A stretch of 58,252 nt of DNA from an uncultured Clostridia bacterium (lineage in GTDB: Bacteria > Bacillota > Clostridia > Oscillospirales > Ruminococcaceae): positions 1-58,252 of the forward strand of contig CANPYR010000009.1 in assembly GCA_947588805.1 (NCBI GenBank), read 5' to 3'. How positions within the stretch are numbered: position 1 is the stretch's first letter; the number at the start of each line of letters is the position of its first letter. The position numbers and the translations under genes are program-made. The notes below the pieces were generated by a model. That model had not been told where the DNA came from. It saw only the letters and a program-made list of their open reading frames with translations, and did not search any database. This document shows positions 1 through 58,252 of this stretch, piece by piece.

Positions 1-153
1 GATGAACACTTGATTGACCTGATGCGCGAAGCCTTCGGCGACAACGACGGTGGCGGCGACATCATCATTCCTGTTTACATCGGTTCAGACCGCATTGATG
101 AACTTGTCGTGACCGCACAAAAACGGAACGATTACAGAAGCGGGGGAAGATAA
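1..153 (+). CDS. Phage tail tape-measure protein, C-terminal end (partial)
   Basis: The reading frame is open from the first base and stops at TAA 151-153, giving 50 residues. The tail contains YIGSDRIDELVV followed by a basic end with RSGGR. That pattern is the usual C-terminus of tape-measure proteins in Firmicutes siphophages, which set tail length and sit inside the tail tube. Nearly all of the protein lies upstream of the window. The next gene starts 2 bases after the stop, so the genes look co-transcribed. The family call rests on the tail motif alone, so it is likely but not certain. Confidence 0.65.
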   Translation, partial: DEHLIDLMREAFGDNDGGGDIIIPVYIGSDRIDELVVTAQKRNDYRSGGR

Positions 154-155
154 TC

Positions 156-575
156 ATGAAAATGAAAATGAAAATCAAAGGTTTACACATCGGGGCGATG
201 AAACTGCACGCCGTTATGCCGGCGGCGGGCAGCAACCTGATTCCGGTCGGGTCTTGGCTTGAGCTGGACGGTATGAAAAAAGAGCGGTTCAGAAAATTCA
301 GCTATGATGAAATCAAGGCTTTTTACAAAGAACTTGCTGCCGTAAAAGTCAGCTGGGCGACGGTTCGCTTCAAGGACGGCAGCGGAATATTTTTCCCTTG
401 CGGCAAGACTTTCGCGCCTGAATACGGCTTGCTTGACGAACAGGGTTGCATCGTCGGAAAGCCGATCGGATATGTCACCGACAAAGGAAAATATTTTGTT
501 CTTACAGATGCAGACGATTACCCGCTGCATCACGGAAAAACGCCATTCGGCATAAACGGAATAGAAAACCGCTGA
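156..575 (+). CDS. Hypothetical phage-module protein
   Basis: A 139-residue protein with the repetitive start MKMKMKIKG, preceded by GGGGGAAG about 7 bases upstream of the ATG. It is a soluble, mixed alpha/beta-looking protein with no membrane segment and two cysteines (CGK, QGC). I do not recognise the family. It lies directly behind the tape-measure end and before two more small same-strand genes, so it probably belongs to the prophage structural or tail region. Function is unknown. Confidence 0.6.
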   Translation: MKMKMKIKGLHIGAMKLHAVMPAAGSNLIPVGSWLELDGMKKERFRKFSYDEIKAFYKELAAVKVSWATVRFKDGSGIFFPCGKTFAPEYGLLDEQGCIVGKPIGYVTDKGKYFVLTDADDYPLHHGKTPFGINGIENR

Positions 576-617
576 ACGGTTTCTATAAATTTTTTACCAA
601 AGAAAGGAAATCAAAAA

Positions 618-908
618 ATGATTACTTACAGAAAACAACTTTTTGCAGAAGGTCATTCGGAAAAATCGCGGGAGGAAAGGCTTGACGAAATCGAAAGGCA
701 AATCAAAGAGCTGCGGAACCCGACCGAAAAGAACGATGACAGCGAATTCAGAGCTGCATTCAAGCAGATTCTCAAAGAATGTGTCAAGGAGACAATGACC
801 GAAGAAAAGGATTCGGCGAAAACGCTGACAAAGGAAGAAATTCTGAAAATCAAAAACCCCGCTGAACGTCAAAAGGCAATCAAGGAAAATATCAAGCTGT
901 TCAAATAA
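618..908 (+). CDS. Hypothetical charged phage-module protein
   Basis: A 96-residue, highly charged, helical protein with GAAAGGA about 8 bases before the ATG. The N-terminal half reads as a coiled coil (repeated E/R/K with ERLDEIERQIKEL). The end, ILKIKNPAERQKAIKENIKL, has the form seen at the tail of many small phage structural or chaperone-like proteins. It sits 42 bases after the previous gene and 15 before the next, so the three look like one transcription unit. The exact role is unknown. Confidence 0.6.
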   Translation: MITYRKQLFAEGHSEKSREERLDEIERQIKELRNPTEKNDDSEFRAAFKQILKECVKETMTEEKDSAKTLTKEEILKIKNPAERQKAIKENIKLFK

Positions 909-923
909 AAAGGGGGAACGCAC

Positions 924-1553
924 ATGGTAAATGAAGTATTTAACAGGCTGAATGAGCAGGTCGAAAAGCTGACTGAACAGGCGAATAAAAAATATTCAAA
1001 GCTGAAGTCAGAGCTTGAAAACGCATACAAAGGACTTGAACAGGCTGAAATGGATTTAGAGCGGTATGCGCGTTCCGGCGACCAGAAGAAATACAGTGAA
1101 GCAGACGTCGCAAGGAAATATCATAACAGCCGCATTGACCTGCTGACCGAAGAAATCAACCGCTTCGACGATGGAAAGTACATCAACCCCGATGAATACC
1201 AAAAGATTCATAAGCAAATCACTGATGAGCAGGGGAAAATTCTTGCAGCTCAAAAGCAGGAAATGATTAAGCGCGCACAGGAACTTGCCGAGCTGGTCAA
1301 AGAAAATTCAAAACTGATTTATGAAGGTGAAGCGGTTGAAATGAAGCTGCGAGCATTGTTTTCAACACCCGATGCTGCCGATCAGTTTAATCATATTTTC
1401 AACACTCTTGCATCAAACAGAACTGCAATAAACATCGCCGACAATCTTCTTTACTCATTTGAGGTGGCAAAAGTCATGGGTGTTCCTGCTTGCCGCAATA
1501 ATATGAGATACAGCAAATTTATAAGCGGTACACCGTTCTTTGATGAAGTTTAG
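924..1553 (+). CDS. Hypothetical coiled-coil protein, end of prophage module
   Basis: A 209-residue protein with AGGGGGA about 8 bases before the ATG. Residues 1 to about 60 and 85 to 125 are rich in E, K, Q and A with heptad-like spacing and should form coiled coils. The last 60 residues look globular. No membrane segment or known catalytic motif is visible. It is the last gene of the phage-like cluster, followed within 20 bases by a strong terminator. A short stretch of its DNA (1147-1174) is nearly repeated at 2178-2205 outside the gene. Confidence 0.6.
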   Translation: MVNEVFNRLNEQVEKLTEQANKKYSKLKSELENAYKGLEQAEMDLERYARSGDQKKYSEADVARKYHNSRIDLLTEEINRFDDGKYINPDEYQKIHKQITDEQGKILAAQKQEMIKRAQELAELVKENSKLIYEGEAVEMKLRALFSTPDAADQFNHIFNTLASNRTAINIADNLLYSFEVAKVMGVPACRNNMRYSKFISGTPFFDEV

Positions 1554-1567
1554 CGTTCTTTCAGCAG

Positions 1568-1601
1568 AAAACACCCGCCTTTATATCAAGCGGGTGTTTT
1601 G
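1568..1601 (+). terminator. Rho-independent terminator after prophage genes
   Basis: AACACCCGC at 1570-1578 pairs with GCGGGTGTT at 1590-1598 across an 11-base loop, followed by a short T tract. It ends the 1-1553 gene cluster. Confidence 0.8.
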
Positions 1602-1737
1602 CTGTTCACGCGCTGACCGCACAAATTTGCGCCGTGTGGCGTTTTGTGCAGTTCGGCGCAGTTTTTCATTTAAGACGGCAGACGCGCCCACAAGTCAATT
1701 TTCGGGGCATGTGGTGAATTGCAAGCTGAAAAAGGCA

Positions 1738-1766
1738 TTGACATCCGCATAAAACCGTGGTAAAAT
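1738..1766 (+). promoter_or_regulatory. Sigma-70/A-type promoter with no gene behind it
   Basis: TTGACA at 1738-1743, a 17-base spacer, then TAAAAT at 1761-1766. No convincing coding region starts downstream before the hairpin at 1943-1975. Confidence 0.6.
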
Positions 1767-1772
1767 CAATAA

Positions 1773-1980
1773 AAAAGAATTCAGTTTGTTCAGACTTGCT
1801 GAAAACTGAATTACTTACACATAATATACAAGTTACACACAAAGCACCCGAAAACCCCTTTATTTTTGCGGGGCGATGTTATCAGCGGATTTCTCGAAGA
1901 GATAAAAAATTTACCCTTTGCGAACAATTTCACAAAATATCAAAATCCCCGAAAACCGCGTATTTTCGGGGATTTGTCAT
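1773..1980 (+). ncRNA. Candidate small non-coding RNA between orphan promoter and terminator
   Basis: About 200 bases run from the predicted start behind the 1738-1766 promoter to the hairpin at 1943-1975. Near its 5' end a stem forms from AATTCAGTTT (about 1779-1788) and AAACTGAATT (about 1803-1812). The open frames here are short, lack Shine-Dalgarno sites and look non-coding. I cannot match it to 6S, tmRNA, RNase P or SRP RNA by eye. The bracket is seen; that it is a functional RNA is inference. Confidence 0.35.
1943..1978 (+). terminator. Strong hairpin, likely terminator of the candidate RNA
   Basis: A perfect 13-bp stem: AAATCCCCGAAAA at 1943-1955 and its complement at 1963-1975, with a 7-base loop. 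The T tract is part of the stem, so it could also work in the other direction. Confidence 0.65.
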
Positions 1981-2160
1981 ATATAATTCAGGATTCAAAG
2001 CTATCTGCGACCCGTGCGCGAACGCAAGCGTAAACACACCGGCTGCTTACAAATTGCTTTAACAAATATGCGTAAGACAGCTAAAGCGTTTCATATCGCC
2101 GTTTTAGGGGGTATGCGCCGGACCTCGGCGGCAGGTCGCAAGAGCATTTCGCAGCCGAAT
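1981..2160. other. Intergenic DNA with no recognised gene
   Basis: I see no gene with a ribosome binding site here. It separates the prophage-like end from the chromosomal metK operon and probably holds the prophage boundary, but I find no clear attachment-site repeat. Confidence 0.4.
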
Positions 2161-2206
2161 AAAAAGTTCAAAGCCGTCCGAAGAATTCAACCGCTTCGAC
2201 GACGGC
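2161..2206 (-). terminator. Terminator of the Nudix-metK-comEA operon
   Basis: Read on the minus strand, GCCGTC (2206-2201) pairs with GACGGC (2178-2173), with an inner CGAAG/CTTCG helix. It is followed by T-rich sequence (TTTGAACTTTTT). It lies about 35 bases past the comEA-like stop. Confidence 0.7.
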
Positions 2207-2238
2207 TGATTTTCTACTGTTTCTTGTCTCTTTCATGC

Positions 2239-2985
2239 CTAACCCAGCTCGACATAATCCTTTATCCTTCTATAAAGCTCGGTAGTCATGAAATCAAGCA
2301 AAAACAGCTCCTCTTTGGTCGAAAAGCTTCCTATTCTCTCACGAAGGGCTACTATCTTTTCCGCTTGCTCGTCCGTGAGACTCAGCGCTTTTGATATCTC
2401 CTCGGCGGTCGCGGCGTTTATATTTATTTTACTCATGACTTGCGGCTGTTCCTCGGTCTCTTCTATGGCTTCGCTTTGGGATTTTCCGGACTTATCAGGC
2501 TTTTTGCTTTTCTCGGATTCTTCGGTCCTTATATCCGTCTGCTCCGGGGCTTCGGCGGTTACTGACGCGGAGGTTTCTTCGGTTGACGGTACTTTGGGCG
2601 CTTCGGTAAAATATTCTTGCTCCGCAGCTTCGGGATCTTCTTCCGAAGAGCTGTAAAAATATTCAAGAATATTATTATATACGCCTTCGCCGATCCCGGA
2701 AATTTCTTTGAGCTGCTCCGCTCTTCTGAAACCGCCTATGGCTTCGCGGAACGCTATTATCTCCTCCGCTCTCGACTCCCCTATCCCCTTTACCTTCATG
2801 AAATCTTCCTTCGCGGCGCCGTTTATTATCGCGACCGGGTACTCGGTATCGCTTTCTTCGGGCGCTGAAATCTCTATCTCCGTCGGTCCTTGGGAATACT
2901 GAAAATACGATAGCGACAGCGTTCCGAGAACCGCAAGTAATATCATCGCCGCTAAAAAGATCTTTTCGGAAGCGCTTAGATTCAT
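2239..2985 (-). CDS. ComEA-like helix-hairpin-helix protein
   Basis: A 248-residue protein. Residues about 8-28 form one membrane anchor, then comes an acidic stretch. The first ComEA-type helix-hairpin-helix pair is at about 52-112 ([20 protein letters not shown], then ISGIGEGV). A long E/S/T/P-rich linker follows, and a second HhH-like region lies at about 187-248 ([15 protein letters not shown]). ComEA binds double-stranded DNA at the cell surface during uptake, but other HhH proteins look alike and no comEC is nearby. Its ATG overlaps the metK stop as ATGA, so it is translationally coupled and shares the SAM-riboswitch transcript. The second HhH domain is unusual for ComEA. Confidence 0.75.
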
Positions 2986-4151
2986 TTCAGGGCTTCAAGA
3001 AGCGCTTCGACGCGGTCGGTCTTTTCCCAGGAAACGTTAAGATCCTCTCTTCCCATATGGCCGTAAGCCGAAAGCGGAACATAACGCATATCGCGAAGTC
3101 CGAGATATTCTATTATCGCTGCGGGACGGAAGTCAAACACCCTTTCTACGGCCTTTGCAAGCTCTTCGTCGCTTACTTTGCCGGTCCCGAAGGTATCTAC
3201 CATCAGCGATACCGGCTTCGCTACTCCGATAGCGTATGCGATCTGAAGCTCCGCTCTGTCCGCAAGTCCTGCGGCGACTATATTTTTTGCAGCGTATCTC
3301 GTCGCGTATGCCGCGGAACGGTCAACCTTAGTCGGGTCCTTTCCGGAGAAGCAGCCGCCGCCGTGCCTTGAATACCCGCCGTAGGTATCTACGATAATTT
3401 TTCTTCCGGTAAGACCGCAGTCGCCCTGCGGGCCGCCTATCACAAATCTTCCGGTCGGATTCACGTAGTACGCGGTATCGTTGTCAAGAAACTCTTTCGG
3501 GATAACTTCGCGTATAACCTTTTCGATCATATCTTTTCTTATAGTCTCCTGCGAAACGTCGGGATCGTGCTGAGTCGAGATAACTACGCTGTCGATCCTC
3601 ACAGGCTTTATGCCGTCATATTCCACCGTCACCTGGCTCTTTCCGTCAGGTCTGAGATATGATATCTCTCCCGATTTTCTCAGGTCTGCAAGGCGCTTTG
3701 CAAGCTTATGAGCATATGAAATAGGCATAGGCATAAGCTCCGGAGTCTCGCGGCACGCATAGCCGAACATCATCCCCTGGTCCCCCGCCCCGATATCGTA
3801 TTTTCCCGAGCCGCGGCTTTCAAGAGCTTCGTTCACTCCCATAGCTATATCCAAAGACTGATGGTTTATAGTGGAAAGCACCGCGCAGGTCTCGCAGTCA
3901 AAACCGAATTTCGCCCTGTCGTAGCCTATATCCCTGACCGCTCTTCTGACTATTTCGGGTATATCAAGCACGGCCTTTGAGGTTATCTCGCCGCACACCG
4001 TAACCATCCCCGTGGCGGCAAGAGTCTCGCAGGCTACGCGGGACATTCGGTCCTGACTAAGGCATTCGTCCAGAACGGCTTCCGAAACCCTGTCGCAGAG
4101 CTTGTCCGGATGTCCTTCCGTAACCGATTCCGATGTAAAAAGTCTTTTCAT
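2982..4151 (-). CDS. metK: S-adenosylmethionine synthase MetK
   Basis: 389 residues, the normal length. MetK makes S-adenosylmethionine from methionine and ATP in the cytoplasm. Visible signatures: [12 protein letters not shown] at the N-terminus (catalytic His and Asp), the [12 protein letters not shown] loop near 117, and [18 protein letters not shown] near 270. The motif is GGGCFSGKD rather than the commoner GGGAFSGKD, a harmless variant. It is the middle gene of a three-gene operon behind a SAM-I riboswitch, 15 bases after the Nudix gene. The sequence therefore predicts feedback shut-off by its own product. Confidence 0.97.
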
Positions 4152-4166
4152 CTTTCATCCTCCGTA

Positions 4167-4652
4167 TCATTTGATCTCGTCGAGCGCTTCAAATTTAACG
4201 CCGCCGAAGCTTGCCGCTCCGCAGTATATTCTTTCGTCGTAACGTCCCTTTTTAAGATAGTGCATGATTACCGCCCTTGCGCTTTGGGGCATGAATCTTC
4301 TCCAAAGGCCCCTGAATTCGACAAATTCAAGCTTCCCCTCCGGCGAAGTCTCGGGAATGCTTACTCCGGGCGCGGGACTTGCAAAATAATAGTAGTTCTG
4401 CCTTATTTCGCCGCCGGACTGCCTAACGGTGATATACCTAAGCCTGAGTCCGGTTATATCCCATGGCATGAGCCCCGTTTCCTCTCTTAATTCTCTGAGT
4501 ATGCAGGCTTTAGGGTCGTCATGCTCGCCCGCCTCAAAATGCCCGCCTATCCCCCGCCAGGAATCGGGGCCTACTCGCGAACCGACTCGGTATAAAAGAA
4601 GTATTTTATCATCTCTGACAAGATACAGACAGGTCATGCTGCGAAGCTTCAT
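4167..4652 (-). CDS. Nudix hydrolase (MutT-like), first gene of the SAM-riboswitch operon
   Basis: About 161 residues from the ATG at 4652. I chose it over the ATG at 4658 because GGGGGA lies 6 bases upstream of 4652 and touches 4658. The Nudix box spans about 34-59: GHFEAGE, then RELREETGL, with a spacer two residues longer than the canonical seven. The residues that bind the metal (REXXEE) are intact. The substrate cannot be read from the sequence; similar proteins act on 8-oxo-dGTP or other nucleoside diphosphate derivatives. Its place between the SAM-I riboswitch and metK is unusual and suggests a link to SAM, methionine or ATP metabolism, which is inference. Confidence 0.85.
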   Translation of the reverse strand: MKLRSMTCLYLVRDDKILLLYRVGSRVGPDSWRGIGGHFEAGEHDDPKACILRELREETGLMPWDITGLRLRYITVRQSGGEIRQNYYYFASPAPGVSIPETSPEGKLEFVEFRGLWRRFMPQSARAVIMHYLKKGRYDERIYCGAASFGGVKFEALDEIK

Positions 4653-4685
4653 AATCATTCCCCCAAGTATCGCGTTATACGGTCA

Positions 4686-4824
4686 GCAAAAAAGCTCCCC
4701 GATAACGGAGAGCGCAATTTTTGCGTATCTCCTTATCTTTCGGTTAAAACCGCAGGATTTAGCACCTTTTAAAGGTTGCCGGGCTTCGCAGGGCCTGTTC
4801 CCTCCGCCGCTCTTGATAAGGCTG
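4686..4824 (-). promoter_or_regulatory. SAM-I (S-box) riboswitch with terminator
   Basis: The minus strand carries the S-box core: CTTATCAAGAG (4820-4810), GGCGGAGGGA, GGCCC, GAAGCCCGGCAACC, GGTGCTAAATCCTGC and closing AGATAAGGAG near 4737-4728. It is followed by a terminator, GCTCTCCG/CGGGGAGC (4713-4694), and a T tract. The architecture predicts transcription stop when SAM is bound. It controls the Nudix, metK and comEA-like genes. Confidence 0.95.
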
Positions 4825-4910
4825 ATATTATTATATAACGCCGCGCGCTTTTTGTCAATAGCGCAGCCGAAAAAAGATGAGCTTTTTCGGAATTCGGAAT
4901 ACCCGAAACT

Positions 4911-7757
4911 TTAGGCGTTCTTTTTCTTATATCCGTTCAGGGCGAAGCGCAGGTATTCTCCCGTGAAGGAGGATTTATTCTTTGAGACCTGCTCCGGAGT
5001 TCCGGTCGCGACTACCGTTCCTCCCCTTACGCCGCCCTCGGGTCCGAGGTCTATTATATAGTCCGCGGACTTTATCACGTCAAGATTATGCTCGATCACA
5101 AGAACGGTATTACCCGCGTCGGTGAGCTGCTGCAGCATATCTATAAGCTTCGATACGTCGTCGGCGTGAAGTCCGGTGGTGGGCTCGTCAAGAACGTAGA
5201 TCGTTCTTCCGGTGGCGCGCCTTGAAAGCTCCGTCGCAAGCTTCACTCTCTGAGCTTCGCCGCCGGATAAGGTCGTGGACGGCTGGCCGAGCTTGATATA
5301 TCCGAGTCCTACGTCGCGCATAGTCTTTATCTTTCTGTAAATTTTCGGCATATTCTCAAAGAACGCGCAGGCTTCCTCGACCGTCATGTCAAGCACCTCG
5401 GCGATATTCTTCCCCTTATATCTTACTTCCAGAGTCTCGCGGTTGTATCTTTTTCCCTTGCAGACCTCGCAGGGAACGTATACGTCCGGCAGGAAGTGCA
5501 TCTCGATCTTTAAAATCCCGTCTCCGGAACAGGCTTCGCAGCGTCCTCCCCTGGTGTTGAAGCTGAATCTCCCCGCGCTGTAGCCGTGAGTTTTAGCGTC
5601 CTGAGTCATCGCGAAAAGATTTCTTATATCGTCGAACACCCCGGTATAGGTCGCGGGATTTGAACGCGGAGTCCTTCCTATCGGAGACTGATCGATATTT
5701 ATTATCTTGTCAAGATATTCAAGACCTTCTATCCTCTTAAAATCTCCCGAGACCGTATGGGCGCGGTTAAGCTTATTCGCAAGCTCCTTGTAGATGATAT
5801 GGTTCACCAGGCTCGATTTTCCCGAGCCCGATACTCCGGTCACGCAGGTGAAGGTCCCGAGCGGGATCGATACGTCGATATTCCTTAAGTTATTCTCCTT
5901 GGCGCCTATGACCTTGAGATACTGACCGTTTCCCTGTCTTCTTGTCTTGGGGACGGGGATGGATCTCTTGCCGCTGAGATACTGTCCGGTGACGGAGTTC
6001 TCGCACGCCATTATCTCCTCCGGCGTTCCGGCCGCAACTATCTCTCCCCCGTGTATCCCCGCTCCCGGTCCTACGTCGACGATATAGTCTGCGGAAAGCA
6101 TAGTTTCCTCGTCATGCTCTACGACTATCAGGGTATTTCCGAGATCCCTTAGACGCTTAAGCGCTTCGATCAGCTTTGAATTGTCCCTTTGATGAAGCCC
6201 GATAGAAGGCTCGTCAAGAATATACAAAACTCCCATAAGCATGGATCCTATCTGCGTGGCGAGCCTTATTCTCTGGCTCTCGCCGCCCGATAACGTGGAC
6301 GACGAGCGGGAAAGCGTAAGATAATCAAGTCCTACGTTCTTAAGAAAGCTCAGGCGCGAACGGATCTCCTTTAAAATCTGCGAACCGATAAGCTTCTCGC
6401 GCTCGCTCAGCTCGAGCTTCTCTACAAAATCAAGCGCTTCGGATATCGACATTTTTGTAAATTCCGCGATATTCTTCCCTCCTACCGTTACCGCAAGGGA
6501 TTCCTTTTTAAGCCTGTCGCCGTGGCAGGTCTCGCACTTGACCTCAGACATATATTCCTCGATCTTGGCTTTGGTAACGTCGCTGTCCGAGGATTTATAT
6601 CTTCTCTCAAGATTATTTATCACTCCCTCGAACGGAGTTATCCAGTACCCGCCGCCCCATTCCTCGGGACGCTTGAATTTAAGCTTGCGGGTTCCGGTTC
6701 CGTAGAGAAAGATATCTATCTCGTCGCGGTCCATATCCTTTACCGGTTTATCAAGAGAAATCCCGAACTCCTCTGAGATAGCGTTATAATACATCATCGT
6801 AAGAGATCCGGGCTCTATGGTGTTCCAGCCGTCCGCGCGAATCGCTCCCTGCCTTATCGTCAGCTCGTCGTTAGGTATAACCCGCCTTTCATCAACCTTC
6901 AGAAAGACCCCGAGACCTGTACAGTCGGGACATGCTCCGAAGGGATTATTAAAGGAAAACATCCTCGGCGCAAGCTCCTCTACCGAAACGCCGTGATCGG
7001 GGCAGGCATAATTCTGGCTGAACAAAAGCTCCTTGCCGTCTATTACGTCGACTCCGACAAGCCCGCCCGAAAGTCCCGTTACCGTCTCTACGCTGTCCGA
7101 AAGCCGGGAGCGGATCTCGGGCTTTACGACAAGTCTGTCTACGATTATCTCTATATTATGCTTCTGATTTTTATTCATCGCGATCTTTTCCGAGAGATCG
7201 TATATGATCCCGTCCACTCTGACTCTTACATAGCCGGATTTCCTTGCGTTTTCAAGCTCCTTCTGGTATTCTCCCTTTCTTCCCCTTACTATCGGAGCCA
7301 GGAGCTGGATCTTTGTCCCCTGCGGAAGCGAAAGGATCTGATCCACTATCTGATCTACCGACTGGCGCTCGATAGGTCTTCCGCATACCGGGCAGTGAGG
7401 TATGCCGATCCTTGCATACAGTAGTCTCAGGTAGTCGTATATCTCCGTCACCGTTCCCACAGTCGAGCGGGGGTTATTAGAAGTCGTCTTCTGATCTATC
7501 GAGATTGCGGGAGAAAGTCCGTCTATTGAATCCACGTCGGGCTTATCCATCTGTCCGAGGAACATTCTCGCATAGCTTGAAAGGCTTTCGATATATCTTC
7601 TCTGGCCGTCGGCGAAGATCGTATCAAAAGCAAGGCTCGATTTTCCGGATCCCGAGAGACCTGTAAAGACTATAAGCTTATCGCGCGGGATCGTAAGATC
7701 GATATTCTTCAGGTTATGCTCTCTTGCGCCTTTTATTACTATTTCATTGGATGGCAT
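4911..7757 (-). CDS. uvrA: Excinuclease ABC subunit A
   Basis: 948 residues, full length. UvrA is the dimeric DNA-damage sensor that loads UvrB in nucleotide excision repair. Visible features: Walker [10 protein letters not shown] near 34; zinc-binding CXXC pairs around 120 (CPVCG), 255-280, 410 and 740-765; ABC signatures [17 protein letters not shown] and [17 protein letters not shown]; a second Walker [10 protein letters not shown]; and Walker B ILDEP twice. GAAGGA precedes the ATG. It lies 69 bases after uvrB on the same strand and is probably co-transcribed from the promoter upstream of uvrB. Confidence 0.97.
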
Positions 7758-7826
7758 ATTTGATTCCTTCTTTTCTGTTGGATCTTTATGTGCTTACTTA
7801 AATGATAGGACGCGCGCCGTCTTAGG

Positions 7827-9785
7827 TCAGCTGAGCTTTCGTATCTCGGCTATCTTGTCCCTGTAATACGCGGCCTGCTCGAAGTTAAGCTGCTTCGCCG
7901 CTTCCTTCATGAGCTTCGTCATCTTGTCTATCATCTCAAGCCGCTCCTTCTTTGTGTACTTCTTGAACTCCTTGCTTGAGGATTCCTTCGTCGTTATCTC
8001 TATTACGTCGCGTATTCCCTTTATTATCGTCTTCGGCACTATTCCGTGCTCCTCGTTGTAGCGGCTCTGTATATCCCTGCGGCGCTCGGTCTCGGTTATC
8101 GCTCTCTCCATCGAGCCCGTTACGCTGTCCGCATACATTATTACCTTTCCTCCGGCATTCCTTGCAGCACGCCCTACCGTCTGTATAAGCGAGCTCTCGG
8201 AACGGAGAAATCCTTCCTTGTCCGCGTCAAGTATCGCCACAAGCGATACCTCCGGAAGATCAAGACCTTCCCTCAGCAGGTTTATTCCTACCAGAACGTC
8301 AAATTCCCCGAGTCTGAGATCCCTTATTATCTCCATCCTCTCTATAGTATCTATAGAGTGATGCATATATCTTACCTTTATCCCCATGTTCTGAAGATAC
8401 TGCGTGAGATCCTCAGCCATCTTCACCGTGAGCGTAGTTACAAGAACTCTCTCGGATTTTTCTATTCTCTGATTTATCTCAAGTATCAGATCCTCTATCT
8501 GCCCCTGAGTCGGCTTTACCTCTATAAGCGGGTCCAAAAGGCCCGTGGGACGGATTATCTGCTCGACTATGGCTTCCGAATGCTCGCGCTCGAACGGTCC
8601 CGGAGTAGCCGATACAAATACCGCCTGGTTTACTCTTGAATAAAACTCGTCGAATGTCAGGGGACGGTTGTCAAGCGCCGAGGGAAGCCTGAAGCCGTAC
8701 TCCACCAGCGTTTCCTTTCTCGCCCTGTCGCCCGCGTACATACCTCTCACCTGCGGAAGGGCGACGTGGGATTCGTCTACTATCAGCAAAAAATCATCCG
8801 GGAAGAAGTCTAACAGCGTATACGGCACCGCTCCCGGCTCTCTCCCCGCAAGCACCCTCGAATAGTTCTCTATCCCCGAACAGAAACCTACCTCTTCAAG
8901 CATTTCCATGTCGTATTTTACTCTCTGCTCTATTCTCTGAGCTTCGATAAGCTTGTCCTGAGAGCGGAAATATTCGACTCGCTCCCTCATCTCCGTCTCT
9001 ATGTTCTCAATAGCCGCGTGGAGCTTATCCTTTCCGGTTATATAGTGTGAAGCCGGGAAGATCGGAACGTGCGCTAAAGAGGATATCACCTCTCCGGTCA
9101 CGGTGTTTATCTCGTTAATTCTGTCTATCTCGTCGCCGAAAAATTCCACCCTTATCGCCGTATCGTTTGAACCCGTGGGGAATATCTCTACCACGTCTCC
9201 CCTTACTCTGAAACGGTTTCTCTGAAAATCAACGTCGTTTCTTTCATACTGTATGGCTACAAGCTCGGATAAAAGCTCGTCTCTTGATTTAGTCATCCCC
9301 TGCCTGAGCGATACTATCTGTTCCTTATATTCCTCCGGGTCTCCGAGAGAATATATACAGCTCACCGAAGCCACTATAACTACGTCCCTGCGCTCGGAAA
9401 GCGCCGCCGTAGCGGAATGACGTAGCCTGTCTATCTCGTCGTTTACATCCGAATCCTTTTCGATATATACGTCGGTGGACGGAATATACGCTTCTGGCTG
9501 GTAATAGTCGTAATAAGATACAAAAAATTCCACAGCGCTGTCCGGGAAAAATTCGCGGAATTCGGAGCAGATCTGTGCCGCTAAGGTCTTATTAGGTTCA
9601 AGTATCAGCGTCGGGCGGTTCACCTGAGCTATTACGTTTGCGATAGTAAAGGTCTTTCCGGAACCTGTCACGCCCATCAGAGTCTGAGCGCGGCGGCCCT
9701 CTTTTATACCCTTTACGAGCTCTTTTATTGCTTCCGGCTGATCTCCCGTAGGCTTAAAGGGACTTTTAACTTCAAATTTATCCAT
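7827..9785 (-). CDS. uvrB: Excinuclease ABC subunit B
   Basis: 652 residues, normal length. UvrB is the helicase-like damage verifier that recruits UvrC. It has Walker A GVTGSGKT near 39, the aromatic beta-hairpin [12 protein letters not shown] near 92 that inserts between DNA strands, DESHV (motif II), late helicase motifs QTVGRAARN, and a C-terminal UVR domain ([13 protein letters not shown]) that contacts UvrC. GAGGATG is the ribosome site. It is first in the uvrBA operon behind a strong promoter overlapped by candidate SOS operators. Confidence 0.97.
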
Positions 9786-9808
9786 CGTTTCATCCTCGGC
9801 AAAAGACT

Positions 9809-9863
9809 GAACATTTGTTTTTTATTTCTGCCCTATTTTATCACATACAGAAACAAATGTCAA
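9809..9863 (-). promoter_or_regulatory. uvrB promoter with candidate LexA operators
   Basis: Minus strand: TTGACA (9863-9858), 17-base spacer, TAAAAT (9840-9835). A related 12-mer occurs twice. GACATTTGTTTC runs through the -35 and spacer, and GAACATTTGTTT (plus 9809-9820) lies downstream of the -10. GAAC-N4-GTTY resembles the Gram-positive SOS box. The promoter is clear; LexA control is inference. Confidence 0.6.
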
Positions 9864-10236
9864 GCGCAAGAAGCGTCCGAGATGTGGCCAAGGCGGCCAC
9901 ATCAAGAATACAGAAGTCAGATGTCAGATGTCAGAACTTCAAGGTGTCGCCTATGGCGACGATTTTAAAAATAATGAATAATGCGGGCGATTTAGACACT
10001 CCCAAGCGTCCGTGCGGACGCTTCAAGATAACAGAGGTCGGAAGTCAGATGTCAGAATTTCAGGGAGTCGCCTGCGGCGACATATTTTAATATAAGGAAT
10101 GCCCAACTTCCTCCCGAAGATATTTTCTATATTCAAATCTGACTTCTGATTTCTGACTTCTGTTATCTAAAAGTAGCTCGGGAATGTTATTCCCGAGCCG
10201 CCTTCTGTGATTTTTAATTTTTTAATTCTTAATTCT
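9864..10236. repeat. Intergenic DNA with three heptamer arrays and hairpins
   Basis: There is no gene here. It holds heptamer arrays of the TCAGANN type at about 9908-9932, 10028-10055 and, inverted, 10138-10166. Two short modules that each end in a hairpin like GTCGCCTATGGCGAC (about 9946-9960) or GTCGCCTGCGGCGAC (about 10067-10081) follow the arrays. A hairpin at 10176-10198 closes the region. Confidence 0.6.
10176..10198 (-). terminator. Hairpin downstream of pckG, possible terminator
   Basis: GCTCGGGAAT at 10176-10185 pairs perfectly with ATTCCCGAGC at 10189-10198. On the minus strand it is followed only by TACTTTTAG, so it is a modest terminator candidate for the PEP carboxykinase gene. 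Confidence 0.5.
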
Positions 10237-12024
10237 TTATCCGAGTCTTGCCTTGAGGTTCGCAAGCTCCTCGGACATCTCCTTCGGGAGCTTTTCGCCA
10301 AACTTGGCGTAGAATTCTTCGATACCCTTTGCTTCCTCTTTCCAGAGATCCTTATCTACCGAGAGAAGATCCGCAACGGTCTCTGTGGTGATTCCGTCAA
10401 GTCCCTCGACGTTGATATCTTCCGGCTTCGGCTCGTAGCCGATAGGAGTCTCGACAGCGTCTACGGTTCCCTCGCAGCGGTCGATTATCCAGTCAAGAAC
10501 TCTCATGTTGTCCCCGTAGCCCGGCCAGATGAAATCGCCGTTCTCGTCGGTCCTGAACCAGTTTACGTTGAAGATCTTGGGAGCCTTTTCGCCTAAGATC
10601 TTGCCCATCTCAAGCCAGTGCGCCCAGTAGTCGCCCATATGATAGCCGCAGAACGGAAGCATTGCCATCGGGTCGCGGCGCACTACGCCTACCGCTCCGG
10701 TAGCGGCTGCGGTGGTCTCGGAAGCCATTATGGAGCCTACGAAGGTTCCGTGCTGCCAGTTGAAGGACTGATATACCAGCGGTGCGGTCTTAGCACGGCG
10801 GCCGCCGAAGATGATGGCGCTGATCGGCACGCCCTTCGGGTTGTTGAATTCGGGAGAGATGCAGGGGCAGTTTTCGGCGGGCGCGGTAAATCTTGAGTTC
10901 GGATGAGCGAGCTTATTGCCGGCTGCGACATACTCGGGGCCGTTCACCTTTTCGCCCTTCCACTCGGTCGCGTTTACGGGAGGATTATTGTCGAGCTTCT
11001 CCCACCACACCGTCATATCGTCGTTATTTATTGCGACGTTTGTGAAGATGGTATTCTTTCTTGTGGAAGCAAGAGCGTTATAGTTGGAATGCGCGTTGGT
11101 GCCGGGAGCTACGCCGAAGAAGCCGTTTTCGGGGTTTATAGCGTAAAGTCTTCCGTCCTCGCCGGGCTTAAGCCATGCGATATCGTCTCCGACCGTCCAG
11201 ACCTTATAGCCGCGCTTAGTATATCCCTCCGGAGGGATAAGCATCGCAAGATTAGTCTTTCCGCAAGCGGACGGGAATGCCGCCGTCACATACTTGATCT
11301 CGCCGTTAGGCTTCTCGATACCTAAGATAAGCATATGCTCGGCCATCCAGCCTTCGTTCTTGCCCTGGTAGGAAGCGATTCTGAGCGCGAAGCACTTCTT
11401 TCCTAAAAGAACGTTTCCTCCGTACGCAGAGTTTATGGACCAGATCGTATTGTCCTCCGGGAACTGCACTATATATCTCTTTTCGGGATCAACGTCGGCC
11501 TTGGAGTGGAGTCCTCTTACGAAGTCGTCTGACGTATCCCCTAAATTCTTGAATGCGTCTGCGCCCATGCGGACCATTATCGCCATATTAAGCACTACGT
11601 AGATGGAGTCGGTCACTTCGACGCCTACCTTTGCAAGAGGAGAACCTATGGGTCCCATGGAGTAAGGAATGACGTACATGGTTCTGCCCTTCATAACGCC
11701 GTCGTACATCGGAGTGAGCTTAGCGTACATCTCCTTCGGATCGCACCAGTTGTTTGTCGGACCTGCGTCCTCCTTCTTTCTTGAGCAGATAAAGGTCCTG
11801 TCCTCAACGCGGGCTACGTCGTTAGGCTTCGTGCGGTGATAAAGGCATCCCGGGAGCTTCTCCTCGTTGAGCTTGATCATCTCGCCGGTAGATACCGCCT
11901 CGGCTCTCAGCATATCCAGCTGCTCCTTGGAGCCGTCGATCCACATTACCTTATCGGGCTTGCAGAGGGCTATCATCTCGTCAACCCATTTGTTTACATT
12001 TGGGTTTTTGGTCAATGTTGCCAT
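10237..12024 (-). CDS. pckG: Phosphoenolpyruvate carboxykinase, GTP-dependent
   Basis: 595 residues, matching the ~600-residue GTP class rather than the ~530-residue ATP class. The enzyme interconverts oxaloacetate and PEP with GTP/GDP. Markers: the kinase-1a P-loop FPSACGKTNLAML with the reactive GTP-class cysteine, the R-loop/PEP site near YGGNVLLGKKCFALRIAS, and FGGRRAKTAPLVYQSFNW. The start at 12024 is fixed by AAGGAGAG about 8 bases upstream; a longer frame to 12117 lacks a ribosome site. In a fermenter it may run in the oxaloacetate-forming direction, which is inference. It is single, behind its own promoter. Confidence 0.95.
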   Translation of the reverse strand: MATLTKNPNVNKWVDEMIALCKPDKVMWIDGSKEQLDMLRAEAVSTGEMIKLNEEKLPGCLYHRTKPNDVARVEDRTFICSRKKEDAGPTNNWCDPKEMYAKLTPMYDGVMKGRTMYVIPYSMGPIGSPLAKVGVEVTDSIYVVLNMAIMVRMGADAFKNLGDTSDDFVRGLHSKADVDPEKRYIVQFPEDNTIWSINSAYGGNVLLGKKCFALRIASYQGKNEGWMAEHMLILGIEKPNGEIKYVTAAFPSACGKTNLAMLIPPEGYTKRGYKVWTVGDDIAWLKPGEDGRLYAINPENGFFGVAPGTNAHSNYNALASTRKNTIFTNVAINNDDMTVWWEKLDNNPPVNATEWKGEKVNGPEYVAAGNKLAHPNSRFTAPAENCPCISPEFNNPKGVPISAIIFGGRRAKTAPLVYQSFNWQHGTFVGSIMASETTAAATGAVGVVRRDPMAMLPFCGYHMGDYWAHWLEMGKILGEKAPKIFNVNWFRTDENGDFIWPGYGDNMRVLDWIIDRCEGTVDAVETPIGYEPKPEDINVEGLDGITTETVADLLSVDKDLWKEEAKGIEEFYAKFGEKLPKEMSEELANLKARLG

Positions 12025-12122
12025 AAAAATACTCTCCTTCTTATATAATATTAACATTAAACTTACCATGGAAAATGCTGAAAAATCCTTCTTTCGGAAA
12101 ATCCAACTTTTCCTCATATACT

Positions 12123-12151
12123 ATTTTATCTTCTCCGTGTCAAGATGTCAA
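12123..12151 (-). promoter_or_regulatory. pckG promoter
   Basis: Minus strand TTGACA (12151-12146), 17-base spacer, TAAAAT (12128-12123). This leaves an untranslated leader of about 90 bases before pckG. Confidence 0.65.
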
Positions 12152-12262
12152 GAGAAATGCAAAATATTTCACCTAATTTTCAGCGTTAGCTGCGGAAATA
12201 CTAAAAGTGTTGCGATATACTGTGTATATTGACAATTTTAAATCTGGAAAAGAGGTAAAATT

Positions 12263-12472
12263 ATGAAATATCTTATAAAAGATACCACCCGCGAGGAGCG
12301 CGAGGAAATTGTAAGGCGCGGGCTCGGCTGCGACGCGAACGAGTGCGAGAACTGCTCGGCCTGCGGACTCTACGGCGCGGGGGATATGCTTGAGCTCTAC
12401 AGGCCGTATATCGACGGCGAGAGGGAGCTCAGCGAGATAAATTCTTGGTTTAACGGCGGGATTGTGCATTGA
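12263..12472 (+). CDS. Small conserved cysteine-rich protein of unknown function
   Basis: 69 residues, soluble, acidic, with a tight cysteine cluster (CDANECENCSACG, residues 25-37) that could bind zinc or an iron-sulfur centre. AGAGG lies about 9 bases before the ATG. Small proteins beginning MKYLIKDTT with an EENC-type cysteine patch are familiar in Clostridia, but I know no function. It is divergent from pckG. An open frame on the opposite strand (12173-12469) is a shadow. Confidence 0.7.
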   Translation: MKYLIKDTTREEREEIVRRGLGCDANECENCSACGLYGAGDMLELYRPYIDGERELSEINSWFNGGIVH

Positions 12473-12712
12473 GAGGACAGAAGTCAGAGGTCAGAGGTCA
12501 GATTTTGGGTGACTATAGGTCTTTGGTTTGAAATGCGGGCGTGATATGGGCATAAGGGCGCGGGGGCGGCTGCGAGCGGAATTCGGATTAAGACTTTCAT
12601 TTTGCGGCTCCCGGACGGGCTGTCCGGCAGTCCGGGGGCGCGCCCTGCTTTTGGGGGGATGAAAATGGCGATAGAGAAACCTGCTCTCCCCCTTCATTTT
12701 TTCAAAAACATA
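12473..12712. repeat. Intergenic DNA with heptamer array and GC-rich hairpins
   Basis: It begins with a heptamer array (CAGAAG, TCAGAGG, TCAGAGG, TCAGA at 12478-12505). A GC-rich stretch with short inverted repeats such as CCGGACGGGCTGTCCGG near 12609-12625 follows. The mix resembles the block at 52366-52620. No gene is supported. Confidence 0.5.
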
Positions 12713-12741
12713 TTGCAAATTTTATGCGTTTGTGATATACT
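12713..12741 (+). promoter_or_regulatory. Promoter of the lipoprotein esterase
   Basis: TTGCAA at 12713-12718, 17-base spacer, TATACT at 12736-12741, about 30 bases before the start codon. Confidence 0.65.
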
Positions 12742-12774
12742 CAAATAAAATCTTCTTTGAAAGGAACATTACAG

Positions 12775-13749
12775 ATGAAAAAAATTGCGCTTTTGCTTGC
12801 CGCAGCTCTGCTTCTGTCGGGGTGCGGCCAGAAGAATTCGTCGTCGGAGACCGATCAGCTTAATAAACAGAACGGCGCGGCGGTCCAAGATGAGGACGCG
12901 GAGCCGGAAAAGGACAAGAGGAGCGATATCATGGAAAAAGTTGAGACCGAGGAGTTCTGCCCCGACAAGGCTGCAGAATCAAGAGACGGCGTTACATATC
13001 CCAAGTGTACCCACGAGACTTATCACTCCGAAACTACCGGTCTTGATCGCGGAGTGAATATCATGCTCCCTGCGAATTACGACGAGTCCCAAAAATATCC
13101 CGTTCTTTACTTCCTGCACGGTATTTTCGGGGATGAAAACTCTATGCTCGATCCGAATAACAAAATAGCGGAGATCTCTACTAACCTTGCAGCCGACGGC
13201 GAAGCCCGGGAAATGATTATCGTTTTCCCGAATATGTACGCCTCGAGCGACCCGAATCAGAAGCCTGGCTTCGATCCTGTAAGCGTTTTACCGTACGACA
13301 ACTTTATAAACGATCTTGTAAACGATCTTATGCCTTATATCGAGGATAATTATCCCGTGCTCACGGGGCGCGAAAATACTGCGGTCTGCGGTTTCTCGAT
13401 GGGCGGGCGCGAGTCGCTCTTCATCGGTCTTGAAAGACCGGATCTCTTCGGCTACTGCGGAGCGTTCTCACCCGCTCCCGGACTTGTTCCCGGTAAGGAC
13501 TGGGCGATGGAACACCCGGGACAGCTTTCGGAGGATGAGCTGACCTTCGAGGGCAAGGATTACAGTCCCTACTATCTCTTTGTAAGCTGCGGAACTAACG
13601 ACGGCACCGTCGGTACCTTCCCGAAGTCGTATCACGAGATTTTTGACAAAAACGAGGTCAAGCATATCTGGGTAGAGGTCCCGGGCGCGGATCATGACGC
13701 TACGGCTATCAAGAGCGGATTCTATAACTTTATCAGATATATTTTCTGA
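12775..13749 (+). CDS. Secreted lipoprotein esterase (alpha/beta hydrolase, EsteraseD/Fes type)
   Basis: 324 residues from the ATG at 12775, behind AAAGGAA; an upstream in-frame TTG contains that ribosome site and is rejected. The signal peptide ends in the lipobox LLLSGC, so the protein is lipid-anchored outside the membrane. An acidic linker of about 50 residues precedes an alpha/beta hydrolase: FLHGIFGDE (oxyanion region), nucleophile elbow GFSMGG (Ser near 207), and a terminal GADHD histidine. The fold matches feruloyl/acetyl-xylan esterases, enterochelin esterase and antigen-85-like enzymes. A role in trimming plant cell-wall esters is likely but the substrate is not shown. Confidence 0.8.
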   Translation: MKKIALLLAAALLLSGCGQKNSSSETDQLNKQNGAAVQDEDAEPEKDKRSDIMEKVETEEFCPDKAAESRDGVTYPKCTHETYHSETTGLDRGVNIMLPANYDESQKYPVLYFLHGIFGDENSMLDPNNKIAEISTNLAADGEAREMIIVFPNMYASSDPNQKPGFDPVSVLPYDNFINDLVNDLMPYIEDNYPVLTGRENTAVCGFSMGGRESLFIGLERPDLFGYCGAFSPAPGLVPGKDWAMEHPGQLSEDELTFEGKDYSPYYLFVSCGTNDGTVGTFPKSYHEIFDKNEVKHIWVEVPGADHDATAIKSGFYNFIRYIF

Positions 13750-13777
13750 GATTTAAACGGTTTTTGGTAATTAAAAA

Positions 13778-13836
13778 GCGCTGCAAAATTTTCGGGATAA
13801 GAGTCCTCGGAATAATTTTGCAGCGCGGTTTTTTAT
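13778..13836. terminator. Bidirectional terminator between convergent genes
   Basis: GCGCTGCAAAATT at 13778-13790 pairs with AATTTTGCAGCGC at 13814-13826, with A-rich sequence before and T-rich after. It can end both the esterase and the P-type ATPase transcripts. Confidence 0.8.
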
Positions 13837-13846
13837 GATTTTAAAT

Positions 13847-15781
13847 TTAATTTCTCACTCTGTAATTCAAAGCTCTTAGGGAGTTCAGAATACAGAGCAC
13901 GGTCACTCCTACGTCTGCGAACACCGCGGCCCACATTCCCGCAAGACCCGCTATCTCGAGCGCTATTACCGCAAGCTTCGCGATAAATGCAAGAGCCACG
14001 CACTGATACACTATTTTCATCGTTCGGCGGGAGATCTTTATCGCCGAGGGGATCCTGGAGATCTTATCGTCAAGTATAACTATATCCGCAGTCTCTATAG
14101 CCGCGTCCGAGCCGAGACCTCCCATCGCTATGCCTACGTCCGACGCAGCAAGAACCGGAGCGTCGTTTAAGCCGTCCCCGACGAAGGCTGTGAGTCCCGT
14201 TGAAGACTTTATGCTTTCAAGCTCTTTACATTTCTGCTCGGGGCTCAGCTCTGCTCTTACGTTGGAAATTCCCACAAGTTCGGCCGTTTCCTCAGCGGCT
14301 GTTTTTTTATCCCCGGACAGCATTACGACTCGGTCTAATCCTATCCTTTTAAGCTCCGCTACGGCTTCCCTGCTGTCCGGCTTTAGCTCGTCCTTCAGCA
14401 CTATTTCTCCCGCCGTCTCGCCGTTTATTATTACCGCTACGGATATCCCGGCTCCCGTTCCCTCCGCTTTTCCTACGAATACCTTATCGCCGTTTATATT
14501 CGCGGTCACTCCCCTTCCGGCTTCCTCCGTTATATCGCTTACGGATGAAGTATCGGTTATATTTCCTGCCTTTACTATCGCCTTCGCTATGGGATGAGTC
14601 GAACGGCTTTCAGCTAACGCCGCAAGCTTTAATATTTCATCCCCGCCGCTGCAGGATACTACCGAGAGATTTCCTTGAGTCACGGTTCCGGTCTTATCAA
14701 GAGCGACTGCCGAAAGCTTTGCAGCCGATTCTATCGACGAAGCGCCTTTTACAAGTATGCCGTTTCTTGAAGCGCAGCCGATTCCGGCGAAGAAAGAGAG
14801 CGGGACCGAGATCACAAACGCGCAGGGACAGGATACCACCAAGAGCGTAAGGCCGCGGTAGAACCATTTCGTAAACGTGTCGGAATATCCCGTAAATATC
14901 GGTATCACAAACGCGATCGCAAGAGCGAGGATAACCACCGCTACGGTGTATTTTTTTGCGAAGCGGGTTATGAAGCGCTCGGCAGTCGCTTTTTTCTCCT
15001 GGGCGTTTTCTACCATCTCAAGTATTCTTGCGGAGCTTGATTCAGAATAGGGCTTTGTGATTTTTACTTCTATCGCGCCGGTGGTATTTATCCCGCCGCC
15101 GTAAACGTTATCTCCTTCGGAACGTCTTTCGGGAAGGGATTCGCCTGTCAGCGCGGAATTATCTATCAGAGTCTCTCCGCTTATAATTATTCCGTCTAAC
15201 GCTATTCTTTCGCCGGGCGAAAACATTGCTATATCCCCCGCCGCCGCTTCTTCGAGCGGGACTTTTACCGGGACTCCGTCTTTTTTTAGAGTAACTTGGT
15301 CCGGTCTCAGCTTCAAAAGCGCGGTCACGGATTTTCTTGAGCGCTCGCAGGCTATATCCTCCAAAAGCTCTCCCACAGTATAAAACAGCATGACCGCGAC
15401 GGCTTCGGTACCTTCGCCTATCGCCCACGCGCCTACAGTCGCTATCGACATTAAAAATTCCTCGTCTATTGAATGCTCTTTGAAAAGCTCTGTCGCGGCG
15501 CTTATTATTATCTCCGCGCCGACGATAAGATACGCGGCGGCAAGAAGCGCGTAACGAGGAACGCCGTGCAAAAACAGGGCGGCGATAAAGAGCGCTCCGG
15601 AAAGGATTATTTTTATAACGTCCTTTTTTATATCGTCTTTGTCGCTCTCCTCCGAGAGCTTTTCTTCGCAGCGGCAGCTCCCGCATTCTTCATGCGCGCA
15701 GTCCTCGCGGCGATCGTGACCGTGATGAGAACGCTGCTCCTTATCGGCTTTTGCGGGTTCGATCAAAACGTTCGTTTCCAT
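13847..15781 (-). CDS. cadA: Heavy-metal P-type ATPase (Zn/Cd/Pb efflux, CadA/ZntA type)
   Basis: 644 residues. It pumps soft divalent metal out of the cell using ATP. It has the metal-binding CPC motif in a membrane helix (SCPCAFV near 320), phosphorylation site DKTGT near 368, the HP motif (THPIAKAI near 407) and hinge GDGLNDAP near 540. The N-terminus lacks the usual HMA domain and instead carries a short His/Cys-rich tail (HHGHDRREDCAHEECGSC) that likely binds metal. The CPC class cannot by itself separate Zn/Cd from Cu, but the partner ArsR gene and His/Cys tail favour Zn/Cd. It is 21 bases after the repressor and in the same operon. Confidence 0.9.
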   Translation of the reverse strand: METNVLIEPAKADKEQRSHHGHDRREDCAHEECGSCRCEEKLSEESDKDDIKKDVIKIILSGALFIAALFLHGVPRYALLAAAYLIVGAEIIISAATELFKEHSIDEEFLMSIATVGAWAIGEGTEAVAVMLFYTVGELLEDIACERSRKSVTALLKLRPDQVTLKKDGVPVKVPLEEAAAGDIAMFSPGERIALDGIIISGETLIDNSALTGESLPERRSEGDNVYGGGINTTGAIEVKITKPYSESSSARILEMVENAQEKKATAERFITRFAKKYTVAVVILALAIAFVIPIFTGYSDTFTKWFYRGLTLLVVSCPCAFVISVPLSFFAGIGCASRNGILVKGASSIESAAKLSAVALDKTGTVTQGNLSVVSCSGGDEILKLAALAESRSTHPIAKAIVKAGNITDTSSVSDITEEAGRGVTANINGDKVFVGKAEGTGAGISVAVIINGETAGEIVLKDELKPDSREAVAELKRIGLDRVVMLSGDKKTAAEETAELVGISNVRAELSPEQKCKELESIKSSTGLTAFVGDGLNDAPVLAASDVGIAMGGLGSDAAIETADIVILDDKISRIPSAIKISRRTMKIVYQCVALAFIAKLAVIALEIAGLAGMWAAVFADVGVTVLCILNSLRALNYRVRN

Positions 15782-15802
15782 AATTCTTCTCCTTATATAA
15801 AT

Positions 15803-16201
15803 TTATTCGGATATATGCTCAAGACCTGTCGCCAGCATCGTCGATACATGGCTGTCGGCGATAGAATAGTAGAGCGATTTCCCATCTCGGCGGTATTTTA
15901 CAAGACCCGCCTGCTTAAGAGTCCTGAGCTGATGAGAGACTGCCGACTGAGTAACTCCGACCAGCTCCTGGATATCGCATACGCACATCTCCCCTCCTAA
16001 AAGCGAGAAAAGGATCCTCACCCTCGTCATATCCGATAGAGCCTTGAAAAGCTCGCTCACGTAATACGCTTCCTCTTCGGTTATCATCTTATCGGCAAAC
16101 CGCTTCACAAGCTCGATATTCTTCCCGCCGCATTCTATATGGCGCGGGCAGTCCGAGCAGCCGTTTTCAGATTCGCAGAAATTTTTGTCATGTTCTTCCA
16201 T
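15803..16201 (-). CDS. ArsR/SmtB-family metal-sensing repressor (CadC/ZntR type)
   Basis: 132 residues from the ATG at 16201, behind AAAGGAG; the longer frame to 16372 runs through the promoter and operator and is rejected. The N-terminus has cysteines (FCESENGCSDCPRHIEC) as in CadC-type sensors. The winged helix follows (RVRILFSLLGGEMCVCDIQ, then VTQSAVSHQLRTLKQAGLV), and the C-terminal alpha5 helix has DSHV as in the SmtB/CzrA zinc site. It should repress itself and cadA until metal binds. Both thiol and alpha5 sites seem present, but the metal actually sensed is inference. Confidence 0.9.
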   Translation of the reverse strand: MEEHDKNFCESENGCSDCPRHIECGGKNIELVKRFADKMITEEEAYYVSELFKALSDMTRVRILFSLLGGEMCVCDIQELVGVTQSAVSHQLRTLKQAGLVKYRRDGKSLYYSIADSHVSTMLATGLEHISE

Positions 16202-16218
16202 GGTATCGCTCCTTTCAA

Positions 16219-16278
16219 CATATGAATAAGTGTTCATTTGTTTATTTATATTATACTCGGGATTGTGGGAATTGTCAA
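16219..16278 (-). promoter_or_regulatory. Promoter and ArsR/SmtB operator of the metal-efflux operon
   Basis: Minus strand TTGACA (16278-16273), 17-base spacer, TATAAT (16255-16250). The inverted repeat ATGAATAAGTGTTCAT lies at about 16222-16237, just downstream of the -10. It has the imperfect 12-2-12 look of SmtB/CadC operators, so bound repressor would block transcription. Confidence 0.8.
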
Positions 16279-16376
16279 GGGGGTGGGAGAAAAAATTTTT
16301 TTGGGCGGCGGGACGAGCTGCTTCTGCCATCTTCTGACAGCCGACTTCCCATCCAAAATTATTTTCCGTCATGCAC

Positions 16377-16404
16377 TTGACATATCGGGGATTAGTGATA
16401 TAAT
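16377..16404 (+). promoter_or_regulatory. ATP synthase operon promoter
   Basis: TTGACA at 16377-16382, 16-base spacer, TATAAT at 16399-16404. A leader of about 165 bases follows before atpB, with GC-rich short stems near 16495-16545. No atpI gene is present. Confidence 0.7.
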
Positions 16405-16576
16405 ATAGGGGTAAAAAATAATAATCATGATGCTCCTTCGGTGCAACGGCGTACTGAATTACTGCTTCGGAATATTTCGGCTTTGCCTTAATGCGGGATC
16501 CCCCGCGCGCGTTCCGATCAGGCTTTCGCTCAAGGCTCCTTACGGGGCGTCTCCTTTATGTACAGGCGGTGATATT

Positions 16577-17425
16577 TTGTCAAAAAAACAACGAAACATC
16601 AGTCTTATCGTCTTCGGCGTTCTTGCGCTTATCATCCTTGTCGGGATAATCCTTATCCCCGGACAGGAAAAAGAGCCGATTCAGCAAGCGATGAAGGACG
16701 GAGTCCTGCACGACCGCAACCGCGTCGGCCTTTTCGGCCTGAACGTGAACCCGGGGCTTATATCCGCTTTTACCGTGACCGGGATAATTACCGTTTTCGC
16801 AGTCATAGTCAGGATATTCGTTATCCCGAAATTCACCGAGGTCCCCGGTAAATTCCAGCTCGTCCTGGAGACTGCGGTAAAATATTTCTCCGGTCTTGCG
16901 AAAAATAACAGTCCCCACCGAAACGGCTTTTTAGGCGCGTATGTTTTCGCGGCGGGAGTATATGTAGCCGTGAGCACGGTGTTCGAGCTGCTGGGACTCC
17001 AGGCGGTGACGACCGAGGGCGCTTCGGTAACTCTCCCCGCTCCCCTTGCGGACATTAACGGCGCTATCGCTATGGGATTTATGTCCTACGGAGTTATTCT
17101 TGTGAGCGGCATAATCTACGGAAAGGCTCACGGCGCTATAAACGCTCTCAAGGACTTCTCTCTCCCGATATCTATGAGCTTCCGTCTCTTCGGAGCGCTC
17201 TTAAGCGGCGCGCTGGTAACGGATCTTGTATATCACTACACGGCGCTGAGCTTTGTACTTCCGGCCGTGGTCGCGGTACTCTTCACTCTTCTCCACGCGA
17301 TAATACAGACCTACGTCTTAACTATGCTCGTATCGGTATTCTACGGAGAGAGCACCGAGGAGCGTCATAAGGAAAAGAAGCCGAAAAAGAAAAAATCTAA
17401 AGCAAAATCAGAAGCAAACGCTTGA
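16577..17425 (+). CDS. atpB: F-type ATP synthase subunit a
   Basis: 282 residues from a TTG at 16577, behind AGGCGGTGA. The frame is open further upstream to 16427, but that stretch lacks a ribosome site and does not look like subunit a. It forms the half-channels of the Fo rotor-stator interface. There are five or six membrane helices. The essential arginine is in SMSFRLFGALLSGALV, equivalent to Arg210 of E. coli. The C-terminal helix has HAIIQTYVLTML, followed by a very basic tail (KKPKKKKSKAK). It is first in an operon ordered a, c, b, delta'-alpha, gamma, beta, epsilon. Confidence 0.93.
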   Translation: MSKKQRNISLIVFGVLALIILVGIILIPGQEKEPIQQAMKDGVLHDRNRVGLFGLNVNPGLISAFTVTGIITVFAVIVRIFVIPKFTEVPGKFQLVLETAVKYFSGLAKNNSPHRNGFLGAYVFAAGVYVAVSTVFELLGLQAVTTEGASVTLPAPLADINGAIAMGFMSYGVILVSGIIYGKAHGAINALKDFSLPISMSFRLFGALLSGALVTDLVYHYTALSFVLPAVVAVLFTLLHAIIQTYVLTMLVSVFYGESTEERHKEKKPKKKKSKAKSEANA

Positions 17426-17439
17426 AAGGATATGATGAT

Positions 17440-17802
17440 ATGAAAATACTTAAAACGGTTTTGGCGGCGCTTGTTGCCGCAGTGATGGTAATGTCGATGA
17501 GCGCGGCGGTATTCGCCGCCGGGGAGAATTCCTCTCAGGAGAACGGCGCTGTAGCCGAGGTAGAATCCGAAAACACGGTCCGCGACTATAAGGCCATAGC
17601 CGCCGCCGCGATAATAGGTCTTGCCGCCGCAGCCGGCGCTATCGCGATGGCGCTCACGATAATGAAATCTATAGACGGGATTGCAAGGCAGCCCGAAGCT
17701 TCCTCAAACATCCGCTCCGTGATGATGCTCGGACTCGTCTTTATCGAGACCGCTATTATCTACGCCCTTATCGTGGCGATCCTGGTCGTATTCGTACTTT
17801 AA
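17440..17802 (+). CDS. atpE: F-type ATP synthase subunit c with N-terminal signal peptide
   Basis: 120 residues, against the usual 75-90. The start at 17440 follows GAAAGGA. Residues 1-26 form a typical signal peptide (MKILKTVLAALVAA ... SAAVFAAG) followed by about 20 acidic, polar residues. Then come the two c-ring helices with the polar loop DGIARQPEA between them and the ion-binding Glu in VFIETAIIY. The glutamine that helps bind sodium in Na+-type rings appears to be a methionine here, so protons are more likely, though Thr after the Glu is compatible with either. If the signal is cleaved, the mature N-terminus would lie outside the membrane, as in normal c topology. Confidence 0.9.
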   Translation: MKILKTVLAALVAAVMVMSMSAAVFAAGENSSQENGAVAEVESENTVRDYKAIAAAAIIGLAAAAGAIAMALTIMKSIDGIARQPEASSNIRSVMMLGLVFIETAIIYALIVAILVVFVL

Positions 17803-17820
17803 TGAAAGGGGTGCGCGAAA

Positions 17821-18306
17821 TTGCCGCTCAATATTGATTTTCAGCAGATTCTTTTACACATGCTGAATTTTACGATACTCTTCGCGGTGCTTTATTTCCT
17901 GCTCTATAAGCCGGTAAAGAAGTTCATGGACGACCGCGAAGCGGAATATAAAAAAGATTCCGAGGAAGCGAAGGGAAAGCTTAAAATGGCCGAGGACGCG
18001 CTTAACGGACTCGACGCTAAGCTCTCCGAAAAGGAAAAGGAAGCAGAGAAAAAACGCGCCGAGCTTCTTTCGGACGCTCAGGAGCAGTATAACAAAAAAA
18101 TCGCGGACGCTGAGTCGGACGCTAAGAGGATCTTAGACGACGCGAGAGAACAGGCCGACGCTATCAGGAAAAAGGCCGTCGCACAGTCGAGCGACGATAT
18201 CTCTAAGCTTGCGATAGCTTCTGTCAAAAAGACCGTCTTAAGCGCGGACGAAGCCTTCGACGCTTTCCTGGAGGCCGTTGAAAAGGACGCGGGAGATGAA
18301 TACTAA
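17821..18306 (+). CDS. atpF: F-type ATP synthase subunit b
   Basis: 161 residues from a TTG at 17821, with GAAAGGGG upstream. It has one N-terminal membrane helix (about 8-28, ILLHMLNFTILFAVLYFLLY), the characteristic KPVKKFMDDRE, and then a long charged coiled coil, the peripheral stalk. The last 30 residues (SSDDISKLAIASVKKTV) are the part that in other enzymes holds the delta subunit. The gene overlaps the next by 11 bases. There is no atpH between it and alpha. Confidence 0.93.
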   Translation: MPLNIDFQQILLHMLNFTILFAVLYFLLYKPVKKFMDDREAEYKKDSEEAKGKLKMAEDALNGLDAKLSEKEKEAEKKRAELLSDAQEQYNKKIADAESDAKRILDDAREQADAIRKKAVAQSSDDISKLAIASVKKTVLSADEAFDAFLEAVEKDAGDEY

Positions 18307-20024
18307 GAATAAGCTTAAGACCGCTAAGCTTTTTTCCAAGGAAAAGCCGAACGCGGAACAAACCGAGAGGTTTGAAAGATTTATTAAATCCCACTACGGC
18401 GAGGACTGCGCTCTTGAATGGGTAGAGGACGAAAGCCTTAGCGACGGATTCAGGCTGGAAGCCGGAGAGGATATTTACGACTGGAGCCGCGAGGGAAGAC
18501 TCCGTCAGCTCAGCGACGTTTTATCCTCCATCGAAGCCGACGACTCCAAAAAAGTTATCCCTATGCTGAAAGAAGCCGTGGGGAACTGGACTCCGAAAGC
18601 GGTGGCAGAGGAGATCGGTACGGTTCTCACCGTCGGCGACGGAGTTGCGACGGTAAGAGGGCTTTCAAAATGCGAATACGGCGAGATACTCTTATTTGAA
18701 GGCGGCGTAAGAGGGATGGTACAGTCGGTCACGTTAAGTCATATCGGCTGCATGCTCTTTGACGACGACGGCGCAGTGACCGCTGGCAGCAAGGTTCATC
18801 GCACTAAAATGGCGGCGGGAGTTCCCGTCGGCGAAGGCTTCATAGGAAGAGTCACAGACGCGCTCGGAGTGCCGATAGACGGAAAGGGCGAGATAATCGC
18901 CGCCGAACACAGACCGATTGAAAGTCCGGCTCCTCCTATAGCCGCGCGCCAGCCCGTAAACAAGCCCCTTAAAACAGGGCTTTTGGCGATAGACGCGATG
19001 TTCCCGATAGGAAGAGGTCAGCGCGAGCTTATAATCGGCGACCGCCAGACGGGTAAAACCGCGATCGCTATCGATACCATTCTAAACCAGAAAAACGAAG
19101 ACGTTATCTGCGTCTACGTCGCGATAGGACAGAAGGCAAGCTCGGTTCGCAGGCTGGTAAAGGTCTTGGAGGACGCGGGTGCGATGGAATACACCGCCGT
19201 TATCCTTGCCGCCGCGAGCGACTCCGCGCCTATGCAGTATATCGCTCCGTATGTCGGCTGCACCATGGCTGAGTACTTCATGAAGCAGGGGCGGGACGTT
19301 CTTATCATCTACGACGACCTCTCTAAGCACGCCGTCGCATACCGCTCCCTGAGCCTTGTCTTAGGAAGAAGCCCCGGCCGCGAAGCTTATCCGGGAGACG
19401 TATTCTATCTTCATTCAAGACTTTTGGAGCGTTCCGCTCACCTGTCGGCCGCTAAGGGCGGCGGCAGCATGACCGCTCTTCCGATAGTCGAAACTCTTGC
19501 GGGAAACGTATCCGCTTACATCCCGACAAACATTATCTCGATAACCGACGGTCAGATCTTTCTTGATTCTTCCCTCTTCCGCTCAGGGCAGCGGCCTGCG
19601 GTAAACGTCGGTCTTTCGGTTTCAAGAGTCGGCGGCGACGCTATGACTCCCTGTCTCAAGGGAGCCGCCGGAAGCCTGCGTCTCGAGCTTGCGCAGTACC
19701 GCGAGATGAAGGTATTTACGCAGTTCTCTAACTATCTTGACGACGATATACAAAAAAATCTCCGCTTCGGAGAAGTTCTTATGAGCATCTTAAAGCAGGA
19801 GCAGTACAGGCCGTATTATGAGTGGGAGCAGACGGTAATTCTTGTCGCAGCTATCTCCCACTGTCTCGACGGCGTGCCGCAGGAGAGATTCGAGGAGAGC
19901 TTAAGAAAGCTCTGCGACGGCTTTTCAAGGGCATACCCCGATTCGGTCGAAAGAATTAAGACCGGCGAAAAGCTCTCGGACGCGGATCGGTCCTGCATAA
20001 CGGAATACGCAAAGGCGGCGGGAT

Positions 20025-20035
<11 letters not shown>
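18296..20035 (+). CDS. atpA: F-type ATP synthase alpha subunit with delta C-terminal domain fused at its N-terminus
   Basis: 579 residues, about 80 longer than a normal alpha. The start at 18296 follows AAAAGGA. Residues 1 to about 78 resemble the C-terminal domain of delta (AtpH): TAKLFSKEKPNAEQ, then GFRLEAGEDIYDWS and a closing RLRQLSDVL. Alpha proper follows, with EIGTVLTVGDGVATVRGL near 105, Walker A GDRQTGKT, and the arginine-finger segment LSVSRVGGDA. The N-terminal six-helix domain of delta, which normally caps alpha, is missing, and no separate atpH lies in the operon. Non-catalytic nucleotide binding and stator anchoring are the likely roles. Base composition and overlaps match the neighbours, so it is not obviously recent. 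Confidence 0.9.
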
Positions 20036-22739
<2,704 letters not shown>

Positions 22740-22766
22740 AAATAATTTCTCATATCCGCACTATAT

Positions 22767-22805
22767 AACATTCCCCCGGCCGGAAACCGAGGGAATGTTA
22801 TTTTG
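22767..22805. terminator. Bidirectional terminator, atp operon / ECF gene
   Basis: AACATTCCC at 22767-22775 pairs with GGGAATGTT at 22791-22799, extended by a CGG/CCG step. It lies between the convergent atpC and ECF genes. Confidence 0.75.
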
Positions 22806-22811
22806 TTATGT

Positions 22812-23477
22812 TCATTTTTTGTTGATGACGTTGAACCAGACCGCGAGCGCTAAAAGCGCTATGAATACCGCTCCGACTATTACGTATAGATACCATTTCT
22901 CGCTTCTTTTATTTCTCTGCGCTACCAGGTCGCGGAAATATGTCGCTTTTAAAGGCTTTTGAAGCGCAAAGTAGAGCGGCGCCGATACCGCTACGGATAT
23001 CACTGCGTTTACAGAAGACGTCAGAAGATTCATCGCCGAAGCGCTTAAAGCCGTCCCGACCTCGTAGCCTAAGAGCCGCTGGCTCAGATAGGTCTTTCCG
23101 ACGTAGAGAACTATGTACGCAAGCTGGCCTATTATCGCGCAGAGAAGGATGTGCGCCGTCTCGTTTTTCAGGCGCTTCTCGCTCTTTGCAAGATATCCCG
23201 CTAAAAATCCCATCGCAAACTTATTTAAAAACGTCACGGGGCTGGAGATTATATAGACCGGGTCCAGCAGATCGTAAAGGCCGGAGCCTATTCCCGCCGC
23301 AAGCCCTCCGGGGATACCGCCGAACAGAAGCCCCGCTAACAGACAGGGAACGTTTCCGAAATGGATCCTCGTTATTAAAACTCCGTTCGGGATCTTTATC
23401 TGTAAATAGTTTCCTACGAAGCAGAGCGCCGCCATAAGGCCGACCGCCACTATCGTTGCAAGTTTTTTATTCTTCAT
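22812..23477 (-). CDS. ECF transporter S component-like membrane protein
   Basis: 221 residues with six hydrophobic segments plus an extra C-terminal helix (LYVIVGAVFIALLALAVW). The motif GNVPCLLAGLLFGGIPGGLA followed by YDLLDP is typical of substrate-binding S components of ECF vitamin transporters, which need the shared EcfA/EcfA'/EcfT module located elsewhere. The substrate (folate, riboflavin, a queuosine precursor or another) cannot be read from the sequence. I see no recognisable riboswitch in its 60-base leader. The extra terminal helix is unusual. Confidence 0.75.
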   Translation of the reverse strand: MKNKKLATIVAVGLMAALCFVGNYLQIKIPNGVLITRIHFGNVPCLLAGLLFGGIPGGLAAGIGSGLYDLLDPVYIISSPVTFLNKFAMGFLAGYLAKSEKRLKNETAHILLCAIIGQLAYIVLYVGKTYLSQRLLGYEVGTALSASAMNLLTSSVNAVISVAVSAPLYFALQKPLKATYFRDLVAQRNKRSEKWYLYVIVGAVFIALLALAVWFNVINKK

Positions 23478-23541
23478 ATTATCACCTTCAAAAATTTTTT
23501 GCCTTAGTAGAGTTTCGCGGAACTTAACTGTCTTGAATTAT

Positions 23542-23573
23542 ACTCCCCGAAAATGAAAAAAGCAAATTTTAAA
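23542..23573 (-). promoter_or_regulatory. Promoter of the ECF S component gene
   Basis: Minus strand TTGCTT, 17-base spacer, TATAAT (about 23545-23540), about 60 bases before the start codon. Confidence 0.6.
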
Positions 23574-23683
23574 ATTTTAGATGTAAATATTTTACTCTTG
23601 TGAAGATGATATATATTTTTGACGTTAATATCTTTGAAAATTATTTATTTATCACAAAGATTTTTCTCCGGTTTAAAAGCATT

Positions 23684-23731
23684 AAAAAGCGGCGGCGTTA
23701 TACTGCACAAAAGCAGATATAAAGCCGCCTT
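23684..23731 (-). terminator. Terminator of yebC
   Basis: On the minus strand GGCGGC (23729-23724) pairs with GCCGCC (23696-23691), with a CTGC/GCAG inner stem, then CGCTTTTTAATG. It lies 40 bases past the yebC stop. Confidence 0.65.
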
Positions 23732-23771
23732 GAAAAATGTTCAAAAAGTAGATAATGCAAAATCCCGTTCT

Positions 23772-24500
23772 TTATTCCGGCATATCCCAGTTATGATATA
23801 CTTCCTGAACGTCGTCGTTGTCGTCAAGAGTATCAAGAAGCAGGTTCATCAGCCTTATCTGCTCGGGATCCTCGAGCGCGGTGTAGGTCGAAGGCACCAT
23901 CGCGTCCTCAGCGGAATTGAGCTCGTAGCCCATGTCCTTGAGAGTCTCCGCGACTTTATATACGTCGTTCGGTTCGGTGGTTATTTCTACGGCATCGTCC
24001 TCGATGTTGAAGTCCGAAGCTCCCGCTTCAAAGCAGTCTTCCATCAGCTTATCCTCGTCTACGCCGTCGTTATCCATGGTAATAACGCCCTTGCGCGTAA
24101 ACATAAAGGATACGCAGCCCGTGGTTCCCATATTCCCGCCGAACTTGTCAAAATAGTGACGAACGTCGCCTGCGGTGCGGTTTTTGTTGTCGGTAAGGCA
24201 TTCGACTATCACCGCCACTCCCCCGGGACCGTAGCCCTCGTAGACCATGGTCTCGTAGCTGTTTTTGTCGCCGTCTCCGGCAGCCTTCTTGATAACGCGG
24301 TCGATATTGTCGTTCGGGACGTTATTCGCCTTAGCCTTAGCTATAAGATCGCGAAGCTTAGAGTTAGAAGCCGGATCCGGCCCGCCCTCCTTCACGCATA
24401 CCGTTATCTCGCGGCCGATTCTTGTAAAGATCTTCGCCTTAGCGCCGTCGGCGGCTTCCTTCTTACGTTTGATATTGTTCCATTTAGAATGTCCTGACAT
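23772..24500 (-). CDS. yebC: YebC/PmpR family protein (TACO1-like)
   Basis: 242 residues. The start at 24500 is preferred over 24506 because AAGGAG sits 7 bases from it and only 1 from the other. It opens with SGHSKWNNIKRKKEAADGAK, the family signature, then EGGPDPASNSKLRD and YEGYGPGGVAVIVE. The family was annotated as transcription regulators; recent work ties YebC to translation of proline stretches. It is monocistronic with its own promoter. Confidence 0.95.
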   Translation of the reverse strand: MSGHSKWNNIKRKKEAADGAKAKIFTRIGREITVCVKEGGPDPASNSKLRDLIAKAKANNVPNDNIDRVIKKAAGDGDKNSYETMVYEGYGPGGVAVIVECLTDNKNRTAGDVRHYFDKFGGNMGTTGCVSFMFTRKGVITMDNDGVDEDKLMEDCFEAGASDFNIEDDAVEITTEPNDVYKVAETLKDMGYELNSAEDAMVPSTYTALEDPEQIRLMNLLLDTLDDNDDVQEVYHNWDMPE

Positions 24501-24556
24501 AGTCATGCTCCTTTTTATTAAACGCCGGAATATCCCGGCAAAAATATGTCGGGATA

Positions 24557-24585
24557 ATTATAACATATTATTTCCGAAAATGCAA
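24557..24585 (-). promoter_or_regulatory. yebC promoter
   Basis: Minus strand TTGCAT (24585-24580), 17-base spacer, TATAAT (24562-24557). The short leader can form two competing hairpins, ATCCCG/CGGGAT and GCCGG/CCGGC. Confidence 0.65.
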
Positions 24586-24634
24586 GACCCCCGGTTAGAA
24601 GTCAGATAATCAGAAATCAGATAATCAGAATTTT

Positions 24635-25075
24635 TTAGCCCTTGTTTTCGAGAGCCGTTATCTTATCGACTCGGCGCTGATGGCGGCCGCCCTCGAAGGG
24701 GGTATCGAGAAACAGATCCACTATCTCGCACGCGAGGCCGGGACCTACTACTCTGCCGCCCATGCAAATTACGTTCGCGTCGTTATGAAGTCTTGTGTAC
24801 TTCGCGGAAAAAGTATCGGAGCAGCAGCAAGCGCGGACTCCTTTTATCTTATTTGCGGAGATGGATATCCCTACGCCGGTACCGCAAAGAAGTATAGCTT
24901 TATCAAGCTTTCCCGCGACAAGATCCCGGCAGACCTTTTCGGCCATATCCGGATAGTCTATCTTTTCGCCGTGAGCTATTCCGTAGTCGCAGAATTCTAT
25001 CTCCCGCTCTTTTAAATGCTCGCATATCGCAAGCTTAAGATCTATCGCCGCGTGATCGTTTCCTATTCCTATCAT
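24635..25075 (-). CDS. rpiB: Ribose-5-phosphate isomerase B
   Basis: 146 residues from the ATG at 25075, behind AGGGAG; the frame continues into the MITE-like element upstream and that part is not coding. RpiB interconverts ribulose-5-P and ribose-5-P in the pentose phosphate pathway. GNDHAAIDLK opens the protein, the catalytic Cys lies in LCGTGVGISISANK, and RLHNDANVICMGGRVVG is the substrate loop. LacA/RpiB sugar isomerases are close relatives, so RpiB is the likeliest call. It sits directly downstream of a mobile-element-like insertion. Confidence 0.9.
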   Translation of the reverse strand: MIGIGNDHAAIDLKLAICEHLKEREIEFCDYGIAHGEKIDYPDMAEKVCRDLVAGKLDKAILLCGTGVGISISANKIKGVRACCCSDTFSAKYTRLHNDANVICMGGRVVGPGLACEIVDLFLDTPFEGGRHQRRVDKITALENKG

Positions 25076-25102
25076 TTTGAAATTTCTCCCTTCGCTTATT
25101 TT

Positions 25103-25366
25103 TAAGGCGCCACCGCACAATTATTTTGGTGCAGATACGCAGTCAGATTTTTTGTCAGATGAAACAAAAACCGGAGCTAATACTTTGTGTATTAGCGAGG
25201 ATTTTTGTGAAATATGACGAAAAATATGCAATAAAAGCTGGTTTTATTCCCAATCGGACTTCGTGGACATAAACGACCGCCCACTCGTCCTCTTGGATAA
25301 AACCCCGCGTTTATTCGCAGATGCGCCAAAAAGGCGTTAGCCGCTAATTGCGCGGTGGTGCCTTAA
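25103..25366. mobile_element. MITE-like element, 264 bp
   Basis: The ends are 22-bp inverted repeats. The left end (25103-25124) begins TTAAGGCGCCACCGC and the right end (25345-25366) reads CGCGGTGGTGCCTTAA at its close; 20 of 22 positions match. The inside is non-coding with further short stems. The TTAA at each tip may be the target duplication. It is too small to code for a transposase, so it would be mobilised in trans. It lies between the DUF402 stop and the rpiB ribosome site. I see no second copy in the window. Confidence 0.65.
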
Positions 25367-25369
25367 TAT

Positions 25370-25954
25370 TTACTTTTTACCGTATTTTGTATGTAAAGGC
25401 GATATCTCGCCGTTACCCGCCATTTTTGTTACCGTTTTAAATATTACGTCGAGCCGCCCGACCGTTTTTCCGATATCCGAGCACATCTCCGAGAAGATAT
25501 CCTCCCCTTCTTTTATCGCGCTCAGATACTGCTCCCTCGTTATATCCTTCTTTTCATACGCTTCGTCAAGCTCGTCCCGATCAAGCACCGCAGCGTCGCC
25601 CTCCGGCGTGAACACAACGTCAAGATACTTATCCACATACGCCGCCACGCCGTCGGGATCGTATTCGAGCCTTTCCATCACGTCCACATAGCATACCGAA
25701 AGCCTTCCGTTTGGCCTATACATCGCGGTTATAAGCCGCTTCTTACCGTCCGGAACAAGCTGCAGCCATTTCATCCCTTTACCCGTAGTGGGGATCTTCC
25801 CGGCCTTTTCGGTGTTCCAGAAGTATTCCTTGCCGGACCTTATATCTATAAGGCTCGCAAGGCCGTGAAAGCCGTCGGTATCGAGTCTCAGCTGGTAATA
25901 CGGAAATCCCTGAAATCCCCAGCCGACGTCGCGGTCAAGACGTTTTCGCTTCAT
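25370..25954 (-). CDS. DUF402 family protein
   Basis: About 194 residues (start at 25954, or a GTG at 25963). The DUF402 core is clear: KYLDVVFTPEG near 110, an acidic DRDELDEAYEKKDITREQY and terminal helices. DUF402 proteins include nucleoside tri/diphosphatases and FomD-like enzymes that use the Asp/Glu/Lys set in this core. The N-terminus with basic residues and WGFQGFPYYQLRLDTDG is OB-fold-like. It is the last gene of the dCMP deaminase-tsaE-tsaB operon and its stop abuts the MITE. Confidence 0.75.
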   Translation of the reverse strand: MKRKRLDRDVGWGFQGFPYYQLRLDTDGFHGLASLIDIRSGKEYFWNTEKAGKIPTTGKGMKWLQLVPDGKKRLITAMYRPNGRLSVCYVDVMERLEYDPDGVAAYVDKYLDVVFTPEGDAAVLDRDELDEAYEKKDITREQYLSAIKEGEDIFSEMCSDIGKTVGRLDVIFKTVTKMAGNGEISPLHTKYGKK

Positions 25955-25977
25955 TTTTATCACTCTTTTTTAATTAT

Positions 25978-26688
25978 TTATTTCTTTTTATCGCTTCTCA
26001 GCTTCTCGGCCATGGTGTTCTGAAGATATCTCGCCCCAAGGCTGTCGGCGGTCCCCGCTTCGGATATATTCGCAAGCGCCGCCCGGCATACCCCGGCTGC
26101 CGATAATACGCGGGAATTTATCAGCGTCGTCTCTATATTCCCGCAGTCCGAAAAGTATTCCTCTTTAAGCCTTTTTGCGCAGTCCCCGCTCAGTATCACC
26201 CTGCCGCTGAGACTTTTGACATATTCGCAAAGCTCCTCTTCCTCTCCGACCGCGTCCGCCCGGACATTCACAGCGCTCTCGCCTATGCTTTTATATCCCC
26301 CGAAATATATGACGCCGGGCCTTGCGTTTATCACGGGGATAATATATCCGTCCCCGGAAACGTTACACGCCATCGCTTCAAGCGTCGAAACGCCTATGCA
26401 GGGCTTTCCGAGGGCGCAGAGTCCCTTTATCGCCGCTATCCCTATCCTCAGACCGGTATAGCTCCCGGGACCCGCCGCGCAAGCGTATATATCAACCTCC
26501 CCGAGAGAGATTTTGCAGTCCTCGAGCGTACTCGTAACCGTGGGAAGGATCACCTCGGAGTGGGTGCGATCTGTTAAAAAAGTTCTTTCAGCTATAAGCG
26601 TGCCTTCCCTGAAAACCGCGCAGGAAGCCGATCTTCCGGAAGTATCTATCCCAAGAAGAGTTAGCTTTTCAGAATTCAAAACGTTCAT
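25978..26688 (-). CDS. tsaB: tRNA threonylcarbamoyladenosine protein TsaB
   Basis: Up to 236 residues. It is the actin-like partner of TsaD in making t6A37 on tRNA. GIDTSGRSASCAV (N-terminal phosphate loop), RTHSEVILP and GPGSYTGLRIGIAAIKGL are diagnostic. The start overlaps tsaE by 20 bases. The ATG at 26688 sits too close to its GGAG, so a TTG at 26679, nine bases from GGAG, may be the true start. TsaD is not in the window. Confidence 0.93.
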   Translation of the reverse strand: MNVLNSEKLTLLGIDTSGRSASCAVFREGTLIAERTFLTDRTHSEVILPTVTSTLEDCKISLGEVDIYACAAGPGSYTGLRIGIAAIKGLCALGKPCIGVSTLEAMACNVSGDGYIIPVINARPGVIYFGGYKSIGESAVNVRADAVGEEEELCEYVKSLSGRVILSGDCAKRLKEEYFSDCGNIETTLINSRVLSAAGVCRAALANISEAGTADSLGARYLQNTMAEKLRSDKKK

Positions 26689-27106
26689 CTCCGTCTATGA
26701 TTATTTCCCGTTCGTCCTCCGAAACGGTTTTTATCTCTATGTATACGGTATTTTCCGGAAGAGCTTCGGATATGTTCTCGCTCCACTCGATCACAAGAAC
26801 CGAGCCGTCCGAAAAATAGTCGTAAAATCCCGTGCTCTCAAGATCCGGGACGCTCCCGACTCGGTACATATCGAAGTGAATGAGACTGAGCTTTTCACCG
26901 CGGTATTCGTTTACAAGCGCGAAGGTGGGAGAGCTGACGTTATCCGAAAGCCCCATTCCAAGGGCGATTCCTCTCGTCATGGTCGTCTTTCCGGCTCCGA
27001 GACCGCCTATGTACGCCAAGATCTCGCCGCCGCGAAGAACCTTACCTATCCTTTTTCCGAGCTTGACCGTTTCATCGCTGCTTCGCGTAAAATAGGAGCG
27101 CTTCAT
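26669..27106 (-). CDS. tsaE: tRNA threonylcarbamoyladenosine ATPase TsaE
   Basis: 145 residues from the ATG at 27106, which shares TGATG with the upstream stop and follows GAGGGGAT. It is a P-loop protein (GGLGAGKTTMTRGIA near 29) with SSPTFALVNEY and HFDMYR, the family signatures. It energises the TsaB-TsaD cycle. The longer frame to 27151 lies inside the deaminase gene and is rejected. Confidence 0.94.
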   Translation of the reverse strand: MKRSYFTRSSDETVKLGKRIGKVLRGGEILAYIGGLGAGKTTMTRGIALGMGLSDNVSSPTFALVNEYRGEKLSLIHFDMYRVGSVPDLESTGFYDYFSDGSVLVIEWSENISEALPENTVYIEIKTVSEDEREIIIDGDERFEF

Positions 27107-27594
27107 CAGTATCCCCTCGTACCGCCTATAGATTCGTCGTTCATTATCCATTCCATAACTTCAATTATCCTGTATTCGGTATCGTTGTCGCGGATAATCA
27201 CCCTCTCGATGCCGCTGTTTATAACTACCCTCTTGCAGAGCGAACAGCAGGCGGCGTTTTTGACGTATTCCCCCGTCGAGACCTCGCGCCCGACAAGATA
27301 AAGCGTAGCGCCGATCATTTCCTCTCTTGAAGCGTTTATGACAGCGTTCATCTCGGCGTGGACAGAGCGGCAGAGCTCATACCTCTCCCCTCTCGGGACC
27401 TGAAGCTGCTCCCTGATACAGTTTCCGAGGTCGCAGCAGTTCTGTCTTCCGCGCGGCGCTCCGACATAGCCTGTGGAAATGATCTGGTCGTGGTTCACGA
27501 TGACCGCGCCGAATCTCCTTCTTATGCAGGTCGAGCGCGCGGATACAGTATCGGCGATATCAAGATAGTAGTTTATTTTGTCACGTCTTTCCAT
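27106..27594 (-). CDS. Deoxycytidylate/cytidine deaminase family protein
   Basis: 162 residues. The zinc site is visible as HAEMNA (His, catalytic Glu) and CCSLCKR (two Cys). RSTCIRRRFGAVIVNHDQI and TGYVGAPRG match dCMP deaminase/ComEB proteins, which supply dUMP for thymidylate synthesis. Extra Cys/His residues (NCCDLGNCIRE) are typical of the second zinc site in this subgroup. AAGGAG precedes the ATG. It is first in the operon with tsaE, tsaB and DUF402. Confidence 0.9.
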   Translation of the reverse strand: MERRDKINYYLDIADTVSARSTCIRRRFGAVIVNHDQIISTGYVGAPRGRQNCCDLGNCIREQLQVPRGERYELCRSVHAEMNAVINASREEMIGATLYLVGREVSTGEYVKNAACCSLCKRVVINSGIERVIIRDNDTEYRIIEVMEWIMNDESIGGTRGY

Positions 27595-27667
27595 TTTTTT
27601 GCTCCTTCCGCATATATTTCCCGGTCTTATCTCGCATGCCGGTTTTATTTAAAAATTATATAATATT

Positions 27668-27696
27668 ATAATAGCACATAATATATTATTTTGCAA
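27668..27696 (-). promoter_or_regulatory. Promoter of the deaminase-tsaE-tsaB operon
   Basis: Minus strand TTGCAA (27696-27691), 17-base spacer, TATTAT (27673-27668), in a very AT-rich stretch. Confidence 0.6.
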
Positions 27697-27786
27697 GAGA
27701 AAAAATAAAAATACGCGCCGCGCCGTAATCACACGCGCAAACTATTGCAAAGCTTTAAAATCATCGCCAACGGCGAACCCCTTGAA

Positions 27787-27856
27787 ATTCTGACCTCTGA
27801 TTTCTGACCTCTGACTTCTAAACGCCCTTGACAGAAGTATTATTTTGGTGTATTAT
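27787..27856 (+). promoter_or_regulatory. rsmE promoter, directly after a heptamer array
   Basis: TTGACA at 27828-27833, 17-base spacer, TATTAT at 27851-27856. A heptamer array (TCTGACC, TCTGATT, TCTGACC, TCTGACT) at about 27789-27818 abuts the -35 region. Confidence 0.65.
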
Positions 27857-27880
27857 TTTTATAGGAAGGAGGGCGGGAGC

Positions 27881-28603
27881 ATGCCGAGATTCTTTACAGC
27901 TTCGCCGCCGGAGAATAATATCTTTTCTCTCTCCGGAGACGACTATTTTCATATATCAAGAAGCCTGAGAATGAGAACCGGGGAGGAGATCTCGGTCTGC
28001 TACGGCGGGAAAAATTATCTCTGCCGGCTTTCGGATATAACATCCGACTGCGCGTACGCTCGGATTGTCTCAGAGTTATGCTCAGGCGAGCCGAGTATCG
28101 ACGTGACGCTTTTCCAGGCGCTTCCGAAATCCGATAAGCTTGAACAGATCATTCAGAAATCCGTCGAGCTCGGAGTTAAAAATATAGTCCCCGTCATGAC
28201 TAAGCGCTGCGTGGCAAGGCCCGAAAGGTCTCAGTTTGAATCAAGGCTGAAAAGATATCAAAAAATTTCGGAAGCCGCCGCGAAGCAGTCCGGGCGCGGT
28301 ATTATTCCCGAAGTATCGGGGATAATAAGCTTTGAAGAATGCATAAGCAGACTAAAGGATTTTGATCTCTCGCTGATCCTTTATGAAAAGGAAGGCGGTA
28401 AAAGACTTTCCCGGACCGATTTTTCCGGAGCGTCGTCAATAGCTCTTATCGTAGGCTCCGAGGGAGGTTTTGAAAGGGATGAAGCGGAAGCCGCAAATAA
28501 CGCCGGAGCCGAAAGAATTTGGCTCGGGGAAAGGATACTTCGCTGCGAAACGGCCCCTTTGGCGGCTCTCGCGGTTATCATGTCAATAACCGGGAACCTG
28601 TGA
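27881..28603 (+). CDS. rsmE: 16S rRNA m3U1498 methyltransferase
   Basis: 240 residues from the ATG at 27881 behind GGAGGGCGGGAGC. It has an N-terminal PUA-like domain (MPRFF, DYFHISRSLRMRTGEE) and a C-terminal SPOUT fold with the knot motifs LIVGSEGGFERDEAE and LGERILRCETAPLAAL. It methylates U1498 of 16S rRNA using SAM. It is single, behind its own promoter. Confidence 0.94.
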   Translation: MPRFFTASPPENNIFSLSGDDYFHISRSLRMRTGEEISVCYGGKNYLCRLSDITSDCAYARIVSELCSGEPSIDVTLFQALPKSDKLEQIIQKSVELGVKNIVPVMTKRCVARPERSQFESRLKRYQKISEAAAKQSGRGIIPEVSGIISFEECISRLKDFDLSLILYEKEGGKRLSRTDFSGASSIALIVGSEGGFERDEAEAANNAGAERIWLGERILRCETAPLAALAVIMSITGNL

Positions 28604-28767
28604 AGCGCCGCTATGAAGTCATTAAAAACGCGTCGGCGGCATATTATAGTATGCGCGCTTTGAAACGTCATACCGTAAAAGCTTTATTTTCCGGGCGTGG
28701 GAAAATAATCCATGAAATGCCCAAGACGCTAACTTAAATTTTTGTCTAAAAATATATAAATTTACTC

Positions 28768-28796
28768 TTGATTTTATCGCGGATATGTGATATACT
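28768..28796 (+). promoter_or_regulatory. Promoter of the acidic membrane protein gene
   Basis: TTGATT at 28768-28773, 17-base spacer, TATACT at 28791-28796; the start codon lies 30 bases downstream. Confidence 0.6.
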
Positions 28797-28826
28797 AAAA
28801 AAAATAATGCGAAAGGATCTGACATT

Positions 28827-29483
28827 ATGGGTAATTTTCTTAAAGTAGTATTAGGAATCGGCGCTGCCGCTGCAGCCGCCGCTGTTGCGGTCGCTCTCGC
28901 TACCAAAGCGGACAAGGAGGATGAATGTCTCTGCGAGGATTGCTCCGACGGCGCGGACGTTCTCGACGGTCCTGAGGAAGCCGTCTCCGACGTTTCGGAA
29001 GAGACCGCCGAAGCTGTTGAAGAGGTTGAGGATGAAGTAAAGGATGCAGCCGAGGATTTAGAGGACGATCTTGACGATCTTCTTGACGATATCGACGACG
29101 GAGACTCTAAGGGCTTAAACGGCAAAATGTTAAAGGAATCGGTCGATAACATCATTAACGGAGTTATCGGCGGCGTTGTCGTAGCTTCGGACAAAATTTC
29201 CGAGCTTACCGGAAGATTTGCAGACTTCATGGCCGATAAGCTTGCGGAAAGAAACGCGGACAGCTTCGACGAGGATATTGATTTCGGAGATTTTATGGAC
29301 CCGGACGACGGGGATTCCGGCGAAGGCTCGGCAGCCGAGGATATCGCCGAGGGTCTTGGTGAAGCTGCAGAAAATCTTGCGGATAAGGCCGAGGACGTTG
29401 TTTCGGATATCAAGGACGCCGCAAAGGACGCGGCCGAGGATTTAGGCGAAGCGGTAGAGGATATCAAGGACGACCTGAGCTGA
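28827..29483 (+). CDS. Acidic membrane-anchored low-complexity protein
   Basis: 218 residues, with GAAAGGATC about 10 bases before the ATG. Residues 5-26 are one Ala/Val-rich membrane helix, then a CLCEDC cysteine patch. The rest is very acidic and Ala-rich and looks helical (repeats such as VEDEVKDAAEDLEDD and ADKAEDVVSDIKDAAKDA). The pattern recalls YtxH-like and apolipoprotein-like amphipathic proteins that lie along the membrane. No enzyme motif is seen. A long Ser-rich frame on the other strand (28622-29632) is a shadow of its composition. Confidence 0.65.
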   Translation: MGNFLKVVLGIGAAAAAAAVAVALATKADKEDECLCEDCSDGADVLDGPEEAVSDVSEETAEAVEEVEDEVKDAAEDLEDDLDDLLDDIDDGDSKGLNGKMLKESVDNIINGVIGGVVVASDKISELTGRFADFMADKLAERNADSFDEDIDFGDFMDPDDGDSGEGSAAEDIAEGLGEAAENLADKAEDVVSDIKDAAKDAAEDLGEAVEDIKDDLS

Positions 29484-29492
29484 GCTAAATCC

Positions 29493-29559
29493 GGCAAGTA
29501 TATAAGCTTTACAGCTAAAATTTCAGGACGGTACGGGTTTTCCCGAGCCGTCCTTTTTC
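29493..29559 (+). terminator. Terminator, first copy of a duplicated block
   Basis: AGGACGG..CGGG (29525-29537) pairs with CCCG..CCGTCCT (29542-29554), then TTTTCTTG. The whole 63-base block 29493-29555 recurs at 29683-29745. Confidence 0.8.
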
Positions 29560-29682
29560 TTGTGTGAAAATATGCTTTTATGCGGTTTTTTAGGCAAAAG
29601 CGAGCGGTTATTATATTATTTCTATTTATCAAGCGGTGCGGGAAAAGATATCGGGTAGGACTTAAAATGAGGTTCTCGGCGA

Positions 29683-29750
29683 CAAGTACAAATGCTTTAC
29701 AGCCAAAATTCCAGGACGGCAGGGATTTTCCGCGCCGTCCTTTTATTTTG
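29683..29750 (+). terminator. Terminator, second copy of the duplicated block
   Basis: GGACGGC (29714-29720) pairs with GCCGTCC (29734-29740), followed by TTTTATTTTG. It is the diverged second copy of 29493-29555, including the GCTTTACAGC lead-in. Confidence 0.75.
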
Positions 29751-29764
29751 AATAAATGTCAAAT

Positions 29765-30493
29765 TCAGTGCCGCTCGTCAAAATCTATGTATCTCTCGCA
29801 GAACCTTGCGGCAAACGCCACCGGCTCGTTTCCGGCATAGAGATGCGAAACATCCCCGAAAGACTGACAGCGGAAAATCGCTATCCCCTCCTCGCGCTCC
29901 TCGGTGTATAAAGTCGTCACGGAGGTCGGAGCGGCGCAGAAATTCTGCGCTAAAATCACCGGAGAAAGACCTAAGATATGCCCTAAAAGCTGGCACTCGA
30001 TTCCGAAGTGGCAGAAAAGCGCCACCGTATCGCGGTTAGGTTTGAGCGCTTCATAATATCTTCCGCAGCGCCTGTAGCCGTGCCTTTCAAGAAGCAGGTC
30101 AAGATTATCGGTAACGTTTTTATAGAGCTCGGGATAATTCCCCTCGCGCATAAAATCAAGTTCTTTAAACATTTCGGGATCGTAAAGGCCGTCGACTTTA
30201 GTATAGAAGCTCGGCATAAAATCCCAGCATATCTCCGGCTGATCTCTCCCCGGAACCTTTACCTTGCAGTAGTAAAACTCCTTGAGCCATTCGCAGATCT
30301 CCGCGTCCCTGCCTGTTTTCTCAAGAGTCGCCCGCGCGGTATCCTTAGCCCGTCCGAGAGGTGAACAGTAAAACGCCTTTACATCAAGCTTCGCTATCCT
30401 CTCGGACAAAAGCTCCGCTTCCCGCCACCCCTTCTCGGTAAGGCTGTCGATCGAATAGTCCGGGTCGCCGTGTCTGATTATTAGCAGTCGCAT
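29765..30493 (-). CDS. Histidine phosphatase family protein (phosphoglycerate mutase-like)
   Basis: 242 residues. The catalytic RHG is at the start (LIIRHGDPDYS). CSPLGRAKDTARATLE has the second conserved Arg, and CHFGIECQLLGH has the second catalytic His. Members remove phosphate from sugars, nucleotides or proteins; the substrate here is unknown. A long insert (LKEFYYCKVKVPGRDQPE ... SFYTKVDGL) is typical of uncharacterised Clostridia members. AAAGGAG precedes the ATG. It is a single gene with its own promoter. Confidence 0.88.
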   Translation of the reverse strand: MRLLIIRHGDPDYSIDSLTEKGWREAELLSERIAKLDVKAFYCSPLGRAKDTARATLEKTGRDAEICEWLKEFYYCKVKVPGRDQPEICWDFMPSFYTKVDGLYDPEMFKELDFMREGNYPELYKNVTDNLDLLLERHGYRRCGRYYEALKPNRDTVALFCHFGIECQLLGHILGLSPVILAQNFCAAPTSVTTLYTEEREEGIAIFRCQSFGDVSHLYAGNEPVAFAARFCERYIDFDERH

Positions 30494-30525
30494 TCTTATG
30501 CTCCTTTGCGGATAGATTTGTGATG

Positions 30526-30554
30526 ATTATAGCATGTTAATTGTGAATTGTCAA
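30526..30554 (-). promoter_or_regulatory. Promoter of the histidine phosphatase gene
   Basis: Minus strand TTGACA (30554-30549), 17-base spacer, TATAAT (30531-30526). Confidence 0.7.
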
Positions 30555-30775
30555 TGGCGGCGCCCTATGTCTGCGGAAAGTGATATTCAGAAGCAGAAAA
30601 CCGTTATTTCATCCCGTCCCGACCTTCGACCCCCGCCAAATAAAATTAGGGAGCAGAAGCCCGAATTCGGCTATTCCCTGCCCCCTCGCATTCCTGCCGA
30701 CCGCCTTACGTGAGCTTTTGAAAGTGATTTTTTCTGCAAAATCAATATCTTTTTCCGCAAATCGGTTAAAAAATA
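30555..30775. other. Intergenic DNA between divergent genes
   Basis: No gene seen. It contains an inverted repeat near 30650-30682 (AGCCCGAATTCGGCT within AGGGA/TCCCT arms). Confidence 0.4.
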
Positions 30776-30804
30776 TTGACTTTATATCAAAAATGTGAGA
30801 GAAT
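30776..30804 (+). promoter_or_regulatory. Promoter of the APNTG surface protein
   Basis: TTGACT at 30776-30781, 17-base spacer, GAGAAT at 30799-30804. The -10 is weak. Confidence 0.5.
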
Positions 30805-30857
30805 ATATTTGGAGATGTGCAAAACGCACATTTATAAATGAAACGGAGGAATTTCTT

Positions 30858-31589
30858 ATGAAAAAATTATTGGCAATAGCTGTAGCCGCTATCATGATCA
30901 TGTCGCTCAGCGTATCCGTGTTTGCGAGTACCGAGCACGAAGCAAAGCTCATGTTCACCGCTAACGGCTGGTATCCGAACCTTATGGCTAACGACGATCC
31001 CGCTCAGGACAACCGTCCTACCATCACCATCGACGGCGACGGAACCTATTCCATCGAAACCAAGGACGCTGCCGGGACTGCAGGAGTTCTTATCTTCTGC
31101 ATTGACTTCATCGGTATGCACGCCGAGCACCCCGACGCTGCCGTAACTCTTGACTCCATCGAGGTTGACGGCGCTCCCTATGAGTTCGACGCTTCCAAGA
31201 TCCTCTACGGCGATATCGAAGAGAACGGCAACTACAGAATCGAAGTAAGAAACGAATACGGCGCTACCAAGGACGACGAGCCCTTCAATTCCGCTATATT
31301 CATGGTAAAGGATACCTTAAAAGTCACCTTCACCGTCTCCGGTTTAGGCTCCGCTGAGACCGAAGCCGCCGCCGAGACCGAGACCGCTGCCGAAACCGAA
31401 GCCGCTCCCGAGGCGGAAGCAGAAGCCGAGGCCGCTCCCGAAGCAGCGACAGAAGCTGCAGCTCCCGCCGAGACCGAATCCGCTCCCGCCGCTGCTGCTA
31501 CTTCTTCCGCTCCTAACACGGGTCTTGCTCTTTGCATGATCCCCGCTGTTATCGCTCTGGGCGCTGTCGCGGTATCCAAGAAGCACTGA
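30858..31589 (+). CDS. Surface protein with signal peptide, Ala/Glu-rich stalk and APNTG tail
   Basis: 243 residues from the ATG at 30858 behind CGGAGGA. It begins with a signal peptide (MKKLLAIAVAAIMIMSLSVS). A compact beta-rich domain of about 150 residues follows (LMFTANGWYPNL ... IFMVKDTLKVTFTVSGLG), then a low-complexity stalk of Ala/Glu/Thr/Pro (about 175-215). The end is SAPNTGLALCMIPAVIALGA plus SKKH. Pro-X-Thr-Gly, a hydrophobic helix and a basic tail form a sortase-like sorting signal with an A in place of L. Ligand unknown. Codon use is strongly biased to GAC, GAG and GCC, suggesting high expression. Confidence 0.75.
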   Translation: MKKLLAIAVAAIMIMSLSVSVFASTEHEAKLMFTANGWYPNLMANDDPAQDNRPTITIDGDGTYSIETKDAAGTAGVLIFCIDFIGMHAEHPDAAVTLDSIEVDGAPYEFDASKILYGDIEENGNYRIEVRNEYGATKDDEPFNSAIFMVKDTLKVTFTVSGLGSAETEAAAETETAAETEAAPEAEAEAEAAPEAATEAAAPAETESAPAAAATSSAPNTGLALCMIPAVIALGAVAVSKKH

Positions 31590-31630
31590 TCTGATCTTTC
31601 GGCAAGTTAAAATCTTAAACTCCTAAACGC

Positions 31631-31676
31631 AATTCCCCTGCTCCTCTTTTGAGGGACAGGGGAATTAGTTTTTAGT
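31631..31676 (+). terminator. Terminator of the surface protein gene
   Basis: AATTCCCCTG (31631-31640) pairs with CAGGGGAATT (31657-31666), with an inner CTC/GAG step, then a T-rich run. A TTAGTNN heptamer array (about 31667-31699) follows at once. Confidence 0.8.
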
Positions 31677-31701
31677 TTTTAGTTATTAGTAATTAGTTCG
31701 C

Positions 31702-32295
31702 TCACTGCGCTTCCGGCTTTAAAAGTCCGTCGAGAGTCATAAAATACCCGGGCAGTATTTCATCTAAAAACGCGTCGGCTTCCTTTAACTCCATCCTTTT
31801 AATGCTTTCAAGCGTAGAAGCTTCGGCTTCTTCAAAATCGGTATTGCCGCTTCTGCGCTCTTCTATGCACTTAATAAGCGCCGAGAGCTTATCCGCAGCC
31901 TTTACTATCTTCTTTATTTCCCCGTCCTCGCTCCCGTCAAGATATTTCCTATACCCCTCTCTCAGGTCCTCCGGAATGCTTGAAAGAAGGCTGTTTACGG
32001 CAGCCTGCTCTACATTCTTATACGCTTCGCTTATCTGAGAGTCGTAATATTTTACCGGAGTCGGCATATCCCCGGTCACTATCTCCGGAACGTCGTGATA
32101 TATAGCTGTCATTACCGCCTTTTCGGTGTTTATATCCCCTCCGAAGCGGCGGTTTCTCAGTTCGCAGAGAAGGTGGGTTATCATCGCCACCTCCAATGAG
32201 TGCTCGGCGATATTTTCCTCCCGCGAATTTCTCATCAGCCCCCAGCGGTTTATATATTTCATTCTTGAAGTGAGAGCGAAAAATCCCGAGTTCAT
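31702..32295 (-). CDS. HD-domain 5'-deoxynucleotidase (YfbR-like)
   Basis: 197 residues. The HD metal site is AEHSLEVAMITHLL near 30, YHDVPEIVTGD near 68 (HD pair) and KAADKLSAL near 132. RWGLMRNSREENIAEHS and MPTPVKY match YfbR, which removes phosphate from deoxynucleoside 5'-monophosphates. It follows the DUF4364 gene by one base and forms an operon with it and pcrA. Confidence 0.88.
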   Translation of the reverse strand: MNSGFFALTSRMKYINRWGLMRNSREENIAEHSLEVAMITHLLCELRNRRFGGDINTEKAVMTAIYHDVPEIVTGDMPTPVKYYDSQISEAYKNVEQAAVNSLLSSIPEDLREGYRKYLDGSEDGEIKKIVKAADKLSALIKCIEERRSGNTDFEEAEASTLESIKRMELKEADAFLDEILPGYFMTLDGLLKPEAQ

Positions 32296-32296
32296 T

Positions 32297-32887
32297 TTAT
32301 ATCTCCACCTCTTTTACCTCCGGAGAATACTCCCCGTTTTCAAGCGCAAAATCAAGGACCTTCGCATAAAAATCCGCGGGGTTTTTTGCTATCTGATCCC
32401 TTAAAAGCTCGGCCTGCTCGCGGTCCGGAGCGTAAAGCTTAAGATCCATCAGCATAAGCGGGCCGTCGGTGCAGTGTACTCCGACAGTGAATCCCCTCTC
32501 CTGCTTGGCGATATTTGTGAGCACGTCCTTCTGATTTTTGAGCTTTGCAAAAAATTTAAGTCCCGAGCCGAGTATCTTATCCCGGAAGCTCTTCGGCACC
32601 ATGCTCTTAAAATCGTCCGCGCCGAGTTTTGCTATCTCGGAAAGAACGTAGTAGTCCTCGCCGTCTACGTTCTCTAAAGTCACCGTCTTAGCGTCAAGAA
32701 GCTGGTTCATAGCGTCCGTAAAGACAAAATAATTCACTATCCCGTCGTCGGTCGCTATCTCGGTGAGCTGCAAAGGCGTTATCGGACGGTTTATCTGCCG
32801 AAGAAAATAGCAGATAAGTATCTTTACCGCATAAGTATCGGTAAGACTGAGCATATTCGGTGTTATATATTTATCATAGTTCGCCAT
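32297..32887 (-). CDS. DUF4364 family protein
   Basis: 196 residues. It has an N-terminal winged-helix-like region (LTDTYAVKILICYFLRQINR ... LTEIA), the conserved DGIVNYFVFTDAMNQL, and a C-terminal beta domain (RGFTVGVHCTDGPLMLMDLKL). The family is common in Clostridia and has no assigned role. It lies 8 bases behind pcrA and just before the YfbR-like gene, so the three are probably co-transcribed. Confidence 0.85.
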   Translation of the reverse strand: MANYDKYITPNMLSLTDTYAVKILICYFLRQINRPITPLQLTEIATDDGIVNYFVFTDAMNQLLDAKTVTLENVDGEDYYVLSEIAKLGADDFKSMVPKSFRDKILGSGLKFFAKLKNQKDVLTNIAKQERGFTVGVHCTDGPLMLMDLKLYAPDREQAELLRDQIAKNPADFYAKVLDFALENGEYSPEVKEVEI

Positions 32888-32895
32888 CTTTTACC

Positions 32896-35259
32896 TCAAT
32901 CAAGCTTTTTTATCCTTGCAAAATTCGCCATGATCTTCTTAGTTCCCTTGGCTGCGAATTCTATCTCCAAAAGCGTATCGTTAGACATCCTCGTCGCTTT
33001 CTTTACTATCCCTTCGCCGAAGATATTATGGCTCACCCTGTCCCCGACATTGAATATAACGCTCTGAGTCCTGGCCGGGCTCTTAGGAAGCGCGCTCTGT
33101 CCGAATCCCGACATTGTAGCCTGAGAAGCCGCAGTCGAACGCCTTTCCGTCGGTCTTTCGGTTTCCAAGGTACGCTCCGAACGCTCCTGACAGTATTCCT
33201 TCGGCATCTCTCCAACAAATCTTGACGGCTTATTATACTGAGTCTGTCCGAAGAGCATTCTCTGGCGCGCGCAGCATATATAAAGCTTCTTTCTTGCCCT
33301 TGTTATCGCGACGTAGCAAAGCCTTCTCTCCTCCTCGGTATCCTCTTCGGTATCGGTAGAGCGGGAGCTCGGGAAGATATTTTCCTCCATCCCGACTACG
33401 AACACGTTATTGAATTCGAGTCCCTTCGCGGCGTGAACTGTCATAAGCGTCACCGAATCCGCGTCGGAATCAAGGCTGTCTATATCGGTATAGAGCGCGA
33501 TCTCCTCAAGAAATCCCGAAAGCGACGGCTCCTCGGCGTTCTCGGCATAGTTTACCATCGTCGATTTGAGCTCGTTTATGTTTTCAAGCCTTCCCGCGCC
33601 CTCTTCGCCCTGCGACTGCAGCGCCTGAAGATACCCGGAGCGGGACATAAGCTCGTCAAGAAGCGTATCGAGAGATTCTTTCTCGGATATCTCCTTGAGA
33701 TCGTCTATCATCTTAGCGAATTCGGTGAATTTATTCGCCGCGCGAGATAAAAGCGGATACTCCGAAGCGTTTCTCATTATATTCACAGGCGTTTCTCCAA
33801 GACCCGCCGAGACCGCTTCAAGCTGATTTACGCTCTGCTCCCCTATCCCCCTCTTCGGCTCGTTTATAATCCTTCTCAGTCTTAGCATATCGCTCTCGTT
33901 ATTTATTACCGAAAGATATGCTATCATGTCCTTGATCTCTTTTCGGTCATAGAACTTAAGCCCGCCTATGACTCTGTAGCTAATCCCCGAAGCTACGAGC
34001 GCGCGCTCTATGGCGTTTGACTGCGCGTTCATACGGTATAAAACAGCGTTGTCGCTCCATCTTCCTCCGTTATGGACGCTTTCATATATAGTCTGGGCTA
34101 CAAATCTCGCTTCGCCCTGCTCGTTCCCGGCTTTATATATCACTACCTTGTCCCCGACGTCCCCCGAGGTCCAGAGCGATTTTCCCTTTCTTGAGCGGTT
34201 GTTCTTTATGACCTCGTTCGCGCAGTTGAGTATCGCCTGAGTAGAGCGGTAGTTCTGCTCGAGCCTGATAACTCTTGCGTTTTCAAACTGGTGCTCAAAG
34301 CTCAGGATGTTTTCGATAGTCGCCCCGCGGAATTTATAGATCGACTGGTCGTCGTCTCCTACTACGCAGAGATTCTTCCTCTTAGCCGAGAGAAGCGATA
34401 CGAGCCTGTACTGGACCATATTCGTATCCTGATACTCGTCCACAAGAATATATTTATATAAATTCTGGTAGTGCTCCAAAACGTCGGGGTATTCCTCAAA
34501 AAGCTGCACGGTGAGAAGGATTATATCGTCGAAGTCCACAGCGTTCGCCCCGCGGAGCCGCTTCTGGTATGCGATATACACCTCCGCTATCTTCTTTTTA
34601 CGGTAGTCGTTCATGTTCCGGGCGGCGTATTCGTCCGAAGATATCCGGGACTCCTTGGCGTGAGATATCTCGTTAAGTATCATTTTCGGGGCAAACAGCT
34701 TGTCGGAAATATTAAGCTCCTCAAGACAGCTCTTTATCACCCTCACCGAATCGTCGGTATCATAAATAGTGAAATTGGAAGCGTATCCCAAATTCCCTAT
34801 CTCCCGCCTTAAGATCCTTACGCATGCCGAATGGAATGTCGCCGCGGTGATCCCGTCGGCTCTCTGTCCCAGCATAAGCTGCAGTCTCGTCTTAAGCTCC
34901 CCGGCGGCCTTATTCGTGAAAGTTATCGCTAAAATATTCCAGGGGTTCACGCAGTCCACCGCTACGATATTTTTAAGTCTCTCGCCGTCGCTTTCAATCC
35001 CTGCGGCGTAGTCCGAAAGAAATTTCTCGTCCGACGGAGTTACTCCCGCAAAGCGAGTGGTATCCATATAGGCGTTCCCGAAAAAGATCATATTCGCCAC
35101 GCGGTTCACAAGCACCGTGGTCTTTCCGCTCCCCGCTCCCGCAAGAATAAGCAGAGGACCGTTTACCGTGAATACCGCCTCCTGCTGCGCGGGATTAAGG
35201 CCGGAAAAGTATTTTTTCATCGCCGCCCGCTTCGCGCTCAGAAATTCATTATCTGTCAT
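32896..35259 (-). CDS. pcrA: ATP-dependent DNA helicase PcrA/UvrD
   Basis: 787 residues, superfamily 1A 3'-5' helicase for repair and for removing stalled complexes. Motif I is AGAGSGKTT near 39, Ia AITFTNKAA, II VDEYQDTN, III GDDDQSIYKFRGA, IV EQNYRST, V TVHAAKGLEF, VI YVAITRARKKL. A C-terminal tudor-like domain (VGDRVSHNIFGEGIV ...) binds RNA polymerase in PcrA. An insert at about 63-95 (YMDTTRFAGVTPSDEKFL) separates motifs I and Ia. GGAGG precedes the ATG, and a TATAAT at 35315-35310 (minus) probably serves the gene. Confidence 0.95.
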   Translation of the reverse strand: MTDNEFLSAKRAAMKKYFSGLNPAQQEAVFTVNGPLLILAGAGSGKTTVLVNRVANMIFFGNAYMDTTRFAGVTPSDEKFLSDYAAGIESDGERLKNIVAVDCVNPWNILAITFTNKAAGELKTRLQLMLGQRADGITAATFHSACVRILRREIGNLGYASNFTIYDTDDSVRVIKSCLEELNISDKLFAPKMILNEISHAKESRISSDEYAARNMNDYRKKKIAEVYIAYQKRLRGANAVDFDDIILLTVQLFEEYPDVLEHYQNLYKYILVDEYQDTNMVQYRLVSLLSAKRKNLCVVGDDDQSIYKFRGATIENILSFEHQFENARVIRLEQNYRSTQAILNCANEVIKNNRSRKGKSLWTSGDVGDKVVIYKAGNEQGEARFVAQTIYESVHNGGRWSDNAVLYRMNAQSNAIERALVASGISYRVIGGLKFYDRKEIKDMIAYLSVINNESDMLRLRRIINEPKRGIGEQSVNQLEAVSAGLGETPVNIMRNASEYPLLSRAANKFTEFAKMIDDLKEISEKESLDTLLDELMSRSGYLQALQSQGEEGAGRLENINELKSTMVNYAENAEEPSLSGFLEEIALYTDIDSLDSDADSVTLMTVHAAKGLEFNNVFVVGMEENIFPSSRSTDTEEDTEEERRLCYVAITRARKKLYICCARQRMLFGQTQYNKPSRFVGEMPKEYCQERSERTLETERPTERRSTAASQATMSGFGQSALPKSPARTQSVIFNVGDRVSHNIFGEGIVKKATRMSNDTLLEIEFAAKGTKKIMANFARIKKLD

Positions 35260-35377
35260 TTATTTCCTCCGATATGTCAAAAAATATTATTTTTTTGCGT
35301 TCACGATACATTATACCACATAACGAGTCCAAAAGAAAGACCTCCGAAAAAATTTTTATATTTTGTCCCCCGAAGGG

Positions 35378-35406
35378 TTGACAATTACGAGATTTTTGTA
35401 TAAAAT
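35378..35406 (+). promoter_or_regulatory. mgtE promoter
   Basis: TTGACA at 35378-35383, 17-base spacer, TAAAAT at 35401-35406. It leaves a long leader of about 215 bases before the mgtE start. Confidence 0.75.
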
Positions 35407-35412
35407 ATAGTA

Positions 35413-35629
35413 TAAGCCTTTTTGGGCTTCAAAATTTAAGCTATAAGGATGTGAACAAATGGACGCCGGCAGTACCCCGCGAGGTAGAATACCGATAATT
35501 TTTTACGGGCCTGAGCTGCGGCGTCGGGTCCTCTGACGGTATATACCTCCTCTGACAGTCGTTGACCGAATCGGTGAGAGCCGTTTCGCGGTTTTGGGCT
35601 GTCAAATATTTTGTAAGGAGGAGAACAGG
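35413..35629 (+). promoter_or_regulatory. Structured leader upstream of mgtE, candidate Mg2+-responsive element
   Basis: GACGCCG (35462-35468) pairs with CGGCGTC (35518-35524), extended by CAG/CTG, and encloses two small hairpins (ACC/GGT and CCG/CGG). Further down, GACAG (about 35555) can pair with CTGTC (about 35600), enclosing ACCGAATCGGT. CTCTGAC occurs twice (about 35531 and 35551). It does not match the M-box or the yybP-ykoY motif as I know them. A regulatory role is inference from length, structure and the mgtE gene behind it. Confidence 0.5.
35459..35536 (+). CDS. Possible 25-residue leader peptide before mgtE
   Basis: ATG at 35459 with AAGGATG about 7 bases upstream, stop TGA 35534-35536. 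The peptide begins MDAGSTPRGRIP and ends ELRRRVL, with three prolines and a basic tail. The frame lies across both arms of the GACGCCG/CGGCGTC stem, so translating ribosomes would open it, as in mgtL-type attenuation in Enterobacteria. It is short enough to occur by chance; the overlap with structure is what makes it plausible. Confidence 0.35.
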   Translation: MDAGSTPRGRIPIIFYGPELRRRVL

Positions 35630-36997
35630 TTGGAACAGACCACGCTTTATGAGGTCATTATAAACCTCTTTCGGCAGAGAAAATTCGCCGAGCTTAAAAC
35701 CATTATGGGACAGATGAACCCTGCGGACGTCGCGAATATCATCGAATCTGCAGACGGCAGAGACGTTATCGCGCTTTTCAGGCTTCTTCCGAAGGAGCTT
35801 GCAACCGAAGCGTTTGCGTATATCGCCCCCGAACAGCAGGAACAGCTTATTTTAGCATTTACAGACCGAGAGCTTAAAGAAGTCGTAGACGAACTGTTTT
35901 TGGACGATACGGTGGATCTGATTGAAGAAATGCCCGCCACCATCGTAAACAGGATCTTAAAAAACACCGATCCTAAGACAAGAGCGCAGATAAACGAGCT
36001 TTTGGCATACCCGGACGACTCCGCGGGAAGCATTATGACTCCGGAGTACGTATACTTCAGAAAAGATATGACGGTGGAGCAGTGCTTCCAGAAAATTAGA
36101 CAGGTAGGCGTTGCAAAGGAAACGATCTATACCTGCTACGTGACCGAAGAGCGAAAGCTTGTCGGAGTCGTATCGCTTTTGGATCTCCTCACAGCTTCGT
36201 ATGAAACGGTGGTCGGGGATATAATGGACCCGAACGTGATAAGCGTGGGCACCAAGGAGGACAAGGAAGCGGTCGCGGCCGCGCTTGCAAAATACGACCT
36301 GCTTGCTATTCCGGTCGTAGACGGTGAAAACAGGATCGTAGGAATAGTTACGGTAGACGACGCTATCGACGTTTTACAGGACGAGAACACAGAGGATATC
36401 GAAAAGATGGCCGCTATCGTCCCTACAGACAAGCCTTACTTCAAGACCGGGGTTTTGGAAACCTTTCTGAAAAGAATCCCCTGGCTGCTGCTTCTTATGA
36501 TCTCCGCTACCTTTACGGGGATGATAATCACAGGCTTTGAGGACAAGCTCGCCGCAAGCGTAGTTCTTACCGCGTTTATACCTATGCTTATGGATACGGG
36601 CGGCAACGCCGGAGGACAGGCGAGCGTTACGATAATCCGCGGAATGTCGCTCGGAGATATTGAGCTTAAGGACGTTTTAAAGGTGATCTGGAAGGAAATA
36701 AGGGTCGCGGTGATCTGCGGCGGCACCCTCGCGGTAGTAAACTTCGGCAAAATGCTTCTTATCGACAGGCTTCTTCTCGGAAACCTTGCGATAACCGTTC
36801 CTGTCGCGCTGGTAGTATGTCTTACTATGGTCGTGGCGGTATTCATCGCAAAGATAATAGGCTGCTCTCTTCCTATCGCCGCTAAAGCCGTGGGATTCGA
36901 CCCTGCCGTGATGGCGAGCCCGTTTATTACCACCATCGTTGACGCGGTATCGCTTCTTGCTTACTTCATGATAGCGCAGACTATACTTCATATATGA
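35630..36997 (+). CDS. mgtE: Magnesium transporter MgtE
   Basis: 455 residues from a TTG at 35630 behind AAGGAGGAG. The order is: an N-terminal superhelical domain (about 1-125, MNPADVANIIES ... LFLDDTVDLIEEMP), two CBS domains (about 130-255, with DLLTASYETVVGDIMDP), a plug helix and five membrane helices. MDTGGNAGGQAS lies in the pore region. MgtE is a Mg2+ channel gated by cytosolic Mg2+ bound between the N and CBS domains. It is monocistronic with a strong terminator. The leader upstream suggests control of expression as well as gating. Confidence 0.95.
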   Translation: MEQTTLYEVIINLFRQRKFAELKTIMGQMNPADVANIIESADGRDVIALFRLLPKELATEAFAYIAPEQQEQLILAFTDRELKEVVDELFLDDTVDLIEEMPATIVNRILKNTDPKTRAQINELLAYPDDSAGSIMTPEYVYFRKDMTVEQCFQKIRQVGVAKETIYTCYVTEERKLVGVVSLLDLLTASYETVVGDIMDPNVISVGTKEDKEAVAAALAKYDLLAIPVVDGENRIVGIVTVDDAIDVLQDENTEDIEKMAAIVPTDKPYFKTGVLETFLKRIPWLLLLMISATFTGMIITGFEDKLAASVVLTAFIPMLMDTGGNAGGQASVTIIRGMSLGDIELKDVLKVIWKEIRVAVICGGTLAVVNFGKMLLIDRLLLGNLAITVPVALVVCLTMVVAVFIAKIIGCSLPIAAKAVGFDPAVMASPFITTIVDAVSLLAYFMIAQTILHI

Positions 36998-37011
36998 AAT
37001 AAATAAAATAT

Positions 37012-37049
37012 AAGCTCCGGAAGCGGAATATGCTCTCCGGAGCTTTTTT
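37012..37049 (+). terminator. mgtE terminator
   Basis: AAGCTCCGGA (37012-37021) pairs with TCCGGAGCTT (37036-37045), followed by TTTTC. Confidence 0.85.
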
Positions 37050-37105
37050 CATGAGCTTAAGAAATAATCGCTATATACTAATTACTAATCTCTAACTACT
37101 AACTA

Positions 37106-38518
37106 CTAATTGTTATCCGCTAACAGATGTACCGAACAGCAGAACATACCGTTTTCCTCATAAAAGTCGCTGAATCCCCCGTGCTTTTCGGCTATCTCCT
37201 TTATTATCCCCACACCGCAGCCGTGCTCGGAGGGGGATTCTTTTGTCGATTTAAGACCGGGATTCTTATCTAAAACAGACTCGGGAACGGTGTTTCTGAC
37301 GGTGTAAATATACCCCTCCCCTTCCCTCTTTATCGAAAACTCTATCCTTCTTGACGGAGACGGATCGTTTTTACAGGCTGTCACCGCGTTGTCGAGCATG
37401 TTCGATAAAAGTCTGCATAGATCCGAACCGTCGGTTCCGGATACGTTTTTATCAACAAAGCATTCGCATTCTATTCCGTGGGATTTGGCCTGCGAAAGCT
37501 TAGCGTTCGCTACAGCGTTCACTATCGCGTTGTCGGTGTTTATGAATATCTCCTTCTCCGCAAGCTCTCCGAGCGTTTTCTCTATCTCTTTTTTCGCCCT
37601 CTCCGTCTCCCCTTCATCAAGAAGCGCTAAAAGTACGTAAAGACTGTTCTTGCAGTCGTGACGGAGCTTTCTTACCGCGTCGTATTCGTTTTTCAGGTTC
37701 TCTATATACTGCCGATTGTATTCCTCGGTCTTTCTTAAAAGATTAAGCTCGTTTACGGATCTGTTCTTTTTTATGATATCGGATATGAGGATGAATACGA
37801 AAATATCAAAAAGAACAAACTCCAAAAGAATCTCGCCTGCAAATATCCCCATCCTTACCCGGTTTATTTTGTCAAACGAGAAGTATATAAATACCGACAG
37901 CGCGGAGATTATGCTCATGGTAAGAGCCGCGGATAGAAGCGTCCACCTAAGTAAGGTTCTTTTGCCGGAAAATTCCGTCTTCTTAAAGACCCAGAGTATT
38001 ATATACATGATGAAATATATCAGAAACGGCGAGATACATACTACCGTCCAGATCTGATATATCCCCCTCACTCCGAAGTCACGCTCATACATTCTGCCCT
38101 TGAGCTCCACGGACATAAGGTTTGAAAAAAGAGTCACGGAGATCATCACGGCGTTAGCGGCTAAGGAGACCGCAAGCTTAGAGATCGCTTTGCCGCCGCA
38201 GAATATACACGCGTAGGCCGAAAGAATGACCATCAGCGGTATTGAAGCCGCTAAAAGCTTTATATTCTCAAATCTCCCGCCTAAAATGTATTCAACGATC
38301 AGGACTGCGGAATACATGAGCGAGAAAATTACCGTCCCGGCTCTTTGACGCTTAGCTCCGCTCCTTTCGCCCAAGAATTTTTTAAGAAATATCACCGCCG
38401 CAAAGCCTTTATATACCGACAGAAGCGCCTCGGTGAATATAAGTATCAGGGCGGCTCTGTGGACGTAATTAAACACGCGGTAGCGTATGGCGTTTTGCAG
38501 AATTTCAAGCGGCGTCAT
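37106..38518 (-). CDS. AgrC-like sensor histidine kinase (GHKL)
   Basis: 470 residues. The N-terminal half has about six hydrophobic segments (up to about residue 235). A coiled linker follows, then a dimerisation helix with the phospho-acceptor in RKLRHDCKNSLYVL. The GHKL ATPase has the N box NMLDNAVTAC and GCGVGIIKEIAEKHGG. This is the AgrC/ComD class that usually senses peptides or envelope signals. The gene starts 2 bases after the response regulator stop. No AgrB/AgrD genes are seen in the window, so the signal is not a local cyclic peptide. Confidence 0.88.
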   Translation of the reverse strand: MTPLEILQNAIRYRVFNYVHRAALILIFTEALLSVYKGFAAVIFLKKFLGERSGAKRQRAGTVIFSLMYSAVLIVEYILGGRFENIKLLAASIPLMVILSAYACIFCGGKAISKLAVSLAANAVMISVTLFSNLMSVELKGRMYERDFGVRGIYQIWTVVCISPFLIYFIMYIILWVFKKTEFSGKRTLLRWTLLSAALTMSIISALSVFIYFSFDKINRVRMGIFAGEILLEFVLFDIFVFILISDIIKKNRSVNELNLLRKTEEYNRQYIENLKNEYDAVRKLRHDCKNSLYVLLALLDEGETERAKKEIEKTLGELAEKEIFINTDNAIVNAVANAKLSQAKSHGIECECFVDKNVSGTDGSDLCRLLSNMLDNAVTACKNDPSPSRRIEFSIKREGEGYIYTVRNTVPESVLDKNPGLKSTKESPSEHGCGVGIIKEIAEKHGGFSDFYEENGMFCCSVHLLADNN

Positions 38519-38520
38519 GA

Positions 38521-39261
38521 TTATGATTTCCTCCGAAGATAAAAACTGTATTTTTCCGTTATTTCCCTGAGATAAAGCTTCCCTATCGGAATCGCAGTCC
38601 CTCCCGTTAGTCCTATCTCTCGTTTTCCGGTATTTATATACAAAACGTGGTAAAGATTTACTATAAATCCCTTATGGACCCTCGCAAATCCTCGGCTCTC
38701 ATACTTCTCAAGGCATCCCGTTACCGTTTCCCGGGAAATTATCCTCCTAAGACCGTTTTCGTTTCCGAGTACGGTATAGATAAGATAGTGCCCGCTTGCT
38801 TCCATGCAGATAATATCCTTTATACGTACCGCTATCTCTCCTAAGCTTCGATCCGTCACCTTCGCAGTCTCGGAAAGCCTTAGTCTGAATATCAGCTTCC
38901 CGGCTATCCTTCTTACGCTTTCCTCCAAAGAAACAGCGGAATTCTTTCTTATGAAGTTAAAGGGCTGGAAGTCAAAGCTGTCGAATACAAGCTCTGAGTG
39001 GGACGTGACAAAGACTATCGGGCAGTCGTAAAGGCCCGTCCTTATCTCTCTTGCGATATCAAAGCCGTTGGTCCCGGGCATGTCTATATCCAAAAAAAGC
39101 GCGTCAAACGGAGTCTCGCGGTTCTTTCTTATTATCTCTTCGCCCGAGGTGTATTCTTCTACCCTGACGTCGCTCCCGAGCTCTATAAGCGAAGCCTTTA
39201 CCGCTTCAGCTATTCTTTCCGCGTATTCCGGGCTGTCGTCGCATACTCCTATTATCGCCAC
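38521..39261 (-). CDS. LytTR-family response regulator
   Basis: 246 residues from a GTG at 39261, preceded by AAGGTGAT. The receiver domain has GVCDD and the phospho-acceptor in LFLDIDMPGTNG (Asp near 57), with a Lys after FIR near 103. The C-terminal LytTR DNA-binding domain (about 140-246) has ASGHYLIYTV and GFARVHKGFIVNLYHV. It pairs with the downstream GHKL kinase as an Agr-type system. The promoter is TTGAAA (39312-39307), 17 bases, TATACT (39289-39284) on the minus strand. The divergent lipoprotein gene is a natural candidate target. Confidence 0.9.
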   Translation of the reverse strand: MAIIGVCDDSPEYAERIAEAVKASLIELGSDVRVEEYTSGEEIIRKNRETPFDALFLDIDMPGTNGFDIAREIRTGLYDCPIVFVTSHSELVFDSFDFQPFNFIRKNSAVSLEESVRRIAGKLIFRLRLSETAKVTDRSLGEIAVRIKDIICMEASGHYLIYTVLGNENGLRRIISRETVTGCLEKYESRGFARVHKGFIVNLYHVLYINTGKREIGLTGGTAIPIGKLYLREITEKYSFYLRRKS

Positions 39262-39283
39262 CGTATCACCTTCTTATTTTTAA

Positions 39284-39312
39284 AGTATATCATATTCAAT
39301 CTTTATTTTCAA
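39284..39312 (-). promoter_or_regulatory. Promoter of the two-component operon
   Basis: Minus strand TTGAAA, 17-base spacer, TATACT. It lies in the 142-base gap shared with the divergent lipoprotein gene. Confidence 0.6.
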
Positions 39313-39403
39313 CCGCCTTTTGTGCCGCGTAAGAGCCGTTTATGCCGAAGAGCTTGAAAATTTGCTCGCGTTGCTGTAAGCTTAGGATAATGGAGGCGAT
39401 CTT

Positions 39404-41263
39404 ATGATTATGAAACTTAAAAAAATATTCGCCGCAGTCTTAGCGGCGCTGATTTTATGCTCCTGCGGAACCGGAGTCAAAAGCCCGGGAAATTATGAAA
39501 GCGGGAGCGCAAAAAATCCCGATGATCGCGGCGGCGAGATAAAAAGCTCGATCTTCGGAAGAAACGTTCGCTTCGACGGGTATACCCCGCTTGAAAATCT
39601 GTCTCTTCCCGTAAGTGAAAAGGATATTTCCGAGACGGAGCAGATCGGGAGTGTTATTTATATTCTTGCTCCCGGCGCGGTCTATTATCTAAACGCCGAA
39701 ACGGCTGAGTCGGGAAAGCTGTTCGATACCGAAGCGACGGTGCTTTCATCCGACGGCGATAACATTTATACATACGATCCCGAGACCGGCTCGGTTTTAG
39801 TTTACTCCGGCTCGGGGGAAATATTAAGCGAGAGCGATATTAAGATCAAAACCGAGGATATAACTCCGCGCGAGATGTATATCACGAAGAATTATTTCGA
39901 CTTTGTATGCGTTGACGGCTCGGGCGGGATAAAGACTTTGAAGCACCTCGTTTACAGGCGTGATACGCTTGAATTTTGCAGGGAAATAAGCGAGGGGAAT
40001 TCATACTCCGCGGCTTCGGCTTATAGGGCGTTCGGGAGGTATAAGGACGACCTTATTCTTAAGCTCGAATCAAAAAGCTCGGATGAGAGATTTGCGGATA
40101 TTATCGGGCTCGATCTCGAAAACGGCAAGGAAAAAAAGCTCGCTTCGGCTGAGATAGGCGCTCGAAGCAGTCTTGGATATGAGCTCGATCTTTCCTATTC
40201 CGAAAAAACCGATACCGTTCTTATCTTCGCCGCGCCGTCCTCGAAAATAACCCCGCTTGAAGATTTTACGCCGTTTTTGGCGGAGTATTCCCTGAGCGAT
40301 CCGGATAATCTTCTTTTAAAACGCTATTATCTTGAAAATTCTTCCTGCGACAGAGTCTTTCTTTCTTCGTATGAAAACGCGGCGAGCATTATCTGCGCGC
40401 CGGGAGGGTATTTTTCATACGACTTTCTATCCCCTCCCGAAAGCATAGTTCTCGCCTGTTCGACGGCGGGGAGCTACTCGGATATAATTAAAAAATTTGA
40501 GAGCGAGACCGGCATAACGGTCAAAACCGTCAGCTACGGATTTGACTGGGACAGGCTCGACATAAAGCTTATGGCGGGAGATACGGATTTTGATATTTAC
40601 GAGCCGGCGGCTATGCACCAGACCAAGTATTTTATCGCCGGGATGTTTGAGGATCTTTCGGGATACGAAGGACTTAAAAGCAGGCTTGACGGGAATGCTT
40701 CGGCGGGATTCTCTTCTGGTCTTGACGGGAAATATATCGGCGTTCCGACTTATGTATCGGATTTTACAAGCCCGGAAAGCTTTGAAGCTCTTCCCGAGGG
40801 AAGCCCGGTCGAATATTCAAGAACCGTTTCGGAGTATTTATATCTTACGAAAAACGTCGATCTTGTGAATAAAAAATTCGACGATCCGGCCGGAGACGCG
40901 CTCTATAAGCTTCTAAGATTTTTATACGACAACCCGCAGGGAAACCGTGATAAAATGCCCTTCGGGGACGGGCTTCGACTTATAAGCAGCGGTTTTTTGG
41001 TGATGAACCCGAGTGGGAGTAATAAAGAAAATTCCGCAAAGTTTTTAGAATATGTTTTCGATTTTTCGAGCGAAAGCTCTAAGTACGAAAGCTTTGAATC
41101 GCTTGACGGGGCGTATATATACTGGCGGTGCTTTTCGCCGGACTATACGGGGCCGATCCTTGAAGCCTGCTCGGAGGTGATGAGAAGCGACGGAAAGAGC
41201 AAAACGGTACGGGATATAGCGAAAAAAGCGGCTTCTGAAGTCAGGATGAGGATATACGGGTGA
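39404..41263 (+). CDS. Lipoprotein joining a propeller-like domain to an extracellular solute-binding domain
   Basis: 619 residues, GGAGG about 8 bases before the ATG. The lipobox LILCSC gives lipid anchoring. Residues about 50-345 hold repeated beta-rich segments (IYILAPGAVYYLNAET, GDNIYTYDPETGSVLVYSG) that read like a beta-propeller. From about 355 the pattern is a type-1 extracellular solute-binding protein: SYSDIIKKFESETGITVK, MAGDTDFDIYE, then DLVNKKF and SGFLVMNPSGSNKENSAKFL. No ABC permease is beside it. It stands back to back with the Agr-like two-component genes, so it may be a sensor partner or its target. Function is not established. Confidence 0.75.
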   Translation: MIMKLKKIFAAVLAALILCSCGTGVKSPGNYESGSAKNPDDRGGEIKSSIFGRNVRFDGYTPLENLSLPVSEKDISETEQIGSVIYILAPGAVYYLNAETAESGKLFDTEATVLSSDGDNIYTYDPETGSVLVYSGSGEILSESDIKIKTEDITPREMYITKNYFDFVCVDGSGGIKTLKHLVYRRDTLEFCREISEGNSYSAASAYRAFGRYKDDLILKLESKSSDERFADIIGLDLENGKEKKLASAEIGARSSLGYELDLSYSEKTDTVLIFAAPSSKITPLEDFTPFLAEYSLSDPDNLLLKRYYLENSSCDRVFLSSYENAASIICAPGGYFSYDFLSPPESIVLACSTAGSYSDIIKKFESETGITVKTVSYGFDWDRLDIKLMAGDTDFDIYEPAAMHQTKYFIAGMFEDLSGYEGLKSRLDGNASAGFSSGLDGKYIGVPTYVSDFTSPESFEALPEGSPVEYSRTVSEYLYLTKNVDLVNKKFDDPAGDALYKLLRFLYDNPQGNRDKMPFGDGLRLISSGFLVMNPSGSNKENSAKFLEYVFDFSSESSKYESFESLDGAYIYWRCFSPDYTGPILEACSEVMRSDGKSKTVRDIAKKAASEVRMRIYG

Positions 41264-41268
41264 GAATA

Positions 41269-41351
41269 GAGGACAGAGGGCAGAAGTCAGAGGTCAGACT
41301 ATCGATTCTCCGACAGTTTGGCTTGACAAAATTTATAGGATATGATATACT
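41269..41351 (+). promoter_or_regulatory. Heptamer array and promoter of the RRXRR/PLMP-like gene
   Basis: A heptamer array (AGAGGAC, AGAGGGC, AGAAGTC, AGAGGTC, AGA) at 41269-41299. Then TTGACA at 41323-41328, 17-base spacer, TATACT at 41346-41351. A leader of about 95 bases with a CGGC/GCCG stem and a GGCGATAGCC hairpin follows. Confidence 0.7.
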
Positions 41352-41453
41352 TATACTGCGGCAGTGGAAGACACCAATGACAAAAACGTAAGCCGATGAT
41401 TACAGGCGATAGCCAAAAAAATCACTTACAACTTAACAGAGGAGAGAGAACTC

Positions 41454-43673
41454 ATGACAAAAAATCTTTCTGACCCACGCCCTAACGGGGAGCAGTCTCC
41501 CATGAAAAATAATTTGACCGTGACCGTTTTGGATGTAAACGGAAGGGCAGTGGGTAAAACATACCCAAAACGAGCCAAAGGGCTTGTCAAAAAAGGTCGG
41601 GCGGAAGCCCTGACCGAGAACGTTATCCGTCTCAGGGATATCCGTCCGCATGATATTACGGAGGAAAATTCTATGGATAACAATTTGAATAAAGGCATTT
41701 CCGAAAACACCTTAAGCAATAACATTAACGCCGACAATACGGCTGTCAATTCGTCCGCGGAACCCGTTCATATCCCCTTCGATCCCCGCGAGTGGTACCC
41801 TAATCCCAAGACTCTTTACACTAACAGCTGCGAAAGACTTATGTATAACTCTTTTGACGGCGCTCGGGATGAGATCTTCTCCCTCGGCAGCTTTAACGGC
41901 AACCGCCGCTCGGAAATTATCTCTCGCCTTATTCCGGTCGAGCCGGGCGGGGATTATTCCTTTACTTTCTGGCTCAACGGCGGCGAGAACGACCGCGGCG
42001 ACGATATCTGCCGCTTGCTGGCGATCTATACCGATTTCGACGGCGCAGATAACTCCGGCCGCTCGGACGGCGAAATCCCCGAGGACGATATGCAAAGAAA
42101 GTATACATACGTACTGAACCGCGGCCAGACTCCTTTTCTTAAAGAGTTAGACGGCTGGTATCTCTTTGAAATATCGCTTCCGAAGCCGGATAAAAAATAT
42201 CTTGAGCTTCGCTTCTGCGCGGAGAACGCGCCTATGGCCCTGCGCCATGCGGATAGAGCGGAAGCGTATAAGGATCTCGAAAATAAGCCGGATCCGTATG
42301 CCGAGTACCGCCCGCAGAGACATAACATCTTCTTCAGGGACGGCTGGCCGGAGGACAAACCCGGCGTTCACGGGAACAATTACTCTACCGGAGCGATAAA
42401 GCGAACGCTTGAAGAGGAAAAGGCTAAGGCCGAAGCTCGCGAGCGGGATAAGGCCGAATGGAAAAGGCTCATTGAGGAAAAGATAGAAAATATCAAAAAG
42501 AACGGCTATAACTCCGGAACGCTTGTTATAAACGGCGTTACCGTCTCGAATATCGAGGATCTTGATTCAGTCGATACCGACGCTATGGCCGAAAAATTTG
42601 TCAGGCAGTTTAACGACCGCCTTGGGTGCGGCAGCTCGCCGACATATTCCTTTGAAAGCGCGCCGAAGCTCTCTAAAAGGATGAAGCGGACCGCCGAAAC
42701 TATAAAGTCTCTCAAGGACTTTGACGGAACCGTAGTCGTAAACGGCGTTGAGCTAAATATTTCCGACCTCATAGAGCTTGCCGATCAGGCGGATAAGGCT
42801 CTATCGGACGGCGAGAACCGCGGCTTCAATCCCGACGCCGTTTCACGTCTTGACCGCATGATCGAGCAGATAACTCCGTTTGCAGAGCATAATTATCATC
42901 CCGTTCTCAGCGCTCTGAAAACCCGACTCGAACAGTGCCGGGACGCGTTTGCGCAGGGAAACGACAGCGTAGGCTTCGTTATGCTCAAAAGAGCCTGCAT
43001 ATACGCAAGACCCGCAAGAAAAAACCCAAGCTTTTTAAACGGCGTGAGAATAAACGATATTATCTGCGATATGGAGCTTCTCCGCGACGAGCTTAAATCT
43101 AAGCTTGAACTATCTTCAAAAAGAGCTCACGGCTCAGATTATCGGGATCCGGAAGACGGGATCGACTACGACGAGCTTGCCGAGACGGTTGCTGAGAACA
43201 TCGATATAGACGATGTCGCCGAAAATATTGACCTTGAAGAGCTTGCGGATAACTTGGACATGGAGGAGCTTGCGGAATGCGTGGGTGAGAACATAGCCGA
43301 GAATATCGATCTTGACGATCTTGCAGAGAGCTTAGACATGGACGAGCTTGCGGAAAAGGTCGCGGAGGAGATCGATTACGACGAGCTTGCCGAGACGGTT
43401 GCGGAAAACATCGATATAGACGACGTCGCCGAAAATATTGACCTTGAAGAGCTTGCGGATAACTTGGACATGGACGAGCTTGCGGAATGCGTGGGTGAGA
43501 ACATAGCCGAGAATATCGATCTTGACAATCTTGCGGAGAGCTTGGACATGGACGAGCTTGCGGAAAAGGTCGCGGAGGAGATCGATTACGACGAGCTTGC
43601 GGAAGCGATAGTCGAAAAGATCGAGCTCGACGAGATCGCGGAAGCGATTGCTAAAAAGCTGAGGGGAAAATGA
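41454..43673 (+). CDS. Large repeat protein with N-terminal RRXRR/PLMP-like domain
   Basis: 739 residues, GAGGAGAGAG before the ATG. Residues about 20-62 (TVTVLDVNGRAVGKTYPKRA then GLVKKGRAEALTENVIRLRD) resemble the RRXRR/PLMP domain that heads IscB-type proteins, but no RuvC or HNH follows. Residues about 100-230 look like a beta-sandwich (PVEPGGDYSFTFWLNGGEND). Helical and coiled segments lie at 310-345 and 455-535, and two related beta motifs (GTLVINGVTV, GTVVVNGVEL) lie between. The tail (570-739) is acidic, with two 70-residue units and a partial third. No signal peptide or membrane helix is seen. Function unknown. Confidence 0.7.
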   Translation: MTKNLSDPRPNGEQSPMKNNLTVTVLDVNGRAVGKTYPKRAKGLVKKGRAEALTENVIRLRDIRPHDITEENSMDNNLNKGISENTLSNNINADNTAVNSSAEPVHIPFDPREWYPNPKTLYTNSCERLMYNSFDGARDEIFSLGSFNGNRRSEIISRLIPVEPGGDYSFTFWLNGGENDRGDDICRLLAIYTDFDGADNSGRSDGEIPEDDMQRKYTYVLNRGQTPFLKELDGWYLFEISLPKPDKKYLELRFCAENAPMALRHADRAEAYKDLENKPDPYAEYRPQRHNIFFRDGWPEDKPGVHGNNYSTGAIKRTLEEEKAKAEARERDKAEWKRLIEEKIENIKKNGYNSGTLVINGVTVSNIEDLDSVDTDAMAEKFVRQFNDRLGCGSSPTYSFESAPKLSKRMKRTAETIKSLKDFDGTVVVNGVELNISDLIELADQADKALSDGENRGFNPDAVSRLDRMIEQITPFAEHNYHPVLSALKTRLEQCRDAFAQGNDSVGFVMLKRACIYARPARKNPSFLNGVRINDIICDMELLRDELKSKLELSSKRAHGSDYRDPEDGIDYDELAETVAENIDIDDVAENIDLEELADNLDMEELAECVGENIAENIDLDDLAESLDMDELAEKVAEEIDYDELAETVAENIDIDDVAENIDLEELADNLDMDELAECVGENIAENIDLDNLAESLDMDELAEKVAEEIDYDELAEAIVEKIELDEIAEAIAKKLRGK
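43161..43673 (+). repeat. 210-bp tandem duplication within the PLMP-like gene
   Basis: Unit 1 is 43161-43370, unit 2 is 43371-43580, and a partial third starts at 43581. The units encode 70 residues each and differ by only a few bases, so duplication is recent. Within a unit, a shorter motif D-[ILMY]-[DE]-[DE]-[LV]-A-E recurs every 9-17 residues. Confidence 0.9.
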
Positions 43674-43834
43674 CGGGGAAGCGATCGGGAGCCGGATGGG
43701 AGTCGGCGGGATTTGATTTAGATTTGGTTGAAATTTGATTTAGATTTAATTGAATTTTGATTAAGTTGAGATCGGATCTGATTATGGAATCGGATTTGCT
43801 TTGTGAATTTGATACCCGGCCTTGATATAGTTTG
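43674..43834. other. AT-rich intergenic repeat
   Basis: About 60 bases near 43718-43785 repeat the themes GATTTAGATTT and TTGAATTTGATT. No gene seen. Confidence 0.4.
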
Positions 43835-43864
43835 GCCCCCGCGGGGTTACTGCGGGGGCTTTAG
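43835..43864 (+). terminator. Terminator of the PLMP-like gene
   Basis: GCCCCCGC (43835-43842) pairs with GCGGGGGC (43852-43859), followed by TTTAG. A TCTATCT/TCTAACC heptamer array (about 43880-43918) follows. Confidence 0.7.
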
Positions 43865-43904
43865 TATAGCTGTCCTTAATTTCTATCTTCTATCTTCTAA
43901 CCCT

Positions 43905-44900
43905 CTATCCTCTATCCGCGTACTGCCTTAAAATCTTATCCGCTTGCTTTACGGCTTCGTTCACTACCCACTCCGGGGATATTACCTTCGCCTGATCCCC
44001 GAACTGGAAAAGCCATCCCCAAAAAGTCGGACTTATCTGCACGTCTACTCTCACCGTGAACCTGTCCTCGGCCACTCTGTTCGGGTGAACGCTCTCCCCG
44101 AACCGGTCTATAATCACGTTTATAAGCCTGTCAGACATCTCCAAAACCACCGATTCCTCGACGCCGCCGTACATATTATACATCCCGCGCAGACTCTTAG
44201 CAAACGCTTCCTCATCTATCGAGAGCGCCTTTCTTTTCTCTTCGATCTCCTCAACGTCCGCCATCCTGTCCACTCTGTAACGGCAGATCTTCTCATGCTT
44301 ACGGCAGTAGCAGACAAGATAGTAACACTCGTTCTCCCATATCAGATAGTAGGGCGAAACCTGGTAGAGCTGCCCGCCGTGACGGAAGCGCTGTTTTTTG
44401 GAGATATCGTACTCGACGTACCTGAAAGTGATCTGGCGGTCGCGATATATCGCCTGGTGAATGCAGTCGGTGGTGTAGTAGATCTTTTCGTTGTAGGTCT
44501 TGGTCCTGTTTCCGACATAAACCGTTCGTCTCAGGTGCTGAGCGCAATACTTGCTCGTGAGTTGCTGGAGCTTTCTTATAAGCTCGTTGGATTTTTTCTG
44601 AGTGAGAAATTTGGATGAAGCGACAGCGTCCGCAAGAACATAAAGCTCTTCCTCCTGGAAGAGCCGCGAGCCGACGTAATAAACGTTATTTCTTCCCTCG
44701 CGGTCGGTGCAGATATCGAGCCCGCAGTCCACGAGAGTGGCGATATCGTCGTAGATGGTCTTTCTGTCGGCCGAGATCCCGTAAAGCGAGAGCTGATTTA
44801 TAAGCTCGGGACCCGTAAGGCGGTGATTTTCATCGGTTTGCTCGTAAAGAATTTTTTCGAGATAAAACAACTTCTGTTTCTGTCTTGATACCCGGTTCAC
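43905..44900 (-). CDS. WYL-domain transcriptional regulator
   Basis: 331 residues. The N-terminal winged helix has TGPELINQLSLYGISADRKTIYDDI (17-residue core). The WYL-type domain is around 140-215 (ITFRYVEYD, VSPYYLIWENECYYLVCYC, KICRYRVDRM), and a WCX-like C-terminal domain carries FWGWLFQFGDQAKV. WYL proteins often respond to nucleotide or DNA-damage signals and control defence or stress genes; the target here is unknown. The start overlaps the DUF896 stop by 4 bases. Confidence 0.87.
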   Translation of the reverse strand: MNRVSRQKQKLFYLEKILYEQTDENHRLTGPELINQLSLYGISADRKTIYDDIATLVDCGLDICTDREGRNNVYYVGSRLFQEEELYVLADAVASSKFLTQKKSNELIRKLQQLTSKYCAQHLRRTVYVGNRTKTYNEKIYYTTDCIHQAIYRDRQITFRYVEYDISKKQRFRHGGQLYQVSPYYLIWENECYYLVCYCRKHEKICRYRVDRMADVEEIEEKRKALSIDEEAFAKSLRGMYNMYGGVEESVVLEMSDRLINVIIDRFGESVHPNRVAEDRFTVRVDVQISPTFWGWLFQFGDQAKVISPEWVVNEAVKQADKILRQYADRG

Positions 44901-45085
44901 GACGTAATATCCTCCTTTTTATCGGTAAATTCTATGCGGTCAAGCTGAGCCTTAAGGCTCGAACGGAACTCGGCTCGGTATTCGTCTCTGAGGGCGGCCT
45001 GTTCCGCGATCTCAGAAAGAGTAAGTCCGACGGTTTTTGATTTTTTAGCAAGAAAGTTAATGCGCGCGATTTTTTCAGGTCTCAT
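44897..45085 (-). CDS. DUF896 family protein (YnzC-like)
   Basis: 62 residues, two-helix protein: MRPEKIARINFLAKKSKTVG, LTLSEIAEQAALRDEYRAEF. This is the DUF896/YnzC signature, a small Firmicutes family; the B. subtilis members are linked to SOS (YneB/YnzC operon) but have no firm role. GGAGGG precedes the ATG. The promoter is TTGCTT (45146-45141), 17 bases, TATAAT (45123-45118) on the minus strand. It is coupled to the WYL gene. Confidence 0.88.
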   Translation of the reverse strand: MRPEKIARINFLAKKSKTVGLTLSEIAEQAALRDEYRAEFRSSLKAQLDRIEFTDKKEDITS

Positions 45086-45117
45086 CTTAATCCCTCCGAA
45101 AAATTTGTTTCAACTTA

Positions 45118-45146
45118 ATTATATCATATCTGAAATGAAAAAGCAA
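45118..45146 (-). promoter_or_regulatory. Promoter of the DUF896-WYL operon
   Basis: Minus strand TTGCTT, 17-base spacer, TATAAT. Confidence 0.65.
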
Positions 45147-45374
45147 GACGGCGATTAGTAGTTAGTGATTAGCAGTTAGTAGTTAGTAAAGGGTTCGCCT
45201 TCGGCGAGATATTTTTTGAATACTTGCGGGATTATGGGGGATAGGTATAACCGATAATGCGGCATATAGAAGGAAACGGCGCGACCGAAATCATGCCGTT
45301 TCCGAAAAATTTGTTTTTAAATCCTTATAACGCCCTACCCCCGTTTAACAAACTTAAAGACGTGTGTATGTGTT
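45147..45374. repeat. Intergenic DNA with a TTAGTNN heptamer array and a hairpin
   Basis: The array lies at about 45153-45188 (TTAGTAG, TTAGTGA, TTAGCAG, TTAGTAG, TTAGTAA). A perfect 9-bp stem, GGAAACGGC (45272-45280) with GCCGTTTCC (45295-45303), lies next to the end of the recombinase remnant and may mark the element edge. No gene seen. Confidence 0.6.
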
Positions 45375-46040
45375 TTAATCAATTTTACCTACGAATCGGT
45401 AAAATATTTCAATTTCTTGCGTTCTTGTGCCGTCGGAATCTTTGACGGCTTCGTGTACGACTATTTTCTCGATGAGAGTGTTAAGCATCTCAGCGGTTAG
45501 TTCCGTGGGCTCGGAGTATTGCTTGATTAGTGCTATCCACTTCTCAGCATCGGCAGTAGTCTGTTTTTCAGATGCAAGCTCCGTTTTGAGTTTATCAATC
45601 TTTTCAGATAACTCTTGCTGCTCTGACTGATACTTCTGTGATAGCATCTTGAAGTTGTACTCAGTAATACGCTCAGACGTCCAATCCTCATAGAGCTTAA
45701 CAAACAGTCTGTCTACTTCTGTCTTGCGCTTTTCAGCCTTAGCAAGCTCGGCAGACTGCTTCTTATGGACTTTCGCGGATTCTTTGTCACTTGTCTTAAG
45801 CAGCCTATTCAGAAGCTCTTGCTCATCAGTATGTGCCTGATAAATCCAGTCCTGTAGCCTTGCAAGAACGTAGGCGTAGAGCGTATCGTAACGAACATAA
45901 TGCGCTGTGCATTGCCCGCCTGCCTTTCCAAGTTGTCGGAACTTTGAGCAGTTAAAGTACATCGTTGAGCCGTTCCTGTTTTTCTTACCGCAGTAACTCA
46001 TTGACCAACCACAATCTGAACATTTAAGTATCCCCCCCTC
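45375..46040 (-). pseudogene. Large serine recombinase, C-terminal remnant
   Basis: In frame from 46040 down to 45375, with a TGA at 46043-46041 just upstream. It starts inside the recombinase zinc ribbon (GGILKCSDCGWSMSYCGKKN), then CTAHYVRYDTLYAYVLARLQ, a long coiled coil, and the DUF4368-type tail (NTLIEKIVVHEA ... QEIEIFYRFVGKID). The resolvase catalytic domain and most of the recombinase domain are missing, so it cannot work. Such enzymes (TnpX/TndX type) integrate Tn4451- and Tn5397-like elements, which points to a decayed mobile element from here to about 49.5 kb. Confidence 0.85.
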
Positions 46041-46043
46041 TCA

Positions 46044-46677
46044 CGATACAACGTACATTTTTTTCGCAAAAATCAGGGTACTATCTAAAAAAGTTTGCCT
46101 AAAACTTAAAATTTCTCCGTTTGGCACAAATTGCAAGGAATTTATGACAACTTTGTTGTGCATCTTTTAGTACCCGCTTTCGCCTCTATAACACTTGAAT
46201 TTGAGAAAAAGCAACCAGTGCAGATAGAATTTGAGCATAAAAATACCAACGTATCAATTTGGCACGTTGGTAACATTTTTATTTAAAGCAGGGCTTGGGG
46301 AAGGCTACTCCCCAACAAGATTCCGCATGGGGAAAAATGAGCAATTTGCGAAATTTGGCCCCGCGGTAGAATCTTGCTCTATGAAACCGACGCTTTCCCC
46401 GTACACGTTTGCCTTTGCTTCCTGAAACACTTAAAAATGCAAAATTGCCAAACTCCCGGCAAGTTTTCTTTTGCCTCTAACAAGGACACGGCGGGCGTTT
46501 TGCCAAACATAGTGAGATTTTCCTTTTGCATAAGGGACACTGGCGGCGCGATTTATGCAACCGCTCAAACAAAAAGCAGCAAATCTTTTGGAAAGACTTA
46601 CTGCTTTAAAATATGGGATATTTTTTTCTTATCATAAGCGGCAGTACAAGAGCATTTGGAGATTATGCGAAAGCGGA
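46044..46677. other. Non-coding debris of the accessory region
   Basis: About 630 bases without a supported gene; the open frames at 46231-46637 lack ribosome sites. Hairpins seen include CCAACGTATCAATTTGGCACGTTGG near 46249-46271. Segments are reminiscent of the ends of clostridial conjugative elements, but I cannot assign them. Confidence 0.4.
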
Positions 46678-46773
46678 CTATTTTTTCTTGTTGTTCTTCC
46701 ATGTTTTGTATATGAAATTAGCAACAGGAAGCAATACACATATAGCTACAAACCAGCCCGGAAAATGTGGCAT
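46678..46773 (-). CDS. 31-residue single-pass membrane peptide
   Basis: ATG at 46773, stop TAG 46680-46678. The ribosome site AAGGAGGA lies 8 bases upstream (46789-46782), one of the best in the region. The peptide starts MPHFPGWFVAICVLLPVANF and ends in a basic tail TWKNNKKK, so it should insert with the tail in the cytoplasm. It follows the DUF3592 gene by 19 bases and would be the last gene of the GntR-ABC operon. No homology is claimed. It is too short for most gene finders. Confidence 0.6.
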   Translation of the reverse strand: MPHFPGWFVAICVLLPVANFIYKTWKNNKKK

Positions 46774-46792
46774 AAACTCATTCCTCCTTATC

Positions 46793-47176
46793 TCATGCAA
46801 GATTGAATACAGCCGCTATAAAGCAGATAGCAGCAACTAAGAGTGACACAACAATTCTCAAAACAGAAAAGCTATACAGCTTTTCCGGCTTTTGCGTATC
46901 ATAGCGCACGGTAACGGTTGTTCCGATCTGTGACGCCATTGATACTTGTATGCGGTTTTGAGATTGATAGGCTTTTCCGTTCACTTTATATGAAACGGTC
47001 GCCCATTTTGAATTACGGAATTTTGAGTTTGCCGGATTTGGCGTCTTGATAGAGGTTATTGTACCGACTGTCTGCGCCGTCCTGTTCCGCTTCAAAAGGA
47101 ATTGAATACAGTTTATCAGCCCAAAACACAATGCTATTCCAGCGATAATATAGAGAAAAATTGTATCTCTACCCAT
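46793..47176 (-). CDS. DUF3592-like membrane protein
   Basis: 127 residues. Membrane helices are at about 8-28 and 104-124, with an extracytoplasmic beta domain between (WATVSYKVNGKAYQSQNR, IGTTVTVRYDTQKPEKLY), the DUF3592 pattern. Function is unknown. AAAGGTGG precedes the ATG. It lies 15 bases after the ABC permease gene, so it is likely part of the exporter operon. Confidence 0.75.
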   Translation of the reverse strand: MGRDTIFLYIIAGIALCFGLINCIQFLLKRNRTAQTVGTITSIKTPNPANSKFRNSKWATVSYKVNGKAYQSQNRIQVSMASQIGTTVTVRYDTQKPEKLYSFSVLRIVVSLLVAAICFIAAVFNLA

Positions 47177-47191
47177 AGTCCCACCTTTCTT

Positions 47192-47833
47192 TTATGCTAA
47201 GTCTGCTTTCGTGTAAATCTTGACAGACAAAGACGCGGATATTGCTAAAAACATAAATCCAATCAGAACGATACCGCCACAAATAAGATACGGTGAAAGC
47301 GTAGAAAGGAAGCCCAAATTTAGACCGTCCATTCTCATAAGCAACGGCAGAATAATAGGAGAAGCCATAATGACTACCACAAAAGCAAACTTCGTTTTCT
47401 CATACCCCAGCTTGTATTGTACGGGCAGATATACGCCAATAAAAAGAGCAGTTACAAGAAACATGAGTGCAAACATTGTTATGTCTGCCGTTCCCAATCC
47501 GGGGATAACCAAAGTTTCAATCTCATAAGCGATACAGCAGATCACATAGATCGCCATGCAGAAAATGTATTTTGACAAGACCATTGCTTTCCGTGTAAAT
47601 GGTGTGGCACATAATAATGTCGCGGCTTTGGGAGATTGATACTCTTTCAGAGATACATATTGCAACAGCATAAAAACAGCAAAAATTACGGAGAGAACAA
47701 ACCCTAAAACTCCTGTAAACTCCGGCGTCCGCCACCGCATGAACGGCGGAATAAGAAAAATAAACAAAAGCATAATCAGCACATATTTTTTGACAATCAG
47801 AAAATCCTTTTTCAGCAGGGCAAGCAGCATCAT
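47192..47833 (-). CDS. ABC-2 type permease
   Basis: 213 residues with six hydrophobic segments. The N-terminal LLKKDFLIVKKYVLIMLLFI and the FTRKAMVLSKY loop match the small ABC-2 permeases that pair with YtrB-like ATPases. It overlaps the ATPase stop by 4 bases (ATGATG). Systems of this type export lipids, peptides or antibiotics in Gram-positives; the cargo is not known. Confidence 0.82.
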   Translation of the reverse strand: MMLLALLKKDFLIVKKYVLIMLLFIFLIPPFMRWRTPEFTGVLGFVLSVIFAVFMLLQYVSLKEYQSPKAATLLCATPFTRKAMVLSKYIFCMAIYVICCIAYEIETLVIPGLGTADITMFALMFLVTALFIGVYLPVQYKLGYEKTKFAFVVVIMASPIILPLLMRMDGLNLGFLSTLSPYLICGGIVLIGFMFLAISASLSVKIYTKADLA

Positions 47834-48687
47834 TTTTCACCTCCGATATTTCCAAGCATAATATCCTCAATCGTCGGACGCTCAACCATAACGTCGGGAA
47901 TATAAGACCGTACTTCGGATATTTGCTTTGTAATCCCTGTAAATCCAAAATCAGTTTCCGATATAGATAAAAAGAGCTTGCGTACATCAGTTGATAAAGA
48001 CCGACTATCGCCTTTGACAATCCGATATGTGTCAAGCAAAGTGTCCTTTTCCTCTTGAAAGACGATACGCCCGTTATCAATCATAATGAGCATATCGGCA
48101 ATTTTATCAAGGTCAGAAGTGATATGCGTCGAAAAGAAAACCCCTTTGCCGCCATTCTTCATGTATTCGATTAGAGTTTTCAAAAGCTGGCTTCTGATCA
48201 ACGGGTCAAGTCCGCTGGTCGGCTCGTCCATAATCAAGAGTTCTGCGTTATGAGAAAGAGCCAATGCAAGCGCATACTTCATTTTCATACCTTTAGAAAG
48301 GGTATTGATCTTTTGTCTTGGGTCAAGCGAAAACATATCCATGTACCGCTTAAAATCCTGTTCAGACCATGATGTGTACGCAGAGGAAATGACACTTTTC
48401 ATTTCAGCTAACGAAAGTTCGTCGTAAAAGCACCCGTCGTCTAAAACGATACCAATGCGGTCTTTGATTTGCCTTTCGTTCTTATCCATGTCAAGACCGA
48501 AAAACTGAATGTTGCCGGACATCTTGCTCGTCAGACCTAAAAGCGTCCGCAGCGTTGTTGTTTTACCGGCTCCATTGACGCCAATAAAACCTGTGATACA
48601 CCCCTCCGGCAAAGAGAATGTCACATCTTTCAAAGAGAAATTGCCATACGACTTATTTAAGCCGTTGACCGTCAAAATATCGTTCAT
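47830..48687 (-). CDS. ABC transporter ATPase (YtrB-like)
   Basis: 285 residues. Walker A GVNGAGKTT near 37, signature LSKGMKMKYALALAL near 132, Walker B LLIMDEPTSGLDP near 151, H-loop STHITSDL near 188. The signature has K in place of the usual second G (LSKGM), as in other CcmA/YtrB-type ATPases. The C-terminal 80 residues extend beyond the ATPase core. It sits one base after the GntR gene and is followed by its permease. Confidence 0.92.
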   Translation of the reverse strand: MNDILTVNGLNKSYGNFSLKDVTFSLPEGCITGFIGVNGAGKTTTLRTLLGLTSKMSGNIQFFGLDMDKNERQIKDRIGIVLDDGCFYDELSLAEMKSVISSAYTSWSEQDFKRYMDMFSLDPRQKINTLSKGMKMKYALALALSHNAELLIMDEPTSGLDPLIRSQLLKTLIEYMKNGGKGVFFSTHITSDLDKIADMLIMIDNGRIVFQEEKDTLLDTYRIVKGDSRSLSTDVRKLFLSISETDFGFTGITKQISEVRSYIPDVMVERPTIEDIMLGNIGGEK

Positions 48688-48688
48688 C

Positions 48689-49063
48689 TCAATCCTCCTC
48701 GTAAAGAATATCCATCATGGAGTTAAGTTCTTCTTTACTGATTTTTAGTGATTTTGCTGTCTGTATCATATCCAGCATTTTTTGTTCTACAAGACGTCGT
48801 TTGGAGTCCCGGAGTAATTCAAGATTGCTTGTAGATACAAACGTCCCTATTCCTACTTGACTTACAATAAATCCCTCTTGCTCTAATTCCTCATATACCC
48901 GTCGAATTGTCAGGACGCTAACTTTCAAATCATTGGCAAAGGCTCGGATAGAGGGAAGCGCGTCCCCTTCAACCAATTCTTCTTTGAGAATGGCGTCTTT
49001 GATTTGGTCTTTGATTTGCTGGTATAAGGGTGTATCTGAATTGTTTGAAATCAGTATTTTCAA
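48689..49063 (-). CDS. GntR-family regulator (YtrA type)
   Basis: 124 residues from a TTG at 49063 behind GGAGAAAGAGG; the longer frame to 49126 would run through the promoter. The short C-terminal domain marks the YtrA subfamily. The winged helix shows PLYQQIKDQIKDAI, LPSIRAFANDLKVSVLTIRR and YEELEQEGFI. YtrA repressors control adjoining ABC exporters and respond to cell-wall antibiotics in Bacillus; that response here is inference. First gene of the operon. Confidence 0.88.
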   Translation of the reverse strand: MKILISNNSDTPLYQQIKDQIKDAILKEELVEGDALPSIRAFANDLKVSVLTIRRVYEELEQEGFIVSQVGIGTFVSTSNLELLRDSKRRLVEQKMLDMIQTAKSLKISKEELNSMMDILYEED

Positions 49064-49089
49064 TAAACCTCTTTCTCCTTCCCTTTGGC

Positions 49090-49137
49090 GTGATGTTTTT
49101 ACATACACATTATAACCAATAAGCACATTCTTGTCAA
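49090..49137 (-). promoter_or_regulatory. Promoter and operator of the GntR-ABC operon
   Basis: Minus strand TTGACA (49137-49132), 17-base spacer, TATAAT (49114-49109). An inverted repeat, GTGATGTTTTTACATACAC (plus 49090-49108), lies directly downstream of the -10 and is the likely YtrA-type operator. Confidence 0.7.
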
Positions 49138-49141
49138 TAGG

Positions 49142-49522
49142 CTTTTGAAATTTTATTTTCCTTTATAAGAGCTTGGAATAGCGTGGGCGGCTTCTATATT
49201 AGTCTTGTTTGTAGCGCCTCTTTACCGTAGAGGAGCATTAGATTGAGTGAGATGAGAAAACATAAGAAGTCAAAAATTTACCGTTCTCACTGTGCCGAAC
49301 AGGTCGGGCAGTCATTCGGGCAAGCCCACCTTGCTGCGACAAAAAAGTTTTCGATTCCCTGCCTGCGGTTCTTAATTTATTACTCAAACATAAAAATCGA
49401 CCCTTGCCCCATTTTAGTGTGCAAGAGCCGAGACGGTTTGTATGGTTGTTTTTTGATTGTAAGCGTGGGAAATGGGTTAGGATCTTTAAGTGTGGGGAAC
49501 ACCGCTTCCTCATCTCCCCCTC
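49142..49522. other. Probable right edge of the accessory region
   Basis: Overlapping open frames on both strands (49238-49513 minus and 49243-49671 plus) have no ribosome site and cannot both be real. I see no gene here. The mobile-element-like DNA probably ends in this stretch, before the M56 gene. Confidence 0.4.
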
Positions 49523-51739
49523 CTACCGCCTCTCCTCAATCCTTACCAGGCCCGCGATCACCTCTACGTCTTCCTTTTCGATCATCCCGCTGTCAAACTC
49601 AAACGCCGCATAGACGTTCAGATCGGCGTTATAGGAAAGTATCCCGTAATTTTCCCTGCCGTCGCGCATGACAGCTACGGTCGCGATCTCAAAGGTCGCG
49701 TTTGAAATCAGGCGCTTGTACGTTCCCTCAACGTCGAACCGCTCTGAGATGGGGGCGTAAATATCCCTTTCGCTGCGCGTGGTTTCCGGGCTGTATTCGT
49801 CAAACGAAACAGCGCCGATTGCCGCTCCGTCCGCGTTGTAAATATTCCACTTCCCGTTCGGCATGAAATCAAGATACGGATTTTCTCCGTCGCTCCTTGA
49901 AACGCTCATTCCGTCAAGAAGCCGGAAGTAAATGTCAAACTCCCTGCCGTCGCCAGAAGCGTAGTCCCCGGAAGATACCGAAACCGTTTGGTTCAGAGTC
50001 ACGATCTGCGCAATAGTAACCGTTCTGAGGATATTTTCGCACCGCTCCTCAAAGCCGCTGTCATCGGGGTCGGTTTTGATGAAGTTTACATACATGCACC
50101 ACTCGCCGTCTCTGACAATATATGTCGAATTCTCGTAGTCTCCCGACATGAAGCTGACAATGCTTCTACTTTTGAACAGATACGGCTCCTCGGGCGACCA
50201 TTCATGTTCGCCCTCCTCCAAGACCCTCACGTTTTCCGCTTCGCCATCGACAGGCGTATAATCTTTCGGAAGCTCCGTGCCCACCGGGAACTGGCGGAAG
50301 AAGTCGGGGTTATAGTCATCGGCTGGGAATGGATTTCCGATGATTTCGAGCGCCTTACCGTTTTCGTCGTCAGCAACTGAAAAGCCGTTGAAATTCCAGT
50401 TTTCGGGCAGAGCGAATCTTACGCTCAGATAGTTGTCGGTCTCATAATCGGTAAGCTGCCAGCTCGGCGCACCCTCCGGTTTTTCGAGGTGCGCGGCGAG
50501 CATCGATGTCTGATGTTCGGTATATCCGTCCGGAACGGTAAAACCGGTATTCTCCGGCTCGGGCTGCGGCTGCGGCTCGGGATTTTCGGGATTCGGCACT
50601 TCGTTTTCATCGCCGACGTTCGCGGGACCGTCGGTAACAGGCGGGTTCATATCTTCCTCGTTGGGAGTAACATCGGAAACGCTATCGGGGATCTTCGAGA
50701 ACCCTATAACCGCCCCGACAATAACTACCAGCACCGCCACGGCGATCAGAAGCACCGCTCCGCTCTTTTTGTTGAATTTAGTCATTATATTTAAAAACCT
50801 CTTCTTTAATATTTTTTTGCCGCCGGCAAATCCGGTCGACAGCCCGCTCGGTGCGGGACTTTTTTCGGCTATAGTCGAATAAATAGCCTCGGTATACGCC
50901 TTTTTTACATCAAATCCGGCGTTCGCGACCACGCCGTCGTCAACGGAAAGCTCCATATCCACATCAGCCCTCCGTCTCATCAGCCATACAAGCGGGTTGA
51001 ACCAGTGCAGCGAAACCGCCGCCGCCATCAGAAGCTTCACCCAAATGTCGCGGCGCTTAAAGTGTATAAGCTCGTGTTTGATAATAAAGCTCATCTGCTC
51101 CTGCGTATAATCCGCGCGCGGCAGAACCATTATCGGCCTGAGATATCCCATTATCATCGGCGTGGGCGCGTCGGGCGAGTATATAAGCTCAAGCCGCCCA
51201 TGCGGAGCCACCTCCCGCCGAAGCGATATAAAGGTATCATACGCCGAGCCCTCGGTGAGTTTACAGCCGTGTTTTCGCATCTTCCTCTTATAAAGCAGAA
51301 AAGTTGAAAGCTGTCCTGCAAACAGTATTACCGCTCCCGCCGCCCAGACCGCAGACATGACCGAAAGCGGCGATGCGGATTTATTTATCCCGCCGTCGGA
51401 TTCCGTCTCGCTCGGTCGGCTTATCGGTTCCACAAGCCGCTGAGGTATTACTATCTCAAATCTCGGATAGGTCCTTCCCGGGCGGTAATCTTCGGTCCCG
51501 GTTCCGGTCTCGGATGAATAGATCGCTCCCTGCTCCTCGGCCGCCTTATCGCTCCCCGACGGGAACCATCCTATCGGGATAAGAAGTCTCAGAGCTATCA
51601 CCGTCCATATCCAAAACCGCCACTTTGCGGCATAGCGCTGATCCACGAGCGAAGAAAACGCTAAAAATATCCCGATAAGTATCCCCGCCGAAAGCGACGC
51701 TCCGAGGATCCCGACAAAAATCTCACTCACGGTTCTCAC
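49523..51739 (-). CDS. BlaR1/MecR1-type M56 metallopeptidase sensor
   Basis: 738 residues. Four membrane helices surround a cytoplasmic zinc protease site HELIHFKRRD near 216 (HEXXH). A fourth helix follows at about 320-345 (SGAVLLIAVAVLVVIVGAVI), then a Pro/Glu-rich linker and an extracellular domain of about 350 residues that is not a penicillin-binding fold (no SXXK at the expected place). In BlaR1 a signal outside triggers cleavage of BlaI. Here the sensor part is different, so the signal is probably not a beta-lactam. It overlaps the BlaI gene by 17 bases. Confidence 0.87.
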   Translation of the reverse strand: MRTVSEIFVGILGASLSAGILIGIFLAFSSLVDQRYAAKWRFWIWTVIALRLLIPIGWFPSGSDKAAEEQGAIYSSETGTGTEDYRPGRTYPRFEIVIPQRLVEPISRPSETESDGGINKSASPLSVMSAVWAAGAVILFAGQLSTFLLYKRKMRKHGCKLTEGSAYDTFISLRREVAPHGRLELIYSPDAPTPMIMGYLRPIMVLPRADYTQEQMSFIIKHELIHFKRRDIWVKLLMAAAVSLHWFNPLVWLMRRRADVDMELSVDDGVVANAGFDVKKAYTEAIYSTIAEKSPAPSGLSTGFAGGKKILKKRFLNIMTKFNKKSGAVLLIAVAVLVVIVGAVIGFSKIPDSVSDVTPNEEDMNPPVTDGPANVGDENEVPNPENPEPQPQPEPENTGFTVPDGYTEHQTSMLAAHLEKPEGAPSWQLTDYETDNYLSVRFALPENWNFNGFSVADDENGKALEIIGNPFPADDYNPDFFRQFPVGTELPKDYTPVDGEAENVRVLEEGEHEWSPEEPYLFKSRSIVSFMSGDYENSTYIVRDGEWCMYVNFIKTDPDDSGFEERCENILRTVTIAQIVTLNQTVSVSSGDYASGDGREFDIYFRLLDGMSVSRSDGENPYLDFMPNGKWNIYNADGAAIGAVSFDEYSPETTRSERDIYAPISERFDVEGTYKRLISNATFEIATVAVMRDGRENYGILSYNADLNVYAAFEFDSGMIEKEDVEVIAGLVRIEERR

Positions 51740-52115
51740 GCTCCAGTTCGTCGATATAATCCCTCAGCTCCCGAAGGTCGTCGTCTTTAAGAAGGTCGTT
51801 CTTGTAAAGAGTCGCGACGAGACTGCGCGCTGAATTGTTGTAGAGCCTTTTCAGGAAGTTTTCGCTCGCTCCGGCCTTGTAATCGTTTTCGCTCACCGTC
51901 GCCGAATAGCTGTTCATCCCCTCGCTCCGCGTGCACTTGACATACCCCTTGTCCTCAAGGCGGTAGAGCGACGACATCAGAGACGAAAGCGGCCAGTCCC
52001 TGCGGCCTTTGAGCTTGTCGCGTATCGCCACCGAACTAAGCGCCTTATCCTCTGACCAGATCGCCTGCATGATCTCAAGCTCGGCTTCGCCCAGTTTTTT
52101 CAGATTGTTTTTCAA
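51723..52115 (-). CDS. BlaI/MecI-family repressor
   Basis: 130 residues. The winged-helix domain (LGEAELEIMQAIWSEDKALS, then WPLSSLMSSLYRLEDKGYV) and the C-terminal dimer arm (SENFLKRLYNNSARSLVATL) fit the family. It is the partner of the downstream M56 sensor and should bind the paired operators in its own promoter. GAGGTGAT lies upstream of the ATG. Confidence 0.9.
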   Translation of the reverse strand: MKNNLKKLGEAELEIMQAIWSEDKALSSVAIRDKLKGRRDWPLSSLMSSLYRLEDKGYVKCTRSEGMNSYSATVSENDYKAGASENFLKRLYNNSARSLVATLYKNDLLKDDDLRELRDYIDELERENRE

Positions 52116-52128
52116 AATATCACCTCTT

Positions 52129-52177
52129 ATTATGCTGCTGCGTAATGTATTATACTACCGCATAATCAAAATGTCAA
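52129..52177 (-). promoter_or_regulatory. BlaI promoter with two operator sites
   Basis: Minus strand TTGACA (52177-52172), 17-base spacer, TATAAT (52154-52149). Two related 18-mers, ATTATGCGGTAGTATAAT (52166-52149) and ATTACGCAGCAGCATAAT (52146-52129), differ at four positions, all transitions. Site one overlaps the -10 and spacer. Confidence 0.8.
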
Positions 52178-52290
52178 GAGGGTGGGGGAAATTTTTATAT
52201 ATTTTTCAAGTTTGGAATTTAGAAGACATTTTTATATGTACAGTGTGTTTTGCAAACGTCACGCTATACGCGCGCACGGCGTTTATGTGA

Positions 52291-52354
52291 AAAAAATCTC
52301 CTTTTGCTTTAATAACGACGCGGGTACCGAACCGCACCGAAAAAGCAAAAGGAG
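52291..52354 (-). terminator. Terminator, probably for the rsmA transcript
   Basis: A perfect 13-bp stem: CTCCTTTTGCTTT (52298-52310) with its complement (52342-52354). On the minus strand it is followed by ATTTTTTT. It lies about 300 bases past rsmA. Confidence 0.7.
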
Positions 52355-52640
52355 CTCGTTTAGAAAACAGAAATCAGAGGTCGGAAGTCAGAGGGATGGC
52401 GGCTTTAAGTCTCTGCGGTAAAGCGTGGGCGCGATAAAGGCGCGGGTGCGGCTTTCGCTCCCAACGCCCTTTGAGGCAGCTTTTCCCTTCCGGCTCCCAC
52501 CCGGGCGAAGCCCGGCGCGCTTCGCGCGCGACTTGCCGTCCTTCGTCCGGCGAGTCCGTCCGGCCTGCGGCCGTCCGCGGGCTTCGCCCTGACTAATCCG
52601 CTGTCCCGCTCTCCCCTCCCCTCAAAATTATATCCCGATC
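52355..52640. repeat. Heptamer array and GC-rich hairpin cluster
   Basis: The heptamer array is at about 52366-52393. From 52496 to 52600 there is a run of perfect small hairpins: CCGGGCGAAGCCCGG, GCGCGCTTCGCGCGC and CCGGCCTGCGGCCG-type units. The order of elements resembles 12477-12660. No gene seen. Confidence 0.6.
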
Positions 52641-52646
52641 TAATCT

Positions 52647-53513
52647 TTACCCCCTCTCATCCATCGCCTTGTCTATCCTTAAAAAATCTTCCATTTTAAG
52701 CTGCTCCGGCCTTAAATTAAGAGCTATCCCGGCTGAGACAAGTATCTCCTCAGCGGCCGATTTTTCTATCCCGCAACCGCCCGAAAGCGCGTTCAGTACC
52801 GTTTTCCTTCTTTGCGTGAACATCCCTTTTACCGTCCTGAAAAATCGCTTTTCATCTCTTACCTCCGGAACGTCCTCCCGCACGCTTAATCTTATTACCG
52901 AGCTGTCTACCTGCGGAGAAGGCATGAAGCTCCCGCGGGAAACGTTAAAAAGCTTCTCGGAACGGCTGTAAAAATCTACCGCTACCGTCGCCGCTCCCGC
53001 GTTTCTTGTCCCGAGCGGCGCGCAGAGCCTGTCGGCGGCTTCTCGCTGGACCATCGTCGTGACCGATTTGACCGGAAGCCTGTCCCCTAAAAGCTTCATC
53101 ACTACCGGACTCGTTATATAATACGGCAGGTTTGCGCATATCACCGTCTCCATCCCGTCAAATTCCTCCGAAATGAGCTTTTTCAGATCCGTCTCCATCA
53201 CGTCCGCGTTTATGACTTTGAGATTTTTATATTCCGATAACGTCTCTGAAAGTATCGGTATAAGCCTTTTGTCAAGCTCGATCGCAACCACCTTATCAGC
53301 TCTCATGCAAAGCTCGCTCGTGAGAACCCCTATCCCCGGTCCGATCTCTATAACTCCCCTTCCCTGCTTCGCACCGCCCATCTCGGCGATTTTAGGGCAT
53401 ACCGAGGGATTTATCAGAAAATTCTGCCCGAGCTTTTTCGAGAACGTAAAGCCGTGCTTTGAAAGGATCGATTTTATCACTCCGGGATCGCTTAAATTCT
53501 GCACTCTTTTCAC
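52647..53513 (-). CDS. rsmA: 16S rRNA dimethyladenosine transferase
   Basis: 288 residues. It dimethylates A1518 and A1519 of 16S rRNA with SAM. KKLGQNFLIN near 27, the SAM-binding EIGPGIGVLTSELC and the catalytic NLPYYITSPVV are all present, as is the C-terminal helical domain (MFTQRRKTVLNALSG). It overlaps the upstream gene by 4 bases. Resistance to kasugamycin follows from loss of this gene in other bacteria. Confidence 0.96.
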   Translation of the reverse strand: MKRVQNLSDPGVIKSILSKHGFTFSKKLGQNFLINPSVCPKIAEMGGAKQGRGVIEIGPGIGVLTSELCMRADKVVAIELDKRLIPILSETLSEYKNLKVINADVMETDLKKLISEEFDGMETVICANLPYYITSPVVMKLLGDRLPVKSVTTMVQREAADRLCAPLGTRNAGAATVAVDFYSRSEKLFNVSRGSFMPSPQVDSSVIRLSVREDVPEVRDEKRFFRTVKGMFTQRRKTVLNALSGGCGIEKSAAEEILVSAGIALNLRPEQLKMEDFLRIDKAMDERG

Positions 53514-54079
53514 TCCATGTCCTTAAGAATTTCGGGGAACTTTGCTTTTAAGAAGAATCTGTAGTCCGCAGCCGCGGTCTTAAATTCCTCTCTTATCGTG
53601 TTTTTTATCCATTCATGTCCCTTTGGAGTCACGTCCTTGTATCTCAAAATCCTCACAAGCCCCGCTTTTTCGGCTTCAAGTATCGCTTCATACGCGTCCG
53701 GGACAAATTCGCAGCTTATAACCTCCACGGGCTTATCCGACGTTACCGCGTCCGGGATCTTTACTTCAAAGCCGCAGTCTTTAACGTCGCTTGCGGAATA
53801 GATATATCCCGAAACGCCCTTGAAGGTTTCCTCCGTGGCTCCGGGGTAGTACTCCTCGATCCTCTGAATCCCTCCCGGATCGAAGCCGTACGCCGCCCAC
53901 TTCGTCCAGACTCCGGGGTTTTCAAAGCCGTTTTCAAGACAGAATTTTTGGATGGCGTTTGAGAGATACACCAGGACGTTTTCACGCTTTTTGGAAAAAT
54001 AGACAAGCGGTCTGTGATGGTTAGAGATCCTCGGCTCTAAGATCTTTATTCCCTCTGTCCGGGACGCGTGGTAGAACAT
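53510..54079 (-). CDS. Hypothetical protein upstream of rsmA
   Basis: 189 residues, soluble. The start MFYHASRTEGIKILEPRISN and PLVYFSKKRENVLVYLSNAI form a conserved-looking opening; proteins with HAS-G-LEPR-S-H-PLVYFS blocks occur in Clostridia and have an ADP-ribosyltransferase-like look, which I cannot confirm. The second half contains SCEFVPDAYEAI and a Lys-rich region. GGAG lies near the ATG. It overlaps rsmA by 4 bases, so it is co-transcribed with it. Confidence 0.65.
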   Translation of the reverse strand: MFYHASRTEGIKILEPRISNHHRPLVYFSKKRENVLVYLSNAIQKFCLENGFENPGVWTKWAAYGFDPGGIQRIEEYYPGATEETFKGVSGYIYSASDVKDCGFEVKIPDAVTSDKPVEVISCEFVPDAYEAILEAEKAGLVRILRYKDVTPKGHEWIKNTIREEFKTAAADYRFFLKAKFPEILKDME

Positions 54080-54134
54080 TTATTCGTCGGCTCCTTTCCG
54101 ATTTTATTATTTTAATTTAATAACTTTATTATTT

Positions 54135-54349
54135 TTATATACTCTCCCGACTGTCGGAATAATTCCCGGTCGTGGATCGGATAATTCTTTTATGTTTCGG
54201 GATTATGGGATAATATCCGCAGTCGTATGCAAATTCCCGCGCTTCTTTCTCTCTTATGAGCGCCATATCCGGCGAGACGGTATCTGTAACTCCCACCCCT
54301 CTTCGACCCTGCGGTCTACGGTCTCGGAATTTATCTCGCTGTAGTTCAT
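54135..54349 (-). pseudogene. Frameshifted gene remnant
   Basis: ATG at 54349 with GGAGGA about 8 bases upstream opens a 31-residue frame (MNYSEINSETVDRRVEEGWE...) that ends at 54254. From about 54290 the +1-shifted frame continues with coding-like residues (SPDMALIREKEAREFAYDCG, then a basic stretch) to TAA 54137-54135. The opening resembles class I methyltransferases with an ETxDxWVEEGWEWG start, without the rest of the enzyme. The two parts could also be unrelated. It is broken either way. Confidence 0.4.
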
Positions 54350-54361
54350 AAAATCCTCCGC

Positions 54362-54400
54362 TTAAAAAATTCAGCGCTCAGGCATGACCCGGGCGCTGAG
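54362..54400 (-). terminator. rpsB-tsf terminator
   Basis: Minus strand TCAGCGC (54399-54393) pairs with GCGCTGA (54377-54371), followed by ATTTTTTAAG. Confidence 0.8.
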
Positions 54401-54415
54401 TTAAATTTTTCGGAA

Positions 54416-55321
54416 TTACTTGATCATCGAAGCGACTTCGTCCGCGAAGTTGTCCTCTTTCTTCTGGATTCCTTCGCCGCGCTCGTAACGCACGTAATCT
54501 ACGACCTTGATCCTGCCGCCGAGCTCCTTGGCGCACTTATCGACATACTTGCCGACTGTGAGGTCTCCGTCCTTGATGAATTCCTGATCGACAAGGCAGT
54601 TCTCGGAATAGTACTTTCCGACCTTGCCTTCGACTATCTTCGCAAGAACCTGCTCCGGCTTGCCCTTCATCTTCGGGTCCTCGGCCATCTGCGCGAGCAT
54701 AATCTTCTTCTCGTTCTCTAAGACCTCGGCGGGAACGTGGTCTCTGTCAAGATAGGAAGCGTTCATCGAAGCTACCTGCATGGCGACGTCCTTTCCGCAT
54801 TCGTTCGCCTTATCGCCGAGATCGGTATCAAGCTTTACCAGAACTCCGATCCTGCCGCCGCCGTGGACGTAGCTCACGATATCGCCCTCCATGCGGACAA
54901 ATCTTCTTATCTGGATGTTCTCACGGATCTTGAGGAAGAGCTCCTGAAGCTCCTGCTCTACCGTCATCCCGGAAGCGGTCTTTGCAGCTTTAAGAGCGTC
55001 CACGTCCGCGGGATCGGTATCCGCTACAGCCTTGCATACGGTGTTTACAAAGTTTTTGAAGTCCTCGGTATTCGCAACGAAGTCGGTCTCGGAATTAACC
55101 TCTACCATCGCCGCCACGCCGTTCTCCACGCATACGGCTACAAGGCCCTCCGCAGCTACTCTTCCGGCTTTCTTAGCCTGAGTTGCGAGTCCCTTTTCAC
55201 GAAGTATCACTATCGCTTTCTCGAAGTCTCCGTCGGCTTCTACAAGCGCTTTTTTGCAGTCCATCATTCCGACGCCGGTTCTCTCGCGAAGCGTCGCAAC
55301 GTCTTTAGCGGTAATTGCCAT
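54416..55321 (-). CDS. tsf: Elongation factor Ts
   Basis: 301 residues. EF-Ts recycles EF-Tu by exchanging GDP for GTP. It has the N-terminal UBA-like helix (LRERTGVGMMDCKKALVEAD), the core motif GRVAAEGLV, MVEVNSETDFVA and the C-terminal QEFIKDGDLTVGKYV. GGAGAGAT lies upstream. It is 103 bases after rpsB in the usual order. Confidence 0.97.
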   Translation of the reverse strand: MAITAKDVATLRERTGVGMMDCKKALVEADGDFEKAIVILREKGLATQAKKAGRVAAEGLVAVCVENGVAAMVEVNSETDFVANTEDFKNFVNTVCKAVADTDPADVDALKAAKTASGMTVEQELQELFLKIRENIQIRRFVRMEGDIVSYVHGGGRIGVLVKLDTDLGDKANECGKDVAMQVASMNASYLDRDHVPAEVLENEKKIMLAQMAEDPKMKGKPEQVLAKIVEGKVGKYYSENCLVDQEFIKDGDLTVGKYVDKCAKELGGRIKVVDYVRYERGEGIQKKEDNFADEVASMIK

Positions 55322-55424
55322 ATTATATCTCTCCTTATATCTTCCGAACCGCCCCCGCGGCTTATATACCTTGGGAACGCCTTGGGGATGATCCGGCTGT
55401 CTTTAAATCTTAATTATTTAATAA

Positions 55425-56165
55425 TTATTCGGCGTCCTCGGTCTCCGCGCCTTCCTCAACGGTTTCGCCCTCGGCTGCGGTAGCTCCGGCTCTGCCTTCG
55501 ATAATAGCGTCGGCGATAGCTCCGGAAATGAGCTTGATGGCGCGGATAGCGTCGTCGTTTCCGGGGATCACATAATCAACCTCGTCGGGATCGCAGTTTG
55601 TATCCACAATCGCTACGACGGGAATACCGAGTTTTCTGGCTTCGCTTACGGCGATCTTCTCACGCTTCGGATCGACGATAAAGAGCGCGGAAGGGATCTT
55701 GGTCATATTCTTGATACCGCCCAGATACTTTTCAAGCTTCTCGATCTCAAGCTGGAGCTTAACGACTTCCTTCTTGGGAAGAAGATCGAAGGTCCCGTCG
55801 GTCTCCATCTTATGGAGCTGCTCGAGTCTGCGGATTCTTGTCTGGATGGTCTTGAAGTTTGTCATCATGCCGCCGAGCCAACGTGCGTTCACATAGTGAG
55901 CGTTAGCTCTTAACGCTTCCTCGCGGATGGAATCGCTCGCCTGTTTCTTTGTCCCGACGAATACGATCTCCCCGCCCTCTGCGGAAAGCTCGCGCACGAA
56001 CATATAAGCTTCCTCAAGCTTGCGCACGGTCTTCTGCAGGTCGATGATGTAAATTCCGTTTCTTTCGGTGAAGATGTAGGGAGCCATCTTCGGGTTCCAT
56101 CTTCTTGAAGGGTGGCCGAAATGTACGCCGGCTTCAAGAAGCTGCTTCATTGATACTACTGCCAT
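55425..56165 (-). CDS. rpsB: 30S ribosomal protein S2
   Basis: 246 residues from the ATG at 56165 behind AAGGAGGT; the frame upstream to 56258 lies in the leader and is rejected. It contains [37 protein letters not shown] and [13 protein letters not shown]. The C-terminal tail is acidic ([15 protein letters not shown]). First gene of the rpsB-tsf operon. Confidence 0.97.
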
Positions 56166-56210
56166 GGTAGTAACCTCCTTGTTTGGTTTAAGAATTTTTT
56201 TGTACCTCCC

Positions 56211-56275
56211 CGGAGCATTTTTTGATCTGCCGCACCCCGAGGATTTTCGGGGAACCACTACAGTATGCTCCGAGT
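56211..56275 (-). promoter_or_regulatory. Structured leader of rpsB, candidate S2 autoregulatory element
   Basis: CGGAGCAT (minus 56272-56265) pairs with ATGCTCCG (56218-56211) and encloses a CCCCGA/TCGGGG hairpin. It lies 45 bases before the rpsB start. Ribosomal protein leaders with this layout often bind the encoded protein; binding by S2 is inference. Confidence 0.55.
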
Positions 56276-56290
56276 GTGAATTACCGAATG

Positions 56291-56319
56291 ATTATAACAC
56301 ATTCCGAGAAAAAATGCAA
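56291..56319 (-). promoter_or_regulatory. rpsB promoter
   Basis: Minus strand TTGCAT (56319-56314), 17-base spacer, TATAAT (56296-56291). Confidence 0.75.
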
Positions 56320-56334
56320 GGGGTTTTTTAAAAA

Positions 56335-57110
56335 AACTTTCAGCGAATAGAAATTAGAGATTAGAGGGTTAGAGGATAGAGGTCGGAGACTGGACTTTAG
56401 CGTTTTAAATCAATAGAAAGTGCTGAAAATCCAGAAAGTGCAGGGTAGGTGGGATTTATTTGGCCGGGAGGTTTGTGGATTATCCGGATTTTCCACACAA
56501 TTAGCCTTATCGTGCTTAAAATCCATAAAATCCATGAGAGTTCGAGATAAAAATTCTATGATTTAATTTTGCGCTGTGGTGTATTAAAGTGCATTTTGCC
56601 TTTATAGTTTCATGAACTTTCAGCACATTCAGCACTTTCTGTTGGTCTAAAGTGTTAAAGCCGCGGCTTCGATCTCTATCTTCTAACCGTCTAACATTCT
56701 ATCCTCTATCATGAACTTTCTGCACTTTCCGCACTTTCTGTTGGGCTAAAGCGTTAAAGCTCCGTCCCCGACCTCTATCTTCTAACGCTCTAACATTCTA
56801 ACTTCTATCGTGCACTTTCCGCCCTTTCTGTTAGATTAAAGCGTTAAAGCCGCGGCTTCGATCTCTATCTTCTAACCGTCTAACATTCTATCCTCTATCA
56901 TGAACTTTCTGCACTTTCCGCACTTTCTGTTGGGCTAAAGCGTTAAAGCTCCGTCCCCGACCTCTATCTTCTAACGCTCTAACATTCTAACTTCTATCGT
57001 GCACTTTCCGCACTTTCTACCGGTTTAGAGCATTAAAGCCACGCCCACGACCTCTATCTTCTAACGCTCTAACCCTCTATCCTCTAAAACGCCAAAGCCA
57101 ACGGTTTTTT
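56335..57110. repeat. Tandem repeat array with 189-bp higher-order unit
   Basis: Two unit types, A (99 bp) and B (90 bp), alternate: A at 56648, B at 56747, A at 56837, B at 56936, then a partial related unit from 57026. Each unit holds TAAAGCGTTAAAGC, a TCTATCT/TCTAACN heptamer run and a CACTTTC-rich part (GCACTTTCCGCACTTTCTG). A short heptamer array (56347-56386) lies before it. No gene or known element is seen, and 56400-56640 is plain AT-rich sequence. Confidence 0.85.
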
Positions 57111-57173
57111 AGGCCGTCGGCTTCTTGGCGCGTGTGATTTTGAGATTTTGAGATTTTGAGATTGTAAGATTTC

Positions 57174-57347
57174 TTACTTCTTATTAGCGTCGGTCTCCTC
57201 CTTGGCGAGTACCACGTTTTCTATCGAACGGTTATAGATACGCTCGTTTTGAGGGTTCGTGACGTTGTCGGTTATCGGGCATTCGGTGTAAAGCGGGATC
57301 ACCCTCCCGCGGGGTTTATAGATCTTAAGCTCTTCGTTTTTCTTCAT
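57174..57347 (-). CDS. Small hypothetical protein
   Basis: 57 residues from the ATG at 57347 behind GGAGGT; a longer frame to 57386 lacks a ribosome site. It is basic at the start (MKKNEELKIYKPRGRVIPLY) and polar after; there is no membrane segment. It does not resemble a family I know. It lies between the repeat array and the tRNA, on the other strand. Confidence 0.55.
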   Translation of the reverse strand: MKKNEELKIYKPRGRVIPLYTECPITDNVTNPQNERIYNRSIENVVLAKEETDANKK

Positions 57348-57404
57348 AAAAATACCTCCGAAAAAAGTTGATAATATTTTGTACAAATTTTTTTCGGATA
57401 TCCG

Positions 57405-57433
57405 TTGACAATTGAAAATAATTGTGGTAATAT
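57405..57433 (+). promoter_or_regulatory. tRNA-Leu promoter
   Basis: TTGACA at 57405-57410, 17-base spacer, TAATAT at 57428-57433. Confidence 0.7.
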
Positions 57434-57477
57434 ATTAAAAGACTTCCGGAGAAAGAGGAGTTATCAAAGAAAAAAGC

Positions 57478-57564
57478 GCCGCTGTGGTGAAATTGGCAGA
57501 CACATGGGACTTAAAATCCCCCGCCCTTAAAAGCGTGCCGGTTCGAGTCCGGCCAGCGGCACCA
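57478..57564 (+). tRNA. tRNA-Leu (UAA)
   Basis: 87 bases including an encoded CCA. The acceptor stem GCCGCTG pairs with CAGCGGC. The anticodon loop CTTAAAA gives UAA. A long class II variable arm (CGCCCTTAAAAGCG) is present, and the T arm has GGTTCGAGTCC. It decodes UUA and UUG leucine codons. The downstream hairpin is its terminator. The genes after it look phage- or ICE-like, so it may be an integration site. Confidence 0.95.
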
Positions 57565-57572
57565 AACCAGTA

Positions 57573-57624
57573 TAATCCGAACCTGTTCCCAATCGGCGAC
57601 ACGTTCGGATTATTGGTTTTCTTT
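57573..57624 (+). terminator. tRNA-Leu terminator
   Basis: ATAATCCGAAC (57572-57582) pairs with GTTCGGATTAT (57603-57613), followed by TGGTTTTCTTT. Confidence 0.75.
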
Positions 57625-57720
57625 GACAGATATGAAATAACTCACTTCAGAAACGGCAAGAAAATTTTGCCCACCTCAAAGCCTCGGGGTTCGCGAAAGA
57701 AAAAACTGACATAGTAAAAA

Positions 57721-57753
57721 ACAGGCGCACCGCTCGGTACGCCTGTATTTTTT
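57721..57753. terminator. Bidirectional hairpin terminator
   Basis: CAGGCG..ACC (from 57722) pairs with GGT..CGCCTG (to 57745). T-rich sequence follows on both strands. It ends the small gene at 57756-57929. Confidence 0.7.
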
Positions 57754-57755
57754 AT

Positions 57756-57929
57756 TCAATTTTTCTGCATCTTGTTTTCTTCCTGCTGCCGCTTCCACTC
57801 GGCGAACTCGCGCTGACCCTCCTCGCTTTCGTAAAACGCGATGATGTCGGGTAACAGACAGCGAGCGATCGCCTCAATTTTATGCTGCGGTATGGCAGTG
57901 TTGTTGACCAATTTTTTTCGTCTGCTCAA
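57756..57929 (-). CDS. Small phage/ICE-like protein
   Basis: 57 residues from a TTG at 57929 (a frame from 57941 also exists). GGAGGT lies about 5 bases before the TTG. It starts LSRRKKLVNNTAIPQHKIEA; the middle (CLLPDIIAFYESEEGQREFAEW) is conserved-looking in clostridial mobile elements, with an unknown role. It sits opposite to the tRNA, with a terminator between. Confidence 0.55.
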   Translation of the reverse strand: MSRRKKLVNNTAIPQHKIEAIARCLLPDIIAFYESEEGQREFAEWKRQQEENKMQKN

Positions 57930-58012
57930 AAGTACCTCCAAGACTTTACAAGATGCAATTTTCCTCGGCTTCCGATTTCACTTAGTTTATCACCTCCTCG
58001 ATAAATTTCTGA

Positions 58013-58225
58013 TTACCTCGTCCTCTTTTGCCAGATGATTTCATATCCGAGTGCGTCTGCAAGCTCGACGGCTTCTTTATACCGTAGAGATTCGCGGTTC
58101 AGCTTGCCCGAAAAATTTGAAACGCTGTCGCTCCAACCGTAGTCAGTTGCCAGCTTGTCCACGGCTTCCTGCATAGTGAACCCTGCACGGACGATGTTTG
58201 CTTTGATTTCGTTTCTGATACTCAT
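58013..58225 (-). CDS. Small DUF6471-like protein, phage/ICE type
   Basis: 70 residues, AGGAGGA before the ATG. MSIRNEIKANIVRAGFTMQE, LATDYGWSDSVSNFSGKLNR and EAVELADALGYEI fit a helical Cro/CI-like fold of the DUF6471 kind, seen near integrases and in phages. It may bind DNA, but a regulator role is inference. The element it belongs to would extend beyond the window. Confidence 0.6.
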   Translation of the reverse strand: MSIRNEIKANIVRAGFTMQEAVDKLATDYGWSDSVSNFSGKLNRESLRYKEAVELADALGYEIIWQKRTR

Positions 58226-58252
58226 AAATTCCTCCTAAAAATTATTTTTGCT

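Follow-up and report, generated by a model that had tools for sequence, protein, structure and literature searches.

How is F1 connected to the b stalk if delta is reduced to its C-terminal domain (CTD) and this domain is carried by subunit alpha, and how many stalks could such an ATP synthase hold? This question is raised by a fused deltaCTD-alpha gene in the window, i.e. the whole 58,252-nucleotide stretch analysed here, which originates from an uncultured Clostridia bacterium. The gene belongs to an atp operon with the order a-c-b-alpha-gamma-beta-epsilon, in which every gene is open, a and b are encoded by one gene each and epsilon retains its C-terminal domain. The operon comprises the following features:

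16580..17425, + strand: atpB, subunit a (PF00119, E 1.3e-16; start uncertain, 16427 or 16580)
17446..17802, + strand: atpE, subunit c (PF00137; Met at the position equivalent to the Na+ ligand Gln32 in the alignment)
17821..18306, + strand: atpF, subunit b, 161 aa, TTG start (PF00430, E 1.6e-16; stop overlaps the start of the fused gene)
18296..20035, + strand: fused deltaCTD-alpha gene, 579 aa
18299..18520, + strand: delta/OSCP CTD, residues 2-75, corresponding to PF00213 positions 97-171 (model and fold match, PDB profile match)
18545..18583, + strand: alpha N-terminal helix, residues 84-96, kept after a short linker (helix in both models)
18545..20032, + strand: ATP synthase alpha proper (TIGR00962 match, residues 84-567)
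20025..20930, + strand: atpG, subunit gamma (PF00231, E 1.7e-75)
20941..22329, + strand: atpD, subunit beta (PF00006, E 9.4e-71; start set at the first ATG inside the 20911 ORF)
22326..22739, + strand: atpC, subunit epsilon (PF02823 and PF00401)

The C-terminal tail of subunit a is rich in lysine (window 17357-17425, KKPKKKKSKAKSEANA).

The initial annotation had described an alpha about 80 residues longer than usual, with the C-terminal half of delta as its extension. The domain matches agree with this, since the first ∼78 residues of the 579-aa protein are the delta/OSCP CTD. A search of the fused protein against the delta family gave a PF00213 match of 26.6 bits (gathering score 22.3) at positions 97-171, while the full-length delta model TIGR01145 was matched with 25.7 bits at positions 97-172 only, compared to a cut-off of 57.5. 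The protein reaches 663.3 bits against the F-type alpha model TIGR00962, above the curated cut-off of 484.45, and the alpha N-terminal helix has the consensus VIPLLKxAVxxF. In the whole-protein structure model (mean pLDDT 66.9) the alpha core is weak. The fusion of the delta CTD to alpha is confirmed, and the predicted link of alpha to the b-binding domain through the fused CTD is borne out by the domain matches. In mycobacteria the whole delta is joined to b; in the window, by contrast, b is a separate 161-aa gene and the delta part lies on alpha.

The best PDB match of an N-terminal profile built from the window family is chain 9jc1_I (580 aa, E 4.5e-11), with profile positions 8-98 aligned to chain positions 5-98, collinear across deltaC, linker and alpha helix. 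This chain belongs to the engineered delta-delta-N-alpha Bacillus PS3 FoF1 (PDB 9JC1/9JC2). Ueno et al. (2025; PMC12229609) argued that the N-terminal domain (NTD) of delta, located on the threefold axis, restricts the enzyme to one stalk. Deletion of the NTD and fusion of the CTD to alpha yielded as many as three stalks, an a subunit accompanying each of them; the H+/ATP ratio was 5.8 ± 0.4 versus 3.0 ± 0.2, and about half the pmf sufficed to synthesize ATP. The activity of the engineered enzyme was lower, cryo-EM showed extremely few particles with three stalks, and SDS-PAGE indicated about two stalks per F1 (PMC12229609). The window protein shares the decisive traits of this construct: the NTD is missing and a short linker connects the CTD to the N-terminus of alpha, with 579 versus 580 aa. 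However, the PS3 enzyme is a single designed construct without the epsilon C-terminal domain, while the window protein is natural and its operon keeps that domain.

The view of the initial annotation that no delta-alpha case was known has been overtaken, since Ueno et al. (2025) built such a fusion and named natural NTD-less ones in their Discussion (Acidaminococcus fermentans, UniProt G4Q3K6, A0A1I2C5T3; PMC12229609). With these three sequences they proposed that nature may likewise use several stalks. The Acidaminococcus fusion, compared here by its description only, is also a delta-alpha protein without NTD, but belongs to the class Negativicutes. The window enzyme is a further case, from outside the class Negativicutes, of an architecture known since 2025, and makes the second ATP synthase of a gut bacterium a natural twin of a laboratory design.

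Because its N-terminal profile matches 9jc1_I best, we assume that the window enzyme and the engineered one work alike. The product of the operon would be a functional F-type ATP synthase. Each of its alpha subunits is equipped with a delta CTD, and it is this domain that holds the upper end of b. Ordinary enzymes have the NTD on the F1 threefold axis, where it permits one stalk; since it is absent here and the CTD sits on alpha, alpha would be tied directly to b. Likeness to the engineered enzyme makes this direct attachment well supported, and more than one stalk on the window enzyme plausible. Three equivalent sites per F1 could recruit more than one b2-a unit, and additional units would move more ions per ATP, so that at low ion-motive force the enzyme could still make ATP or be poised for reversal. 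On balance, we favour a working deltaC-alpha synthase with alpha bound directly to b and able to recruit more than one b2-a unit. We infer several stalks, a raised ion/ATP ratio and the ion specificity discussed below; three b-binding sites per F1, possibly with several stalks, would be the main consequence of the fusion and go beyond the initial annotation. If confirmed, evolution could adjust the ion/ATP ratio via stalk number and not by c-ring size alone, in a setting of anaerobes at low ion-motive force.

It is possible, though in our view somewhat improbable, that the enzyme works with a single stalk. One of the three CTDs would then hold b2, with the others either unused or occupying the space on top of F1, so that the fusion would mainly be a convenience for assembly or anchoring, with an ordinary ion/ATP ratio. 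The presence of a and b as single genes in the operon fits this idea, as gene dosage suggests no extra copies, and having three CTDs is no proof of three stalks, since one alone may be occupied. On the other hand, the engineered homologue accommodated as many as three stalks (PMC12229609), and b-deltaC-alpha fusions, described below, would place a membrane anchor on each alpha.

We found no delta NTD within the atp operon of the window. The earlier claim that no gene for this domain is left holds for the operon, but not for the genome (G000). At E values up to 10, G000 has two OSCP matches, the window fusion and a full-length atpH (C4:23290-23787, E 2.9e-42), which belongs to a second F-ATPase operon; this operon is complete, its delta is a gene of its own and its alpha has 502 aa. 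The initial annotation had considered a full-length atpH elsewhere in the genome to be incompatible with its reading. The fused enzyme could indeed borrow the NTD or the whole delta from the ordinary F-ATPase of the cell, and a full-length delta is also present in all 14 fusion-bearing genomes of the genus. Nevertheless, such borrowing in trans is very unlikely, as in genomes G292 and G313 the fused enzyme is the only rotary ATPase and the NTD was undetected, although a strongly diverged NTD is possible. For the same reason the fusion stands despite the genomic atpH.

The evidence on sole enzymes comes from 25 genomes tested, five of which (G104, G272, G287, G292, G313) have exactly two PF00006 matches and therefore one rotary ATPase. 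G292 (100% complete, 3% contamination) and G313 (99%, 1%) harbour the CTD-only fusion alone, with all seven operon genes open in both. A genome profile search revealed no other OSCP signal in G313, and in G292 the other OSCP signal, in a frame of 810 aa, was at chance level (E 0.275). In G287 the full delta is fused to alpha, and in G272 (88% complete) a b-deltaC-alpha chain is the only rotary ATPase found. Since gamma and beta are in pieces in G104, no weight was given to this genome. These genomes suggest that a fused enzyme can be the only rotary ATPase of a cell.

As proposed, relatives share the fusion: 14 of 31 genomes of the genus, that of the window included, encode the CTD-only form in open frames of 583-619 aa, one of them (G023) scoring just below the Pfam cut-off. 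Operon order and junction are unchanged in the 13 relatives of the window, except that the contig of L028 breaks off within beta and lacks epsilon. In codon comparisons within the genus, dN of the CTD was lower than dS in 10 of 10 estimable cases out of 11 (dN 0.10-0.34; dS 0.41-3.2, one not estimable), while dN of alpha was 0.03-0.17. The CTD is constrained, yet evolves faster than alpha. Four of the 14 sequences contain in-frame starts within the gene that have a Shine-Dalgarno-like motif, at differing positions, and no internal alpha start conserved in position was found among the 14 fused sequences. That the operon is decaying or chimeric, or that the assembly is at fault, as might be feared for a draft genome of 86% completeness in 53 contigs, can practically be discarded given the identical junction in 13 other genomes of the genus and its presence in other families, the purifying selection on the CTD and the open operon genes.

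Equally improbable is an N-ATPase, the alternate Na+-translocating F-ATPase, even though this enzyme likewise has no separate delta, occurs beside a main ATPase (PMC5706428), and the C-terminal part of its b model TIGR03321 matches the delta CTD (L202 residues 95-166, E 1.7e-9). In the N-ATPase, the CTD is on b, whereas the b of the window is short and the CTD is on alpha. Moreover, the alpha of the window reaches 604.3 bits with TIGR03324, below the cut-off of 750.5, and the N-ATPase order starts with beta-epsilon, followed by a-c-b-alpha-gamma (PMC5709465). As the Na+ ligand at position 32 of c is also missing, N-ATPase identity is contradicted by score, gene order, CTD placement and c subunit.

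The Na+ ligands of c are Gln/Glu32, Glu65 and Ser/Thr66, and loss of even one ligand in a single-hairpin c likely hampers Na+ binding (PMC2359735). Met occupies position 32 in the alignment of all 14 fused operons of the genus, including that of the window, while c of the second operon in G000 retains Glu32, Glu65 and Thr66. The fused enzyme is therefore probably proton-coupled, as judged mainly from this one lost ligand. G000 also encodes RnfC (E 9.7e-147). Because the c ligands differ and RnfC is encoded, one cell would combine an ordinary Na+-type with a fused H+-type ATPase, the latter, with a c of proton-type appearance, operating beside the former.

Beyond the genus, a profile of the genus CTD matched within one open frame of at least 560 aa in 32 of 297 genomes of the family, and alpha was confirmed in that frame for 25 of the 32. 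A broader profile gave matches in at least 58 of 394 genomes of the order, representing 11 family codes (alpha confirmed in 25), and in at least 35 of 391 genomes of the class (alpha confirmed in 17); carriers in order and class lacking alpha confirmation were counted by frame length. In a phylum sample (n=398), 18 matches outside the class were obtained at E 1e-10, all in delta-size frames. The CTD fusion is found in many Clostridia families; carriers include Ruminococcus sp. YE71 (L084), a horse-gut Clostridia MAG (L081) and Oscillospiraceae UBA11540 (L082).

Delta is arranged in various other ways in these genomes. Full delta-alpha fusions of 669-680 aa (L065, L066, L069, L148, L149, L156, L157, L186) span PF00213 from position 3-23 to 170-172 in 8 of 8 cases, and fusions with an NTD remnant in Ruminococcus (L084, L086, L089, L139) match from position 78-84. 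Seven loci (L195-L201) have a stand-alone CTD gene of 72-74 aa adjoining alpha, with PF00213 starting at position 104-116 in each; it lies between b and alpha in L195-L200, and the contig of L201 ends before b. CTD-CTD-alpha forms one chain at L202:4041-6068(+), a separate delta with NTD-CTD-CTD is present in L203 and L204, and the alphas of the Saccharofermentans type (645-654 aa, 11 loci, Pfam checked in two) carry the CTD plus ∼70 more residues.

Single b-deltaC-alpha chains of 735-767 aa occur at eight loci (L147, 5112-7322, - strand; L188-L194). All eight match OSCP from position 96-100 in Pfam, have a hydrophobic stretch within the first 35 residues and are preceded by a separate b-like gene of 140-152 aa with its own hydrophobic stretch. 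ATP-synt_B was detected in all eight, above the 28-bit cut-off in L188, L189, L190, L192 and L194 and below it in L147, L191 and L193. Such a chain would anchor every alpha in the membrane, and would offer the most direct way to test for multi-stalk enzymes in nature. Neither b-deltaC-alpha chains nor stand-alone CTD genes came up in our literature searches, which were not aimed at them by name, and the single chain does not appear in the consulted portions of PMC12229609. One genome (G671) encodes two distinct fused F-ATPases, deltaC-alpha and b-deltaC-alpha (contigs C36 and C31; L170, L194).

A tree of 88 chosen alpha cores, calculated with the extensions left out, required at least seven changes for the fusion and at least six for NTD presence under parsimony. 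The b-deltaC-alpha chains form one clade of eight (100/100) and the alphas with stand-alone CTD genes one clade of seven (100/99), while a single clade of all fused rows was rejected (p-AU 7e-46). The fusion arose several times independently; our survey suggests that the architecture is frequent in Clostridia and of more than one origin. In Ruminococcus, a separate delta (L063), full fusions (L069, L066/L156) and NTD-truncated ones (L084, L089, L139) are successively nested on starred branches, and L186/L183 form a second sister pair of full and CTD-only fusion (100/90). Due to this nesting and the sister pair, fusion first and NTD loss later is the natural reading in these cases; the clade of the window retains the end state only. 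Whether the following picture holds in full appears evenly balanced to us: the NTD would have disappeared more than once, following fusion in the two cases traced, the b-deltaC-alpha clade would hard-wire three stalks, and the window genome would operate two F-ATPases with different gearing and possibly different ions.

The atp operon of the window stands head to head with a gene pair (13847-16372, - strand), which we take to encode a metal P-type ATPase-like protein and an ArsR/SmtB-like regulator. Further downstream, a 739-aa protein (41454-43673, + strand) has a long, acidic and repetitive C-terminal part, and the genes at 49523-52115 (- strand) presumably encode a BlaR1-like peptidase together with a BlaI-like repressor.
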